The notes under the pieces were generated by a model. That model was not told the origin of the DNA, made no database searches, and saw only the letters and a list, made by a program, of their open reading frames with translations. The position numbers and the translations under genes were made by a program. From contig NZ_LR722657.1 in NCBI RefSeq assembly GCF_902500225.1, positions 1-64,000 on the forward strand: a stretch of 64,000 nucleotides of DNA, written 5' to 3'. The stretch comes from Buttiauxella massiliensis (GTDB lineage Bacteria; Pseudomonadota; Gammaproteobacteria; Enterobacterales; Enterobacteriaceae). Positions 1 to 64,000 of the stretch are shown here, piece by piece (the first letter of the stretch is position 1; each line of letters begins with the position of its first letter).

Positions 1-90
1 GTCAGGGAGTCGGTAGAAATCTACAATACCCGGCGTCCGCATCTGTCGTTAAAATACAAAACGCCCGATGAAGTTCATCAGGCATTTTAA
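1..90 (+). CDS. IS3-family transposase OrfB, C-terminal fragment (DDE integrase)
   Basis: The last 29 codons of a transposase are present, ending in a stop. The residues YNTRRPHLSLKYKTPDEVH match the conserved C-terminal signature of IS3-family OrfB proteins (the retroviral-integrase-like catalytic half, after the last catalytic Glu). Only the tail is visible, so whether the full transposase is intact cannot be judged. The protein would act in cis on the IS ends to move the element by a copy-out/paste-in route. No frameshift is seen in the visible part. Confidence 0.85.
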   Translation, partial: VRESVEIYNTRRPHLSLKYKTPDEVHQAF

Positions 91-119
91 GGCTGAAAAG
101 TGTCAACCTATATCAGGAC
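1..119 (+). mobile_element. Right end of an IS3-family insertion sequence (truncated by window edge)
   Basis: The window opens inside the 3' end of an IS3-type transposase gene. After its stop codon comes about 30 bp of AT-rich sequence containing GTGTCAACCTATATCAGGAC. This looks like the terminal inverted repeat of an IS3-family element, where the transposase stop lies close to the end. The exact outer boundary and target duplication cannot be set because the left end is outside the window. The element sits between the gud locus and whatever lies upstream (yqcA in E. coli). Confidence 0.7.
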
Positions 120-148
120 TAGTCACCGGTTGTTTCAAAAATCGTGAA

Positions 149-277
149 CTATCCTCCAGCGCGTTGGACATACGCCATAAAGTGCTCAATAAATGCACGA
201 TAAACTTGTGTCATTGCACGGTGAGGCGTTTTAACTCCCTTCATATACTTTCCATCGGCTAAATAAAAACCGCAGGT
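149..277 (-). pseudogene. Orphan C-terminal coding remnant on the minus strand, unidentified
   Basis: On the minus strand, a 42-codon frame with protein-like composition ends in TAG. It contains DGKYMKGVKTPHRAMTQVYR and a helical tail. Its 5' side runs into an in-frame TGA, so it has no start codon and no upstream domain. It lies directly beside the IS end, as expected for a gene mostly lost after insertion. The pattern is loosely like the tail of a LysR-type regulator, but I do not recognise it firmly. It could also be a chance open frame. Confidence 0.35.
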
Positions 278-357
278 TCAGCATCACAAAAATACTGTGG
301 AACGGCCGATACCTCATTCTGATTACCCTACAAATGCAGTTCAGAATGAATGTAGCT

Positions 358-480
358 TCGCCCTTCATTCTTCAAGCTGCATTGTTGTTGGCTACGTTCG
401 CTCACCCGAATCACTTAGTTTACTAAGCTCATCGGGACTCGTTCTCTTGCCGCCGCGATGCAACTCGAATTATTTAGGGC
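358..480 (+). repeat. ERIC (IRU) element, copy 1, upstream of gudP
   Basis: An imperfect palindrome of about 125 bp with the central ERIC core (cacccgaatcacttagttt / actaagctcatcggga) and the outer arms cttcaagctgcat and gatgcaactcgaattattt. The same sequence recurs around 2.8, 4.3, 43.1 and 58.3 kb. It ends about 27 bp before the gudP start, so it is probably transcribed as part of the gudP leader or lies just beside its promoter. Confidence 0.85.
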
Positions 481-507
481 ATGAAAGTGAAAATTCAGGA
501 GTGCAAC

Positions 508-1869
508 ATGAATACAATTAGCCAGGCGGCGAGCGTTGCCGAAAAAAGGACCAACGCTCGTTATTGGATAGTAGTAATGCTCTTTATCGTCACCTCGTTT
601 AACTATGGTGACCGCGCCACGTTATCGATTGCCGGTTCAGAAATGGCAAAAGATATCGGCCTCGATCCGATTGGCATGGGTTATGTGTTTTCCGCGTTTT
701 CCTGGGCATATGTCATAGGGCAAATTCCCGGCGGCTGGTTGCTGGATAAATTCGGTTCAAAACGGGTTTATTTCTGGTCCATCTTTATCTGGTCGCTGTT
801 TACCTTGCTACAAGGTTTCGTTGATATCTTCAGTGGTTTTGGAATCATCATCGCGCTGTTTACGCTGCGCTTCCTGGTGGGCCTGGCCGAAGCACCTTCC
901 TTCCCCGGCAACAGCCGAATAGTCGCTGCGTGGTTCCCGGCACAGGAACGCGGCACGGCAGTTTCCATTTTTAACTCCGCACAGTATTTCGCGACGGTCA
1001 TCTTCGCGCCAATCATGGGTTGGCTGACGCATGAGGTGGGCTGGTCACACGTGTTCTTCTTCATGGGCGGGTTGGGCATCATCATCAGCTTTGTCTGGCT
1101 AAAAGTGATTCATGAGCCGAATAACCATCCGGGCGTTAACAAGAAAGAACTGGAATACATCGAAGAGGGCGGCGCGCTGATCAACATGGATCAGAAGAAG
1201 CCAAAAGAACATATCCCAATGGCGCAGAAGTGGGGCCAGATCAAACAGTTGATCGGATCACGCATGATGATTGGGATCTATATCGGCCAGTATTGCATTA
1301 ACGCCTTAACCTACTTCTTCATTACCTGGTTCCCGGTTTATCTGGTGCAGGAAAAGGGCATGTCGATTCTGAAAGCCGGTTTTGTTGCCTCAGTTCCGGC
1401 AGTGTGCGGGTTTGTCGGCGGTGTGCTTGGTGGTGTTATTTCCGACTGGCTGATGCGCCGCACCGGTTCGTTAAATATTGCGCGTAAAACGCCAATCGTA
1501 CTGGGGATGTTGCTCTCGGTCAGCATGGTGTTCTGTAACTACGTTGAATCAGAAATGATGGTTGTTGGCTTTATGGCGATGGCGTTCTTCGGCAAGGGCA
1601 TCGGTGCGCTGGGTTGGGCTGTGATGGCCGATACCGCACCAAAAGAAATCAGTGGCCTGAGCGGTGGCTTGTTCAATATGTTCGGTAATGTCTCCGGCAT
1701 CGTTACACCAATTGCTATCGGCTACATTGTCGGTACAACCGGTTCATTTAACGGTGCGCTGATTTACGTTGGGATCCACGCGGTTGTCGCGGTACTGAGC
1801 TACCTGGTCATTGTTGGCGATATCAAACGTGTTGAACTGAAACACGTCACGGTAGGACAATCATCATGA
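508..1869 (+). CDS. gudP: D-glucarate/galactarate MFS transporter GudP
   Basis: Inner-membrane major facilitator of the anion:cation symporter family that imports D-glucarate and galactarate with protons. The 453-residue protein has about 12 hydrophobic segments. It carries the family motifs [20 protein letters not shown] near the N-terminus and [19 protein letters not shown] in the C-terminal half. The start used here gives the E. coli-like N-terminus (M-N-T-I-S-Q-A-A-S) and has an AGGAG box 5 bp upstream; an in-frame ATG nine codons earlier lies in the ERIC element and is less likely. The stop overlaps the next start as ATGA, so gudX is translationally coupled. Confidence 0.96.
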
Positions 1870-2750
1870 ATACTCAGGCAAGCCCGGTTATTACTGATAT
1901 GAAAGTTATTCCTGTTGCGGGGAATGACAGCATGCTGCTGAATATCGGCGGCGCACATGGCGCCCTTTTCACCCGCAACATTGTGGTTCTTACCGATAAC
2001 GCTGGGCACACCGGCGTAGGTGAAGCACCCGGTGGCGAAGTGATTTACCAGACGCTGGACGCTGCGCGCGAGCTAAAAAAACGTTTCCCGGATGCACGCA
2101 TTACTGTTGACCCAAATGGCGCATGGCTGTTGGATGAAGCAATCGCATTATGCAAAGGGATGGGCTATGTGTTGACCTATGCCGAAGACCCATGCGGTGC
2201 GGAACAAGGCTATTCAGGCCGTGAAGTGATGGCTGAGTTCCGCCGCGCCACAGGCTTACCTGTCGCAACCAATATGATTGCCACCAACTGGCGCGAAATG
2301 AATCACGCCATCATGCTTAACGCAGTGGACATTCCGTTAGCCGACCCACATTTCTGGACACTCAGCGGAGCCGTTCGCGTCGCGCAGATGTGCGACGAAT
2401 GGGGGCTAACCTGGGGTTGTCACTCTAATAACCATTTCGATATTTCCCTGGCGATGTTTACCCATGTGGCTGCTGCTGCACCCGGTAAACCAACGGCTAT
2501 CGACACACACTGGATTTGGCAGGAAGGCGAGCAGCGCCTGACCAATTTCCCATTGCAAATCGTTAACGGCAAAATCGCCGTGCCAGATGCACCAGGCTTA
2601 GGTGTTGAGCTTGACTGGGAACAGGTGCAAAAAGCCCACGAGGTGTATAAATCTCTGCCGGGCGGCTCGCGCAACGATGCAACAGCGATGCAATATCTGG
2701 TACCGGGTTGGAAGTTTGATCGTAAACGCCCGGCATTTGGCCGCAACTAA
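1866..2750 (+). pseudogene. gudX: Glucarate dehydratase-related protein GudX with a large in-frame internal deletion
   Basis: A 294-residue enolase-superfamily protein that aligns with both ends of GudD but lacks about 150 residues in the middle. The N-terminal part ([18 protein letters not shown]…GVGEAPGGE) runs straight into the [17 protein letters not shown] segment. The lost block includes most of the capping domain and the first barrel strands, with the KxK catalytic lysines that GudD keeps as FKLKGG. The frame remains open and the C-terminal barrel residues ([25 protein letters not shown]) are well kept. GudX is about 446 residues in E. coli, where its activity is already weak. Dehydratase activity is very unlikely here. 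A structural or regulatory role with GudD cannot be excluded. Confidence 0.85.
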
Positions 2751-2751
2751 T

Positions 2752-2879
<128 letters not shown>

Positions 2880-2903
2880 TATGGATGAAAAGGAATAAGT
2901 AAC

Positions 2904-4238
2904 ATGACAACTTCAACACCCGCAGTTACTGCGATGCAGGTTATTCCCGTTGCAGGCCACGACAGCATGCTGATGAACCTGAGCGGCGCACACTCACCGT
3001 TTTTCACCCGTAATATTGTGATTATCAAAGATAACTCTGGCCATACGGGGGTGGGTGAAATTCCCGGTGGTGAAAAAATTCGCCAGACTCTGGAAGAGGC
3101 CGCCGCCCTGGTAATTGGCAAAACGCTGGGTGAGTATAAAAATATTCTCAACCTGGTGCGTGCCGAGTTTGCCGACCGTGATTCCGGTGGACGTGGTTTA
3201 CAGACTTTCGATTTGCGCACCACGATTCACGTCGTTACCGGCATTGAGTCCGCCATGCTGGACCTGCTGGGTCAGCATCTGGGCGTGAACGTGGCGTCTT
3301 TGTTGGGTGACGGGCAGCAGCGTAGCGAAGTCGAAATGCTGGGTTATCTTTTCTTTGTGGGCAATCGCAAACAAACTCCGCTGCCTTATCAGAGTCAGCC
3401 CGACGAGAAATGCGATTGGTACCGCATTCGCCATGATGAGGCCATGACACCTGATTCCGTCGTGCGTCTGGCAGAAGCAGCTTACGAGAAATATGGCTTC
3501 AACGATTTCAAACTCAAAGGCGGCGTATTAGCCGGGAGCGAAGAGGCCGAAGCGGTCACTGCGCTGGCAAAACGCTTCCCGCAGGCCCGTGTAACGCTTG
3601 ACCCAAATGGTGCCTGGTCGCTCGACGAAGCGATTAGCATAGGTAAGCAATTGCGTGGCGTTCTGGCGTATGCGGAAGACCCGTGCGGCGCTGAACAAGG
3701 TTATTCAGGCCGTGAAATTATGGCTGAATTCCGCCGTGCCACAGGCCTGCCAACTGCAACCAATATGATTGCCACCGACTGGCGTCAAATGGGCCACACG
3801 TTATCGCTGCAATCTGTAGATATTCCTTTGGCCGACCCGCATTTCTGGACCATGCAAGGTTCGGTACGCGTCGCGCAAATGTGCCATGAATTTGGCCTGA
3901 CCTGGGGCTCGCACTCCAATAACCACTTCGATATTTCACTGGCGATGTTCACTCACGTGGCCGCAGCCGCGCCAGGCAAAGTCACCGCCATCGACACCCA
4001 CTGGATCTGGCAGGAAGGCAACCAGCGCCTGACTAAGCAACCTTTCGAAATCAAAGGCGGCATGGTGCAGGTGCCAACAACACCAGGTTTGGGTGTAGAG
4101 CTGGATATGGATCAAGTGATGAAAGCGCATGAGCTTTACCAGCAGCACGGGCTTGGCGCGCGTGATGACGCCATGGCGATGCAGTACTTGATCCCAGAAT
4201 GGGCGTTCAATAATAAGCGCCCTTGTATGGTTCGTTAG
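2904..4238 (+). CDS. gudD: D-glucarate dehydratase
   Basis: Converts D-glucarate to 5-keto-4-deoxy-D-glucarate, the first step of glucarate catabolism, in the cytoplasm. The 444-residue protein is an intact member of the mandelate-racemase/enolase superfamily: capping domain about 1-150, then a (beta/alpha)7-beta barrel. Visible catalytic elements are FKLKGG (the KxK lysines), VTLDPNGAW and AEDPCGAEQ (metal-binding acids), and [12 protein letters not shown] (the His of the His-Asp pair). The start has an AAGGAATAAG ribosome site. It is the last gene of the gudP-gudX-gudD set and is close to full E. coli length (446). Confidence 0.97.
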
Positions 4239-4239
4239 T

Positions 4240-4364
4240 TTACCCGTCATACTTGAAGCTGCATCTGTGTTGGCTGTGTTCGCTCACCCTAATCGCTTAC
4301 TTGAGTAAGCTCATAGGGGTTTGCTCACTTGCCGCCTTGATGCAGCTCCCATTATTTAGGGTAA
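4240..4364 (+). repeat. ERIC (IRU) element, copy 3, between gudD and the glycerate kinase
   Basis: Full-length copy starting ttacccgtcatacttgaagctgc and ending cattatttagggtaa, with a slightly diverged core (caccctaatcgcttacttgagtaagctcatagg). It begins one base after the gudD stop codon and ends about 45 bp before the kinase start. Confidence 0.88.
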
Positions 4365-4408
4365 AATTCGCTCTCATATATCCCATCTTACATAGCGACG
4401 GACGGCAT

Positions 4409-5557
4409 ATGAAAATTGTCATCGCACCAGATTCTTACAAAGAGAGCCTCAGTGCTCTTGAGGTGGCGACACAGATTGAAGCCGGTTTTCGGGAAGTCTT
4501 TCCGAATGCTTGCTATGTAAAGGTGCCCGTCGCTGATGGAGGTGAGGGAACCGTAGAAGCGATGGTCGCCGCTACAAACGGTGAAATCATTGAAGTGGAT
4601 GTCACCGGGCCGTTGGGTGATCCGGTTCAGGCGTTTTACGGAATTTCTGGCGATAAACAGCAGGCTTTTATTGAAATGGCTGCGGCGAGTGGCCTTGAGC
4701 AGGTTCCACCTGAATTACGCAATCCACTCAATACCACGTCGTGGGGAACCGGTGAGCTGATTCGTTTTGCGCTCGATAGTGATGTGCAAAGTATCCTGAT
4801 TGGCATTGGTGGCAGCGCCACCAATGACGGAGGGATCGGTATGTTACAGGCACTTGGTGCACGCTTACTGGACAGCAATGGCGAATCTCTGGGGCTTGGG
4901 GGGCGGGAAGTGGCACGGCTCGCGAGCATTGATATTTCAGGCCTGGATAAACGGCTTAAAGAGTGCCGTATTGAAGTTGCGTGTGACGTTACCAATTTAC
5001 TAACCGGTGAAGAGGGCGCAACGGCGGTGTTTGGCCCACAAAAAGGTGCCACACCGGAGATGATTAGTGAGCTTGACCAGGCTCTGGATCACTATGCAAA
5101 AATTATCGCCCGAGACCTCGATATCGATGTGCTGACGCTTTCTGGCGGCGGTGCTGCGGGTGGCATGGGCGCGGCGCTGTACGCTTTTTGTGGAGCACAA
5201 TTGCGACAAGGCATTGATATAGTCACCGAAGCATTGAAACTTGATGAACTGGTGCGCGATGCAGATCTGGTGATTACCGGAGAAGGGCGTATCGACAGTC
5301 AGTCAATTCACGGCAAAGTACCGATTGGCGTGGCGAAAGTCGCGAAGCGCTACAACAAGCCAGTGATTGGCATTGCCGGTAGTTTAACGGCGGATGTTGG
5401 TGTGGTGTATGACCACGGCCTGGATGCCGTATTTAGTGTCTTATACAGCATCTGCACCCTGGAAGAAGCTCTGGATAATGCGGGAGATAATCTGCGTATG
5501 GCCGCGCGAAATATCGCCGCAACGCTTGCAATAGGTGGTGGATGTCGCCTGCGCTAA
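4409..5557 (+). CDS. garK: Glycerate 2-kinase (GarK/GlxK family)
   Basis: Phosphorylates D-glycerate to 2-phosphoglycerate and feeds the end product of glucarate/galactarate breakdown into glycolysis. The 382-residue protein begins MKIVIAPDSYKESLSA and carries ADGGEGTVEAM, GIGGSATNDGG, GPQKGA and VITGEGRIDSQ, all typical of the family. The chosen ATG gives the conserved N-terminus; the open frame extends upstream into an ERIC element. The last eight residues (I-G-G-G-C-R-L-R) and the stop are encoded by a REP palindrome. Its place directly after gudD ties it to the glucarate pathway. GarK and GlxK are hard to tell apart by eye; context favours the Gar/Gud role. Confidence 0.88.
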   Translation: MKIVIAPDSYKESLSALEVATQIEAGFREVFPNACYVKVPVADGGEGTVEAMVAATNGEIIEVDVTGPLGDPVQAFYGISGDKQQAFIEMAAASGLEQVPPELRNPLNTTSWGTGELIRFALDSDVQSILIGIGGSATNDGGIGMLQALGARLLDSNGESLGLGGREVARLASIDISGLDKRLKECRIEVACDVTNLLTGEEGATAVFGPQKGATPEMISELDQALDHYAKIIARDLDIDVLTLSGGGAAGGMGAALYAFCGAQLRQGIDIVTEALKLDELVRDADLVITGEGRIDSQSIHGKVPIGVAKVAKRYNKPVIGIAGSLTADVGVVYDHGLDAVFSVLYSICTLEEALDNAGDNLRMAARNIAATLAIGGGCRLR

Positions 5558-5624
5558 TCCACCAACAAAAACAAAACCTTCTGAAACCGCGTAGATCGGA
5601 TTAGCGCAAACGCTATCCGACATC
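5536..5624. repeat. BIME: two REP-like palindromes between convergent garK and barA
   Basis: The first palindrome has arms tggtggat and atccacca; the second has tcggat and atccga around a gcgcaaacgc centre. They lie tail to tail in the short space where garK and barA converge. The first overlaps the garK stop codon. Such elements often act as transcript 3' ends or gyrase sites. No strong U-tract is seen. Confidence 0.7.
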
Positions 5625-5637
5625 AACACGATATTTA

Positions 5638-8394
5638 TTAAAGCATCCGCTGTGCTTCTTTGGCGACATTGTTCATTTCATCAAGAAGCTCAAAGAGTTC
5701 AGGCTCAAGATCTTCTGGTTTCACGCCGCTACGCAGCTCATGCTCAATTGTTCGACACAAGTTTTTCAGCCGTGGCACGCCGCTGTAGCTACAACTGCCG
5801 TGAAGTTTGTGAATGATTTCGACCAGCTGTTCCGGATTTTCTCCCACCAATTGCTCTTCAACTTTGTTGCGCACTTCGGGCAAGAATGCCAACAGCATTT
5901 GCAGCATATCGCGTGCTAGATCCGGCTTGTTAGCCGCTTGTTGCAGCGCCAGTGCCCAATCCAGCGTCTGATTTGGATTGCTGATTTGCGGTGTAGTTTC
6001 TACATTTGCAACTAGCGCAGGGGCGGTGATTGCCCCCGGCTGATAACGCATCAGCAAACTATAAAGTTTTTTCTCTTCAATTGGTTTGGCAAGGTAGTCA
6101 TTCATTCCGGCGCTGAGCAGCTTCTCTTTTTGCCCCGCCATGGCGTGTGCTGTCACCGCAATTACCGGCGTTTGCTGGTGGTGTGGCATCTGGCGAATTA
6201 ACTCACAGGCGCGTATCCCATCCATTTCCGGCATCTGAATGTCCATCAGGATAATGTCTATCTGCATCTGTTTTGCACGCTCGATGGCCTGCACACCGCT
6301 GCCACACAGTTCGACGTTCTGCACATGATCTTCAAGCAATGCGCCAATCAGTTTCAGGTTGGCAGGGTTATCGTCAACCGCCATAACCGTAAGTGGGAGT
6401 TTCTTGTTTTCAATACTTTCAACCACAGTGGAGTTTGCATCAAAAGTGTGTTCAGCGAGTAGCGGCAACAGTCGGGTCGAGGTAATAGGTTTCAGCAGGC
6501 ACGCGGTCACCCCTTGTTTTTTAAGCGCCTCCGCATCGACTTGTGCATGACTTGGTAATGCGAAAATCAGGCAGTCAGTCATGGAGGCCGCTTTTGCAAG
6601 CTTCGGATTTAGCATGGTTAACGTGTCGTGGAACGTAACCGGAATACCGAGCAGCATAATATCGTAGTGACCTTCGGCAAGAGTCGAAAACGCCGGGCTG
6701 TAGACGACTTCGAGCGGAGTATTCGCCAGAATATTGAGCGTGCTTTGTGCCGCAGTGGCATTTTGTTCCACATAGGCAATGCGTTTCCCAGCCAGGTTTT
6801 CGGTTGAATAACCATCCAGAACTGCATTGGAATTCAAATCCAGGTTGATATAGAACCAGAAGGTTGAACCCTGATTTGGTTGGCTGTGGAAGGAAATATC
6901 CCCTCCCATTTCGGTAACCAGTTTCTGGGTAATAACCAGGCCCAGGCCGGTACCGCCGTGACGACGTGAAATGCTGGCATCAGCCTGACGAAACGCCTGG
7001 AATAAACGCGATTGTTCCTGCTCGGGAATACCGATGCCGGTATCGTGAATTCGCATTTCAACTTGTACTTTGTTATTGCCCTGCGAGCGTTTTTCGACCA
7101 CCAGGTCGATATTGCCGCTTTCGGTAAACTTAATCGCGTTGCCTACCAGATTCGTCACCACCTGCTGCAAGCGCAGTGGGTCTCCAATCACGTTATCCGG
7201 CACATCATTTTTGATATTAAGCGTTAGCTCCAGCCCTTTATCATGAGCCGAATGGGCAAGCAGAGTGACGACTTCATCGAGTGCATTACGCAGCGGGAAA
7301 GGAATGCTTTCAAGGATCAGTTTGCCCGCTTCCAGTTTTGAAAAATCGAGCACGTCATTAATGATTGTCAGCAGGTTATTAGCTGAACGTTCAATGGTAT
7401 GCAGGTGATCGCGCTGAGTGGCATTCAAATCCGTTTTCAGCGTCAAACGGGTAAAGCCAATCACGCCATTAAGCGGCGTGCGTAATTCGTGAGACATATT
7501 GGCAAGGAATTCAGACTTAATACGCGCCGCTTCCTGAGCGCGTTTCTTCGCCAGATCCAGCTCCACGTTTTGGATCTCCATCTGTTCGAGTGTTTCACGC
7601 AGATCGGAAGTGGCCTGGTCAATATTGTGCTGCATCTCTTCGTGATAAGCGGTGAGCGACATTGCCATCGAATTGATGCCATTTTTCAGCATATCTAATT
7701 CGCCGAGCATGAAACCTTCGACACGACTATCGAGCTGCCCGCGTCTTATCCTGTCGACGGTATTCACCATATTACGAATTGGCCCGGTGACATCACGCAT
7801 CAGACGGTAGGCAAACAGCATCGCAATACCGACGCAGAACAACATCATCAACGTCGAGATAAAAATTTCCCGATATTGCTGTAAACGCACGGATTTGAGA
7901 TCGAGCTCGATGGCGACATAGCCGAGCGTGTTACCTGCAGGTTTGGCATCGGTTACCTCGGATTCGTCCGGGGAGTAGCTCTCAGAAATAATCGGGGTAC
8001 GCAGAATAATCGAATCGCCGTGCCGCGAGATGCTTAAACTATGCGGCGGTTTTTCATTATTAGGTAGCTTCAGTGAAGCAGCATTTAGCTGATAATTAGA
8101 GGTAACAAACAGTTTGTTGTTTTCGTCGAACACTGAAATTGCTCGCACGATATCGGAATGACGGCGGTGCAACACGCTGACCAACTGTCGAATCGACTCT
8201 CGGCTGTGAAAGCTCATGCCATATTCACTCGCGACCGCCAGTGGCTCGATAATGTTGGCGCCAGAGTCTTCAAGCTGACGCTGCAAGTCGTTGTATCGAT
8301 GGACGACAAAAAAGATGCTGAGCAATAAACCGATCATTAATGTCGGCGCCAGAATCAGGATCATCATGCGTGCGCGCAGGCTGTAGTTGGTCAT
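5638..8394 (-). CDS. barA: Hybrid sensor histidine kinase BarA
   Basis: Inner-membrane tripartite sensor kinase that phosphorylates UvrY. With UvrY it drives CsrB/CsrC synthesis, so it acts upstream of the CsrA encoded near 61.4 kb. Order in the 918-residue protein: TM1 about 10-31, periplasmic domain to about 175, TM2 about 178-198, HAMP to about 255, a coiled stretch ([23 protein letters not shown]), HisKA with His302 in [10 protein letters not shown], a HATPase domain (DTGIGIP, GTGLGL), a receiver ([24 protein letters not shown]) and a C-terminal HPt ([12 protein letters not shown]). The start used matches the E. coli [11 protein letters not shown] terminus; the open frame continues 69 codons further upstream without support. 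It is divergent from rlmD with 60 bp between. Confidence 0.97.
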
Positions 8395-8454
8395 GGGGTT
8401 CCGATATGGGACAATTGAAGCAATAGTTAATATTTTAAGAGAGCACTCAGGCTC

Positions 8455-9768
8455 ATGGCGCAATTCTACTCTGCAAAGCGACGGGTTACGACTCGTCAGA
8501 TCATAACCGTGACGGTTAATGACCTTGACCCATTTGGCCAGGGCGTTGCACGCCACAACGGTAAGGCGCTTTTTATCCAGGGCGCGCTGCCTGGTGAACA
8601 AGTCGAAATTACCATTACTGAAGATAAACGTAACTTTGCTCAGGCTAAAGTTAAGCGGCGTTTAAATGATAGCCCGCAACGTGTGACACCGCGTTGCCCG
8701 CATTTTAGTGTCTGTGGTGGCTGCCAGCAGCAGCACGCCAACATCGAACTACAACAGCAAGCGAAATCAAAGGCGCTGGCCCGCATGATGGGCGCGCGTG
8801 AAAATCCGGCGGTGGTGAACGAAATTATTTCTGGAACACCATGGGGTTATCGCCGCCGTGCGCGGTTAGGGTTGAATTACCAGCCTAAAACACAGACCTT
8901 ACAAATGGGGTTTCGCAAATCTCAGGACAGTGAGCTGGTGAATATTCACCATTGCCCGGTTCTGGCGCCCCAACTTGAAGCGTTACTGGAACCATTGCGC
9001 CAATGTTTGTCAGAATTAAAAGCGGTCAGGCGTTTAGGGCATGTTGAATTGGTCCATGCAGATAATGGCCCGCTCATGGTGCTGCGCCATTTAGATGCAC
9101 TACATGATGATGACCGACAAAAACTGGAACGCTTTTCGCATTCTCATGGCGTCACGCTGTATTTAGCGCCGGACAGTGAGACACTTACGGCCCTGGGTAA
9201 TGACGAACCTTGTTATCATTCAGACGGGCTACGCTTAACGTTCAGCCCACGGGATTTCATTCAGGTGAATGATGGCGTGAACCAGCAGATGGTCGCCCGA
9301 GCTATCGAGTGGCTGGATATTCAGCCAACTGACCGCGTACTTGATTTGTTCTGCGGAATGGGAAATTTTACGCTCCCACTCGCAATGCGTGCCGGAAGTG
9401 TCGTCGGGGTGGAAGGCGTTGCTGCGCTGGTCGCGAAAGGTGAATATAATGCACAATGTAATTCACTGAAAAATGTCACATTCTTCCATGAAAATCTTGA
9501 GGATGATGTGACTCGTCAACCCTGGGCTGCCCAAGGGTTTGACAAAATATTGCTCGACCCTGCACGAGCGGGGGCACCTGGTGTCATGCAGCATGTGATT
9601 GCACTCGCACCTGAGCGAGTGGTCTATGTTTCATGTAATCCGACGACACTTGCTCGTGATAGCGAGGCATTGCTGGAAGCAGGTTACCAACTGCGCCAAC
9701 TCGCCATGCTGGATATGTTCCCGCACACGGGGCACCTGGAGTCGATGGCGCTGTTTGAGCGAAATTAA
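8455..9768 (+). CDS. rlmD: 23S rRNA (uracil-1939-C5)-methyltransferase RlmD
   Basis: Methylates U1939 of 23S rRNA using S-adenosylmethionine. The 437-residue protein has an N-terminal TRAM domain (about 10-70), then a [4Fe-4S] cluster motif [13 protein letters not shown] with a fourth Cys further on (HHCPVLAP). The Rossmann methyltransferase domain follows, with [26 protein letters not shown] and the nucleophilic Cys in [13 protein letters not shown]. It is four residues longer than the E. coli protein. It precedes relA with a 56 bp gap, and the two may be co-transcribed. Confidence 0.97.
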
Positions 9769-9824
9769 GTGGTTAAATCAAGTCGAGCAATTTGATTTTA
9801 GTACCCCACCGAAGAGGACGGACA

Positions 9825-12053
9825 ATGGTTGCGGTAAGAAGTGCACATCTCAATAAAGCTGGCGAATTTGCGCCCGATAGATGGATTGCAAGCCTCGGGA
9901 TCACCAACCAGCAGTCATGTGAACGCTTAGCCGAAACCTGGCGGTATTGCGAGCAACAGACCAAAGGCCATCCTAACGCAGAATTGCTGTTGTGGCGCGG
10001 CGTCGAGATGGTGGAAATCCTGTCGATGCTGAGCATGGACAACGACACGCTGCGAGCCGCGCTGTTGTTCCCTCTTGCCGATGCGGGCGTGGTCACCGAA
10101 GAAGTGATGCGCGAAAGCATTGATAACCAGGTTGTGACGCTGATTCACGGCGTGCGCGATATGGCGGCGATTCGCCAGCTGAAAGCCGCTCATACGGATT
10201 CAGTTTCTGCTGAGCAGGTCGATAACGTTCGTCGCATGCTATTGGCAATGGTGGATGATTTCCGCTGCGTGGTTATCAAACTGGCAGAGCGAATTGCTCA
10301 TTTGCGCGAAGTCAAAGACGCTCCGGAAGACGAACGTGTTCTGGCGGCAAAAGAGTGCACCAATATTTATGCACCGCTCGCTAACCGTCTCGGCATTGGC
10401 CAACTCAAATGGGAGCTGGAAGACTACTGCTTCCGCTACCTGCATCCTGATGAATACAAACGAATCGCGAAATTGCTGCATGAGCGTCGTATCGACCGTG
10501 AGCATTACATCGACGATTTTGTCAGCGCACTGCGCAAAGCGATGAAAGAAGAGGGTGTTAAGGCTGAAGTTTATGGCCGCCCTAAACACATCTACAGCAT
10601 CTGGCGCAAGATGCAGAAGAAATCCCTCGCCTTTGATGAGCTGTTCGATGTGCGTGCCGTGCGCGTGGTGGCTGAACGTTTGCAGGATTGCTACGCAGCA
10701 CTCGGTATTGTGCATACCCATTATCGCCATATGCCTGACGAGTTCGATGACTACGTCGCCAACCCGAAACCTAACGGTTATCAGTCGATTCATACGGTGG
10801 TGTTGGGGCCAAACGGCAAGACCATTGAAATCCAGATCCGAACCAAGCAGATGCATGAAGATTCGGAGCTGGGTGTTGCTGCACACTGGAAATACAAAGA
10901 GGGTAATGCCAAAAGCGGCAGTTCCGGCCACGAAGATCGCATTGCGTGGCTGCGTAAACTGATCGCCTGGCAAGAAGAGATGGCTGATTCCGGTGAACTG
11001 CTGGATGAAGTGCGCAGCCAGGTATTTGATGACCGCGTGTATGTGTTTACGCCAAAAGGCGATGTGGTGGATTTACCGGCAGGTTCCACGCCGCTCGACT
11101 TTGCTTACCACATACATAGCGATGTTGGGCATCGTTGTATCGGTGCGAAAATTGGTGGACGCATTGTGCCGTTTACCTACCAGTTGCAGATGGGCGACCA
11201 AATTGAAGTTATCACCCAGAAACAGCCTAACCCAAGCCGTGATTGGTTGAACCCAAACCTGGGCTACATCACCACCAGCCGCGGGCGGGCGAAAATCCAC
11301 AACTGGTTCCGTAAACAAGATCGCGACAAAAATATTCTCGCTGGGCGGCAGATCCTTGATGATGAAATTGAACATCTGGGTATCAGCCTGAAAGAGGCCG
11401 AGAAATCATTACTGCCACGTTATAACTTCAACGATATCGAAGAGTTACTGGCGGCAATTGGTGGCGGTGATATTCGTCTTAATCAGATGAGTAACTACCT
11501 GCAAGCGCAGTTTAACAAGCCGACCGCAGCTGAGCAGGATGAACAAGCGCTTCGTCAACTGAAGCAGAAAACGCACACGCCGCAATCGCGCAGCAAAGAT
11601 AATGGCCGCGTCGTTGTAGAAGGTGTGGGCAATTTGATGCACCACATTGCGCGTTGTTGCCAGCCGATTCCCGGTGATGAGATTGTCGGTTTTATCACCC
11701 AAGGCCGCGGTATTTCGATTCACCGCGCAGACTGCGACCAGCTTGCAGAGCTGCAATCCCACGCGCCAGAACGCATTGTTGATGCAGTGTGGGGCGAAAG
11801 CTACTCAAGCGGTTATTCGCTGGTGGTGCGCGTTACCGCCAACGATCGCAGCGGATTGCTACGCGATATCACCACCATTCTGGCGAATGAAAAGGTGAAC
11901 GTATTGGGCGTTGCGAGCCGCAGCGACACCAAACAGCAATTGGCGACCATCGACATGAATATCGAAATCTACAACCTGCAAGTGCTGGGCCGTGTGCTAG
12001 GTAAATTGAACCAGGTGCCGGATATTATCGATGCGAAGCGATTGCACGGTTAG
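9825..12053 (+). CDS. relA: (p)ppGpp synthetase RelA
   Basis: Ribosome-associated enzyme that makes (p)ppGpp when uncharged tRNA enters the A site (the stringent response). In the 742-residue protein the N-terminal pseudo-hydrolase domain has the degenerate FPLADA in place of an HD motif, as expected for RelA rather than SpoT. The synthetase domain has YGRPKHIYSIWRKM and NPKPNGYQSIHT. TGS (VYVFTPKGDVVDLPAGSTPLDFAY), a helical region, a zinc-finger region (IARCCQPIPGD…HRADCDQL) and a C-terminal ACT domain (VRVTANDRSGLLRDI) follow. The ATG chosen has AGAGGAC 6 bp upstream; an upstream TTG in frame is not supported. Confidence 0.97.
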   Translation: MVAVRSAHLNKAGEFAPDRWIASLGITNQQSCERLAETWRYCEQQTKGHPNAELLLWRGVEMVEILSMLSMDNDTLRAALLFPLADAGVVTEEVMRESIDNQVVTLIHGVRDMAAIRQLKAAHTDSVSAEQVDNVRRMLLAMVDDFRCVVIKLAERIAHLREVKDAPEDERVLAAKECTNIYAPLANRLGIGQLKWELEDYCFRYLHPDEYKRIAKLLHERRIDREHYIDDFVSALRKAMKEEGVKAEVYGRPKHIYSIWRKMQKKSLAFDELFDVRAVRVVAERLQDCYAALGIVHTHYRHMPDEFDDYVANPKPNGYQSIHTVVLGPNGKTIEIQIRTKQMHEDSELGVAAHWKYKEGNAKSGSSGHEDRIAWLRKLIAWQEEMADSGELLDEVRSQVFDDRVYVFTPKGDVVDLPAGSTPLDFAYHIHSDVGHRCIGAKIGGRIVPFTYQLQMGDQIEVITQKQPNPSRDWLNPNLGYITTSRGRAKIHNWFRKQDRDKNILAGRQILDDEIEHLGISLKEAEKSLLPRYNFNDIEELLAAIGGGDIRLNQMSNYLQAQFNKPTAAEQDEQALRQLKQKTHTPQSRSKDNGRVVVEGVGNLMHHIARCCQPIPGDEIVGFITQGRGISIHRADCDQLAELQSHAPERIVDAVWGESYSSGYSLVVRVTANDRSGLLRDITTILANEKVNVLGVASRSDTKQQLATIDMNIEIYNLQVLGRVLGKLNQVPDIIDAKRLHG

Positions 12054-12064
12054 ACGTTTGTGAC

Positions 12065-12097
12065 AAAAGGGCGGGAGCAATCCCGCCTTTAAATTTT
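12065..12097 (+). terminator. Intrinsic terminator after relA
   Basis: Perfect stem GGCGGGA / TCCCGCC with loop GCAA, followed by TTTAAATTTT. It separates relA from mazG. In E. coli the mazE-mazF toxin-antitoxin pair lies at this spot; no such genes are present here. Confidence 0.85.
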
Positions 12098-12115
12098 GTA
12101 TTGCAAGGAATTGAA

Positions 12116-12907
12116 ATGAACCAAATCGATCGCCTCCTGAGCATTATGAAGCGCTTGCGCGACCCGGGAACTGGCTGCCCGTGGGACAAAGAGCAAACCT
12201 TCGCGACTATCGCGCCCTATACGCTTGAAGAAACCTATGAAGTGCTCGATGCCATCAACCGCAAAGATTTTGATGATTTGCGCGGTGAGCTGGGTGACTT
12301 GCTGTTCCAGGTCGTCTTTTACGCACAAATGGCGCAGGAAGAAGGGCGCTTTAATTTCGACGATATCTGTAAAGCCATCAGCGATAAACTCGAACGTCGT
12401 CATCCGCATATCTTTGCTGACGGCACCGCAGAAAACAGCACCGAAGTGCTGGAGCGTTGGGAGCAAATCAAGAGCGATGAGCGTGCTGAAAAAGCGCAAC
12501 ACTCTGCACTCGACGACATTCCTCATGCTCTGCCTGCGTTAATGCGCGCGCATAAAATCCAGAAACGTTGTTCAACGGTTGGTTTCGACTGGACCACGCT
12601 TGGCCCGGTACTAGATAAAGTCTATGAAGAGATCGACGAAGTGATGTTTGAAGCTAAACAGGTCGTCGTTGATGAAGCCAAACTGGAAGAAGAAGTCGGT
12701 GATTTATTGTTCGCGACCGTCAATCTTGCACGCCATTTAGGGGCCAAAGCCGAGACAGCTTTACAGAAAGCCAATATCAAATTCGAGCGCCGTTTCCGCC
12801 AGGTGGAAGAGATTATTGCCGCCAGAGGCCTGACAATGACCGGAGTTGACCTGGAAATCATGGAAGAAGTCTGGCAAGAAGTTAAACGCCAGGAAACTGA
12901 TATCTAA
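12116..12907 (+). CDS. mazG: Nucleoside triphosphate pyrophosphohydrolase MazG
   Basis: Hydrolyses NTPs and dNTPs to the monophosphate and pyrophosphate, cleaning up abnormal nucleotides and modulating (p)ppGpp levels. The 263-residue protein has two MazG folds. The first carries CPWDKEQT and the EExxE…ExxD set (TLEETYEVLDAI, LRGELGDLLFQV); the second carries YEEIDEVMFEA and LEEEVGDLLFATVN. The start gives the family N-terminus MNQIDRLL and has AAGGAAT upstream. It lies alone between the relA terminator and the pyrG promoter. Confidence 0.97.
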   Translation: MNQIDRLLSIMKRLRDPGTGCPWDKEQTFATIAPYTLEETYEVLDAINRKDFDDLRGELGDLLFQVVFYAQMAQEEGRFNFDDICKAISDKLERRHPHIFADGTAENSTEVLERWEQIKSDERAEKAQHSALDDIPHALPALMRAHKIQKRCSTVGFDWTTLGPVLDKVYEEIDEVMFEAKQVVVDEAKLEEEVGDLLFATVNLARHLGAKAETALQKANIKFERRFRQVEEIIAARGLTMTGVDLEIMEEVWQEVKRQETDI

Positions 12908-13049
12908 CACGTTTTTGTGGTCAAGCGCATTTTATGGCCATTTCGATTTAACAAGCTCTTGATTTGAGTCAAAAACATTTCTACCAGACGGGCTATTTTC
13001 AGTGCCCTGACAAAGTGCGAGGTCAGGGCTTAGCAGACAGAATGAAAGT

Positions 13050-13078
13050 TTGTGGCGCCGATACTGTTCGGGTATACT
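13050..13078 (+). promoter_or_regulatory. Sigma-70 promoter of pyrG
   Basis: TTGTGG (-35) and TATACT (-10) are separated by exactly 17 bp, with the pyrG ATG about 55 bp downstream of the -10. An inverted repeat, gccctga / tcagggc, lies 20 to 46 bp upstream of the -35; its function is unknown. No CTP-attenuation run like that of Gram-positive pyrG is visible in the leader. Confidence 0.7.
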
Positions 13079-13117
13079 ACTTTCCCGTCCTGGTACTCCC
13101 ATCGTCTTTAAACCTAA

Positions 13118-14773
<1,656 letters not shown>

Positions 14774-14785
14774 GCAGAAAGTTAG

Positions 14786-16162
<1,377 letters not shown>

Positions 16163-16186
16163 TTCGTTACTGCTTTAAATTCTGAT

Positions 16187-16214
16187 TAAAAAACCCGCTG
16201 CGGCGGGTTTTTTT
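16187..16214 (+). terminator. Strong intrinsic terminator after eno
   Basis: Stem AAACCCGC / GCGGGTTT with a short TG loop and eight T residues. A textbook Rho-independent terminator directly downstream of eno. Confidence 0.92.
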
Positions 16215-16333
16215 GTGCCCTTTTTTATCAAAAATTGAGAACAGTTCGCATTTAGTGATGCACATCGATTGCACAACGCTGACCTCTCGACCAGGATTAG
16301 TGAGTTATTTCACTCACAGGTCAGGAGACCGCC

Positions 16334-17350
16334 ATGAAAGCTGCAGTTGTTAACAAAGACCACTCTGTCGGCATCATAGATAAACCCGTTCGTGCGCTGA
16401 AACACGGCGAGGCATTACTGACAATGGAGTGTTGCGGTGTTTGCCACACCGATTTACATGTGAAAAACGGAGACTTCGGGGATGTCACTGGCATCACTCT
16501 GGGTCATGAAGGTATCGGGGTGGTGAAGTCCATCGGCCCAGGTGTCACTTCGCTGAAAGTGGGGGATCGTGCAAGTGTCGCCTGGTTCTTCCGTGGATGC
16601 GGAAATTGCGAATATTGTAATACCGGTAACGAAACGCTGTGTCGTAGCGTAACGAACGCAGGGTATACCGCAGATGGCGGTATGGCCGAAGAGTGCATCG
16701 TTGTTGCTGACTACGCGGTAAAAGTCCCCGACGGCCTCGAGTCTGCCGCAGCCAGCAGCGTGACTTGTGCGGGCGTGACAACTTACAAAGCGGTGAAAGT
16801 TTCGCATATCCAACCAGGGCAGTGGATTGCGATTTACGGCTTAGGTGGTCTTGGTAACCTCGCACTGCAATACGCAAAGAATGTGTTTAATGCCAAAGTT
16901 ATCGCTATCGACGTGAATGATGCACAACTCGATTTTGCCAAAGAATGTGGGGCCGATTTAGTTATCAATTCGCGCAATGAAGATGCGGCAAAAGTTATTC
17001 AGGAAAAAGTAGGTGGCGCACATGCGGCTGTGGTCACCGCCGTAGCAAAAGCGGCGTTCAACTCGGCGGTAGATGCGGTTCGTGCTGGTGCTCGTATTGT
17101 TGCCGTTGGGCTACCTTCTGAGTCTATGAGCCTGAACATACCGCGTCTGGTGCTTGATGGCATCGAAGTAGTTGGTTCGTTAGTAGGAACTCGCATGGAT
17201 CTGGCCGAAGCCTTCCAATTTGCTGCCGAAGGCAAAGTTGTGCCGAAAGTGACGATGCGCCCGCTTGAAGATATCAATGCGATCTTCAAGGAAATGGAAG
17301 AGGGTAAAATCAAAGGCCGCATGGTGATTGATTTTAAAACGAAGAAGTAA
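16334..17350 (+). CDS. adhP: Zinc-dependent alcohol dehydrogenase AdhP
   Basis: Oxidises ethanol and other primary alcohols with NAD, or reduces aldehydes. The 338-residue protein is a medium-chain dehydrogenase. Catalytic zinc ligands lie in CGVCHTDLH and LGHEGIG; structural zinc cysteines are in [16 protein letters not shown]. The Rossmann motif is [15 protein letters not shown]. The sequence follows E. coli AdhP closely (336 residues), but in E. coli adhP maps elsewhere, so its place after eno is a difference in genome layout. It has its own leader after the eno terminator and ends at a bidirectional terminator shared with the convergent peptidase gene. Confidence 0.95.
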
Positions 17351-17369
17351 GCGTTGCTGGGCAAATTAA

Positions 17370-17400
17370 ATATGGCCGGGTTTCCCCGGCCATTTGATTT
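17370..17400. terminator. Bidirectional terminator between adhP and the M20 peptidase gene
   Basis: Stem ATGGCCGGG / CCCGGCCAT with loop TTTC, flanked by AT-rich sequence on both sides. It serves convergent genes. Confidence 0.75.
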
Positions 17401-18512
17401 TATAGCGATTGAATCACGCGTTTAAGCAGCCGAATTCTCGGCTCGATGCTGTCTATCTCCAGATATTCTGACGCACTGTGGAAACCAGCGCCGATCGGGC
17501 CAAACCCATCAAGCGACGGGACACCTAATGCGGCGGTGTGATTAGCATCGGAACCACCACCCACAGATTTCCAGCGTACGTCGATACCTTCGGCCACACC
17601 GGCCTGTTCGACAATTTGCATTAACTTTTCAGTATCTGCTGTTGGTGACATGGCTGGTTTATGTGCTTGCTGTTTAACAGCGGTTTTCACATCGCGCTCG
17701 AATTCCCGCTGGCTATAAGCCTGGATTGCAGCATGGACTCGCGCATATTCATCGTTGTCCTGGAAGCGGACATCGACAATCATCTCCGCGTGTTCCGGGA
17801 CGATATTCGCCGCGACACCGCCAGAAATTACACCGACGTTGATAGTGGTGCCTTTTGACATATCAGTCAGATCACTAATTTCCAGAACGGCGCGCGCCAG
17901 CGCTTTTATAGCAGAGCGACCAGATTCCGGATCATTGCCCGCATGTGACGCCACACCCTTAAATGTGAGTTTATAACCTGCAATGCCTTTGCGTGCTTTC
18001 ACCAGCGAACCATCAGCCCTGGCGGCTTCACACACCAATACATACCGGCTACGTTTTGCCAGTTCACCAATCCAGTGATGGGAGTGAGCGGAGCCAGTTT
18101 CTTCATCCGGGTTCATTGCCACGCCAATGGATAACCGCTCCAGAGTCGCCTTATCCATTTCGCGCAACGCCCAGAGAATATTCAGCAGCCCGCTTTTCAT
18201 ATCGGATACGCCAGGGCCGTATGCACGGTTTCCTTCAATGCGGAAAGGGCGCTCAGCCACAGTCCCGACTGGGAACACGGTATCCATATGCCCGACGAAC
18301 AGCACGTCATACCGATCAGCATTGGGTTTGTTGGTTGCGAATAACCCCGGCCCAACTTTTTCACCGAGTGAGACTCTGTCGCATTGCCAGTTTTCGTCCT
18401 GATACCAGTGCTGAATAATTCTGCTGACTTCCTCTACGCCATCAATAGTTGCTGTTCCACAGTCGATGTTGACTACTTTTTTTAGTTCTTGAAGATACTG
18501 TTTTAAATCCAT
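17400..18512 (-). CDS. M20-family metallopeptidase, glutamate carboxypeptidase-like
   Basis: A predicted cytoplasmic dizinc hydrolase of 370 residues in the CPG2/ArgE/DapE group. Metal and catalytic motifs are in order: GHMDTVFPVGT (first His and the following Asp), GPGVSDMKSGLL (bridging Asp), NPDEETGSAHS (general-base Glu and next Glu ligand), and GFGPIGAGFHSASEY (last His). The dimerisation lid lies about 180-290. No signal peptide is visible, which argues against a periplasmic CPG2-type enzyme and for a role in peptide or folate-tail turnover in the cytoplasm. The exact substrate cannot be read from sequence. It lies between adhP and queE, not a usual E. coli neighbour. Confidence 0.85.
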   Translation of the reverse strand: MDLKQYLQELKKVVNIDCGTATIDGVEEVSRIIQHWYQDENWQCDRVSLGEKVGPGLFATNKPNADRYDVLFVGHMDTVFPVGTVAERPFRIEGNRAYGPGVSDMKSGLLNILWALREMDKATLERLSIGVAMNPDEETGSAHSHHWIGELAKRSRYVLVCEAARADGSLVKARKGIAGYKLTFKGVASHAGNDPESGRSAIKALARAVLEISDLTDMSKGTTINVGVISGGVAANIVPEHAEMIVDVRFQDNDEYARVHAAIQAYSQREFERDVKTAVKQQAHKPAMSPTADTEKLMQIVEQAGVAEGIDVRWKSVGGGSDANHTAALGVPSLDGFGPIGAGFHSASEYLEIDSIEPRIRLLKRVIQSL

Positions 18513-18811
18513 GGGGGTACTCCAGAATCATAGTTAACGTGGCGCCAGGCATCCTGCACCTGTGAGCCCATCAGAAAAATGGCTGGAGCGATGCTAAAAG
18601 TGTCTGGTGAATGGGAACATGACGATGATCAAGCCGTGTGGCATAGAGGCAAAGCAAGGGGGATTGTTGTGATGATAACCATGTTTTATATGCGTTATGA
18701 GGCGTTTTTCAGGGATGATTCTGGAACATATGCCGCCGCAGCCGCGTTACGCATGATCTCAGCCGTCACTTCTGCGATAATTACTCTTTACACCTATTAT
18801 CTGAGAAGACT

Positions 18812-19483
18812 ATGCAGTATCCGATTAACGAGATGTTCCAGACCCTGCAAGGGGAGGGCTATTTTACTGGTGTGCCCGCCATTTTTATTCGCCTACAAGG
18901 CTGCCCAGTGGGCTGCGCGTGGTGCGATACCAAATACACCTGGGATAAACTCGCGGATCGTGAAGTCTCTCTGTTCAGCATTCTGGCTAAAACCAAAGAA
19001 AGCGATAAATGGGGCAATGCCAGTGCCGAAGATCTGCTGGCAATTTTCCAGCGCCAGGACTACACAGCCCGCCATGTAGTGATTACCGGTGGCGAACCTT
19101 GTATTCACGATCTCACGCCACTGACCTCTCTCTTTGAGCACCACGGTTATAGCTGCCAGATTGAAACCAGCGGCACACACGAAGTGCGTTGTACTGCCGG
19201 AACCTGGGTTACCGTTTCACCAAAGGTGAATATGCGCGGGGGATATGATGTGTTGTCTCAGGCGTTAGAGCGTGCGGACGAAATTAAGCACCCGGTTGGT
19301 CGCATGCGTGACATTGAAGCGTTAGACGAACTGCTGGCGACGTTGGTGGATGATAAGAAGCGGATTATTGCACTCCAGCCAATCAGCCAGAAAGAAGACG
19401 CGACACGTCTGTGCATTGAAACGTGCATCGCCCGAAACTGGCGGCTTTCAATGCAGACGCATAAGTATTTGAATATCGCATAA
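18812..19483 (+). CDS. queE: 7-carboxy-7-deazaguanine synthase QueE
   Basis: Radical SAM enzyme that converts 6-carboxy-tetrahydropterin to 7-carboxy-7-deazaguanine, on the path to queuosine in tRNA. The 223-residue protein has the cluster motif CPVGCAWCDTKYTWD (CX3CX2C) near residue 31, then VITGGEP and the ETSGT/VSPK stretches that bind SAM. The start ATGCAGTATCCGATTAACG gives the family N-terminus MQYPINEMFQTLQGEGYF. The 299 bp upstream hold no gene I can support. queD, the preceding enzyme of the same pathway, is convergent. Confidence 0.96.
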   Translation: MQYPINEMFQTLQGEGYFTGVPAIFIRLQGCPVGCAWCDTKYTWDKLADREVSLFSILAKTKESDKWGNASAEDLLAIFQRQDYTARHVVITGGEPCIHDLTPLTSLFEHHGYSCQIETSGTHEVRCTAGTWVTVSPKVNMRGGYDVLSQALERADEIKHPVGRMRDIEALDELLATLVDDKKRIIALQPISQKEDATRLCIETCIARNWRLSMQTHKYLNIA

Positions 19484-19487
19484 AACT

Positions 19488-19516
19488 AAAAAGGCACCTC
19501 TACGGTGCCTTTCTTT
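19488..19516. terminator. Bidirectional terminator between queE and queD
   Basis: AAAAAGGCACC TCTAC GGTGCCTTTCTTTT: a perfect stem with A-run and T-run on either side, serving both convergent genes. It ends on the queD stop codon. Confidence 0.88.
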
Positions 19517-19875
19517 TAACCTTTATACACACAACCGGCGGTACAGGTTTCTTTTACCATCACTGAGCTTAGCAGTGGCACAAGCGGTTTCATTTCATCC
19601 CAGATCCATTTCGCCAGCACTTCGCTGGTCGGGTTTTCAAGCCCCGGAATATCATTCAGATAGTAATGATCGAGCCTGTCATAAGTCGGTTTAAACGCCG
19701 CTTTTAGCTCTGAAAAATCCATAATCCAGCCGGTATAAGGATCAACCTCGCCGGTGATTTCCAGACGCACCATAAAAGAATGGCCGTGCAGGCGACCGCA
19801 TTTGTGGCCATCCGGCACGTGCGGCAGGTGGTGAGCGGCTTCGAAGGTAAAATCTTTAAACAGGGTGGTGGACAT
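19516..19875 (-). CDS. queD: 6-carboxy-5,6,7,8-tetrahydropterin synthase QueD
   Basis: Makes 6-carboxy-tetrahydropterin from 7,8-dihydroneopterin triphosphate, the second step of queuosine precursor synthesis. The 119-residue protein is a T-fold (PTPS family) enzyme. Zinc-binding histidines are in FEAAHHLP and LHGHSF, with the catalytic Cys in [20 protein letters not shown] and [13 protein letters not shown] are also conserved. The chosen ATG gives [15 protein letters not shown]; the open frame reaches seven codons further upstream, but those do not match the family. Confidence 0.95.
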
Positions 19876-20190
19876 AATTAAGTCTCTTTCATACAAAATA
19901 ACCGCGGCATACTACAGGAAATGACTATTTCACGCATCAACAATACCCCGCGACCTTTCCCAAAGGTCTGTTACTGATAGTTAACGTTCATTTACTCTTT
20001 ATTTTTCATTGAGTTAATTAACCACTTTTAACGTTATGGATTACCCGTAAAAGCGGTTAGTCATTTTGGTTATTTGATATTTCTATCCCTTCTTTAATTG
20101 TTATTATCCTGATGGTTAACCTTACACCATGAATGCTTTTTACCGTTGAATGATGAAAACGGACCTTTTGCTACTGGAACCCAATCAAGC
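19876..20190 (+). promoter_or_regulatory. Upstream regulatory region of cysJIH (and queD on the other strand)
   Basis: A 315 bp AT-rich stretch between divergent queD and cysJ with no supported gene. In E. coli the same region carries the CysB-activated cysJIH promoter, and this one has the same character: TTAACGTT repeats, an AT-rich block from about 20000 to 20120 and a GGTTAACC palindrome near 20113. CysB sites are too degenerate to mark by eye. Confidence 0.5.
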
Positions 20191-21996
20191 ATGACAACTC
20201 AGGCCCCACCGACCGCTTTGCTGCCGCTTACCCCGGAGCAACTGGCACGCCTTCAGGCGGCGACAACCGATTTCTCGCAGACGCAACTGGCCTGGTTATC
20301 CGGCTATTTCTGGGGGATGATTAATCAACAACCGGGTGCTGTTGCCACTGCTCAGCTACCTGCAGCAGACGTTCCGGTTATTACCCTGATTTCTGCATCG
20401 CAAACCGGTAATGCGCGTCGCGTGAGTGAACAACTGCGTGACGATTTACTGGCAGCAAAACTGAACGTTAACCTGGTTAACGCGGGCGACTATAAATTCA
20501 AACAAATTGCCCAGGAAAAACTGCTGGTTGTCGTGACTTCAACGCAAGGTGAGGGCGAACCGCCTGAAGAAGCTGTGGCGTTGCACAAATTCCTGTTTTC
20601 GAAAAAAGCACCAAAACTGCCTGGCACTGCATTTGCCGTGTTCAGCCTGGGCGACACGTCCTACGAATTCTTTTGCCAGTCAGGTAAAGACTTTGATAAC
20701 AAACTTGCGGAACTCGGTGGTGAGCGCCTGTTGGACCGCGTGGATTGTGACGTAGAGTTCCAGCCAGCAGCCAGTGAGTGGCGTGCAAAAATTGTCGACG
20801 TCCTGAAATCTCGTGTGCCGGCAGAAACGCCAGCCCAAGCAGCGGTCACCGCAACTGGCGTGGTCAACGAAGTATTATCAAGCCCGTACACCAAAGAAGC
20901 GCCGCTGACCGCAACGCTTGCGGTTAACCAGAAAATCACCGGTCGTGACTCTGAAAAAGACGTGCGCCATTTTGAAATTGATTTAGGTGATTCAGGTCTG
21001 CGTTACCAGCCAGGTGATGCGCTGGGTGTCTGGTATCAAAACGATCCTGCACTGGTAAAAGAACTGGTTGAACTGCTGTGGCTGAAAGGCGATGAAAGCG
21101 TCACTGTTGACGGTAAAACGCTGCCGCTTACTGAAGCGCTGGAGTGGCATTTCGAGCTAACGATTAACACGGCAAACATTGTTGAGAAATACGCCCAAAT
21201 TACCCGCAATGCAGCGCTGCTGGATTTGGCGGGTGATAAAGCTAAGCTGCAACATTTTGCTCATAACACGCCGATTGTCGATATGGTGCGTTACGCGCCA
21301 GCAGAATTAACCGCTGAGCAGCTGGTTGAATTGCTGCGCCCATTGACCCCGCGTCTGTACTCCATCGCATCTTCGCAAGCAGAAGCTGAAAACGAAGTGC
21401 ACATTACCGTTGGCGTAGTGCGTTATGACATCGAAGGCCGTGCTCGTACCGGTGGCGCTTCCGGCTTCCTGGCTGATCGCCTTGAAGAAGATGGCGAAGT
21501 ACGCGTGTTCATCGAGCACAACGATAACTTCCGACTGCCAGCTAACCCGGAAACCCCGGTGATTATGATTGGCCCAGGCACTGGTATTGCCCCGTTCCGT
21601 TCGTTCATGCAACAGCGTGAAAACGACGGCGCAGGTGGTAAAAACTGGTTGTTCTTCGGCAACCCGCACTTTACTGATGATTTCTTGTATCAGGTTGAAT
21701 GGCAGCGTTACGTCAAAGACGGCCTGCTGACCAACATCGATCTCGCCTGGTCGCGTGACCAGGAACATAAAATATACGTACAAGATAAACTGCGCGAAAA
21801 AGGCGCGGAACTGTGGAACTGGATTAATGAAGGTGCCCACATTTACGTCTGCGGCGATGCAAATCACATGGCAAAAGACGTTGAGCAGGCATTACTGGAA
21901 GTGGTAGCTGAGTTCGGTGGCATGGATACCGAAACGGCAGATGAATTTTTAAGTGAGCTGCGCGTTGAGCGCCGTTATCAGCGAGATGTCTACTAA
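20191..21996 (+). CDS. cysJ: Sulfite reductase [NADPH] flavoprotein alpha-component
   Basis: Passes electrons from NADPH through FAD and FMN to CysI for the six-electron reduction of sulfite to sulfide. In the 601-residue protein an N-terminal flavodoxin domain (about 60-210, [15 protein letters not shown] and [12 protein letters not shown]) is followed by a linker and a ferredoxin-NADP reductase module: FAD site PRLYSIASS, then the NADPH-site elements [12 protein letters not shown] and [13 protein letters not shown]. The ATG chosen gives [13 protein letters not shown] as in E. coli; an in-frame ATG 15 codons upstream is not supported. It overlaps cysI by one base (TAATG). Confidence 0.97.
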
Positions 21997-23708
21997 TGAG
22001 CGAAAAACACCCAGGACCATTAGTGGTCGAAGGCAAGTTAACTGATGCTGAGCGCCTGAAACGCGAAAGTAACTTTCTGCGTGGCACTATCCAGGAAGAT
22101 TTACAGGATGGGCTGACCGGCGGCTTCCGCGGCGATAACTTCTTGCTGATCCGCTTCCACGGTATGTATCAGCAGGATGACCGAGATATTCGTGCTGAGC
22201 GTGCGGAGCAAAAGCTCGAGCCGCGTCACGCGATGATGCTGCGTTGCCGTCTGCCGGGGGGGATTGTTACCACCGAGCAATGGCGTGCGATTGATAAGTT
22301 TGCCGAAGACAAAACCATCTACGGCAGCATTCGCCTGACCAACCGCCAGACTTTCCAGTTCCACGGCATTCTGAAAAAGAACGTAAAACCGGCACATGAA
22401 ATGCTGCACGAAGTCGGGCTGGATGCACTGGCAACCGCCAATGACGTGAACCGCAACGTGTTGTGTACCTCGAACCCGGTGGAGTCTGAACTGCACCAGG
22501 AAGCCTACGAGTGGGCGAAGAAGCTCTCTGAACATTTGCTGCCACGTACTCGCGCATATGCAGAGATCTGGTGGGATCAAGAGAAAGTCGCGACGACCGA
22601 CGAAGAGCCGATCCTCGGTGCTACCTATTTGCCACGTAAGTTTAAAACCACCGTCGTGGTGCCGCCGCAAAACGATGTCGATCTTCATGCCAACGACATG
22701 AATTTCATCGCGATTGCTAAAGACGGCAAGCTGGTGGGCTTCAACCTGCTGGTGGGTGGTGGCTTGTCTATCGAACACGGTAACAAAGCAACGTACGCCC
22801 GTACCGCGAGCGAGTTTGGCTACATTCCGCTGGAGCACACACTGGCGGTGGCGGAAGCGGTTGTCACCACGCAGCGTGACTGGGGCAACCGTACTGACCG
22901 TAAAAATGCCAAGACCAAATACACCCTTGAGCGCGTTGGTGTTGACGTGTTTAAAGCCGAAGTTGAACGCCGTGCGGGTATTACATTCGAGCCGACACGT
23001 CCGTATGAATTTACCGGGCGTGGCGACCGTATTGGTTGGGTAAAAGGCATCGACGACAAATGGCATCTGACGCTGTTTATCGAAAATGGCCGCATCCTGG
23101 ATTACCCGGGTCGCCCGCTTAAAACCGGCTTGATGGAGATCGCCAAGATCCACAAAGGTGATTTCCGCCTGACGGCAAACCAGAATTTGATCGTGGCGGG
23201 TGTGCCAGCAAGCGAAAAAGCAGCGATCGAGAAGATCGCCAAAGAAAGCGGCCTGATGAACGCGGTGAAACCACAGCGTGAAAACTCGATGGCCTGCGTT
23301 TCCTTCCCGACTTGCCCGCTGGCGATGGCAGAAGCTGAACGCTTCCTGCCGCAGTTTGTGACTAAAGTTGAAGAAGTGCTGGAAAAACACAACGTGCCGG
23401 ACGAACACATCGTCACGCGTGTTACCGGCTGCCCGAACGGCTGTGGCCGCGCGTTGTTGGCTGAAATTGGCCTGGTGGGTAAAGCGCCTGGACGTTACAA
23501 CCTGCACATTGGCGGCAACCGTATCGGCACGCGTATTCCGCGTATGTACCGTGAGAACATCACTGAGCCAGAAATTCTGGCCTCTATTGATGAACTGGTT
23601 GGGCGTTGGTCGAAAGAGCGCGAAGCGGACGAAGGCTTCGGTGATTTCACCATCCGCGCGGGGATTATTCGGCCGGTGCTGGACCCGGCCCGGGATCTGT
23701 GGGACTAG
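21996..23708 (+). CDS. cysI: Sulfite reductase [NADPH] hemoprotein beta-component
   Basis: Siroheme and [4Fe-4S] subunit that reduces sulfite to sulfide with electrons from CysJ (an alpha8-beta4 complex in E. coli). The 570-residue protein contains the two cluster/siroheme cysteine pairs, [17 protein letters not shown] and [16 protein letters not shown], with the Cys of the second pair as shared siroheme ligand. Substrate-site basic residues appear in [13 protein letters not shown] and TANQNL. Its start is coupled to the cysJ stop. Length equals the E. coli protein. Confidence 0.98.
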
Positions 23709-23719
23709 CGTTGCAGTTA

Positions 23720-23799
23720 ATGTCGGATGGCGCTAACGCTAGTCCGACCTACGAAAGACCGTTGTAGGGTGGATAGGCCGAAGGGGCCGTCCACCATGA
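23720..23799. repeat. BIME: two REP palindromes between cysI and cysH
   Basis: The first palindrome has arms gtcgga / tccgac around tggcgctaacgctag. The second has gggtgga / gtccacc around taggccgaaggggcc. They fill most of the 115 bp gap and probably protect or separate the cysJI and cysH parts of the operon transcript. Confidence 0.75.
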
Positions 23800-23823
23800 T
23801 ATCAAGCAACTAGCGAGGCACGT

Positions 23824-24555
23824 ATGTCGGTACTCGATCTAAAAGCGTTGAATGAACTGCCGAAAGTCGAGCGCATAATGGCGCTGGGCGAGGTCAACAG
23901 CCAGCTCGAAAAGCTTACGGCGCAGCAGCGCGTAACATGGTCGCTGGAAAACCTGCCGGGTGAGTTTGTGCTCTCCTCAAGCTTTGGTATTCAGGCGGCG
24001 GTGAGCCTGCATCTGGTCACTCAACAGTTTCCAGATATCCCGGTTATCCTGACCGACACCGGTTATCTGTTCCCGGAAACCTACCAGTTTATTGATGAGC
24101 TGACCGAGAAGCTGAAACTGAACCTGCAGGTGTTTAGTGCGAAGGAAAGTGCGGCCTGGCAGGAAGCGCGTTACGGCAAGCTGTGGGAGCAGGGCGTTGA
24201 AGGCATTGAGAAATACAATGACATCAACAAAGTCGAGCCGATGAACCGTGCGCTGCGTGAACTGAACGGGCAAACCTGGTTTGCTGGCCTGCGCCGTGAG
24301 CAATCTGGCAGCCGTGCGAATTTACCGGTGCTGGCGATTCAGCGCGAAGTCTTTAAAATCCTGCCAATCATCGATTGGGACAACCGCCAGGTTTACCAAT
24401 ACCTCACCGCCAACGGCTTGAAATACCATCCGCTGTGGGATCAGGGCTACCTTTCTGTCGGCGACACTCACACCACGCGTAAGTGGGAAGAGGGTATGGC
24501 AGAAGAAGAGACTCGTTTCTTTGGTCTGAAGCGTGAGTGCGGTTTGCACGAGTAA
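23824..24555 (+). CDS. cysH: Phosphoadenosine phosphosulfate reductase
   Basis: Reduces PAPS to sulfite and PAP with thioredoxin. This is the step between CysC and CysIJ in sulfate assimilation. The 243-residue protein has the PP-loop-like [26 protein letters not shown], the [10 protein letters not shown] arginine loop and the C-terminal catalytic cysteine in KRECGLHE. It lacks the second cysteine pair of APS reductases, as expected for the PAPS-specific enterobacterial type. It is third in the cysJIH operon and followed by a terminator. Confidence 0.98.
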
Positions 24556-24579
24556 TACACCTAAAGCACAATAATCCCG

Positions 24580-24612
24580 AAGCCTGTCGCGCAATACCGA
24601 CGGGCTTTTTTA
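24580..24612 (+). terminator. Intrinsic terminator after cysH
   Basis: Stem AAGCCTGTCG / CGACGGGCTT (one G-U pair) with loop CGCAATAC and a T6 run. It ends the cysJIH transcript and insulates the accessory cluster downstream. Confidence 0.88.
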
Positions 24613-24924
24613 TGATTAGAACCCGTCTTTATTTTTATTAGTCATACTAATAGATTCGTAATATTTCACAATCCCCGTCGCAACTGTAAATTCATCATTG
24701 TTATTAGTTTTAACATTACTCAACAAAATCAATGTATTATAAATGTTTATTTCAGGGATTTTCATAAATACCGCTAATATTTACTATCTGGCAACAAATA
24801 ACCCCTCATCTGATAACTTAAAAATTACGACATTGTTCACACAACAGTCAGTTTATAAATACTATAGTACGACAAATAGAACAATTTACTCCCCCTGTCT
24901 TTTCTCAACCCTACGAGAGTTGCT
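24613..24924 (+). promoter_or_regulatory. AT-rich leader and promoter region of the mannonate dehydratase operon
   Basis: 312 bp with no gene and much lower GC than the flanks. It carries one clear operator-like palindrome near its left end (listed separately) and a short palindrome tactatagta about 60 bp before the start codon. Several AT-rich hexamers could serve as -10 boxes, so the promoter cannot be fixed by eye. Confidence 0.5.
24637..24651. promoter_or_regulatory. Operator O1: ATTAGT-CAT-ACTAAT
   Basis: Perfect inverted repeat with a 3-bp spacer (17 bp if the outer T and A are counted). It fits the FadR-type GntR operator pattern (…GT-N3-AC…). Near-identical sites occur before the SDR gene and twice before the lyase gene, and a variant lies before the GntR gene. 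It is probably the binding site of the GntR protein encoded in the cluster. Confidence 0.65.
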
Positions 24925-26142
24925 ATGAAGATCGAACGTATAAAAGTGCTGGTGAGCCGGCCTGGACGAAATTTTGTTACGGTAAAAATTGAAACGGACG
25001 AAGGGATTTATGGTGTGGGTGACGCCACACTGAATGGTAGGGAAATGGCCGTTGCAGCGTATCTGGAAGAGCACATTGCTCCGTGTCTTATTGGTAAAGA
25101 TCCGCGCAATATCGAAGATATCTGGCAGTACCTTTATCGCGGTGCGTACTGGCGTAAAGGTCCGGTGACGATGACGGCGATCGGCGCAATCGACATGGCG
25201 TTGTGGGACATTCTGGGCAAACACGCGGGGCTGCCGGTCTGGCAACTGCTGGGTGGAAAAAGCCGTCAGGGCGTGACGGTGTATGTTCATGCCAACGGCG
25301 AAAGTATCGATGAAGTGCTGGATAACACGGCGAATTTTATTGAACAAGGCTACAAAGCCATTCGTCTGCAATGTGCGATTCCATCCACCAAAGGCACTTA
25401 TGGCACGCTGGAAGGGAAGAAAAATTACTATGAGTTGCAGGGCAATCGCCCGTTGCCGCCGGAACAAGCGTGGTCTACGCGCAAATACATGAATTTCATA
25501 CCTGAGTTGTTCAAAGCGGCTCGCGAACGTTTCGGTTACGGCATTGATTTATTGCATGATGTTCATAGTCGTCTGACACCAATAGAAGCGGCACGGCTAG
25601 GGAAAATGCTGGAGCCGTATGATTTGCTGTTTTTAGAAGACACCGTCACGGCAGAAAACCCGGCTGGTTATCAAATTATTCGCCAGCACACCACGACGCC
25701 GCTGGCCGTGGGTGAAATATTTAATACCATCTGGGATGCAAAAGAGTTAATCGAAACGCAATCGATAGATTATATCCGCACCGCAGTTTCACATGGCGGG
25801 GGAATAACACCGATGCGTAAGCTCAGTGCATTTGCCGACCTTTATCATGTGCGTATGGCACCGCATGGTGCACCGGATTTATCACCCATATCCACAATGG
25901 CCCATTTGCATCTTAATAGTTGGGCACCTAATTTTGGTATCCAGGAATTTGTTGGTTTTGGCACCCCTGAATTAAACAGCATCTTTAAATACGAACTGCC
26001 CCTCAAGGATGGAATGCTATTGGTTTCTGATAAACCAGGTTTGGGAATAGATATAGATGAAGCCGCCATGGGGAATTACCCCTATGTCAGATCTTATCTT
26101 CCTGTTAGCCGCCTCGAAGACGGAACGCTCTGGAACTGGTAA
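24925..26142 (+). CDS. D-mannonate dehydratase of the ManD/RspA family (enolase superfamily)
   Basis: Predicted to dehydrate D-mannonate to 2-keto-3-deoxy-D-gluconate (KDG). The 405-residue protein keeps what I recall of the ManD active site: Arg147 and Tyr159, Asp212 with His214 (HDVHSRLTP), Glu238 (FLEDTV), Glu264 (VGEIFNT), His314 ([10 protein letters not shown]) and Glu341 (GIQEF). Ala at 316 corresponds to the residue described as Ala in high-activity and Pro in low-activity ManDs (from memory). It is unlike the iron-dependent UxuA. Followed 23 bp later by a symporter gene, it is probably the first gene of an operon. A gluconate or starvation-sensing (RspA-type) role is the alternative. 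Confidence 0.82.
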
Positions 26143-26165
26143 TCCTCTGACCTAAGGGTACGATT

Positions 26166-27941
26166 ATGATCTATGATACCGCTGTAATCTGTGGTTATTT
26201 CATCTTAATGGTGTTGATCAGTTTTATATTTAAAAAAATGGCCAGTAAATCCTCCAGTGATTATTTCCGTGGCGGTGGGCGCATGTTGTGGTGGATGGTG
26301 GGGGCGACGGCGTTTATGACGCAGTTTAGCGCCTGGACATTTACCGGAGCCGCCGGGAAAGCATTTAGCGATGGCTTTATGGTGGCTGCAATATTCCTCG
26401 GAAATACCATCGCATACGGAATTTCGTGGCTATGGTTTGCAAAACGTTTCCGCCAGGTGCGCGTAGACACGGCCACTGAAGTGATTCGTCATCGCTTTGG
26501 TTCGCAGAATGAGCACTTCTTCACATGGGTGATTATCCCACTGAGTATTCTGAGCGGCGCGGTAATGATGAATGCGCTGGCGATATTTGTTAGCACCGTT
26601 TTTGACTGGGATCTTTCGGTCACGATTTGGGTTACCGGTATTGTGGTGTTAATGATCTCGTTATTAAGCGGGGCCTGGGGCGTGGTTGCTTCTGACTTTG
26701 TACAAACCTTAATTGTTGCGGTCATTTCTATTGCCTGCGCCATTGTTGCATTAATCAACGTTGGCGGTCCGGTAAATATGGTCACTCACTTCCCATCCGG
26801 CTTTATTATGGGGCCGAATATGAATTACGGAGTGGTGATATTAGGTTCAGTTATCTTCTTTATTGTAAAACAGCTGCAAAATATAAATAACATGCAGGAT
26901 TCTTACCGTTTCCTGAATGCGAAAGACTCGAAGAATGCCCAAAAGGCCGCTTTCTTTGCCATGATATTAATGGCTGTGGGTACGCTGATTTGGTTTATTC
27001 CACCGTGGGTTTCTGCCAGCCTTTATCCGGATGCCACTGCGCAATATGCCGCTCTCGGAAATAAAGCCTCGGACACTATTTATTTGAGCTTTGTTGAACG
27101 GGCAATGCCTGCGGGAACCGTTGGTTTGCTAGTCGCCGGTTTATTTGCCGCAACTATGTCGACAATGGACCCGGCTTTGAACCGCAACAGCGGCATTTTC
27201 GTGCGCAGTTTCTGGGTGCCGGTGGTTTGCCGTAATAAAAAGATCAGTGACCGTGCGGAGCTGTTTGCCGGGAAAATGTTCTGCATTGTGAACGGCTTGC
27301 TGGTGATTATTGTTTCGCTGTTCTTCAGTCATCTTGAAGGCATGAGTTTGTTTGACCTGATGATGTCGGTTTCAACCCTTGCTCAGGCTCCACTGCTGGT
27401 GCCGCTGTTCTTCGGCATGTTTATCAAGCGCACTCCGCGCTGGGCGGCGTGGGGAACTGTGGTATTCGGCATCTTTGTGTCGTGGATGTGTATGGATGTG
27501 TTGACCTCGAAAGCGCTCGGCCAGTTGCTGGGAATTGAGTTTACCAAACGCGAACTGAGCGAAATCAACGTCATCATTAACATCGTTGCGCATCTGGTTC
27601 TCACGGGTGGTTTCTTTATCTGCACCAAACTGTTCTATCGCGAAACGTCATATTCCGTGAAAGAGCAACAGCAGATTGAAACCTTCTTCAAGAATATTGA
27701 AACCGAAGTGGTGGAAGACGATCAGCAGAGCGTGTTTGACCGTCTGCAACGCGAAAAAATCGGCTTTATTACCATGCTGATGAGCGGCGGAATGGTGCTG
27801 ATGGTGCTGATTCCAAACCCGCTGTGGGGGCGATTATTGTTCCTGGGGTGTGCCGCATCGATATTCCTCGTAGGGTATTTGCTGCGCCTGAGTTGCCGGG
27901 TGGAGCAGAATTCCCCACAGCAAGCGAAACATATGCTTTGA
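26166..27941 (+). CDS. Sodium:solute symporter (SSS family), probable oligo-uronide importer
   Basis: Inner-membrane transporter of 591 residues with about 14 hydrophobic segments. The N-terminus SSDYFRGGGRMLWWMVG followed by ATAFMTQFSAWTFTGAAG is typical of the SSS family sodium-binding core, and a hydrophilic tail at about 490-530 precedes the last membrane segments. SSS proteins of this type (for example the Toa transporters of Vibrio) carry oligoalginate. Here the neighbours (ManD, DEH-reductase-like SDR, PL17-like lyase) suggest import of short uronate oligomers or monomers, but specificity is inferred from context only. It ends at a strong terminator. Confidence 0.78.
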   Translation: MIYDTAVICGYFILMVLISFIFKKMASKSSSDYFRGGGRMLWWMVGATAFMTQFSAWTFTGAAGKAFSDGFMVAAIFLGNTIAYGISWLWFAKRFRQVRVDTATEVIRHRFGSQNEHFFTWVIIPLSILSGAVMMNALAIFVSTVFDWDLSVTIWVTGIVVLMISLLSGAWGVVASDFVQTLIVAVISIACAIVALINVGGPVNMVTHFPSGFIMGPNMNYGVVILGSVIFFIVKQLQNINNMQDSYRFLNAKDSKNAQKAAFFAMILMAVGTLIWFIPPWVSASLYPDATAQYAALGNKASDTIYLSFVERAMPAGTVGLLVAGLFAATMSTMDPALNRNSGIFVRSFWVPVVCRNKKISDRAELFAGKMFCIVNGLLVIIVSLFFSHLEGMSLFDLMMSVSTLAQAPLLVPLFFGMFIKRTPRWAAWGTVVFGIFVSWMCMDVLTSKALGQLLGIEFTKRELSEINVIINIVAHLVLTGGFFICTKLFYRETSYSVKEQQQIETFFKNIETEVVEDDQQSVFDRLQREKIGFITMLMSGGMVLMVLIPNPLWGRLLFLGCAASIFLVGYLLRLSCRVEQNSPQQAKHML

Positions 27942-27946
27942 CTCGC

Positions 27947-27977
27947 AAAAGCGCCTTTTACCGGGCGCTTTTCTTTT
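27947..27977 (+). terminator. Intrinsic terminator after the symporter gene
   Basis: Perfect stem AAAAGCGCC / GGCGCTTTT with a short loop and TTCTTTT tail. It shows that the downstream SDR gene needs its own promoter. Confidence 0.9.
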
Positions 27978-28001
27978 GCATAGCACGGATGGGTTGATAG
28001 T

Positions 28002-28016
28002 ATTTGTAATACTAAA
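28002..28016. promoter_or_regulatory. Operator O2: ATTTGT-AAT-ACTAAA before the SDR gene
   Basis: Same 6-3-6 geometry as O1 with the right half conserved (ACTAA). An overlapping longer palindrome, TAGTATT-TGT-AATACTA, is also visible. It lies 20 bp upstream of the SDR start codon, a position where a bound repressor would block transcription. Confidence 0.5.
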
Positions 28017-28036
28017 TGACAAATAGAGGTGATCCG

Positions 28037-28813
28037 ATGTTTTCTGATTTACGGAATAAACATGTATTAGTGACTGGCGCTTCGGCAGGCGTAGGTTTGG
28101 CAGCAGCAGAGGCATTTTTACGCTGCGGCGCAAAAGTGGGTATTAATGGCCGCCGCTCCGCGCAGGAGATGGAACCGCAGCTTGCCAGACTTCGCAGTTT
28201 AGGTGGCGAAGTTTGCTATTTCCCGGCTGATTTATCCCAGTCAGGTGCCTGTCAGCAATTGGTCAGCGCTTTTGTCGAACAATTTGGTGGCCTTGATGTG
28301 CTTATCAATAACGCCGGAGGTTTAGGTGGGCGTGCAGGTCTTGAGAGCATCGACGATGACTTCTATGACCGCGTCATGGACTTGAACGCACGCTCGGCAT
28401 TAATGATGACCAAATATGCGATTCCTCATCTGCGTGAATCGGCAAAAATCAGCGGTGAAACTGCCTCGGTAATCAGCACCGGTTCGATTGCAGGGCGTGA
28501 AGGCGGCGGCATTGGCGCAGGTATTTACGCGGCGTCAAAAGCCTGGTTGCACGACATTCATCGCAATTGGGTGAAAGAGTTCACCAAAGATCATATTCGC
28601 TTCAACATTGTTTCGCCGGGCACCATTGATACCGCTTTCCACGAAGATAAACCGCAGGAACTGCGTGACAAGATTGCCGGGTCGATTGCGATGGGGCGTT
28701 TTGGGCGCAGTGAAGAGGTGGCTCCAAGCTTCCTGTTCTTTGCATCTCATAAAATGAGCGGCTACATTACCGGCCAGATTTTAGATGTAAATGGCGGCCA
28801 GATGGCCCCTTAA
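28037..28813 (+). CDS. Short-chain dehydrogenase, probable DEH (4-deoxy-L-erythro-5-hexoseulose uronate) reductase
   Basis: The 258-residue SDR strongly resembles the Sphingomonas A1-R alginate-DEH reductase along its whole length: MF-DL start, TGASAGVG cofactor loop (13-20), NNAGG at 91-95, ISTGSIAG with Ser150, Tyr164 and Lys168, then FNIVSPGTIDTAFHEDK. Arg39-Arg40 after the second strand favours NADPH. The expected reaction is DEH to KDG, joining the product of the ManD enzyme. The start has a GAGGTG ribosome site; an upstream in-frame start overlaps the operator and is rejected. A related uronate or 3-oxoacyl-type substrate cannot be excluded. Confidence 0.8.
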   Translation: MFSDLRNKHVLVTGASAGVGLAAAEAFLRCGAKVGINGRRSAQEMEPQLARLRSLGGEVCYFPADLSQSGACQQLVSAFVEQFGGLDVLINNAGGLGGRAGLESIDDDFYDRVMDLNARSALMMTKYAIPHLRESAKISGETASVISTGSIAGREGGGIGAGIYAASKAWLHDIHRNWVKEFTKDHIRFNIVSPGTIDTAFHEDKPQELRDKIAGSIAMGRFGRSEEVAPSFLFFASHKMSGYITGQILDVNGGQMAP

Positions 28814-28814
28814 A

Positions 28815-28872
28815 GGTATCCGTCATACTTCGGGTTGCAGCGGTGCTGACTGCAACTCGAATTATTTTGGCT
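28815..28872 (+). repeat. Internally deleted mini-ERIC (about 58 bp)
   Basis: Both outer arms of the ERIC element are present (ggtatccgtcatacttcgggttgcagc and tgcaactcgaattattttgg), but the central core of about 70 bp is missing. The remaining arms still form a hairpin (gttgcag / ctgcaac). It lies between the SDR and GntR genes. Confidence 0.75.
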
Positions 28873-28879
28873 ACATGGT

Positions 28880-28894
28880 TTAGTGATACACTAA
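28880..28894. promoter_or_regulatory. Operator-like palindrome TTAGTG-ATA-CACTAA before the GntR gene
   Basis: Perfect inverted repeat related to the ATTAGT/ACTAAT sites of the cluster but with the half-sites two bases further apart. It lies about 31 bp before the GntR start, where autoregulation would be expected. The spacing difference makes this the weakest member of the set. Confidence 0.45.
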
Positions 28895-28925
28895 TTTCCT
28901 TCCCTTTTTCAGGTATGACAAAAGC

Positions 28926-29621
28926 ATGCAATTCACAACCATTGCTACTACGCAACGCGGTCTGGATGGACTTATTGCCAGCGACATCGCCCGCAAGATT
29001 CTTTCCGGGCAACTTTTGCCGGGGGATATTTTGCCCAGCGAAGTGGAGCTTTGCGAACAGCTCGGAGTGAGCCGTACGGCATTGCGTGAGGCGCTCAAAC
29101 TTGTGTCATCGAAAGGGATGCTTGAATCTCGCCCGAAAGTGGGAACCCGTGTTCGCCCGCGTAATAACTGGAATATCCTGGATGTTCAGTTGCTCGAGTG
29201 GATGAATGGCATGGAAGGGACGCTGGAAATGTATCACCAGTTTCTCGAGTTCCGCCGCGTTATTGAGCCGCATGCAACACGCCTTGCCGCGTTGAATGCC
29301 ACCAGCGAGCAGCGTATTGAGCTTTCTCGAGTGCATGAAGAAATGTGCGCCGTAGCGAAAGAGTTCGATCCCGATCGTTGGGTCGATGTGGATACGCGCT
29401 TCCACCGTGCGATTTTCCTGGCTTCGGGAAATTGCTTCTATGCCCCGTTTGGCAATGTGCTGACCACCGTGTTTAAGTGGTTTATCAGCCATTCGTCGAA
29501 AGAAGGCGGCATGTGTCTGGAAGACCATCACCGCATTTATCGCGCGATTATGATTGGCGACGGTGAAGCCGCTTATGATGCATCTTTAGCGTTGATGACG
29601 GCAAGCAAACACCGTCTATAA
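28926..29621 (+). CDS. GntR-family (FadR subfamily) transcriptional regulator
   Basis: A 231-residue repressor-type protein. The N-terminal winged helix-turn-helix shows LLPGDILPSEVELCEQLGVSRTALREALKLVSSKGML (about 31-67). The C-terminal FCD ligand domain carries the metal-site pattern FRRVIEPHATRLAA…DTRFHRAIF…EDHHRIYRAI. Such proteins usually sense sugar acids such as uronate or aldonate intermediates. It lies within the ManD/symporter/SDR/lyase cluster, whose promoters share FadR-type palindromes, so it is the likely local regulator. It converges on the lyase gene and the two coding ends overlap by 6 bp. Confidence 0.85.
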   Translation: MQFTTIATTQRGLDGLIASDIARKILSGQLLPGDILPSEVELCEQLGVSRTALREALKLVSSKGMLESRPKVGTRVRPRNNWNILDVQLLEWMNGMEGTLEMYHQFLEFRRVIEPHATRLAALNATSEQRIELSRVHEEMCAVAKEFDPDRWVDVDTRFHRAIFLASGNCFYAPFGNVLTTVFKWFISHSSKEGGMCLEDHHRIYRAIMIGDGEAAYDASLALMTASKHRL

Positions 29622-31724
29622 AGGCTGTATCGAGAACTGCCCAAAACCAGGGCGGTTATCGACGATGATTTCCAACGCTTCATCTTGCACAAAATAGACC
29701 CCGACTTTGGTTTGAGCATTCAGTTCATGCTCGAGCACTTCGACACGTGTTACTTGCCCGCGCGCATTGCGTGAGGATTCGCTGGCTTCATCAAAATAGC
29801 CGTGGCTTTCAATAGTGGTGGCAAATACCACGTTGTCGCCATGAGTACGCCATAACCACGCAGGTTCAACACGTAAATTGAACTGCGGATCGCCAGCACC
29901 TGTCTGAGCAATAATCAGCTCGCCGCCCTGGGGCAACGCGCCCGTTGCGGTGTAAAAAGTATCACCATCAAGCCAGGTCAGTTGCCCATTTTCACCTTCA
30001 GGAACCGGGCTGCGGGCGCAATCCCATAAATGCTGATAGCCGTGCCGATCGCCTAATGGCTGCCATGACATCGAATAATTCAGTGGTAGCGAGGTGTTGA
30101 TCAGTTGTCCACGCCCGTGCAGGCAATAATCATATTGATGTTTATCGCTGCTGCTTAGACTGAAAAGATCGAGCACCAACGGCTTTTCGCACTGCGGCAC
30201 ATTGAGTAATAACACCGTGCGCTGCTGGCTAACGCCGGGCCAGTCATCGTGGCTGCGAGCGCTCATCCCTTGGCCGTGTGGGTTATCGGTGATAAAGAAG
30301 TGCGTTTCACCGTGGTGCAGCGCGGCCTGGTTTTTATCGAAATTATGCTGACAGCCTTCATCTACCACCACCGTGTTGTGGGCGACGGTTTGTTTACAGT
30401 AGCTATTGTTTTCGGGAATGTAGCGCCCGCCAAATTTTGGTTCGATATTAACCCAGCGACCGAAACCGTAATCGCGTAAAAACTCGCGACCACGATTAAA
30501 CAGGCTCAGGTGCAAGCCGTCGAAATGACCGTGGTTTAACGCCGAATGCATTCCGGCAATATTGCCGTGACCGCCCCAGTACAGCAGCGCCATATTGTCA
30601 TCTTGCTGATTATCCCGCACCCGCAACACGCCGATAGCCCCACGCTCACCGTCCTGGCCATCACGAACTAACTGGCTTGGCCAGGGTAAAGATTGAGCTG
30701 GCGAATTTTCCAGATCCTCGCAAAGCGATAAAGCCCCGCGCCCCGGCCAGACGCATGACTGCCAGCGGGCCAACTCAGCCAGACGGGCATCCGCTCCGTA
30801 ATGCTGCCAGCACAGACTGACGGCGATAACGGCACCTTCATCGCGTAAGTCCATCGTTTTTGACGCGTCATTTAAAGCCGGAAGCGTACCGTCGGGGAAG
30901 GCCAGCGCAAACAAGGTGTAACAAGCGCATTGAATAATACGATGGTTATATTCCCAGATATTCAGTTCAGGCTGGCGGCGGGAGATGGCTTCGGCGAGCA
31001 GCAGAAGAGGGCGCAGAGCAAAGCGCTGGTAATAAAGCCCTTCTATATAGTAACCGTCGCGTGAAAAGAGTTGGTTAAGCTGCGCGAAGAAGCCGCCAGT
31101 TTTGCTATCTCGCGCCAGGCCATACAGCGAATCCAGCACCCATTCGTCATCACCTAACACGTACCCGCAAATCGCGACCGCCGCGACCGACCACATCCCA
31201 TGGTTATGCACAATATCGAAGGTTGAAGCGTGAGTATGTGTGGCGTCTTGCGCCATCAAACGCAGCAAATTGCTTTCAATATGTTGGATTTGTTCAGCGG
31301 TCGATTCAGTCTTTACACAGTGCCAGGCTTCAGCGGCATAGAGCAAAAACATATGTTCGTTAAGCGTCTGGTGGAATAAACGCCCTGGCGGATTGGTGTC
31401 GTGGCTGATGGCATCACCCAACTGCGGGTAGCGGTCGGCATAGACGCAGAGAATCTGAATCACCCGTTCTTTGTAACGCGCATCCTGATTAATGAGCCAC
31501 AAACGGCCCGCAAGATTCATCATCTGGTAATTCAGTTTGTGCTGTGTGTGTTCCGGCCCGCCGCCTTCCCCATGCCCGGGAACCCACAGCGGTGCATTTA
31601 GCCATTGTTCAACTTGCTGCTGCTGGAGGCGCAGGGTTTCGCCCAGCAGAGTATTGCGCATCAAATGGATACGTAGCGCTGCGGCATCGTCGTTATCAAT
31701 AAATAGCGGGGACCAGGTGGACAT
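29616..31724 (-). CDS. Cytoplasmic heparinase II/III-family lyase, probable exo-acting oligoalginate lyase (PL17-like)
   Basis: The 702-residue protein has an N-terminal alpha-toroid (about 40-340) and a C-terminal beta-sandwich (heparinase II/III domain, about 370-700). Motifs match PL17 oligoalginate lyases: HNHGMW (173-178, Asn/His pair), DGYYIEGLYYQRF (223-235, candidate catalytic Tyr), NHGHFDGLHLSL (398-409), RYIPEN (434-439) and AHNTVVVDEG (448-457). Expected action is beta-elimination that releases unsaturated uronate, which becomes DEH. No signal peptide is visible, so it should act inside the cell on imported oligomers. Related PL15, PL12 or PL21 specificities are possible. Two operator-like palindromes lie upstream of its AGAGAAGG ribosome site. 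Confidence 0.8.
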   Translation of the reverse strand: MSTWSPLFIDNDDAAALRIHLMRNTLLGETLRLQQQQVEQWLNAPLWVPGHGEGGGPEHTQHKLNYQMMNLAGRLWLINQDARYKERVIQILCVYADRYPQLGDAISHDTNPPGRLFHQTLNEHMFLLYAAEAWHCVKTESTAEQIQHIESNLLRLMAQDATHTHASTFDIVHNHGMWSVAAVAICGYVLGDDEWVLDSLYGLARDSKTGGFFAQLNQLFSRDGYYIEGLYYQRFALRPLLLLAEAISRRQPELNIWEYNHRIIQCACYTLFALAFPDGTLPALNDASKTMDLRDEGAVIAVSLCWQHYGADARLAELARWQSCVWPGRGALSLCEDLENSPAQSLPWPSQLVRDGQDGERGAIGVLRVRDNQQDDNMALLYWGGHGNIAGMHSALNHGHFDGLHLSLFNRGREFLRDYGFGRWVNIEPKFGGRYIPENNSYCKQTVAHNTVVVDEGCQHNFDKNQAALHHGETHFFITDNPHGQGMSARSHDDWPGVSQQRTVLLLNVPQCEKPLVLDLFSLSSSDKHQYDYCLHGRGQLINTSLPLNYSMSWQPLGDRHGYQHLWDCARSPVPEGENGQLTWLDGDTFYTATGALPQGGELIIAQTGAGDPQFNLRVEPAWLWRTHGDNVVFATTIESHGYFDEASESSRNARGQVTRVEVLEHELNAQTKVGVYFVQDEALEIIVDNRPGFGQFSIQPL

Positions 31725-31743
31725 AGCCTTCTCTCTGACACTT

Positions 31744-31758
31744 ATTAGTATGACTATT
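31744..31758. promoter_or_regulatory. Operator O4: ATTAGT-ATG-ACTATT, proximal to the lyase gene
   Basis: One mismatch from the perfect ATTAGT-N3-ACTAAT palindrome; read on the lyase coding strand it contains AGTCATACTAAT as in O1. It lies 20 bp upstream of the lyase start codon on the minus strand. Confidence 0.6.
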
Positions 31759-31831
31759 TAAGTTTCGGATACCGGGTTTTGTCCAGAATGAAAGGCGAAA
31801 TGAGTCGGGCAGGTCACAAAACTGTGTTTTT

Positions 31832-31846
31832 ATTAGTCATACTAAA
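31832..31846. promoter_or_regulatory. Operator O5: ATTAGT-CAT-ACTAAA, distal to the lyase gene
   Basis: Identical to O1 except for the last base. It lies 74 bp (between palindrome starts 88 bp) upstream of O4, so two sites flank the presumed lyase promoter. The arrangement would allow a dimer at each site and possibly a short DNA loop. Confidence 0.6.
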
Positions 31847-31886
31847 TGGCCGATTTTGTCGCTCCGGCCAGTTTAGATTTGCAGGG

Positions 31887-32927
31887 TTATTGCTTCGCTT
31901 TTGCCAGCTCTTTCACCAGTGGCAGCATCACTCGCACCGCATCATGGCTGCGTTTCTCGATGCGCGTTGGTAGCCATTTATCCAGATACTGTTGGTTATC
32001 GATTAAGCCATTATGCCAACTGGTCCCATCCGGGAAGGCTTTGCTTTTCGCTCGTTGCTGATAACCATCTTTCTTGCCCAATGACCAGTTAGTTGCTTCA
32101 ACAGAAAGCACGGGAATGCCGGCTTCATCAAACACATCGGCATCGTTACAACAACCGGTTCCTTTCGGATATTTGGCATTTAGGCCTGGATTAGTCGCGG
32201 CTTTAACATTTAACTGGCGCGCCAGTTTTAATGCACGATCGCGCGTCAGCTTACTGACCGCTGTTGGTGTTGATTTACCGCTATTGAAATAGAGTTTGTC
32301 GCCGACAATCAGGTTATCGAGATTAATCACCAGCAATGTATTTTTCTTCTCGCGGCCCGACATGCGCTTAAGAACATCTTCCGCACCTTGTTTGCCAATT
32401 TCTTCACCACTGGTGGCGATAAAACGGATGCCATAGCGAGTTGGAATATCTTTCAGGCGCGTTGCAAGCTCAAGCATAACGCCCAGCCCTGAAGCATTGT
32501 CATCAACACCTTGCAGCGTTAAACCACCAAGATTGTTATTTACATCGTTATCACTGAGCGGTGAATAGGTATCGAGGTGCGCCATGATAATGATTTGCTG
32601 CGGCTCAATTCCTTCACGTGCGGCAATGACAGAGCTTGCACTGACGTTATGCCAGCTCTGATGGCCATCTTTGGTGGTGTACAAATAACGAGTGTTAAAG
32701 CGGCGAATATCGCTTTGGTAACCAAGCTGGCTAAATTGCTGCTTGATGTAGTCTGCGGCCAGCATTTCCGAGGGGCTACCGGTCATGCGTCCTGGGAATA
32801 CCGTGGCAATGTGGCGTGTTTGTTGACTGGCAATTTTGCCTATTGGCGTTGTGTTGGCAACAGCGGGCAAGGTACAGCAAATGCTTAACGCCAGGCTGGT
32901 TAGCGAGTGGCGCATTGCGGAAAACAT
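31887..32927 (-). CDS. iap: Alkaline phosphatase isozyme conversion aminopeptidase
   Basis: Exported zinc aminopeptidase of the M28 family that trims the N-terminal Arg of alkaline phosphatase in E. coli. The 346-residue protein starts with a Sec signal peptide (hydrophobic LTSLALSICCTLPAVA, cleaved about residue 24). It then carries MAHLDTYSPLSD, GVDDNASGLGVMLELA, SGEEIGKQGAE and CCNDADVFDEAG, which hold the two-metal site and the general-base Glu. It matches E. coli Iap (345) throughout. In E. coli K-12 the CRISPR locus sits next to iap; here the lyase gene does. Confidence 0.95.
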   Translation of the reverse strand: MFSAMRHSLTSLALSICCTLPAVANTTPIGKIASQQTRHIATVFPGRMTGSPSEMLAADYIKQQFSQLGYQSDIRRFNTRYLYTTKDGHQSWHNVSASSVIAAREGIEPQQIIIMAHLDTYSPLSDNDVNNNLGGLTLQGVDDNASGLGVMLELATRLKDIPTRYGIRFIATSGEEIGKQGAEDVLKRMSGREKKNTLLVINLDNLIVGDKLYFNSGKSTPTAVSKLTRDRALKLARQLNVKAATNPGLNAKYPKGTGCCNDADVFDEAGIPVLSVEATNWSLGKKDGYQQRAKSKAFPDGTSWHNGLIDNQQYLDKWLPTRIEKRSHDAVRVMLPLVKELAKAKQ

Positions 32928-33195
32928 AGTGGAGGTCCTTCAACCAGGAAAATTTTTTGCACGCGTAGTATGAAACTGTGACGGACGTTACACAATTTCA
33001 ATTGCTCTGAAAGCCACGTTAAATCGCTGGTTCAGCACATTTTGTTATTAGCATTCCCATGGCGTTATTCCTTTGTGGAACTACTCATTCCAATTCGTAA
33101 TTTCATTACAAATAATCCTCAGTCGTATAGTCCCCTAATGAATTTTTAAACGGAGGTCATGGCCCTCCGCAATAAACCTCGGCTAAGGGAAGTTT

Positions 33196-34104
33196 ATGGA
33201 CCAGAAACGACTTACACACTTGCGGCAGTTGGAGGCGGAAAGCATCCATATCATCCGTGAGGTTGCCGCCGAATTTGCCAATCCGGTGATGATGTATTCC
33301 ATCGGTAAAGACTCATCGGTGATGTTGCATTTGGCCCGTAAAGCCTTCTATCCAGGCACGCTTCCGTTCCCACTACTGCATGTCGATACCGGCTGGAAAT
33401 TCCGTGAGATGTACGACTTCCGTGACCGCACCGCGAAAAACTACGGTTTTGAGTTGTTAGTGCATAAAAACCCGGAAGGAGTGGCGATGGGTATCAACCC
33501 ATTCGTGCATGGCAGCGCCAAACATACTGACATCATGAAAACTGAGGGTTTGAAGCAGGCTCTGAGTAAATACGGTTTTGATGCCGCTTTCGGTGGCGCA
33601 CGCCGCGATGAAGAAAAATCCCGTGCCAAAGAACGTATTTATTCGTTCCGTGACCGTTTCCATCGTTGGGACCCAAAAAACCAGCGCCCGGAGCTGTGGC
33701 ACAACTACAACGGCCAGATTAATAAAGGTGAGAGCATTCGCGTGTTCCCACTTTCAAACTGGACCGAACTGGATATCTGGCAGTACATCTTCCTGGAAAA
33801 TATTGAAATCGTTCCGTTGTATCTGGCAGCACCGCGTCCGGTGCTGGAGCGCGATGGCATGTTGCTGATGGTTGACGATGACCGCATCGATTTACAGCCA
33901 GGTGAAGTGATTGAGCAGAAAATGGTGCGCTTCCGTACCCTCGGCTGCTGGCCACTGACCGGCGCCGTTGAATCTGAAGCGCAGACATTGCCGGAAATCA
34001 TCGAAGAGATGCTGGTTTCGACCACCAGTGAACGTCAAGGGCGGGCAATTGACCGCGACCAGGCAGGCTCGATGGAGCTTAAAAAACGCCAGGGTTATTT
34101 CTAA
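33196..34104 (+). CDS. cysD: Sulfate adenylyltransferase subunit 2
   Basis: Catalytic subunit of ATP sulfurylase. With the CysN GTPase it makes APS from sulfate and ATP, the entry to sulfate assimilation. The 302-residue protein belongs to the PP-loop ATPases: [18 protein letters not shown] is the pyrophosphate loop, [10 protein letters not shown] follows, and [17 protein letters not shown] is the conserved arginine-rich loop. Length is exactly that of E. coli. It has a GGGAAG ribosome site, starts the cysDNC operon, and the 268 bp leader is AT-rich like other CysB-controlled promoters. Confidence 0.98.
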
Positions 34105-34115
34105 GGAGCCGCCAG

Positions 34116-35543
34116 ATGAACACCACTATTGCACAACAAATTGCTGATGAAGGCGGCGTTGAAGCCTATCTGCACGCGCAACAAAACAAGAGCCTGCTGC
34201 GCTTTCTAACCTGCGGCAGCGTTGATGATGGTAAAAGTACGTTAATTGGCCGTCTTCTGCATGACACGCGCCAGATTTATGAAGACCAACTTTCTTCGCT
34301 GCATACCGATAGCAAACGTCACGGTACGCAGGGCGAGAAACTGGATCTAGCATTGCTGGTGGATGGTCTGCAGGCCGAGCGTGAACAGGGCATTACTATC
34401 GATGTGGCTTATCGTTATTTCTCGACGGAAAAACGTAAATTCATTATTGCCGATACCCCGGGGCATGAGCAGTACACTCGCAATATGGCGACTGGTGCTT
34501 CAACTTGCGACCTGGCGATCTTATTGATCGATGCGCGTAAAAGCGTGCTGGATCAAACGCGCCGACACAGTTTTATCTCCACGCTGCTGGGGATCAAACA
34601 CTTGGTGGTAGCGGTCAACAAAATGGATCTGGTGAGCTTTAGCGAAGAGACATTTGAGCAGATCAAACAAGATTACCTGACTTTTGCTGAGCAACTGCCG
34701 TCCGATCTGGATATTCGCTTTGTGCCGCTTTCGGCACTTGAAGGGGATAACGTTGCCACGCAAAGCTCTAACATGCCGTGGTACACCGGCCCAACGCTTC
34801 TGGAACTTCTGGAAACGGTAGAAGTGAAGCGTATCGTTGAGCAACAGCCGATGCGTTTCCCGGTGCAGTACGTGAACCGCCCAAATCTGGATTTCCGTGG
34901 TTATGCCGGAACCCTGGCATCGGGCATCGTGAAAGTTGGGCAACGCGTTAAAGTCCTGCCGTCGGGCGTTGAGTCTGCCATTGCACGAATCGTCACTTTT
35001 GATGGAGATTTGCAACAAGCCGCTGCGGGCGAAGCTATTACGCTGGTGCTCAAAGATGAAATCGACATCAGCCGTGGCGACCTGCTGGTTGATGCCAGTG
35101 ATACGCAGCCTGCGGTACAAACGGCGAAAGTCGATGTGGTGTGGATGGCTGAACAACCGTTGGTGCCAGGGCAAAGCTACGACATCAAAGTCGCCGGGAA
35201 GAAAACCCGTGCCCGTGTTGATAACATTCACTACCAGGTCGAAATTAACAGCCTGACACAGCGTCTGGTGGAAAGCCTGCCGTTGAACGGCATCGGTCTG
35301 GTAGATTTAACCTTCGACGAACCGCTGGTGCTGGATAAGTACCAGGAAAACCCGGTGACTGGCGGGTTGATTTTCATCGACCGTCTGACCAACGTGACGG
35401 TTGGTGCTGGCATGGTGCGTGAGCCACAAGAAGAGGTGTATCAGGAGCCGTCAGCGTTTAGCGCGTTTGAGCTGGAACTCAATGCACTGGTGCGTCGTCA
35501 CTTCCCACATTGGGGTGCACGTGATTTGCTGGGAGGCAAATAA
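34116..35543 (+). CDS. cysN: Sulfate adenylyltransferase subunit 1 (GTPase)
   Basis: Elongation-factor-like GTPase whose GTP hydrolysis drives APS formation by CysD. The 475-residue protein has GTP motifs G1 ([14 protein letters not shown]), G2/G3 ([23 protein letters not shown]), G4 (AVNKMDLV) and G5 (PLSALEGDN), then two beta-barrel domains. Eleven bases separate it from cysD, and it shares TAATG with cysC, so the three subunits are tightly coupled. The length equals that of E. coli. Confidence 0.98.
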
Positions 35544-36148
35544 TGGCTGAGCACGACGAAAACGTCGTCTGGCATGCCCATCCGGTCACGGCTGAGCAGC
35601 GTGAGCGTCTTCATCAGCACCGGGGCGCGGTGCTGTGGTTTACCGGGCTTTCGGGCTCGGGTAAATCGACTGTTGCCGGCGCGCTTGAAGAAGCGCTCCA
35701 TCAGCTTGGTGTGAGCACGTACTTGCTTGATGGCGACAATGTGCGTCACGGTTTGTGTAGCGATTTGGGTTTTAGCGATGCCGATCGTAAAGAAAACATT
35801 CGTCGTGTTGGCGAAGTCGCCAATTTAATGGTCGATGCCGGGCTGGTGGTGCTAACCGCATTTATCTCGCCGCACCGTGCAGAACGGCAAATGGTGCGCG
35901 ACCGTGTTGGCGAAGGGCGGTTTATCGAAGTGTTTGTTGATACTCCACTTTCCATCTGCGAAGCGCGCGACCCGAAAGGTTTATACAAAAAAGCCCGTGC
36001 GGGCGAGCTGCGTAACTTCACCGGAATTGACTCAGTCTATGAAGCACCAGTGAATCCGGAAATACACTTAGACGGCGAACAATTAGTAACAAATTTGATA
36101 GCCCAATTATTAGACCTGTTGCGTCGTGACGTTATTATCAAAACCTAA
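35543..36148 (+). CDS. cysC: Adenylylsulfate kinase
   Basis: Phosphorylates APS to PAPS, the substrate of CysH encoded near 24 kb. The 201-residue P-loop kinase has GLSGSGKST (35-43), [10 protein letters not shown] and FISPHRAER, whose Ser forms the phospho-enzyme intermediate in E. coli. [14 protein letters not shown] follows, as the lid. The ATG overlaps the cysN stop. A hairpin, gccaggc / gcctggc, lies just after the stop but has no T-run. Confidence 0.98.
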
Positions 36149-36199
36149 GACATTGCCAGGCGCGTAACGTGCCTGGCTTGCAGGGTTTACGGAATCGTT

Positions 36200-36523
36200 A
36201 TGCGCAATGGCACTAACATGGCAATTACATCGGCTGAAGCAAGCCCTGGTACCGAAGAGACAACCTGGTCATTGGCCGGCGCGTTCATCGGTTTTTTGTC
36301 ATGGCTATTGGCGCTGGGTATTCCTTTCCTGATTTATGGCCCTAACACGCTGTTTTTCTTCCTCTATACTTGGCCATTTTTCCTCGCTTTACTTCCTGTA
36401 GCGGTCGTCGTGGGAATTGCGCTGCACTCCCTTCTACTAGGTCGTTTAATCTTTAGCTGCATTGCTACGGTGCTTGCCGTAACGCTGATGTTCGGCATCC
36501 TGTTCTTATGGCTGATGGGTTAA
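36200..36523 (+). CDS. ygbE: DUF3561 inner-membrane protein YgbE
   Basis: A 107-residue protein of unknown function with three hydrophobic segments (about 25-45, 50-72, 80-103). The region ETTWSLAGAFIGFLSWLLALGIPFLIYG followed by NTLFFFLYTWPFFLALLPVAVVVGIALHSL is shared with E. coli YgbE, where it also lies between cysC and ftsB. No enzyme motif is visible. The start is the ATG 51 bp after cysC; the third codon region differs from E. coli, so the exact start is less sure than the frame. Confidence 0.9.
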   Translation: MRNGTNMAITSAEASPGTEETTWSLAGAFIGFLSWLLALGIPFLIYGPNTLFFFLYTWPFFLALLPVAVVVGIALHSLLLGRLIFSCIATVLAVTLMFGILFLWLMG

Positions 36524-36707
36524 TCTTAAAATATTCGCCAAACCGTAACAGACTATTTATGGCTGCATGCCCGCTAACTCACCTGCAAACGCGCATGTTG
36601 GCGCTTTCTGTGATAAATTCTGCCGCAAATACGAAGGGCCACCTTGTGTCCAGAGCGAAGCTCGATAAAATTTTGTGCGATGATTGTGCCGTTTTTCAGG
36701 GGGCAGG

Positions 36708-37022
36708 ATGGGTAAACTAACGCTGCTATTGCTGGCCTTGTTGGTCTGGCTGCAGTATTCGCTGTGGTTTGGAAAAAACGGCGTACATGACTACACGCGA
36801 GTAAATGACGACGTTACTGCACAGCAGGCGACGAACGCTAAACTCAAAGCGCGTAACGATCAGCTGTTTGCGGAAATTGACGATCTTAATGGCGGGCAGG
36901 AAGCCATTGAAGAACGTGCACGCAATGAATTAAGCATGACCAAGCCGGGTGAAACTTTCTACCGCCTGGTACCCGATAGCTCTAAGCGCTTAACTAACAG
37001 TGCCGGGCAGAACAATCGATAA
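36708..37022 (+). CDS. ftsB: Cell division protein FtsB
   Basis: Bitopic divisome protein that joins FtsL and FtsQ and transmits the activation signal to FtsWI. The 104-residue protein has a short cytoplasmic N-terminus, one membrane helix ([19 protein letters not shown]), a periplasmic coiled coil (about 30-70) and the conserved [21 protein letters not shown] segment. The ATG chosen has a GGGGGCAGG ribosome site; the longer frame starting eight codons earlier lacks one. It is the first gene of the ftsB-ispD-ispF-truD operon. Confidence 0.97.
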
Positions 37023-37042
37023 TCAAGCGTAAGTGAATCTAC

Positions 37043-37753
37043 ATGGCAGACTCCTCCCCGGACGTAATTGCCGTGGTGCCGGCAGCAGGTATCGGCAGCC
37101 GCATGCAAACGGAATGTCCTAAGCAATATCTAAAAATCGGCGATAAAACTATTCTTGAACACGCAGTGGCGAGCCTGATGGCTCATCCACGCGTGGCTCA
37201 TGTCGTTATTGCCATTAGCCCAACCGATAGCTGGTTTGCCTCTTTGCCCCTTGCCTCCAATCCAAATATCACCGTGATAAACGGCGGCGCACAGCGTGCT
37301 GACTCGGTGCTTGCTGGGCTAAACGTGGTGCAAAATGCGCAATGGGTTTTGGTGCACGATGCTGCGCGGCCTTGCTTGCACTCGGATGATTTAGCACGGT
37401 TGTTGGCAATTACCGAAACCAGCAAAATTGGCGGCATTCTGGCGGCTCCGGTACGCGACACTATGAAGCGTGGAGAGCCAGGCAAAAGCCTGATTGCTCA
37501 CACCGTCGATCGCGAAGACCTTTGGCACGCTTTAACGCCACAGCTGTTCCCTCTGGAACTACTGCGCAGTTGTTTGCAGCGCGCACTTGATGAGCACGCC
37601 TCAATCACTGACGAAGCCTCGGCGCTTGAGTATTGTGGCTTCCATCCCGAATTAATTAGCGCCCGCGCCGATAATATAAAAGTGACTCGTCCTGAAGACC
37701 TAGCGTTGGCGGAGTTTTACCTCACGCGGTTAACCCAAACGGAGAATAAATAA
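37043..37753 (+). CDS. ispD: 2-C-methyl-D-erythritol 4-phosphate cytidylyltransferase
   Basis: Couples CTP to MEP in the non-mevalonate isoprenoid pathway. The 236-residue protein has the nucleotide-binding [30 protein letters not shown] and [25 protein letters not shown]. The stop overlaps the start of ispF (TAATG), so both pathway enzymes are made together. Confidence 0.97.
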
Positions 37754-38232
37754 TGCGTATTGGACATGGTTTTGATGTACATGCCTTTGGTGGCCCAGGG
37801 CCAATTATCATTGGCGGCGTACGTGTGCCTTTCGAACAGGGGCTGCTTGCACACTCGGATGGCGATGTCGCTCTGCACGCATTAACCGATGCTTTGTTAG
37901 GTGCGGCCGCAATGGGGGATATCGGCAAATTATTCCCGGATACAGACCCGTCATTTAAAGGTGCAGACAGCCGTGAGCTGTTGCGCGAAGCCTGGCGTCG
38001 TATTCAGGCGAAGGGCTACACATTGGGTAACGTCGATGTGACGATTATTGCCCAAGCTCCAAAAATGGCTCCGCACATCCCACAGATGCGCGTGTTTATT
38101 GCCGAAGATCTCGGCTGCCATATGGACGATGTGAACGTAAAAGCGACCACCACTGAGAAACTCGGTTTTACAGGCCGTGGTGAAGGCATCGCTTGCGAAG
38201 CGGTCGCTTTGCTGCATAAGGCGCGCAAATAA
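37753..38232 (+). CDS. ispF: 2-C-methyl-D-erythritol 2,4-cyclodiphosphate synthase
   Basis: Forms the cyclic diphosphate in the MEP isoprenoid pathway. The 159-residue homotrimeric enzyme begins [13 protein letters not shown], whose Asp and His bind zinc. It continues with [31 protein letters not shown] and [16 protein letters not shown]. It starts on the ispD stop, and its own stop overlaps the truD start. Confidence 0.98.
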
Positions 38233-39278
38233 TGGATATGCAGAATCTGACCTGGCTGCACGGCAAGCCACAAGGCACCGGATTAATCAAAGCCAGTCCA
38301 GAGGACTTCGTAGTTATTGAAGACCTGGGTTTTGGGCCGGATGGTGACGGTGAGCAACTCCTGTTACGCATCCTGAAAAATGGCTGCAACACCCGTTTTG
38401 TTGCTGACGCGCTGGCGAAATATCTGAAGGTTCCAGCCCGCGAAGTGAGCTTTGCCGGGCAGAAAGACAAGCATGCAGTAACCGAACAGTGGTTCTGTGT
38501 ACGCCTTCCGGGCAAAGAAATGCCGGATATGAGCGGGTTTGAGCTTGAAGGCTGTCAGGTGCTGGAATATGCCCGTCATCGCCGTAAATTGCGCCTCGGT
38601 GCTTTGAAGGGTAATCGTTTTACGTTGGTGCTGCGTGAAGTGAGTGACCGTGCCGATATTGAGCAGCGTTTGAATACAATTTTGCATCGTGGAGTGCCGA
38701 ATTATTTCGGTAGCCAGCGTTTTGGTATTGCAGGTAATAACCTGCACCAGGCAGTGCGCTGGGCGCAAACCAATGCACCTATCCGCGATCGTAATAAGCG
38801 CAGTTTTTATCTGTCCGCTGCTCGTAGCGCCATGTTTAACCAGATCGTCAGCGAAAGGCTGAAAAAGTCTGATTTCAACCAGGTTATCGATGGTGATGCG
38901 CTGCAACTTGCCGGGCGCGGAAGCTGGTTTGTTGCCACGCAGGAAGAGCTTCCTGAGCTGCAAAATCGCGTTGATAGCGGTGAATTATTGATTACTGCAC
39001 CGCTACCGGGTGACGGTTCCTGGGGCACGCAGAACGCCGCGCTGGAGTTTGAACAGAGCTGTGTTGCTGGGGAAACGGATTTGCAGGGGTTGCTGGTGCG
39101 TGAGCGTGTCGAAGCGGCTCGCCGCGCCATGTTGGTTATGCCCAAAGAGTTGAGCTGGAGCTGGTGGGATGACATCACCGTTGAGCTGAATTTCTGGCTG
39201 CCAGCCGGCAGTTTTGCAACCAGCGTGGTGCGTGAATTAATGAACGCACCGGGTAATTACGCGGATATTGCAGAGTAA
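38232..39278 (+). CDS. truD: tRNA pseudouridine(13) synthase
   Basis: Makes pseudouridine 13 in tRNA-Glu. The 348-residue protein has [14 protein letters not shown], the catalytic Asp79 in [38 protein letters not shown] and the TRUD insertion domain (about 155-300). It ends with [14 protein letters not shown]. In E. coli its 3' end overlaps or abuts surE. Here it is followed by a terminator and a 1.1 kb AT-rich insert, so surE is cut off from this operon. Confidence 0.97.
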
Positions 39279-39313
39279 GGTAGTTTCTTAGCCAGGCAGA
39301 TACGGGCAAATTT

Positions 39314-39345
39314 TCAGGGGGAATAGTGATATTCCCCCCTTTTAA
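39314..39345 (+). terminator. Intrinsic terminator after truD
   Basis: Stem GGGGGAATA / TATTCCCCC with loop GTGA and a CTTTT tail. It ends the ftsB-truD transcript and lies within the inserted AT-rich stretch. Confidence 0.82.
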
Positions 39346-39438
39346 TTATTATTTTCTTTGTTCCCCTCCAAAATATCATTTTCTGTTATATACATTACCG
39401 CTATGATTTCATTCTGAATTTAATCTAGTTGTTGGCAG

Positions 39439-39822
39439 TTATATTTTCTTCACAAGCTCAGCAAGGTTCAACCATCCTGTATGCCTGGTAGGTAAATACA
39501 ACAGGGAGATTTCCACAACGTGAGCCATTTTATGAAGAGACTTCATTAAAAATTGATTTGAAGTGATTTTATAACAGCTGGTAATTACTATCTCAGGCTT
39601 TATCTTTGCGTTAAATTCATTGTAATTGTCAATGCTAATGATGTTGGTTCAAGAGCACTCTTTATCCTAATAAATAAAGAGTTATTAAATACCTCGTTCA
39701 TTTTATTAATAGCATGACTAACTGATGAGCTGGACGTTTCTAATAATTCAGCTGCATTAGTGACACTATTAGTGTCCATGACTATCAAAAATATAGAGAT
39801 GATGTGTGTTAAATAAAATCAT
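39439..39822 (-). pseudogene. LysR-type regulator remnant (frameshift plus internal deletion)
   Basis: Reading the minus strand, the start FNTHHLYIFDS is followed by a one-base frameshift near 39780. The frame then continues with TNAAELLETSSSSVSHAINK and VFNNSLFIRIKSALEPTSLALT, a clear LysR helix-turn-helix. The frame stops, and a second phase gives the typical C-terminal tail (HVVEISLLYLPTRHTGWLNL…). Only about 125 codons remain of the usual 300, so the central effector domain is gone. The gene is dead. Its low GC suggests it was acquired. Confidence 0.75.
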
Positions 39823-40407
39823 AAAATAATTAACTACTTGATCAGACTAAGCATATTAATAAAAAGCAAAAGAAACTAAAGTATATCTGCCTTGCCGTTT
39901 AACTAAAAGTTGATGATTCAATAGGTAAATTCTGAATATTAATGATTTAAGCTATTTTAGCTATTATTAACTAATTGATGTTTAGTATTATTAATTTTGT
40001 GTTTTTTTTATTCGAAAAAATAACAAAATGATTGAAACAATAAAATGGATCCTCGTTTAGCGACAATCGATTTCTTTGGATGGGTGGGATGTGTAATTTT
40101 GGCTGCGAAGGCGGTTCTTTAACCGTACAACATGCTGTTATGCCAGTCTTTGTTATCAATCCAATCCACACACCACAGAAGGTGATTTAGTCAACTCGGG
40201 ATTGTATAGTAGCCCCTGGAGTGGCGTTTGTTGTGAATGTTGCAAAAATAGCAACAATTTCATGACAGGTGCACTAAAATCAGCAGAATGGGATAAAACA
40301 ACAAGTTGGACCGTTTTGAGCGGGTAAAAAATCCCAGAAAGTTATGATGTCGGGAGCCAACATGTGGTTTTATCCTTTTCATATAAAAGAAGCTTTGTAA
40401 ATTTAAT

Positions 40408-41169
40408 ATGAGAATACTTTTGAGTAACGATGACGGGGTCAACGCGCCGGGCATTCAAGTTTTGGCGGCCCGACTAAGGGAATTTGCTGACGTGCAGGTG
40501 GTAGCCCCCGACCGTAATCGCAGTGGGGCATCAAACTCACTGACGCTCGAATCTTCATTGCGTACTTTCACGCTCGCAAACGGCGATATTTCTGTGCAGA
40601 TGGGCACGCCGACTGACTGCGTTTACCTTGGCGTTAATGCCTTGATGCATCCGGCTCCTGAAGTGGTGGTTTCCGGGATCAACGCTGGCCCAAATCTGGG
40701 TGATGACGTTATCTATTCCGGCACAGTTGCGGCTGCGATGGAAGGGCGGCACTTAGGTATTCCGGCGCTGGCTGTTTCTCTTAATGGCCATGAGCATTAT
40801 GAAACTGCCGCAGCGGTAACCTGTACGATTTTGCGTGCGCTGATGCGCGAGCCGCTGCGAACCGGGCGCATTTTAAATATTAATGTGCCTGATTTGCCAC
40901 TTGATCAAATCAAAGGTATTCGTGTCACACGCTGCGGTAGCCGTCATCCTTCCGATAAAGTGATTCCGCAAGAAGATCCTCGCGGTAATACCCTGTATTG
41001 GATTGGTCCTCCGGGCGACAAATTTGATGCAGGCCCAGATACCGATTTTGCCGCTGTTGATGAAGGCTATGTGTCGGTTACGCCATTGCATGTCGACTTA
41101 ACCGCCCACAGTGCTCGTGAGGTGGTTAGCCACTGGTTGAGCAAGTCAGGAGTGGATGAGCAATGGTAA
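40408..41169 (+). CDS. surE: 5'/3'-nucleotidase and exopolyphosphatase SurE
   Basis: Metal-dependent phosphatase acting on nucleoside 5'- and 3'-monophosphates and short polyphosphate, linked to stationary-phase survival. In the 253-residue protein the N-terminus [16 protein letters not shown] carries the metal-binding Asp pair, followed by [14 protein letters not shown] and [27 protein letters not shown]. It overlaps pcm by 7 bp. Because truD is now over 1 kb upstream behind a terminator, surE-pcm must use a promoter in the AT-rich insert. The tract tataaaagaagctttgtaaatttaat just upstream is a candidate. Confidence 0.97.
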
Positions 41170-41789
41170 GTAAACGTGTACAAACCCTTCTCGAACAGCT
41201 ACGCAATCAAGGTATCAAGGACGAAAAAGTTCTTGATGCAATTGCGCAGGTACCTCGGGAAAAATTTGTCGATGAAGCGTTTGAGCACAAAGCCTGGGAA
41301 AACACTGCATTACCCATTGGCTCAGGCCAAACCATTTCGCAGCCTTATATGGTTGCAAGAATGACCGAGTTACTTGAACTGACTCCTGAGAGCCGTGTGC
41401 TGGAAATCGGTACGGGTTCCGGGTATCAAACTGCCATTCTGGCGCACCTGGTGCATCATGTTTGTTCAGTTGAACGCATTAAAGGCCTGCAATGGCACGC
41501 AAGGCGACGTTTAAAACAACTCGATCTGCACAATATCTCAACCCGTCACGGTGATGGTTGGCAGGGCTGGCATGCGCGCAGTCCATTTGACGCTATTATT
41601 GTTACGGCAGCACCGCCGGAGATTCCCAGCGAACTGTTAGCACAGCTGGATGAAGGTGGAATTTTAGTTCTCCCTGTCGGCGAAGATCGGCAATTTCTTA
41701 AACGGATTCGTCGCCAGAATGGGGAATTTGTCATTGATACGGTAGAAGCCGTTCGTTTTGTGCCCTTAGTGAAGGGGGAACTGGCATAA
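41163..41789 (+). CDS. pcm: Protein-L-isoaspartate O-methyltransferase
   Basis: Methylates isoaspartyl residues in aged proteins so that they can be repaired. The 208-residue protein has [22 protein letters not shown] (substrate loop), the SAM site [15 protein letters not shown], and [20 protein letters not shown]. It begins inside the end of surE and is followed by a 131 bp gap before nlpD. Confidence 0.98.
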
Positions 41790-41920
41790 CCTGGAAATAT
41801 CTTGTTTTTTTCTAAGGGTTTTGGCGTAACGTAACGCGCAGCGAAATTTTGATAGCTGGCCTTAAGCGCCAGTTTTGCCGTATTTTCATACATAAGCATA
41901 TGATTGTTTTTGGGGGATAA

Positions 41921-43051
41921 ATGAGCGCGGGAAGCCCAACTTTTACTTTACGCCGTATTGCAGCGTTGTCGCTGGTTAGCCTTTGGTTAGCTGGCTGTAC
42001 CAGCAATAACAGCCAGGCGCCTATTAGTTCTGTAGGTGGTAGCAGCAATGCCGGTGGCAGTTCATCTGGTGGAATGCTGATTACCCAGCCACCGAAAATG
42101 TCCACTCAAAGCCAGACTCCGCAAATTCAGCCTGTACAGCAGCAGCCAGTAATTCAACCGATGCAAACGCAACCGGTAGTTTCAACGCAAGTACAGACTG
42201 AAAATGGCCACATCGTTTATAACCGCCAGTATGGGAATATTCCTAAAGGTAGCTATACCGGCGGCAGCACGTACACAGTTAAACGTGGCGATACTCTTTT
42301 CTACATCGCGTGGATCACCGGGAACGATTTCCGTGACTTAGCCCAGCGCAACAATGTCCCCGCCCCGTACGGCTTAGAAGTAGGTCAGACCCTGCAAGTG
42401 GGCAGCTCTTCTGGGACGCCAATCACTGGCGGAAATGCGGTTACAACGGCTGATGCCAGCGCGCAAGGCGTCGCTCCGCCACCTGTGCAAAATACCACCG
42501 CAGTGGTTGCTTCTAAACCTGTAATTACGTATTCTGAGGATTCAGGTGAACAGAGTGCTAACAAAATGTTGCCGAATAATAAAGGTACTGCGACTGTCGT
42601 CACAGCACCGGTTACGGCACCTGTGGTTAGCTCTACGACTACTGTACCAACTGCCAGCAGCACGTCCGATAGCGCGCCAATTTCAACCTGGCGCTGGCCG
42701 ACTGAAGGCAAGATTATTGAGAACTTCTCTGCTACTGAAGGTGGCAATAAAGGGATCGATATCGCAGGCAGCAAAGGCCAGGCTGTTGTTGCTACCGCCT
42801 CCGGGCGAGTGGTGTATGCCGGTAACGCGCTGCGTGGTTACGGTAATCTAATCATCATTAAACACAACGATGATTACCTGAGTGCCTACGCCCATAACGA
42901 TACAATGCTGGTCCGGGAACAACAAGAAATCACGGCGGGGCAGAAGATAGCTACCATGGGTAGCACCGGAACCAGTTCAACACGTTTACATTTTGAAATT
43001 CGTTACAAGGGGAAATCCGTCAACCCGCTGCGTTATTTACCGCAGCGATAA
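41921..43051 (+). CDS. nlpD: Murein hydrolase activator NlpD (lipoprotein)
   Basis: Outer-membrane lipoprotein that activates the amidase AmiC during septum splitting. The 376-residue protein has a signal peptide with lipobox LAGC (Cys26), a low-complexity Ser/Gly/Gln-rich linker, a LysM domain (about 118-165, [20 protein letters not shown]) and a C-terminal LytM domain (about 250-376). The LytM site is degenerate (NKGIDIAG where active enzymes have an H-x-x-x-D, and LHFEIR), as expected for an activator rather than a hydrolase. Its coding region carries the rpoS promoter in E. coli, and its 3' end forms the upstream arm of the rpoS leader. Confidence 0.97.
42990..43020 (+). promoter_or_regulatory. 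Upstream arm of the rpoS leader (DsrA/RprA/ArcZ pairing region)
   Basis: The segment around gaaattcgttacaagg and ggaaatccgt inside the nlpD 3' end is almost identical to the E. coli rpoS leader stretch that folds onto the ribosome site and is opened by small RNAs. Here it lies about 214 bases before the rpoS ATG, against roughly 93 in E. coli (from memory), because an ERIC element has been inserted between the arms. Confidence 0.65.
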
Positions 43052-43065
43052 GCCGGCAAAATCCT

Positions 43066-43203
43066 AAGCTGCACATAGTTATTTAAGTGGTATCAAGGCG
43101 GCAACTGAGTGAATCCCCGGGAGCTTATTCAAGTAAGTGACTGGGGTGAATGAAGGTAGCCAACGCGGAGAACGCTTAAAGGACGAAGTGCAAGGTAGGT
43201 ATT
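43066..43203 (-). repeat. ERIC element, copy 5, in the rpoS 5' leader
   Basis: Carries the classical ERIC core gtgaatccccgggagctta / aagtaagtgactggggtga, in the opposite orientation to the other copies. The outer arms are more diverged (ttatttaagtggtatcaagg; cttaaaggacgaagtgcaag). It separates nlpD from the conserved sequence gggatcacgggtaggagcc that holds the rpoS ribosome site. Confidence 0.88.
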
Positions 43204-43234
43204 TTGCCCAGGGATCACGGGTAGGAGCCACCTT

Positions 43235-44227
43235 ATGAGTCAGAATACGCTGAAAGTTAACGAGTTAAATGAAGACGCGGAATATGATGAGAATGGAGTT
43301 GAGGTCTTTGACGAAAAAGCCCTCGTAGAAGAGGAACCCAGTGATAACGACATAGCCGAAGAGGAGTTGTTGTCACAAGGTGCCACTCAGCGTGTGCTTG
43401 ACGCAACTCAGCTTTATCTTGGGGAGATTGGTTATTCCCCATTATTAACAGCCGAAGAAGAGGTGTATTTTGCCCGCCGCGCACTGCGTGGTGATATCGC
43501 TTCTCGCCGACGCATGATTGAAAGTAACTTGCGTCTGGTGGTTAAGATTGCCCGCCGTTATAGCAATCGTGGTCTGGCTTTGCTGGACTTGATTGAAGAG
43601 GGGAATCTGGGGCTGATCCGTGCTGTTGAGAAGTTTGACCCAGAACGTGGGTTCCGTTTCTCAACATACGCAACATGGTGGATTCGTCAGACCATAGAAC
43701 GGGCGATCATGAACCAAACCCGTACGATTCGTTTGCCGATTCATATCGTGAAAGAGCTGAACGTTTATCTGCGTACTGCTCGTGAGCTTTCCCACAAACT
43801 CGACCATGAGCCGAGTGCGGAAGAAATCGCCGAGCAACTGGATAAACCTGTTGATGATGTCAGCCGTATGCTGCGTCTCAACGAGCGCATTACTTCAGTA
43901 GACACCCCGTTGGGTGGTGACTCTGAAAAAGCGCTGCTAGACATTCTGGCTGACGAGAAAGACAACGGCCCGGAAGACACCACGCAAGACGATGATATGA
44001 AGCAGAGCATCGTGAAGTGGTTGTTTGAACTGAACGCTAAACAGCGTGAAGTGCTGGCTCGTCGTTTTGGCCTGTTAGGCTATGAAGCTGCAACACTGGA
44101 AGATGTTGGCCGTGAAATTGGTCTGACTCGTGAACGTGTTCGCCAGATTCAGGTAGAAGGTCTACGTCGTCTGCGCGAAATTTTGCAGGCTCAAGGACTG
44201 AATATCGAAGCGTTGTTCCGCGAATAA
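43235..44227 (+). CDS. rpoS: RNA polymerase sigma factor RpoS
   Basis: Master sigma factor of stationary phase and general stress. The 330-residue protein has region 1.2/2 ([81 protein letters not shown]), region 3 with the Lys of the RssB-recognition site ([19 protein letters not shown]), and region 4 helix-turn-helix ([20 protein letters not shown]). Length equals E. coli and no polymorphic truncation is seen. The ribosome site TAGGAGCCACCTT is kept. Translation control should follow the usual small-RNA scheme, but with an ERIC element inside the leader. Confidence 0.98.
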
Positions 44228-44241
44228 TCGACTCTTCAAAT

Positions 44242-44274
44242 AAAAAGCGGTGACTAAGGTCACCGCTTTTTTTA
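44242..44274. terminator. Terminator between convergent rpoS and mutS
   Basis: Stem AAAAAGCGGTGAC / GTCACCGCTTTTT with a four-base loop and T-run; likely bidirectional. It fills the 63 bp that separate the two genes. Confidence 0.92.
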
Positions 44275-44290
44275 TGGTTTTAGTCAGGTG

Positions 44291-46852
44291 TTACACCAGG
44301 TTTTTAAGCCGATAAATCCACTCCAGCGCCTGTCTTGGCGACAGCGAATCCGGGTCTAACGCTTCCAGAGCTTCTACCGCAGGCGAGGTTGCCTCAGCAA
44401 CTGACAGCAACGACATCTGCGTACCATCGACTTGCGTGGCAGCCGTGTTATTAGAAAGCGTTTCCAGTTCACGTAGTTTTTGACGTGCTCGTTTAATCAC
44501 ATCTTTTGGTACACCAGCCAGCGCCGCAACGGCCAGGCCGTAGCTTTTGCTCGCCGCACCGTCTTGCACACTGTGCATAAAGGCGATGGTGTCACCGTGT
44601 TCGATAGCATCAAGATGCACGTTTGCCACACCTTCCATTTTTTCTGGCAGCGTCGTCAGCTCAAAATAGTGCGTGGCAAACAGGGTCAGTGCTTTGATGC
44701 GATTAGCCAGACTTTCGGCACAGGCCCAGGCTAATGACAGACCATCGTATGTGGAAGTCCCACGACCAATTTCATCCATCAGTACCAGGCTATTCTCGGT
44801 GGCGTTATGCAAAATATTTGCCGTCTCGGTCATCTCAACCATAAAGGTTGAACGCCCGGAAGCCAGATCGTCAGCCGCGCCTACGCGTGTGAAAATACGG
44901 TCGATTGGCCCGATCTCTGCCTGCTGTGCTGGAACAAAACTACCGATGTAGGCAAGCAGTACGATCAACGCCGATTGGCGCATGTAGGTGCTTTTACCCC
45001 CCATGTTAGGACCGGTAATAATCAACATGCGGCGTTGAGGTGCGAGACTTAGCGGGTTGGCAATAAACGGCTCACTAAGAACTTGTTCGACGACTGGATG
45101 ACGACCATCAACCACTTTAATCCCCGGTTTATCGGTCAGTTGCGGACAAGTGTAATTCAGGCTGTAAGCGCGCTCAGCAAGGTTAACCAGCACATCCAGT
45201 TCCGCCAAAACAGTAGCACTTTGCTGCAACGCTTCAAGATGTGGCAACAGCGCATCGAACAACTGATCGTAGAGCTGTTTTTCCAGTGCAAGAGCTTTGC
45301 CTTTCGACGTGAGAACTTTGTCTTCGTACTCTTTAAGTTCAGGAATAATATAGCGCTCGGCGTTTTTTAGCGTCTGACGGCGCACGTAATGAATCGGCGC
45401 GTGGTGACTCTGGCTGCGGCTAATCTGGATGTAATAACCATGCACGCCGTTAAAACCGACTTTCAGCGTATCCAAACCAAGCTTTTCACGCTCGCGGATT
45501 TCCAGTTTATCGAGATAATCTGTCGCGCCATCAGCCAGCGCACGCCACTCGTCTAACTCTTCGTGATAACCTGGCGCAATCACGCCACCGTCGCGTACCA
45601 GCACTGGCGGGGATTCCACTACTGCGCGCTCGAGTAATTCACGCAGCTCGGTGAACTCACCCATATTTTCGCGCAGGGTCTGTACATATTCTGTTGGCAC
45701 ATCGGCCAGCATTTCACGCAATTCAGGCAGTTGTTGGAAAGCGTGGCGCATGCGCGCTAAATCGCGTGGACGCGCAGTGCGTAGTGCCAGACGCGCCAGA
45801 ATGCGTTCCAGATCGCCAACCTGACGCAGCACCGGCTGTATTTCAGCGTTACGCTCTTGTAAGGCTGCGATGGTCTGCTGGCGTTTTTGCAGCACGTCGA
45901 TGTTGCGAATTGGCATGTGCAGCCAGCGTTTCAGCATGCGGCTACCCATCGGCGTGACGGTGCAGTCCAACACGGAGGCGAGCGTATTTTCAAAGCCACC
46001 AGACAGGTTCTGGGTTATCTCCAGATTACGGCGTGTTGCCGCATCCATAATGATGCTGTCTTGCTGGCGGTCCATGGTGACGGAGCGAATATGCGGCAGG
46101 GAAGTGCGCTGCGTATCTTTAACGTACTGCAGCAAGCAGCCCGCGGCACACAAAGCATGATGAGCATTTTCAACACCAAAGCCAATCAAGTCGCGGGTAC
46201 CAAATTGCATATTCAATTGTTGGCGTGCGGTGGATATTTCAAACTCCCACAGTGGACGACGACGCAAGCCACGGCGGCCTTCAATCAAACGCGTCTGGGC
46301 AAAATCTTCCGCATACAGCAGTTCAGCTGGATTGGTACGCTGAAGTTCGGCGGCCATGGTTTCGATATCTTCAGGCTCTGACAGACGAAAACGCCCGGAG
46401 CTGATATCAAGCGTCGCATAACCAAAGCCTTTACCGTCTTGCCAGATTGCAGCCAGCAGGTTGTCCTGGCGCTCTTGCAGCAGGGCTTCATCGCTGATGG
46501 TGCCTGGTGTAACGATACGCACGACTTTGCGCTCGACAGGCCCTTTGCTGGTGGCCGGGTCGCCAATCTGTTCGCAAATGGCGGCAGATTCACCCAGATT
46601 CACAAGCTTGGCTAAATAGTTTTCGATGGCGTGATGTGGAACACCCGCCATTGGAATCGGTTCGCCCGCGGATGCACCACGTTTAGTCAGAGAGATATCG
46701 AGCAGTTGCGACGCACGTTTTGCATCGTCATAAAACAACTCGTAAAAGTCGCCCATGCGATAGAACAACAGGATCTCAGGATGCTGAGCTTTCAGGCGCA
46801 GATACTGCTGCATCATGGGGGTGTGGGCGTCTAAATTTTCCGTTGTACTCAT
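44291..46852 (-). CDS. mutS: DNA mismatch repair protein MutS
   Basis: Recognises base mismatches and small loops and starts methyl-directed repair with MutL and MutH. The 853-residue protein has the mismatch-reading Phe36 and Glu38 in [11 protein letters not shown], the connector and lever domains, the clamp, and the ABC-type ATPase (Walker [10 protein letters not shown], Walker [18 protein letters not shown]). The C-terminal tetramer region ends [14 protein letters not shown]. Intact by length and motifs. It converges directly with rpoS, without the variable genes that lie between them in E. coli. Confidence 0.98.
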
Positions 46853-47101
46853 AGTTTTTCTTTTTTAATCCATTGAATTAAAAGTTAATTGTGATTTTTT
46901 ATTATTGTTAGTGTTCACATTATCTCATGAAGCTGATTTGTCGTGAAAAGCTTCGCTATTACACCACATAACTCTGCGATCACACATTGCCAAAAGGCAG
47001 GAAAACTTCGCATCGTCTCGCAGAGTCTGTTACTACCACTGTGATTTTGATTTACCATAAGTAATACACATTCGTCGTTAGCTATATGGATATCCCAACA
47101 C

Positions 47102-48175
47102 ATGCGTTACTCCGTCGCGTTACTTCCGCTTATTGTTTTGCTCGCTGCTTGTAGCAGTAAACCGAAAACAGAAACACAGCCTCAACAAACCGGCACGCCT
47201 ACTGGGGGGTTCTTGTTGCAACCGCAGCATGATGTGTTTATACAGACGGGGGATTTTGCTAACAATCCAGAAGCTGAGAAATTCATCGATAAAATGGTGA
47301 ATAAGCATGGTTTTGACCGCCAGCAATTGCACGAAGTGCTTTCTCAGGCCAAACGACTGGATTACGTTTTGCGTTTAATGGACCAGCAGGCACCGACTAC
47401 TGCACCACCAGCAGGTCCAAACGGTGCATGGCTACGCTATCGCGGCAAATTTATTACCCCTGATAATGTGCAAAATGGTGTCGCGTTCTGGAATCAATAT
47501 GAAGACACCCTTAAACGCGCATACCAGGTTTACGGTGTGCCACCAGAAATTATTGTTGGAATTATTGGAGTTGAAACACGTTGGGGCCGTGTGATGGGGA
47601 AAACGCGGATTGTCGATGCACTTGCTACGCTCTCGTTTGCCTATCCTCGCCGTGCGCAATACTTCTCTGGCGAACTGGAAACCTTCCTGTTGATGGCGCG
47701 TAACGAAGGCGATGACCCGCTGGCATTGAAAGGTTCATTCGCTGGGGCGATGGGCTACGGCCAGTTTATGCCTTCGGCCTTTAAAGAATATGCGGTGGAT
47801 TTCAATGGTGACGGCCATGTAAACCTGTGGGACCCGGAAGATGCTATCGGCAGTGTAGCGAACTACTTCAAAGGCCATGGCTGGGTGAAAGGTGATTTGG
47901 TTGCGGTTCCTGCCAACGGCCAGGTGCCGGGGCTTGCGAACGGTTTTAAAACTAAATATTCCGTTTCCGCGCTGGCTGAGTCTGGTTTAAGCCCAACCGC
48001 TTCTCTGGGCAACCACCAGGAGGCAAGCTTGTTGCGCCTGGATATGGGCGATAGCTACCAGTACTGGTATGGTTTGCCGAACTTCTACACCATCACTCGT
48101 TATAATCACAGCACGCATTATGCGATGGCGGTCTGGCAGCTAGGTCAGGCGGTTGCGCTGGCTCGCGTTCAGTAA
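47102..48175 (+). CDS. mltB: Membrane-bound lytic murein transglycosylase B
   Basis: Outer-membrane lipoprotein that cleaves peptidoglycan with formation of 1,6-anhydro-muropeptides. The 357-residue protein has a signal peptide with lipobox LLAAC (Cys17). The catalytic Glu is in IIGVETRWGRVMGK, followed by LKGSFAGAMGYGQFMPSAFK and an EF-hand-like Ca/Na loop DFNGDGHVNLWDPEDA. The N-terminus is four residues shorter than in E. coli. It is followed by the minus-strand gut/srl operon. Confidence 0.97.
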   Translation: MRYSVALLPLIVLLAACSSKPKTETQPQQTGTPTGGFLLQPQHDVFIQTGDFANNPEAEKFIDKMVNKHGFDRQQLHEVLSQAKRLDYVLRLMDQQAPTTAPPAGPNGAWLRYRGKFITPDNVQNGVAFWNQYEDTLKRAYQVYGVPPEIIVGIIGVETRWGRVMGKTRIVDALATLSFAYPRRAQYFSGELETFLLMARNEGDDPLALKGSFAGAMGYGQFMPSAFKEYAVDFNGDGHVNLWDPEDAIGSVANYFKGHGWVKGDLVAVPANGQVPGLANGFKTKYSVSALAESGLSPTASLGNHQEASLLRLDMGDSYQYWYGLPNFYTITRYNHSTHYAMAVWQLGQAVALARVQ

Positions 48176-48181
48176 CAGAAT

Positions 48182-48203
48182 GCTCGCCCCTCATGGGGCG
48201 GGC
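48182..48203. terminator. GC-rich hairpin between mltB and gutQ
   Basis: Stem GCTCGCCCC / GGGGCGGGC (one T-G pair) with loop TCAT in the short gap between two convergent genes. There is no U-tract, so it may be a weak terminator or an RNA 3'-end stabiliser. Confidence 0.5.
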
Positions 48204-48212
48204 ATCGTAAAC

Positions 48213-49178
48213 TTAAAGAATCCCCGCTTGATGGAAGTCGTGCAGGTTTATTGCACCCACTAATTTTCCGCCTCCATCCACTACGGGCGCGGCACTGATG
48301 CGTTTTTTCATCAGTATCTCTTTAGCATCAATAGCGCGAGCTTCAGCATTGAGTACGATGCCGGAACGGGTCATTGCAGCATTAATGGATGCTTCAAGTT
48401 TTCCACCTCCAACCAGCCAACGGCGAAGGTCTCCATCGGTAAATACACCTGTTACCAAGTTGTCTTGACTACACACCGCTACCAGGCCAAGACCGGTGCG
48501 GCTTAACTCCAGCATGGCATCCATCACTGTGGCATTATCTGTAACGACCGGAAGTTGATCTTCTGTGCGCATCAGATGGTGAACGCGATTCAACAAGCGA
48601 GCACCCAGAGCCCCAGCAGGATGGGAACGCGCAAAATCTTCTTCATTAAAGCCGCGTTCTTGCATCACGGCCATCGCCAAAGCGTCACCCATCATCAATG
48701 TATTTACTGCGCTTGATGTTGGAGCAAGGCGCATTGGGCAAGCTTCACGCTCCACGGAAATATCCAGCGTGGCGAGCGCGGCTTTCGCCAAAGGTGACTC
48801 AGATTTCCCGGTAATCGCAATCAGTGAAATGGCTTTCTCCTGTAAGCGTGGGATGATCAGATCAAGCTCTTTGGCGGTGCCAGAATAGGATATAAACAGC
48901 AGAATATCGCGGCTTTCAATCATGCCCAGATCGCCATGCAATGCTTCCGCAGGGTGGACAAAGAAAGCGGGGGTTCCTGTGCTGGCAAGTGATGCAGCAA
49001 TTTTCTTACCGATATGCCCGGATTTCCCCATGCCGGAGACGACCACTTTTCCCTGGCAGGTCAGTACCGCGTTTGCGGCGGCAACAAAATCTTTGCCCAA
49101 ACGATCCGGCAGACGGCTGGCTTCTTGTAATTCAAGGAGTAATGTTTCCCGCGCGGCATTGATCATACGTTCACTCAT
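48213..49178 (-). CDS. gutQ: Arabinose 5-phosphate isomerase GutQ
   Basis: Interconverts D-ribulose 5-phosphate and D-arabinose 5-phosphate; a paralogue of KdsD, here tied to sorbitol use. The 321-residue protein has a SIS domain ([42 protein letters not shown]) and two C-terminal CBS domains (about 205-321). The ATG chosen lies just after GGAGGTGACC and gives MSERM; an in-frame GTG two codons upstream is part of the ribosome site. It overlaps the end of srlR by 8 bp. Confidence 0.95.
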
Positions 49179-49944
49179 GGTCACCTCCAGTCACGATAAC
49201 GTTCACACCTTTTTCCCGTAGCGCAGTTAAAAATTCTGCGCTGATACCGCTGTCAGTAATGATGGTATCGACACTCTCCAGACCGCAGACGATATTCGGA
49301 CTTTTACGACCAAATTTTGAAGAGTCGGCCATCAGGATCACCTGGCGCGCAGCACTGCACATTGCCTTGCTGACGGTGTAGACCTCGTTAAAAGTCGTCA
49401 CTCCCGCATTCAGATCTATGCCATCGGTACCCATAAACAGTTTGTCGAAGCTGAAATGTTCGAAGGCAGTTTCGGCCAGTTGACCATGGAACGATGCCGA
49501 TTTTTTACGGAAAGTTCCGCCAGGCATCAGAATGGTTTGTTCGTTATCCAGTTCTGAAAGTGCATTCACGATATGCAGGCTATTGGTCATCACTGTGATG
49601 TTGTTGAAACGCTGGAGTAGGGGAACCATCTGTAACACGGTGCTGCCCGCGTCCAGAATGATGGAGTCGCCATCATGGATGTACTGGACTGCTACATCGG
49701 CAATTTTCTGTTTTTGCTCAGTATTAATGAGCGTTTTATGGTCAATTGGCGGGTCTGGCTCATCTTTACTGAGCACGACGCCGCCATAGGTACGTATTAC
49801 CGAACCGGCAGTTTCCAGTAAGACCAAATCTTTACGAATCGTCGTGCCCGTTGTTTGAAAATGATGAGCGAGATCTTCTACAGAACACTTTCCCTGTTTT
49901 TGCAGGTGTTCCAGAATCGCCGCCTGCCGTTGACGTGGTTTCAT
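49171..49944 (-). CDS. srlR: Glucitol operon repressor SrlR (DeoR family)
   Basis: Represses the sorbitol operon and is released by a sorbitol-derived signal. The 257-residue protein has an N-terminal DeoR helix-turn-helix ([40 protein letters not shown]) and a C-terminal DeoRC sugar-phosphate domain ([33 protein letters not shown]). It matches E. coli in length. It lies downstream of gutM with a 68 bp gap, in the same direction. Confidence 0.96.
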
Positions 49945-50012
49945 AGGTTCTTATTACCTTGCAATAATTTCCGATTTGCTAATTCCGCAAGCAATAAGCA
50001 TTCGAAACGAAA

Positions 50013-50372
50013 TTAACCTTGTTTCAATTTGAGCGCTAATGATAGTGCATTCTGACAGTTCTGATCATGGGGGAAGATCACATCAGGCTTTAATTGCTGA
50101 CGGTTATGTCCATGTAACTGTGACACGGGCTGTGGGCGGGCGAAAATAGTCAGACCTTTCATCATTAAACTGTCGCGAACGTTTTGCTGTTCGTCAAAAG
50201 CCAGAGCAATCACAACACGAGGTTTGAAACGGCCGGACGAGCGGCCAATCCCAACGTGGCCCTGTTTACACAATTGGTCGAAAGCACGATTGAAGTTGCG
50301 AATTTGCCAGCCACCCAAAATGAGTTGGCTTAGCCAGGCGATGACCGCGAGAGCGATAAGTGCATTAACCAT
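50013..50372 (-). CDS. srlM: Glucitol operon activator GutM (SrlM)
   Basis: Small 119-residue protein that activates the sorbitol operon in E. coli. The N-terminus is a hydrophobic segment (NALIALAVIAWLSQLILGG) followed by a conserved soluble part (WQIRNFNRAFDQLCKQGHVGIGRSSGRFKPRVV). There is no recognised DNA-binding domain, so how it activates is unclear. It is separated from srlD by a REP element. Confidence 0.94.
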   Translation of the reverse strand: MVNALIALAVIAWLSQLILGGWQIRNFNRAFDQLCKQGHVGIGRSSGRFKPRVVIALAFDEQQNVRDSLMMKGLTIFARPQPVSQLHGHNRQQLKPDVIFPHDQNCQNALSLALKLKQG

Positions 50373-50390
50373 GGATTCTCCTGAAAGTAT

Positions 50391-50419
50391 TGGTGGATGT
50401 CGCTTACGCTAATCCACCC
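50391..50419. repeat. REP palindrome between srlD and gutM
   Basis: Arms tggtggat / atccaccc around gtcgcttacgcta; almost identical to the REP that overlaps the garK stop. It lies between the transport/enzyme genes and the regulatory genes of the srl operon, where it may lower expression of the downstream part. Confidence 0.75.
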
Positions 50420-50452
50420 TATAACTGCTGTTCTCCGGGGGAATTGGGAGAG

Positions 50453-51232
50453 TTAGAACATCACCTGCCCGCCGGTCACATTGATAGATTGCCCGGTGCA
50501 GTACGACGCTTTTTCGCTGGCATAAAACAGCAGCGTATTAAGCACATCCTGGTAGTCGCAACCGCGTTTGAGGGGCACTTTGTCGACGTAATACTGTTCG
50601 ACCTCGTCGGCTGCAATGCCAAGCTTTTGCGCATATTGCGGCAATAACGATTGAAACATTGGGGATTTCAAAAGGTTGCCGAGCATCAATGAGTGAACGG
50701 TAATCCCGTACTCCGCCAGATCCAGCGCCAGAGATTGTGTCAGCCCCACACCGCCAAACTTGGCCGCGCTGTAACCGGAGTTATGTTTGCTGCCCACTTT
50801 GCCCGATTTAGAATTGATCTGGATGATGCGGCCTTTGATGTTGTCGCGGATCATTAAGCGTGAGAACTCTCTGGCGCACAGGAAGTAGCCCACCAAATTC
50901 ACCTGTAGCGAGCGGTCGAAATCGCCTAGCGCAAAATCACCAATAAATGCTGCTTTGGCAATGCCTGCGCTATACACCAGCAAATCGACCTGGCCAAAAA
51001 TCTCATCGACTCCCTGCGCAAGGACCGTCACACTTTGTTCGCTCGTCGCATCTGAACCGAATCCCCAGGCCATTCCTGCACCGTATTGTTCGTTAATCTC
51101 CTGTGCCACGCGGGCCGCTTTTTCACTCTGAATGTCTACTACGGCTACTTTGTAACCTTCCTGAGCAAGCCCATGGCAGAGAAACGCCCCGAGCGTTTGC
51201 CCTCCACCGATGACAACGGCAACTTGATTCAT
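50453..51232 (-). CDS. srlD: Sorbitol-6-phosphate 2-dehydrogenase
   Basis: Oxidises D-sorbitol 6-phosphate to fructose 6-phosphate with NAD. The 259-residue short-chain dehydrogenase has VIGGGQTLGAFL (cofactor loop), DIQSEKAAR (Asp for NAD), the catalytic Ser in IIQINSKSGK and GYSAAKFGG (Tyr, Lys). The chosen ATG gives MNQVAVVIGGG as in E. coli; the frame extends five codons upstream. It is the fourth gene in the srlA-E-B-D order. Confidence 0.97.
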   Translation of the reverse strand: MNQVAVVIGGGQTLGAFLCHGLAQEGYKVAVVDIQSEKAARVAQEINEQYGAGMAWGFGSDATSEQSVTVLAQGVDEIFGQVDLLVYSAGIAKAAFIGDFALGDFDRSLQVNLVGYFLCAREFSRLMIRDNIKGRIIQINSKSGKVGSKHNSGYSAAKFGGVGLTQSLALDLAEYGITVHSLMLGNLLKSPMFQSLLPQYAQKLGIAADEVEQYYVDKVPLKRGCDYQDVLNTLLFYASEKASYCTGQSINVTGGQVMF

Positions 51233-51251
51233 ATTTAACTCCTTCAATGAC

Positions 51252-51614
51252 TTATGCGAAAAATGTTAACCGGCAACCGGGTTCAATTCCCTCTGGTAGC
51301 GGGCCTTTTACGTGAACGGTGCCGGGGTATTCCGGCAAAACTCCGCCATCAAAACGCAGGGTGATATGCCCTAATTCCTGTAAATTTTGCTGGGCAACAT
51401 CACCCACTGCGGTGACGTCGTAATGCTGACCGTTGAGTTCAAAGCTAATGCCGGGGCGCAAGGTGCCAGTTAGTGGCCCGGGATTATGGATAAAGCAGAA
51501 ATCCTGAATATCCGCAGGCGCACCTTCCCGGAAGGTAATCAGCATGTTGTCTTCCAGCGCTTCACGGGCGTGTTGGCCAATATGAGTGATGGTGGTCATA
51601 TAAATAGTCTGCAT
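51252..51614 (-). CDS. srlB: PTS sorbitol-specific EIIA component
   Basis: Carries phosphate from HPr to the sorbitol EIIB domain. The 120-residue protein is a PTS EIIA(Gut) with MLITFREGAPADIQDFCFIHNPG, the likely phospho-His in that last stretch, and AVGDVAQQNLQELGHITLRFDGG. It is more diverged from E. coli than its neighbours, but the fold-defining stretches are kept. It is nine bases from srlE. Confidence 0.95.
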   Translation of the reverse strand: MQTIYMTTITHIGQHAREALEDNMLITFREGAPADIQDFCFIHNPGPLTGTLRPGISFELNGQHYDVTAVGDVAQQNLQELGHITLRFDGGVLPEYPGTVHVKGPLPEGIEPGCRLTFFA

Positions 51615-51622
51615 TGTGGCTC

Positions 51623-52588
51623 CTATTGATAGATAAAACCGGATACCAGCCAGGCAATCAATACCGTTGGAGCACCCGTTAAAAAACGGCCAACCAGCAC
51701 AGACGGCACGCCGACACGAACGGTATCCTGGCGGGCTTCAGCCAAAGAAAGGCCAACGGGAATAAAATCGCAGGCGGCCTGGGCGTTAATGGCAAACAGC
51801 GCTGGTAGGGCCAAATGTGGCGGAATATGTCCCTGACCAATTTGTACGCCGATAAGCACACCAATGACTTGAGCGATAACTGCGCCAGGTCCCAGGAAAG
51901 GGGATAGCAGCGGGAATGAACATATAAGAGCCAGAGTGATTAGCCCTATTGGGTTATTCGCTAATGGAGCCAGGCCGTGAGCGATCCAGTCGCCAAGCCC
52001 TGAAGCTATGATGATGCCAATCAGTGCGGAAACGAATGCCATAAAAGGCAGAATAGTTTTCAGTACTGTGTCGATGGTGTCGCGCCCGGCCTGGAATAAA
52101 ACGGCCACTGCGGAACCCATTCCCATGCCTACTTTTGCCAACAAGCCATCACTCTGTTCGGTGATTTTTTTGCTGGTGTCGTAATCACGCATGGGGGCCT
52201 TTTCTGCAACCTGTGACTCACTGTTTTCCCAACGGATGTTTTCTTCCCGGACCGCCGAGACATAAATATCTTCAACGATGTACTGCGCCATCGGGCCTGA
52301 TTTACCGGTGGCATGAATATTAATGGTGGGAATACGGCGTTTTGGGTACAGCCCGCAGCGTAAAGTGCCGCCGCAGTCGATCACTGCCACGGCAATTTCC
52401 GCTTCCGGTGGCTCACCTTCTTTAAAGGCATCCACGGCTTCCCAACCCGTCATTTCACTGAGTTTGTCGATTATTGCCGGACGTGTGCCAGCGGTGATAT
52501 AGACGATCTTTTTCCCCGATTCGACCGGCAGAATCAACGGGCCACCCCAACCACCTTGGCCTTTTTCAATACGAATGCTTTGAGTCAT
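51623..52588 (-). CDS. srlE: PTS sorbitol-specific EIIBC component
   Basis: Combined EIIB and C-terminal half of the sorbitol permease. In the 321-residue protein the N-terminal cytoplasmic domain (about 1-160) carries the phospho-Cys in [14 protein letters not shown]. The rest is hydrophobic with four to five membrane segments ([23 protein letters not shown] and others). It works with SrlA, which supplies the other half of the EIIC channel. Confidence 0.96.
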
Positions 52589-52597
52589 GATTTTTCC

Positions 52598-53170
<573 letters not shown>

Positions 53171-53318
53171 TCACTGTTGTACTCAGTGGCGATTAATAAT
53201 AATCACTTTGAAACATTAAAAGATGTTATTTGGATCTCATTGTGAAATATAAATCGATCGATTTGAAAGATTTTGTGATGGCGGGGTTTGTGATTTACAA
53301 AATGATAAGCGTGGTTTA

Positions 53319-53333
53319 TGTTATGTTATAACA
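53319..53333. promoter_or_regulatory. Zur-box-like palindrome TGTTAT-GTT-ATAACA
   Basis: Perfect 6-3-6 inverted repeat within an AT-rich context. It fits what I recall of the enterobacterial Zur consensus (ATGTTATA…TATAACAT). It lies 27 bp before the first possible start codon of the metal ABC operon, where Zur repression would be expected. Confidence 0.6.
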
Positions 53334-53359
53334 AATCAAGTTAAATGGTTTATCCCGCA

Positions 53360-53473
53360 ATGCTTCCTATACGGACACTATTCACAGTGGCTGCGCCTGT
53401 ACGATTTTGCGCGGTCTTAATTCTGCTGGCTGGGTTATGGCTGGCTATTCGCTGGGCGATAGCACTGCCATGA
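53360..53473 (+). CDS. Possible 37-residue single-TM membrane peptide at the head of the zinc ABC operon
   Basis: A short open frame starts MLPIRTLFTVAAPVRF and continues as one strongly hydrophobic segment (VLILLAGLWLAIRWAI) before stopping at TGA. Its stop overlaps the ATG of the ABC ATPase as ATGA, the usual sign of translational coupling. The ribosome site is weak (no clear Shine-Dalgarno). If real, the peptide would be a one-pass inner-membrane protein with a positively charged N-terminus. I know no family for it. It may instead be a leader that only serves coupling, or a chance frame. Confidence 0.45.
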   Translation: MLPIRTLFTVAAPVRFCAVLILLAGLWLAIRWAIALP

Positions 53474-54162
53474 TCTCGCTAAATCAGCTAGTACTGGGTT
53501 ATCAGGGAAGGGCAGTGACATCGCCATTAACCGGCCATATTGTGAAAGGCAGTATGACGGCCATCATCGGTGCCAATGGCACAGGGAAATCGACCCTTCT
53601 CAAGACGATCCTGAAGTTACAGTCGCCCGTTTCTGGGCAATTGTCTTTTACTGAGGGGCGTCCACGTATTGCATGGCTGCCACAACTTGCCGAAATGGAA
53701 AGGCAGTTTCCTACCACGGTTTACGATGTGGTTTGCATGGGAGCATGGCCCGCTCGAGGTCTGTTTTCCTCGTTGAATCGCCAAATCCGTCTGCGGGTAG
53801 CCGATGCCATTGAGCGTGTTGGTCTTACTACATTGAGCAAGCAACCCATCGAAACGCTTTCCGGCGGCCAGTTTCAAAGAATGCTATTTGCACGCCTGTT
53901 GGTCCAAAACGCGCCATTAGTATTGCTTGATGAGCCTTTTACCGGCGTTGATTCACAAACCAGTGATTTTTTGATGACGCTTATCTGCCAGATGCATCAG
54001 GCGGGCCAGACAGTTATGGCGGTGCTGCACGATAACGAGCTCGTTAGCAGACACTTCCCGCAGGTTTTGTTGCTCACGCAAGACCATTTCCATTGGGGCG
54101 ATACCGCTGAAGTACTGCCCCATTACTGCAAATCAAGTATCAATCTGGCGTTATCCGCATGA
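53470..54162 (+). CDS. Metal (zinc-type) ABC transporter ATP-binding protein
   Basis: ATPase of a cluster A-I metal importer. From the ATG used here it has 230 residues: Walker A GANGTGKST, Q-loop region WLPQLAEMERQFP, signature LSGGQFQRMLFAR, Walker B LVLLDEPFTGVD and the H-loop in AVLHDNEL. In-frame upstream initiation (TTG about 21 codons earlier) would add a segment without ABC similarity. It overlaps the permease start by 4 bp. Neither ZnuC nor SitB can be assigned with certainty; the substrate-binding protein points to zinc. Confidence 0.88.
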   Translation: MISLNQLVLGYQGRAVTSPLTGHIVKGSMTAIIGANGTGKSTLLKTILKLQSPVSGQLSFTEGRPRIAWLPQLAEMERQFPTTVYDVVCMGAWPARGLFSSLNRQIRLRVADAIERVGLTTLSKQPIETLSGGQFQRMLFARLLVQNAPLVLLDEPFTGVDSQTSDFLMTLICQMHQAGQTVMAVLHDNELVSRHFPQVLLLTQDHFHWGDTAEVLPHYCKSSINLALSA

Positions 54163-55043
54163 TTTATCACTTCTTCTTTGAACCGTTTATTGCTTATGGC
54201 TTTATGCGACGCGCACTCGTCGCCTGCCTTGCACTATCGATAAGCACAGCCCCACTGGGGATCTTTTTACTTTTACGACGTATGAGTCTGGTGGGGGATG
54301 CACTGTCTCACGCCATTTTGCCTGGCGTTGCTGTGGGGTATTTACTGGCTGGTATGTCGTTGGTTGCGATGGGGATTGGCGGCTTTGTTGCGGGTGTGCT
54401 GGTGGCGCTAATTTCAGGACTTGTCAGTTCGCGCACCAATCTTAAAGAGGATGCCAGTTTTGCCGGTTTTTATCTTGGCTCGCTGGCGTTGGGGGTCACG
54501 CTGATTTCATTACGTGGTTCCAGTGTTGATCTACTTCATCTTCTATTTGGTTCTATTCTGGCGGTGGATAGCCAGTCAACAATCTTTGTTGGCGTGATAG
54601 CCAGCGTGACGTTGCTTATTCTGGCCGGTTTATATCGTGGACTGGTGATGGAAACTTTCGACCGCAGCTTTTTACAGGTCAATAATCGCCTGGCTCCTCA
54701 TCTTATTCACGGTGTATTTCTCGCGTTGTTGGTACTTAATTTAGTCGCCGGGTTTCAAATCCTCGGGACCCTAATGTCTGTCGGTCTAATGATGCTTCCC
54801 GCTGTTTCGGCACGCTGCTGGGCGAAAACCCTGCCAGGGGCGATGTTCATCGCTATTGTCTGCGGTTTGTTGTCGGCCTGGATTGGGCTTGCATGGTCTT
54901 TTGCCGCCGCATTGCCAGCGGGCCCTGCCATTGTTCTTACGGCAAGCGTCGGCTTCTTTATCTCGATTCTTTTTGGTTCGCGCAGCGGGCTGGTTCGTAG
55001 CCTTTGTCGAGGCTTGATAACAACAAGCAAGGGGAATAAATGA
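54159..55043 (+). CDS. Metal (zinc-type) ABC transporter permease
   Basis: Inner-membrane channel subunit of the ABC-3 family (ZnuB/TroC/SitC type). The 294-residue protein has about eight to nine hydrophobic segments and the family stretches LLRRMSLVGDALSHAILPGVAVGYLLAG and FQILGTLMSVGLMMLPAVSARCWA. It begins within the ATPase stop (ATGA) and overlaps the binding-protein start, so all three are one translational unit. Confidence 0.9.
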   Translation: MIYHFFFEPFIAYGFMRRALVACLALSISTAPLGIFLLLRRMSLVGDALSHAILPGVAVGYLLAGMSLVAMGIGGFVAGVLVALISGLVSSRTNLKEDASFAGFYLGSLALGVTLISLRGSSVDLLHLLFGSILAVDSQSTIFVGVIASVTLLILAGLYRGLVMETFDRSFLQVNNRLAPHLIHGVFLALLVLNLVAGFQILGTLMSVGLMMLPAVSARCWAKTLPGAMFIAIVCGLLSAWIGLAWSFAAALPAGPAIVLTASVGFFISILFGSRSGLVRSLCRGLITTSKGNK

Positions 55044-55918
55044 AACGTTTTGGGATGATGGTGTCATTGGTGTTGGCGTGTTCAAGCCAGGCTGCATTGG
55101 CGAAAAACCTCAATGTGGTTGCCAGTTTTACCGTATTGGCAGATATGGCAAAACAAGTAGGTGGTGAGCATGTCACGGTGAAAAGTCTGGTGGGGCCAGA
55201 TGGCGACCCACATAGCTTTGAACCGTCACCGCAAGACAGCGTGGCGTTAAGCAAAGCAGATGTGGTTATCGTAAGCGGGCTGGGAATGGAAGGGTGGATG
55301 GACCGGCTGGTCAGCGCATCAGGCTATAAAGGTAAGGTGATTGTTGCTTCCGACGGTATTTCTACGCGCAAGATGATCGATGACGGTAAACAAATTACCG
55401 ATCCTCACGCCTGGAATAGCGCTGAAAATGGCGCAATCTACGCACAAAATATTACCAGGGCGCTGGTGGCTGCGGACCCGGAAGATGCAGAGGCAATCAA
55501 CGACACTGGTTCCGAGTATGTTATCCGCCTGAAACTGCTCGATAGTTGGGCGAAGACGCGCTTTGAAGCTATTCCGAAATCAAAGCGTAAAGTGCTTACC
55601 AGTCATGATGCATTTGGCTACTTTGGCCAGGAGTATGGCGTGACTTTCATGGCGCCAGTGGGCTTCTCGACCGAAGCGGAAGCTAATGCCAGTGACGTTG
55701 CTGGGCTAATTAAGCAGCTCAAAGAACAACACATCAAAACTTACTTTATAGAAAATCAGACTGACCCTCGGTTGGTAAAACAAATTGCCGCTGCGAGTGA
55801 TGCCCAACCGGGTGGCGAACTATATCCAGAAGCGTTATCAGCCGCAAACGGGCCAGCCAGCACTTACGAGATAGCGTTTAAGCACAATGTGGATGCTATC
55901 GCTAACAGCATGAAGTGA
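55040..55918 (+). CDS. Zinc-type ABC transporter periplasmic binding protein
   Basis: Cluster A-I solute-binding protein of 292 residues with a signal peptide cleaved after about residue 21 (ACSSQAALA). Predicted metal ligands are His58 (GDPHSFEP), His123 (DPHAWNS), His189 (TSHDAFGYF) and Glu264 (LYPEALS). Three His plus an acid is the zinc pattern; manganese binders usually have Glu at the third place. It lacks the His-rich loop of ZnuA, so it resembles AztC-like proteins. With a Zur-like box upstream, a second zinc uptake system is likely. Confidence 0.85.
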   Translation: MKRFGMMVSLVLACSSQAALAKNLNVVASFTVLADMAKQVGGEHVTVKSLVGPDGDPHSFEPSPQDSVALSKADVVIVSGLGMEGWMDRLVSASGYKGKVIVASDGISTRKMIDDGKQITDPHAWNSAENGAIYAQNITRALVAADPEDAEAINDTGSEYVIRLKLLDSWAKTRFEAIPKSKRKVLTSHDAFGYFGQEYGVTFMAPVGFSTEAEANASDVAGLIKQLKEQHIKTYFIENQTDPRLVKQIAAASDAQPGGELYPEALSAANGPASTYEIAFKHNVDAIANSMK

Positions 55919-55922
55919 TTTA

Positions 55923-55953
55923 ACCGGCCAGCATTCGCTGGCCGTTCTTTTTT
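55923..55953 (+). terminator. Intrinsic terminator after the zinc ABC operon
   Basis: Stem CGGCCAGC / GCTGGCCG with loop ATTC and a TTCTTTTTT tail. Confidence 0.9.
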
Positions 55954-56046
55954 CTGGAAGTGCCTCGAGTTATCTAATGTAATCCTCTGCAAGAGCGGTT
56001 AAGTGCTATCGTGTAGCCCTGCGCTATGTCTACAATCGGAGCCAAC

Positions 56047-56556
56047 ATGACAGATAAAACATTGCGTCAATTAAGTCACCAGGTCGGCGAAGCACTCGGG
56101 CATCTCGGTGCGACCGTTACTACAGCAGAATCTTGCACCGGTGGTTGGATTGCCAAAGTGATTACTGATGTTTCAGGCAGTTCCGCCTGGTTTGAACGCG
56201 GTTTTGTTACCTACAGTAATGAGGCTAAGCACCAAATGATTGGTGTTGATAGCGGAACGCTGGAAACTCATGGTGCAGTTAGCGAAGCCGTGGTGCGTGA
56301 AATGGCACAAGGTGCACTTTATGCGGCCGCTGCGGATTACGCGGTAGCTGTCAGTGGTATTGCCGGGCCCAATGGCGGTAGTGAAGAAAAACCTGTCGGA
56401 ACGGTGTGGTTTGGTTTCGCTTCAAAACTTGATGGTACCATCGCCAACTGCCAGATTTTTGCAGGTGGCCGTGATGCCGTTCGACGCCAGGCCACTGAAT
56501 ATGCGCTGCAAACCCTGTGGGAAGAATTTCTCAAAAATAAACTTGATACTGTATGA
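56047..56556 (+). CDS. pncC: Nicotinamide-nucleotide amidohydrolase PncC
   Basis: Deamidates NMN to nicotinate mononucleotide and recycles NAD breakdown products. The 169-residue CinA-C-type protein has TTAESCTGGWIAKVITDVSGSS, with the catalytic Ser in the first part, then FVTYSNEAKHQMIGV, SGIAGPNGGSEEKPVGTVWFGF and GRDAVRRQATEYAL. The ATG chosen gives MTDKTLRQLS with GGAGCC upstream. The recA promoter and SOS box overlap its last codons, as in E. coli. Confidence 0.97.
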   Translation: MTDKTLRQLSHQVGEALGHLGATVTTAESCTGGWIAKVITDVSGSSAWFERGFVTYSNEAKHQMIGVDSGTLETHGAVSEAVVREMAQGALYAAAADYAVAVSGIAGPNGGSEEKPVGTVWFGFASKLDGTIANCQIFAGGRDAVRRQATEYALQTLWEEFLKNKLDTV

Positions 56557-56570
56557 CCATACAGTATAAT
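56543..56570 (+). promoter_or_regulatory. recA promoter with LexA (SOS) box
   Basis: TTGATA (-35) and TATAAT (-10) are separated by 16 bp, with the SOS box TACTGTATGACCATACAGTA lying across the spacer (56547-56566). It differs from the E. coli recA operator by one central base as I recall it. LexA bound here blocks RNA polymerase until RecA filaments trigger LexA cleavage. Confidence 0.95.
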
Positions 56571-56594
56571 TGGCACAACAAAACAGCATAGTAA

Positions 56595-57704
<1,110 letters not shown>

Positions 57705-57709
57705 ATCCC

Positions 57710-57740
57710 ATAAGGGCTGCTACGGCAGCCCTTATTTGTT
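57710..57740 (+). terminator. Terminator between recA and recX
   Basis: Stem TAAGGGCTGC / GCAGCCCTTA with loop TACG-like centre and TTTGTTT tail. In E. coli the equivalent terminator lets a fraction of transcripts through to recX. Confidence 0.88.
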
Positions 57741-57779
57741 TCTGCCTTACTCCATTTTCTTTTAAACAGGTTATCCGCT

Positions 57780-58277
57780 ATGCCTGCCGAATCTACTTCC
57801 CGCCGCAGTCCTTATTCCCGCTTATTAGACAAAGCCACTCGTATCCTGGCGATGCGCGATCACAGTGAACAAGAACTTCGCCGTAAACTCGCGACACAGC
57901 CTACGTTTCCCGGAAAACCAAGATCTGAAGAAGACCCATTCACACCTGAAGATATCGAAAAAGTCATTGCCTGGTGTTATGAACACCGCTGGTTGGACGA
58001 TGCTCAATTTGCCTCACGTTTTATCGCAAGCCGCAGCCGCAAAGGTTATGGCCCGCAACGTATCCGCCAGGAATTGCAGGGCAAAGGTATCGCGCGTGAT
58101 CTGAGCGAAGCCGCAATGGAAAATTGCGAAATAGACTGGCAAGAGATGGCTCGAGACATTGCCGAGCGAAAATTTGGCGAGCAACTTCCGACAGAATGGA
58201 AAGAGCGAGCTAAAGTGCAGCGTTATCTTCAGTATCGTGGCTTCTATATGGAAGACATCCAGGCTGTTTATTCTTGA
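57780..58277 (+). CDS. recX: Regulatory protein RecX
   Basis: Caps RecA filaments and limits recombination and coprotease activity. The 165-residue protein is built of three-helix repeats: [60 protein letters not shown] and the C-terminal [19 protein letters not shown]. It is co-directional with recA and reached by read-through. An ERIC element begins at its stop codon. Confidence 0.97.
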
Positions 58278-58404
58278 TATACCCTTCATACTTAAAGTTG
58301 CCTCGGCGTTAGCTTCACTCGTTCACCCGAATCACTTACTGGAGTAAGCTCATCGGGATTTTCTCGCTTGCCGCCTTGACGCAACTTTAATTATTTTGGG
58401 TATA
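58277..58404 (+). repeat. ERIC element, copy 6, between recX and alaS
   Basis: Full-length copy bounded by atataccc and gggtata, with the core acccgaatcacttactggagtaagctcatcgggat and arms cttaaagttgc / gcaactttaa. The arms are complementary here, giving a long hairpin. Confidence 0.92.
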
Positions 58405-58566
58405 AAAACCGAAATTTTTCCGATTAGGCATACACGGGATTTTACTTCCCTCATAAGAAAACTTATCTTATTCCCACTTTTTCCAGGTAAACAGGTCAAG
58501 ACCAAAGCAACAAAATTGGCTATGACCGGTTTGCTAACTCCTCGTTAGCTTGATTTCAGGATAATT

Positions 58567-61194
58567 ATGAGCAAGAGCACCGCTGAGATCCGTCAGGCGT
58601 TTCTCGATTTTTTCCATAGTAAAGGTCACCAGGTTGTAGCGAGTAGCTCCCTGGTTCCGAATAACGATCCTACTTTGCTGTTTACCAATGCCGGGATGAA
58701 TCAGTTCAAGGATGTTTTCCTTGGTCTCGACAAGCGTAACTATTCCCGTGCAACAACGTCTCAACGTTGTGTCCGCGCCGGTGGTAAGCACAATGATCTG
58801 GAAAACGTCGGTTACACTGCCCGTCACCATACTTTCTTTGAAATGCTGGGTAACTTCAGCTTCGGTGATTACTTCAAACATGATGCCATTAACTTCGCAT
58901 GGGAATTATTGACCGGCGAACAGTGGTTTAATCTGCCAAAAGATCGTCTTTGGGTCACTGTTTACGAGACTGACGACGAAGCGTTTGAAATCTGGGAAAA
59001 AGAAGTTGGTGTGCCACGCGAGCGCATTATTCGCATTGGCGATAATAAAGGTGCTGCATATGCATCTGACAACTTCTGGCAAATGGGTGATACCGGCCCA
59101 TGCGGCCCATGTACCGAAATCTTTTTCGACCACGGCGACCATATTTGGGGCGGCCCTCCGGGCAGCCCGGAAGAAGATGGCGACCGCTATATCGAGATCT
59201 GGAACCTGGTCTTCATGCAGTTCAACCGTCAGCAGGATGGCACAATGCTGCCATTGCCTAAGCCGTCGGTTGATACCGGTATGGGTCTGGAGCGTATTGC
59301 TGCTGTTCTGCAACACGTTAACTCCAACTATGAAATCGACTTGTTCAGCAAGCTGATTCAGTCTGTTGCCAAAGTGACTGGTGCAACCGACCTGACCAGC
59401 AAATCGCTGCGTGTTATTGCTGACCATATTCGTTCTTGCGCATTCCTTGTTTCTGATGGCGTTACTCCGTCGAACGAAGGCCGTGGCTACGTGCTACGCC
59501 GCATCATTCGTCGTGCAATCCGTCATGGCAACATGTTGGGTGCGAAAGAAACCTTCTTCTACAAACTGGTTGGCCCATTAGTAGAAGTCATGGGTGCAGC
59601 GGGTGAAGAACTGCATCGTCAGCAAGCGCTGGTTGAACAAGTTCTGAAAACCGAAGAAGAGCAGTTTGCACGTACGCTTGAGCGTGGCCTGGCATTGCTG
59701 GATGAAGAACTGGCTAATCTGAAGGGTGATACTCTGGATGGCGAAACCGCTTTCCGTCTGTATGACACCTACGGTTTCCCGGTTGACCTGACGGCGGATG
59801 TTTGCCGTGAGCGTAACCTGAAAGTTGATGAAGCAGGCTTTGAAGCTGCGATGGAAGAACAACGCCGTCGTGCGCGTGAGTCCAGCGGTTTCAGCGCTGA
59901 CTACAACAATATGATCCGCGTTGATTCAGCCACAGCGTTTAAAGGTTACGACCACACTGATTTAACTGCTAAAGTCACCGCGCTATTTGTTGATGGCAAA
60001 GCTGTTGAACAAATTACTGCCGGTCAAGAAGCTGTTGTGGTGCTCAATGAGACCCCATTCTATGCGGAGTCTGGCGGCCAGGTCGGTGATAAAGGCGCGA
60101 TTAAGGGTAACGGCATAGACTTTGCTGTTAACGATACGCAGAAATATGGTCAGGCGATCGGTCATCTGGGCAAGCTCGTTTCTGGTGTTGTGAAAGTGGG
60201 CGATAGCGTAAAAGCTGAAGTTGATGAAGAGCGCCGTTCGCGTATTCGTCTGAACCACTCTGCAACTCACTTGCTGCACGCAGCACTGCGTCAGGTACTT
60301 GGCACGCATGTCGCGCAGAAAGGTTCTTTGGTTAACGATAAAGGCCTGCGTTTTGACTTCTCTCATTTTGAGGGAATGAAACCTGCAGAAGTGCGTGCGG
60401 TTGAAGATATCGTCAATGCGCAGATTCGTCGCAACCTGCCAATCGAAACCAACGTCATGGATCTGGAAGCTGCTAAAGCTAAAGGTGCAATGGCGCTGTT
60501 TGGTGAGAAATATGATGACCATGTGCGCGTGCTCAGCATGGGTGATTTCTCAACTGAACTGTGTGGTGGTATTCACGCAAATCGCACTGGTGATATTGGC
60601 CTGTTCCGTATTGTTGCGGAATCCGGTACTGCTGCGGGCGTACGTCGTATCGAAGCTGTGACAGGTGAAGGTGCGTTGGCAAACCTGCATGCGCAGAGCG
60701 AACAACTACAGGATATTGCTCAACTGCTTAAAGGTGACAGCCTGAACCTGAACGAGAAAGTGCGTTCGGTACTGGAGCGTACCCGTCAGCTTGAAAAAGA
60801 GTTGCAGCAGTTGAAAGAACAGCAGGCTGTGCAGGAAAGTGCAAACCTTTCCAGCAAAGCTGTCGATGTAAAAGGCGTGAAACTCCTCGTGAGTGAGCTC
60901 GCCAACGTCGAACCGAAGATGTTGCGTACTATGGTTGATGATCTGAAAAATCAGCTGGGTTCGGCAATCATCGTTCTGGCGACGGTATCAGAAGGTAAAG
61001 TTTCTCTGATTGTGGGTGTCTCTAAAGATGTGACCGACCGTGTGAAAGCGGGGGAGCTGATTGGGGTTATCGCTCAGCAAGTCGGAGGCAAAGGGGGCGG
61101 TCGTCCAGATATGGCTCAGGCAGGTGGTACAGACACGGCGGCATTGCCTGGTGCTCTGGCCGGTGTTGAAGCCTGGGTCGCGGCTAAGCTCTAA
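58567..61194 (+). CDS. alaS: Alanine--tRNA ligase
   Basis: Charges tRNA-Ala. In the 875-residue protein the class II catalytic core comes first (about 1-250: [52 protein letters not shown]), then the tRNA-recognition domain. The editing domain follows with zinc ligands ([16 protein letters not shown] and [13 protein letters not shown]). The C-Ala domain (about 700-875) has a coiled coil and ends [15 protein letters not shown]…. Length is that of the E. coli enzyme (876) within one residue. It is followed by a terminator and csrA. Confidence 0.98.
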
Positions 61195-61216
61195 GTAAAA
61201 AAATAAAGTGCAGACA

Positions 61217-61250
61217 GACGCCATAACTCATTCAGGTTATGGCGTCTTCT
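61217..61250 (+). terminator. Intrinsic terminator after alaS
   Basis: Stem GACGCCATAAC / GTTATGGCGTC with an eight-base loop and TTCTT tail. Confidence 0.85.
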
Positions 61251-61443
61251 TAATCTGCACACACTCAATAATGATAAAGTCAGGTTAAAGTTGCGTATAT
61301 CGGCTAGACTTAGTCATAACAGAAGGTAATGTCGTGGTCATTGACAGTTTATGTGTTTGTCACCACTTACTTTTTGGCGTATATGATGGAGAATGCCGGG
61401 ATACAGAGAGACCCGACTCTTTTAATCTTTCAAGGAGCAAAGA

Positions 61444-61629
61444 ATGCTGATTCTAACTCGTCGAGTTGGTGAGACCCTCATGATTGGGGATGAGGTGACC
61501 GTGACAGTGCTTGGGGTAAAAGGTAACCAGGTTCGTATTGGTGTTAATGCCCCTAAGGAAGTTTCTGTTCACCGTGAAGAGATCTACCAACGTATCCAGG
61601 CTGAAAAATCGCAACAAACGAGTTACTAA
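61444..61629 (+). CDS. csrA: Carbon storage regulator CsrA
   Basis: Global RNA-binding regulator that blocks or stabilises mRNAs carrying GGA motifs and is itself held by CsrB/CsrC, whose synthesis depends on the BarA kinase encoded at the other end of the window. The 61-residue protein is identical in length to E. coli, with the RNA-binding strands [15 protein letters not shown] and the VAP-like stretch [17 protein letters not shown]. The ribosome site CAAGGAGCAAAG contains a GGA, which fits CsrA autoregulation. The 249 bp upstream hold the alaS terminator and probable promoters. Confidence 0.99.
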
Positions 61630-61636
61630 AGTTACT

Positions 61637-61670
61637 GCGTCTCGCTAATCACTAGCGAGACGCTTCCTTT
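61637..61670 (+). terminator. Intrinsic terminator after csrA
   Basis: Stem GCGTCTCGCT / AGCGAGACGC with a seven-base loop and TTCCTTT tail. Confidence 0.88.
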
Positions 61671-61954
61671 AGCGCACCATTTTCTTCGCTTTATCCCGCA
61701 ATACTCCCTTCATTTCTCGTTATCACCATAATTTCTTATTCATCCCGAATGCTTTCATTTTGCTATTACCCTTATCCTGTCTGTTGATAAAACACTCTTT
61801 TTGCTGTCAATTCGGCCTGATTGTGCGTGAAGTGTGCAATTGATTATTAGTTGGGAAAAATTGTTTGACTTATAAGTGCAGGAAAGTAATATGTGCGCCA
61901 CGCAGTGCCGATGAGCAGAAACAAGTTCAACGGTACACCTCGAAAGAGGCGTGT

Positions 61955-62047
61955 GGTGAGGTGGCCGAGAGGCTGAAGGCGCTCCCCTGCTAAGGGAGTA
62001 TGCGGTCAAAAGCTGCATCCGGGGTTCGAATCCCCGCCTCACCGCCA
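61955..62047 (+). tRNA. serV: tRNA-Ser (anticodon GCU)
   Basis: A 93-base class II tRNA with acceptor GGTGAGG / CCTCACC, encoded GCCA end, anticodon stem-loop CTCCCCTGCTAAGGGAG (GCU, reading AGC/AGU) and a long variable arm. It matches the E. coli serV gene, which also heads an arg tRNA cluster. It is the first gene of a five-tRNA operon. Confidence 0.98.
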
Positions 62048-62051
62048 TTTT

Positions 62052-62128
62052 GCACCCATAGCTCAGCTGGATAGAGTACTCGGCTACGAACCGAGCGGTC
62101 GGAAGTTCGAATCTTCCTGGGTGCACCA
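62052..62128 (+). tRNA. tRNA-Arg (anticodon ACG), copy 1
   Basis: A 77-base tRNA with acceptor GCACCCA / TGGGTGC, encoded CCA, and anticodon loop CTACGAA (ACG, edited to ICG by TadA, reading CGU/CGC/CGA). It lies four bases after tRNA-Ser and corresponds to the argV/Y/Z/Q group of E. coli. The four copies here appear identical. Confidence 0.98.
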
Positions 62129-62181
62129 TTCTTCCTACTACCATTTTGCGACGGTAGTGTTCCAAAGAAAGTTAATTTCTT

Positions 62182-62260
62182 AAGGAGCGACAGGGAGAAA
62201 ACGTTGCTTTAGCAACGGCCCGTTTGGGCAAGCACCGTGAGTAACTCTCCGGATGCACCA
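62182..62260 (+). repeat. tRNA-operon spacer repeat A, ending in a partial tRNA-Arg 3' end
   Basis: Between tRNA-Arg copies 1 and 2 lies a unit with hairpin cgttgctttagcaacg, the motif gcccgtttgggc, and an end ggatgcacca that resembles the tRNA 3' end ggtgcacca. A related unit follows copy 4. It is similar in plan to the tyrT repeats of E. coli, which also carry tRNA 3' ends. Confidence 0.6.
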
Positions 62261-62324
62261 TCTAGTTTGATGTTGTTTAGAACAACAAACAGCATTAAGT
62301 CAGCAGTAAAAGAAGTAATCCTGT

Positions 62325-62401
62325 GCACCCATAGCTCAGCTGGATAGAGTACTCGGCTACGAACCGAGCGGTCGGAAGTTCGAATCTTCCTGGGTGCACC
62401 A
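62325..62401 (+). tRNA. tRNA-Arg (anticodon ACG), copy 2
   Basis: Same 77-base sequence as copy 1, including CCA. The 196-base spacer before it carries repeat A and must be removed during processing. Confidence 0.98.
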
Positions 62402-62463
62402 TTCTTCTTCGATATTGTAGTAAGTTCAACGACATTGAATCAGCAGTAAAGTAATACCCCGAT

Positions 62464-62540
62464 GCACCCATAGCTCAGCTGGATAGAGTACTCGGCTACG
62501 AACCGAGCGGTCGGAAGTTCGAATCTTCCTGGGTGCACCA
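62464..62540 (+). tRNA. tRNA-Arg (anticodon ACG), copy 3
   Basis: Same 77-base sequence. The spacers before and after it are 62 and 64 bases long and similar to each other, starting ttcttcttcgat, a sign that tRNA plus spacer was duplicated in tandem. Confidence 0.98.
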
Positions 62541-62604
62541 TTCTTCTTCGATGTTACGGCAAGTTCAGTAATATCGAGTCAGAAGTCAAAAGCAGTAACC
62601 CGAT

Positions 62605-62681
62605 GCACCCATAGCTCAGCTGGATAGAGTACTCGGCTACGAACCGAGCGGTCGGAAGTTCGAATCTTCCTGGGTGCACCA
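62605..62681 (+). tRNA. tRNA-Arg (anticodon ACG), copy 4
   Basis: Same 77-base sequence, last tRNA of the operon. It is followed by repeat B, which contains a further copy of the tRNA 3' 19 bases. Confidence 0.98.
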
Positions 62682-62732
62682 TATTTCCTCCAAATACCAG
62701 TAATGGTAGCGCTTCAGAGAAATTCGATTTCT

Positions 62733-62815
62733 CAGCAAGCACAAGGGAAGATAACGTTGCTTCAGCAACGGCCCGAAGGGTGAGCCTTCGGCGAGTAATC
62801 TTCCTGGGTGCACCA
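62733..62815 (+). repeat. tRNA-operon repeat B with a 19-base copy of the tRNA-Arg 3' end
   Basis: Contains hairpins gttgcttcagcaac and ccgaagggtgagccttcgg, then aatcttcctgggtgcacca, exact to the last 19 bases of tRNA-Arg including CCA. It is related to repeat A. The two stable hairpins could end the operon transcript or form a small by-product RNA. Confidence 0.65.
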
Positions 62816-62976
62816 TCTTTTCCAAGTTTTACCTCCTGAATTTCAAAAACAAAATCCCCTATAGCGCCATATTTACCCATTAGTCACCTTCTGAACTATC
62901 TCAATTACAAATAAGCGACAATATTATTGGTTTACGATAAAGTAACGCCTCAATATTGAGTGATGTGAGGGATGAG

Positions 62977-63543
62977 ATGTACGAACGTTACGAAGGTCTA
63001 ATTTTCGATATGGACGGAACCATCCTCGATACCGAACCTACACATCGCAAGGCGTGGCGTGAGACGCTGGCAGGCTATGGCATGCAATTCGATGAACAAG
63101 CAATGGTTGCGTTGAATGGTTCACCTACCTGGCGTATTGCACAGGCAATTATCGAACTCAATCGTGCAGATCTTGACCCTCATCGCCTGGCGCAAGAAAA
63201 GACGCAAGCCGTGAGAGCTATGCTTCTTGATACTGTGCGCCCACTTCCCCTCATTGATATTGTCAAATCCTGGCATGGGCGTCGCCCAATGGCTGTAGGT
63301 ACGGGCAGTGAAAGCGATATCGCCGAAGCGCTGCTCAACCATTTAGGCTTACGGCAGTATTTCTCTGCTGTTGTTGCCGCAGACCATGTCAAAAATCACA
63401 AACCCGCTCCCGATACTTTTTTGCTGTGCGCTGAATTAATGGGCGTCGCACCAAATAAATGTGTGGTGTTTGAAGATGCAGATTTTGGCCTGGAAGCTGC
63501 AAGAGCGGCGGGAATGGATGGCGTGGACGTCCGTTTGCTGTGA
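62977..63543 (+). CDS. yqaB: Fructose-1-phosphate/6-phosphogluconate phosphatase YqaB (HAD family)
   Basis: Cytoplasmic HAD phosphatase of 188 residues. Motif I is FDMDGTILDTEP (nucleophile Asp), motif II lies in AVGTGSES, motif III Lys is in VKNHKPAPDTF, and motif IV is VFEDADFGLEAA. E. coli YqaB acts on fructose 1-phosphate and related sugar phosphates. The ATG chosen gives MYERYEGLIFDMDG with GAGGGATGAG upstream; the frame extends seven codons further without family support. It overlaps yqaA by 4 bp. Confidence 0.96.
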   Translation: MYERYEGLIFDMDGTILDTEPTHRKAWRETLAGYGMQFDEQAMVALNGSPTWRIAQAIIELNRADLDPHRLAQEKTQAVRAMLLDTVRPLPLIDIVKSWHGRRPMAVGTGSESDIAEALLNHLGLRQYFSAVVAADHVKNHKPAPDTFLLCAELMGVAPNKCVVFEDADFGLEAARAAGMDGVDVRLL

Positions 63544-63968
63544 GTGAAGGACTATCACTTTTTTCATTATTTACCAGTAGCTTTCTAAGCGCTACGTTAT
63601 TGCCAGGAAGTTCCGAAGTGGTGCTGGTAGCACTATTAGTTGCAGGCTCTGGCCCAACCTGGCTACTCATCTTAATAGCAACAATGGGTAATAGCCTTGG
63701 CGGCTTAACTAACGTTATTCTGGGGCGCTTTTTTCCATTGCGGGAACAATCGCGCTGGTATGGGAAAGCAACTGGCTGGCTGGTACGTTTCGGCCCGGCA
63801 ACATTATTACTCAGTTGGCTGCCTGTAGTAGGCGATCTACTGTGCCTGTTAGCTGGCTTATTACGAATGAACTGGGGACCGGTAATCTTTTTTTTATGCC
63901 TTGGTAAAGCGCTTCGCTATATCGTTGTAGCGGCTGCAACGGTACAGGGCATCGCGTGGTGGCACTAA
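63540..63968 (+). CDS. yqaA: DedA-like inner-membrane protein YqaA
   Basis: A 142-residue membrane protein of the SNARE-associated/DedA-related (VTT) family, function not established. It starts at GTG inside the yqaB stop (GTGA). Conserved stretches are FTSSFLSATLLPGSSEVVLVALL, ATMGNSLGGLTNVILGRFFP, LLSWLPVVGDLLCLLAG and FFLCLGKALRYIVVAAA. There are about four hydrophobic segments. It follows yqaB as in E. coli. Confidence 0.94.
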   Translation: MSEGLSLFSLFTSSFLSATLLPGSSEVVLVALLVAGSGPTWLLILIATMGNSLGGLTNVILGRFFPLREQSRWYGKATGWLVRFGPATLLLSWLPVVGDLLCLLAGLLRMNWGPVIFFLCLGKALRYIVVAAATVQGIAWWH

Positions 63969-63980
63969 TTGCATGGACTG

Positions 63981-64000
63981 AAATACCCGTTATCTTTCAA
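63981..64000 (+). repeat. Possible start of another ERIC element at the window edge
   Basis: The last 20 bases, aaatacccgttatctttcaa, match the outer arm of the other copies (tacccgtcatacttcaa). The rest would lie outside the window. Confidence 0.5.

Follow-up and report, generated by a model that had tools for sequence, protein, structure and literature searches.

The window analysed here, a stretch of 64,000 nucleotides of Buttiauxella massiliensis DNA, carries a cluster of five genes between cysH (23824-24555, matching E. coli cysH) and iap (31887-32927; NF007568, 626.6 bits against a cut-off of 298). These encode a ManD-type dehydratase, an SSS symporter, an SDR, a FadR-type GntR regulator with an FCD domain and a PL17-like lyase, the gene of the last being convergent with the other four, and all five, named in an earlier note on this DNA, are confirmed as intact open reading frames. 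Since the gene order is identical in all four named Buttiauxella loci, the cluster is not a product of chance. As that note had supposed, it lies outside the E. coli core: a near-mode genome search found no place covering 80% of the query in any of 5,426 E. coli genomes, and among the matches listed cysH, at 77-79% identity, was the sole matching part; at this level of identity E. coli was rejected as the host. Base composition was dropped as evidence, the cluster genes lying at 0.48-0.53 and the window at 0.50.

The lyase (29616-31724, reverse strand, 702 aa) contains the domains PF05426 (Alginate_lyase; 38.6 bits, cut-off 22.2) and PF07940 (Hepar_II_III_C; 58.8 bits, cut-off 24). Its seven best PDB matches (424-377 bits) are all alginate lyases of PL17, the family being taken from the entry titles and PMC12336832, and a Foldseek search with its structural model, which has a mean pLDDT of 65 and lies mostly below 50 at the active site, returned PL17 enzymes at ranks 1-10 (E 5e-43 to 1e-40; next 4e-15), with 28-33% identity to the solved structures in the fold alignment. 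N174, H175, Y232 and Y435 correspond to N201, H202, Y258 and Y450 of Alg17C, and the catalytic Asn/His and two Tyr are invariant in 58/58 alignment rows, matches with stops or below score and coverage limits having been left out of the trees and alignments. Against NF042990, an oligoalginate lyase equivalog narrower than PL17, the lyase scores 420.6 bits, below the cut-off of 1400, and it is therefore not filed there. Sequence and fold thus support a PL17-like enzyme with predicted oligoalginate lyase activity, and do not place it in a non-alginate PL family, an outcome the earlier note had allowed for.

A putative long loop lies at about residues 388-395 of the lyase, in a region where the model is poor (pLDDT <50 at 385-402 and 419-474). 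Eight inserted residues ahead of H398 distinguish the two members of PL17 tandem pairs, the long loop being present in exactly one member of each (8/8); every single-copy enterobacterial PL17 in the alignment has it as well (20 rows from 19 distinct genomes). In the passages available from a 2025 study of the pair VaAly17A/B, the long loop is tied to disaccharide-cutting PL17 enzymes, and VaAly17B converts disaccharide into unsaturated and equimolar saturated monomer (PMC12336832); we infer that the insertion is Loop1, which lies in the active groove of the disaccharide-type enzymes VaAly17B and OalC. No signal peptide is visible in the lyase, and searches of the genome found no second PL17, no other intact PF05426 gene and no PL7, though the control of the PL7 search also gave no match. 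The lack of a visible signal peptide, the loop and this genome content all fit the earlier proposal that short oligomers are imported and cleaved inside the cell.

The SDR (28016-28813, forward strand, likelier start 28037) has four best PDB matches at 393, 387, 360 and 353 bits, the next SDR scoring 131. The top two, 4w7i and 4tkl, are labelled DEH reductase, 4w7i naming A1-R', while the third and fourth are labelled 'carbonyl reductase' only. With A1-R' of Sphingomonas sp. A1 (4tkl) it shares 173/258 residues (67%), and its catalytic residues are those of A1-R' and of A1-R, which we take to be PDB 3afm. The A1-R signature described earlier (Arg39-Arg40, Ser150, Tyr164, Lys168) is present, counted from codon 8, and because Arg39-Arg40 replaces the Ser-His or His-Val of A1-R', it suggests the use of NADPH. 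The nearest sequences and the catalytic residues support a predicted DEH reductase of A1-R type.

The first gene of the cluster, manD (24925-26142, forward strand, 405 aa), is assigned as a D-mannonate dehydratase of the enolase superfamily by NF043051 (677.7 bits, cut-off 550), with a best PDB match at 1.4e-163. R147, Y159, D212, H214, E238 and E264 were located by motif; presumably Arg147 and Tyr159 are catalytic and the Asp/Glu/Glu set binds metal as in NaManD, assuming a two-residue shift in numbering. In our tree the protein clusters with a Vibrio-like ManD (83% identity, 99/99 support), apart from RspA. A copy of RspA was considered and rejected on this placement, the RspA-like gene of the genome being a separate paralogue at 56%; it is one of two further genes of the wider ManD family there, the other being at 41%.

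Downstream of manD lies the SSS-family sodium:solute symporter (26166-27941, forward strand, 591 aa; PF00474 122.3 bits, cut-off 22.8), which scores 139.8 against the superfamily model TIGR00813, below its cut-off of 184. It falls with ManD-linked and PL5/PL17-linked symporters, apart from those of Vibrio-like alginate loci. Its nearest relative, at 68.5% identity, is the ManD-linked symporter of a Vibrio-like genome (L092), in which another SSS adjoins the PL17 genes. By sequence, the predicted manD-SSS pair is a separate module, common to Buttiauxella and this genome (83% and 68.5% identity, respectively). For Vibrio sp. C42, deletion of an SSS gene is described as severely impairing growth on alginate (PMC13390454, in the portion available); judged from the Vibrio-like loci in our tree, the Vibrio SSS with experimental evidence belongs to another clade than the Buttiauxella protein. 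A terminator-like hairpin with a 10-pair stem and a T-rich tail (27947-27972, forward strand) separates SSS from SDR and is visible, read by eye, in 5/5 Buttiauxella; it is a pattern only, and its region contains 16 of this kind where shuffled sequence gives 9.2.

The regulator (28926-29621, forward strand, 231 aa) combines a GntR domain (PF00392, 66.4 bits) with an FCD domain (PF07729, 83.7 bits), and its region GVSRTALREALK is almost invariant among relatives that bear a common palindrome, TTAGTnnnACTAA, at their cluster promoters. In the window this palindrome stands before manD as an exact copy (TTAGTCATACTAA, 24638-24650, forward strand), directly before the SDR as a degenerate copy with two mismatches (TTTGTAATACTAA, 28003-28015, forward strand), and twice before the lyase gene, once with one mismatch (ATAGTCATACTAA, 31745-31757, reverse strand) and once more as the exact TTAGTCATACTAA (31833-31845, forward strand); the two exact copies coincide with the ends of the interval singled out in the earlier note (24637, 31846). 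A 17-mer, TATTAGTCATACTAATA, allowed up to three mismatches, occurs at 3 places in the window against 0.01 expected (4 matches, one place matching on both strands). Allowing one mismatch at most, the operator turns up only five times in the whole 4.88 Mb genome, three of them in the cluster. Matches with two mismatches, the level of the copy before the SDR, are not significant by themselves, and a wider regulon built on sites with up to two was rejected, the 70 matches comparing with 177 for a reversed control pattern.

Conservation lends these sites weight. The copy before the SDR has identical letters in 5/5 Buttiauxella, and its core is complete at the same position in two other loci (L035 and L036). 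Both cores before the lyase gene recur in all four named Buttiauxella loci, and the one before manD in three of the four, its strict form being absent from L004. Over 20 loci the core TAGTnnnACTA, a pattern taken from the window, occurs 34 times in the cluster promoters, which total 7,661 bp, and never in 360,092 bp elsewhere; the promoter intervals were fixed only after the matches in relatives were known. At least one site is present in 14/20 loci; as L002 and L034 are the same genome, and likewise L003 and L033, the count comes to 28 distinct sites and 18 distinct genomes, with L007, L008, L009 and the window left out. Twelve of the 18 distinct relatives thus have the core in their cluster promoters, with none in their flanking DNA, and the remaining six have a one-letter variant. 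A relaxed pattern finds 20/20 loci, a descriptive figure given that it was picked after the strict results; six of its seven matches outside the promoter intervals are the site before the SDR. The presence of GntR and FCD domains together with one palindrome at the cluster promoters supports the term regulon used earlier, with the palindromes as predicted operators.

How does this cluster compare with known systems? Vibrio alginate loci (Vibrio sp. C42, PMC13390454; the PL17 pair of V. alginolyticus, PMC12336832), as far as the available parts of these sources describe them, have in common with it a cytoplasmic PL17, an SSS importer, a DEH reductase, a GntR-family regulator and KDG as the end point. 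Buttiauxella differs in its single, putatively long-loop PL17, its SSS of another clade and the added ManD; it has no porin, KdgF, KdgK or Eda gene within the cluster, kdgK (84% match) and one KdgM-type porin lying outside, and the PL7 and further PF05426 genes sought there were not found. In Sphingomonas, according to a passage of PMC13390454, alginate enters through an ABC system, whereas the Buttiauxella reductase is accompanied by SSS and ManD.

Within the family, 17 further enterobacterial genomes were compared, and 11 of them (L037-L047, among them Ewingella and Hafnia psychrotolerans) have a PL5-like alginate lyase beside the same regulator, SSS, SDR and PL17 families, in a different gene order and with no ManD in the stretch seen. 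ManD is therefore not needed for the core pathway. Alginate as the substrate is supported beyond lyase similarity by these PL5-like neighbours and by the DEH-reductase-type SDR. Since related lyases occur in 7 of 154 sampled genera, the trait is not unique to Buttiauxella. PL17 and PL7 in Ewingella appear by automatic annotation in the part of PMC7281767 available; the open-licence literature yielded no paper on a PL5 alginate lyase in Enterobacterales and, by title among the matches listed, none on alginate use by Buttiauxella.

Taken together, the cluster is probably a GntR-controlled regulon for scavenging oligoalginate, and its predicted core, from alginate oligomers through DEH to KDG, is very likely correct. 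Without alginate fragments, the regulator would occupy the TTAGTnnnACTAA sites that precede manD-SSS, SDR-gntR and the gene of the lyase, and presumably repress these genes. SSS would take up short oligomers, chiefly disaccharides, released by other microbes, and the cytoplasmic lyase, by the chemistry of its family, would convert them to the unsaturated monomer DEH, freeing mannuronate or guluronate from saturated chain ends. Such fragments might derive from Pseudomonas-type slime as much as from seaweed.

For ManD, which the earlier note did not explain, the favoured role, possible if somewhat short of probable, is to serve saturated mannuronate, which would be reduced to D-mannonate, probably by the same SDR, and then dehydrated by ManD to KDG. 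It counts against this role that ManD is near PL17 in only 2/27 PL17 loci outside the family, some stretches ending at contig ends. In the sections available of PMC6011931, A1-R' oxidises D-gluconate (79% of the efficiency with KDG) and D-mannonate (37%) to uronates, the pairs D-mannonate/D-mannuronate and D-gluconate/L-guluronate being measured in the oxidation direction only, while two other DEH reductases were inactive on other substrates at 1 mM. Because A1-R' interconverts these pairs, SDR and ManD could route saturated alginate monomers to KDG. A full two-branch pathway is more tentative still: a single SDR would act on DEH and on the saturated monomers alike, leaving ManD to complete the second branch, and L-guluronate would pass through D-gluconate to KDG if ManD also accepts D-gluconate. 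If true, it would allow an organism without an endolyase the complete use of saturated disaccharides, and offer, in a culturable bacterium, a concrete route for the saturated mannuronate and guluronate that PL17 enzymes release. Enzymes for these sugars, sought in the open-licence literature, gave matches only on the phrase 'saturated mannuronate', and the portions available of papers combining mannonate dehydratase, alginate and mannuronate do not tie the dehydratase to alginate ends.

One regulator might instead govern two functions, PL17 and SDR for oligoalginate entering by another transporter, and manD-SSS captured for free hexuronate or aldonate. Marine gammaproteobacteria such as L096 and L101 have modules where closely spaced genes for ManD (64-69% to Buttiauxella) and SSS (55-61%) stand with LacI and a Gfo/Idh/MocA oxidoreductase in place of GntR and SDR, with no PL17 in the stretch seen; SDR-GntR-PL17 lies at cysH-iap in L035 and L036 with neither ManD nor SSS in the stretch seen; and the hairpin, the SDR's own site and the second SSS of L092 point the same way. 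Yet the symporters of the 11 PL5/PL17 genomes, with L007 and L008 standing for two of them, all belong to this SSS clade; in those genomes a cytoplasmic PL17 depends on the import of oligomers, and no ManD was seen close by. The operator of manD-SSS is, moreover, that of the lyase, so that we consider a divided function unlikely. Somewhat less likely again is that ManD is redundant, an extra mannonate dehydratase for the usual glucuronate pathway that has no connection with alginate ends. D-mannonate is the normal intermediate of glucuronate breakdown (PMC6353982, in the part available), and for 11 of the 15 ManD places at 64% identity or more the stretch seen contains no PL17. Against this, ManD and lyase share a regulator site in Buttiauxella, ManD stands within or next to PL17 loci in L065, L074 and L092, which belong to other lineages, and the genome already has the further ManD-family genes at 56% and 41%. 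That the substrate is another uronide, such as a different uronan or an exopolysaccharide that contains mannuronate or guluronate, would suit the low identity of the lyase to solved PL17 enzymes and its score far under the equivalog cut-off, but is highly improbable in view of the PL5-like neighbours, the DEH-type SDR, the conserved PL17 catalytic residues and the PL7 and PL6-like genes adjoining ManD-PL17 in L065.

For the oligoalginate regulon favoured here, the operator itself may prove a useful guide: in its strict or one-letter-variant form it lies in the SSS-PL5 spacer of 11/11 PL5/PL17 enterobacterial genomes, and its sequence could serve as a marker of the enterobacterial alginate regulon across genera.

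What does the five-gene set of Buttiauxella massiliensis degrade, and which of its parts are new? As the earlier note had it, the set lies between cysH and iap. All five genes are intact: manD, the symporter gene (SSS), the SDR gene and gntR read along the plus strand and converge with the minus-strand lyase gene, whose end overlaps that of gntR by six bases (29616-29621). The genome comprises 4.88 Mb in 46 contigs; of the named relatives among the eight loci of our scan, Buttiauxella gaviniae is closest, at 96% for the lyase and 99% for the other cluster genes. ManD scores 677.7 bits in an equivalog search with a cut-off of 550, and domain searches returned SSF for the symporter, SDR for the reductase, GntR and FCD for the regulator, and Alginate_lyase with Hepar_II_III_C for the lyase. 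The SDR residues previously named (Ser150, Tyr164, Lys168, Arg39-Arg40) are correct when numbering starts at codon 8; this start aligns to residue 1 of the DEH reductase A1-R' in the PDB match and is preceded by AGAGGTGA, in our reading a ribosome site.

The proposal that the substrate is alginate is backed by the PL17 matches of the lyase, the DEH-reductase matches of the SDR and PL5-like neighbours in relatives. The seven best PDB matches of the lyase are PL17 enzymes, as are ranks 1-10 of a fold search with a mediocre model (mean pLDDT 65). The two best PDB matches of the SDR are labelled DEH reductase (393 and 387 bits), the third and fourth carbonyl reductase (360 and 353 bits), one of which we take to be A1-R, and the next reaches 131 bits. 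Gene context is the stronger argument. A family-level search found PL17 (E<=1e-30) in 18 of 392 genomes and 7 of 154 genera; the 17 besides the window's own were fetched, and in 11 of them (L037-L047) a PL5-like lyase gene is divergent from SSS, followed by PL17, with SDR and GntR adjoining (on the opposite strand in L037). A further locus, L049, has a more distant PL5-like gene (45%). The Alginate_lyase scores of the PL5-like proteins of Ewingella and Hafnia psychrotolerans are 311 and 304 bits, and the remainder were recognised through similarity to the Ewingella protein. Six of the seven N-termini printed are in frame, and each has a run of hydrophobic residues that closes with ALAAEP, VRAAEP or VAAEP and by our reading suggests a signal peptide; we saw no such run at the enterobacterial PL17 starts. 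Thus the relatives seem to pair an exported PL5-like enzyme with a cytoplasmic PL17, both served by the same importer, reductase and regulator. Taken on sequence and context, the alginate reading is well supported. In Kluyvera cryocrescens (L006, 6968-9829), PL17 is adjoined by TRAP transporter genes (DctP, DctM), with SSS also present; in Kluyvera YDC799 (L009, 10001-14834), PL17 and SSS match in several pieces, through sequencing error or decay.

The cluster is a variation on the known alginate utilization loci; what is new here is the predicted operator, the putative disaccharide-type lyase and the candidate ManD branch. As to the lyase, PMC12336832 reports on two enzymes: VaAly17A, whose Loop1 is short, acts on chains of more than two units, and VaAly17B, whose Loop1 is long, splits disaccharides into unsaturated and equimolar saturated monomer. 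An 8-residue insertion directly before the HGHFD motif, counted manually, divides 58 aligned PL17 rows into 28 long and 30 short; wherever a locus has two full PL17 genes (eight loci), one is long and the other short, and the long form is also that of the single-copy enterobacterial rows, the window lyase included (20 rows in total, from 19 distinct genomes). We infer that the insertion corresponds to Loop1, which would make the window lyase a disaccharide-type PL17. For the spacing of the two catalytic Tyr, the numbering of PMC12336832 gives 204 for VaAly17B and 199 for VaAly17A; it is 203 in the window lyase, 203-207 in long and 189-203 in short pair members, ranges that touch, so that spacing alone is no proof of the correspondence.

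The regulon claimed in the earlier note is supported by a palindrome common to the manD and lyase promoters, a set of predicted operators enriched in the cluster promoters of relatives. Two exact copies of TTAGTCATACTAA lie at 24638-24650 and 31833-31845, and a third copy, at 31745-31757, has one mismatch. All five Buttiauxella also show, directly before SDR, a fourth site of degenerate form, TTTGTAATACTAA. At up to three mismatches, the 17-mer form has three places in the window (four matches over both strands) against 0.01 expected. TAGTnnnACTA occurs four times in the window, three of them in the cluster, against 0.28 expected. Genome-wide, the 13-mer has five places at up to one mismatch, three within the cluster. 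The cluster promoters of 20 loci (7,661 bp) hold 34 copies of TAGTnnnACTA, and the sequence outside them (360,092 bp) none; 14 of the 20 carry it, or, as two pairs of loci are from the same genomes, 12 of 18 distinct genomes with 28 distinct sites. In each of the other six loci (L037, L043-L047), the SSS-PL5 spacer contains a site that departs from the strict form by one letter. TnGTnnnACnA is the form of FadR-family operators, and the regulators have the region GVSRTALREALK in common, with single changes in a few.

No ManD was found in the examined stretch of 15 of the 17 fetched relatives; as the SDR would take DEH to KDG without it, ManD should serve something else. D-gluconate is dehydrated by some ManD-family members. 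Saturated monomers released by PL17 would yield D-mannonate (and D-gluconate) if the reductase reduces them in the cell, and ManD would convert these to KDG; kdgK is in the genome (84%). At C6, A1-R' converts D-gluconate (with 79% of its efficiency on KDG) and D-mannonate (37%) to uronates by oxidation; PMC6011931 gives this direction only and mentions L-guluronate for the glucose route. From stereochemistry, the products would be L-guluronate and D-mannuronate, respectively, both alginate monomers. It is this saturated-end branch that merits a test.

Alternatively, manD-SSS may handle a monomer, for which the company of ManD elsewhere is the main support. ManD at least 64% identical to the window's occurs in 15 places among 394 genomes of the order (others listed, at most 59%); all 15 neighbourhoods were inspected, two cut by contig ends. 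Elsewhere the neighbours of ManD are LacI (tested in L074, L092, L101), Gfo/Idh/MocA (tested in L074, L095, L096, L101) and SSS; an SSS of the same clade stands in 10 of the 15. In four loci (L093, L096, L097, L103), a 284-292 aa protein without Pfam match (four tested) is encoded behind the ManD-Gfo/Idh-SSS genes. PL17 lies within the stretch in four of the 15 (window, L034, L074, L092), and at least G000, G165, G962, G1018, G1078 and G1094 of these genomes are PL17-positive, as is G1253 through L092. L092, of a family taken to be Vibrio-like (f184), holds kdgK, eda, a pair of PL17 genes, one of them truncated by the end of the stretch, and an SSS gene; next come a LacI gene and ManD (83%), accompanied by another SSS (68.5%). 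L065, from another family of the class, has in a row GntR, SSS, aldehyde dehydrogenase, ManD (54%), PL17, TonB receptor, PL6-like and PL7. Outside the family, ManD is near PL17 in 2 of 27 loci (L065, L074; sets of 8 and 19, a few stretches cut short by contig ends).

How was the cluster assembled? In another genus (L035, L036), the cysH-iap site holds only SDR-GntR-PL17 in the examined stretch; the Buttiauxella cluster therefore looks like two modules, [SDR-gntR-PL17] and [manD-SSS], brought under one operator. In a midpoint-rooted SSS tree with one long branch flagged, the Buttiauxella rows join the L092 SSS that is linked to ManD (99/94), and their sister group is the enterobacterial SSS linked to PL5/PL17; the PL17-adjacent SSS of Vibrio-like loci are separate from all of these. 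The lyase is in three of six Buttiauxella genomes listed. The cysH-iap interval (24556-31886; L067, L068, L069, L091) is a cargo site: it carries the alginate cluster in the window, CRISPR-Cas I-E in E. coli K-12, Cas-like genes and CRISPR-like repeats, by our reading of translations, in Buttiauxella G374, one small ORF in G019 and almost nothing in G250, where cysH and iap nearly touch. Elsewhere in the window's genome (G000, contig C27, ~210,000-211,900; L030, L070), another lyase gene, which looks decayed and has partial Alginate_lyase and weak Hepar_II_III_C matches, lies between what we read as a ferritin-like gene and a DcuA/DcuB-type transporter gene, with an AraC regulator nearby.
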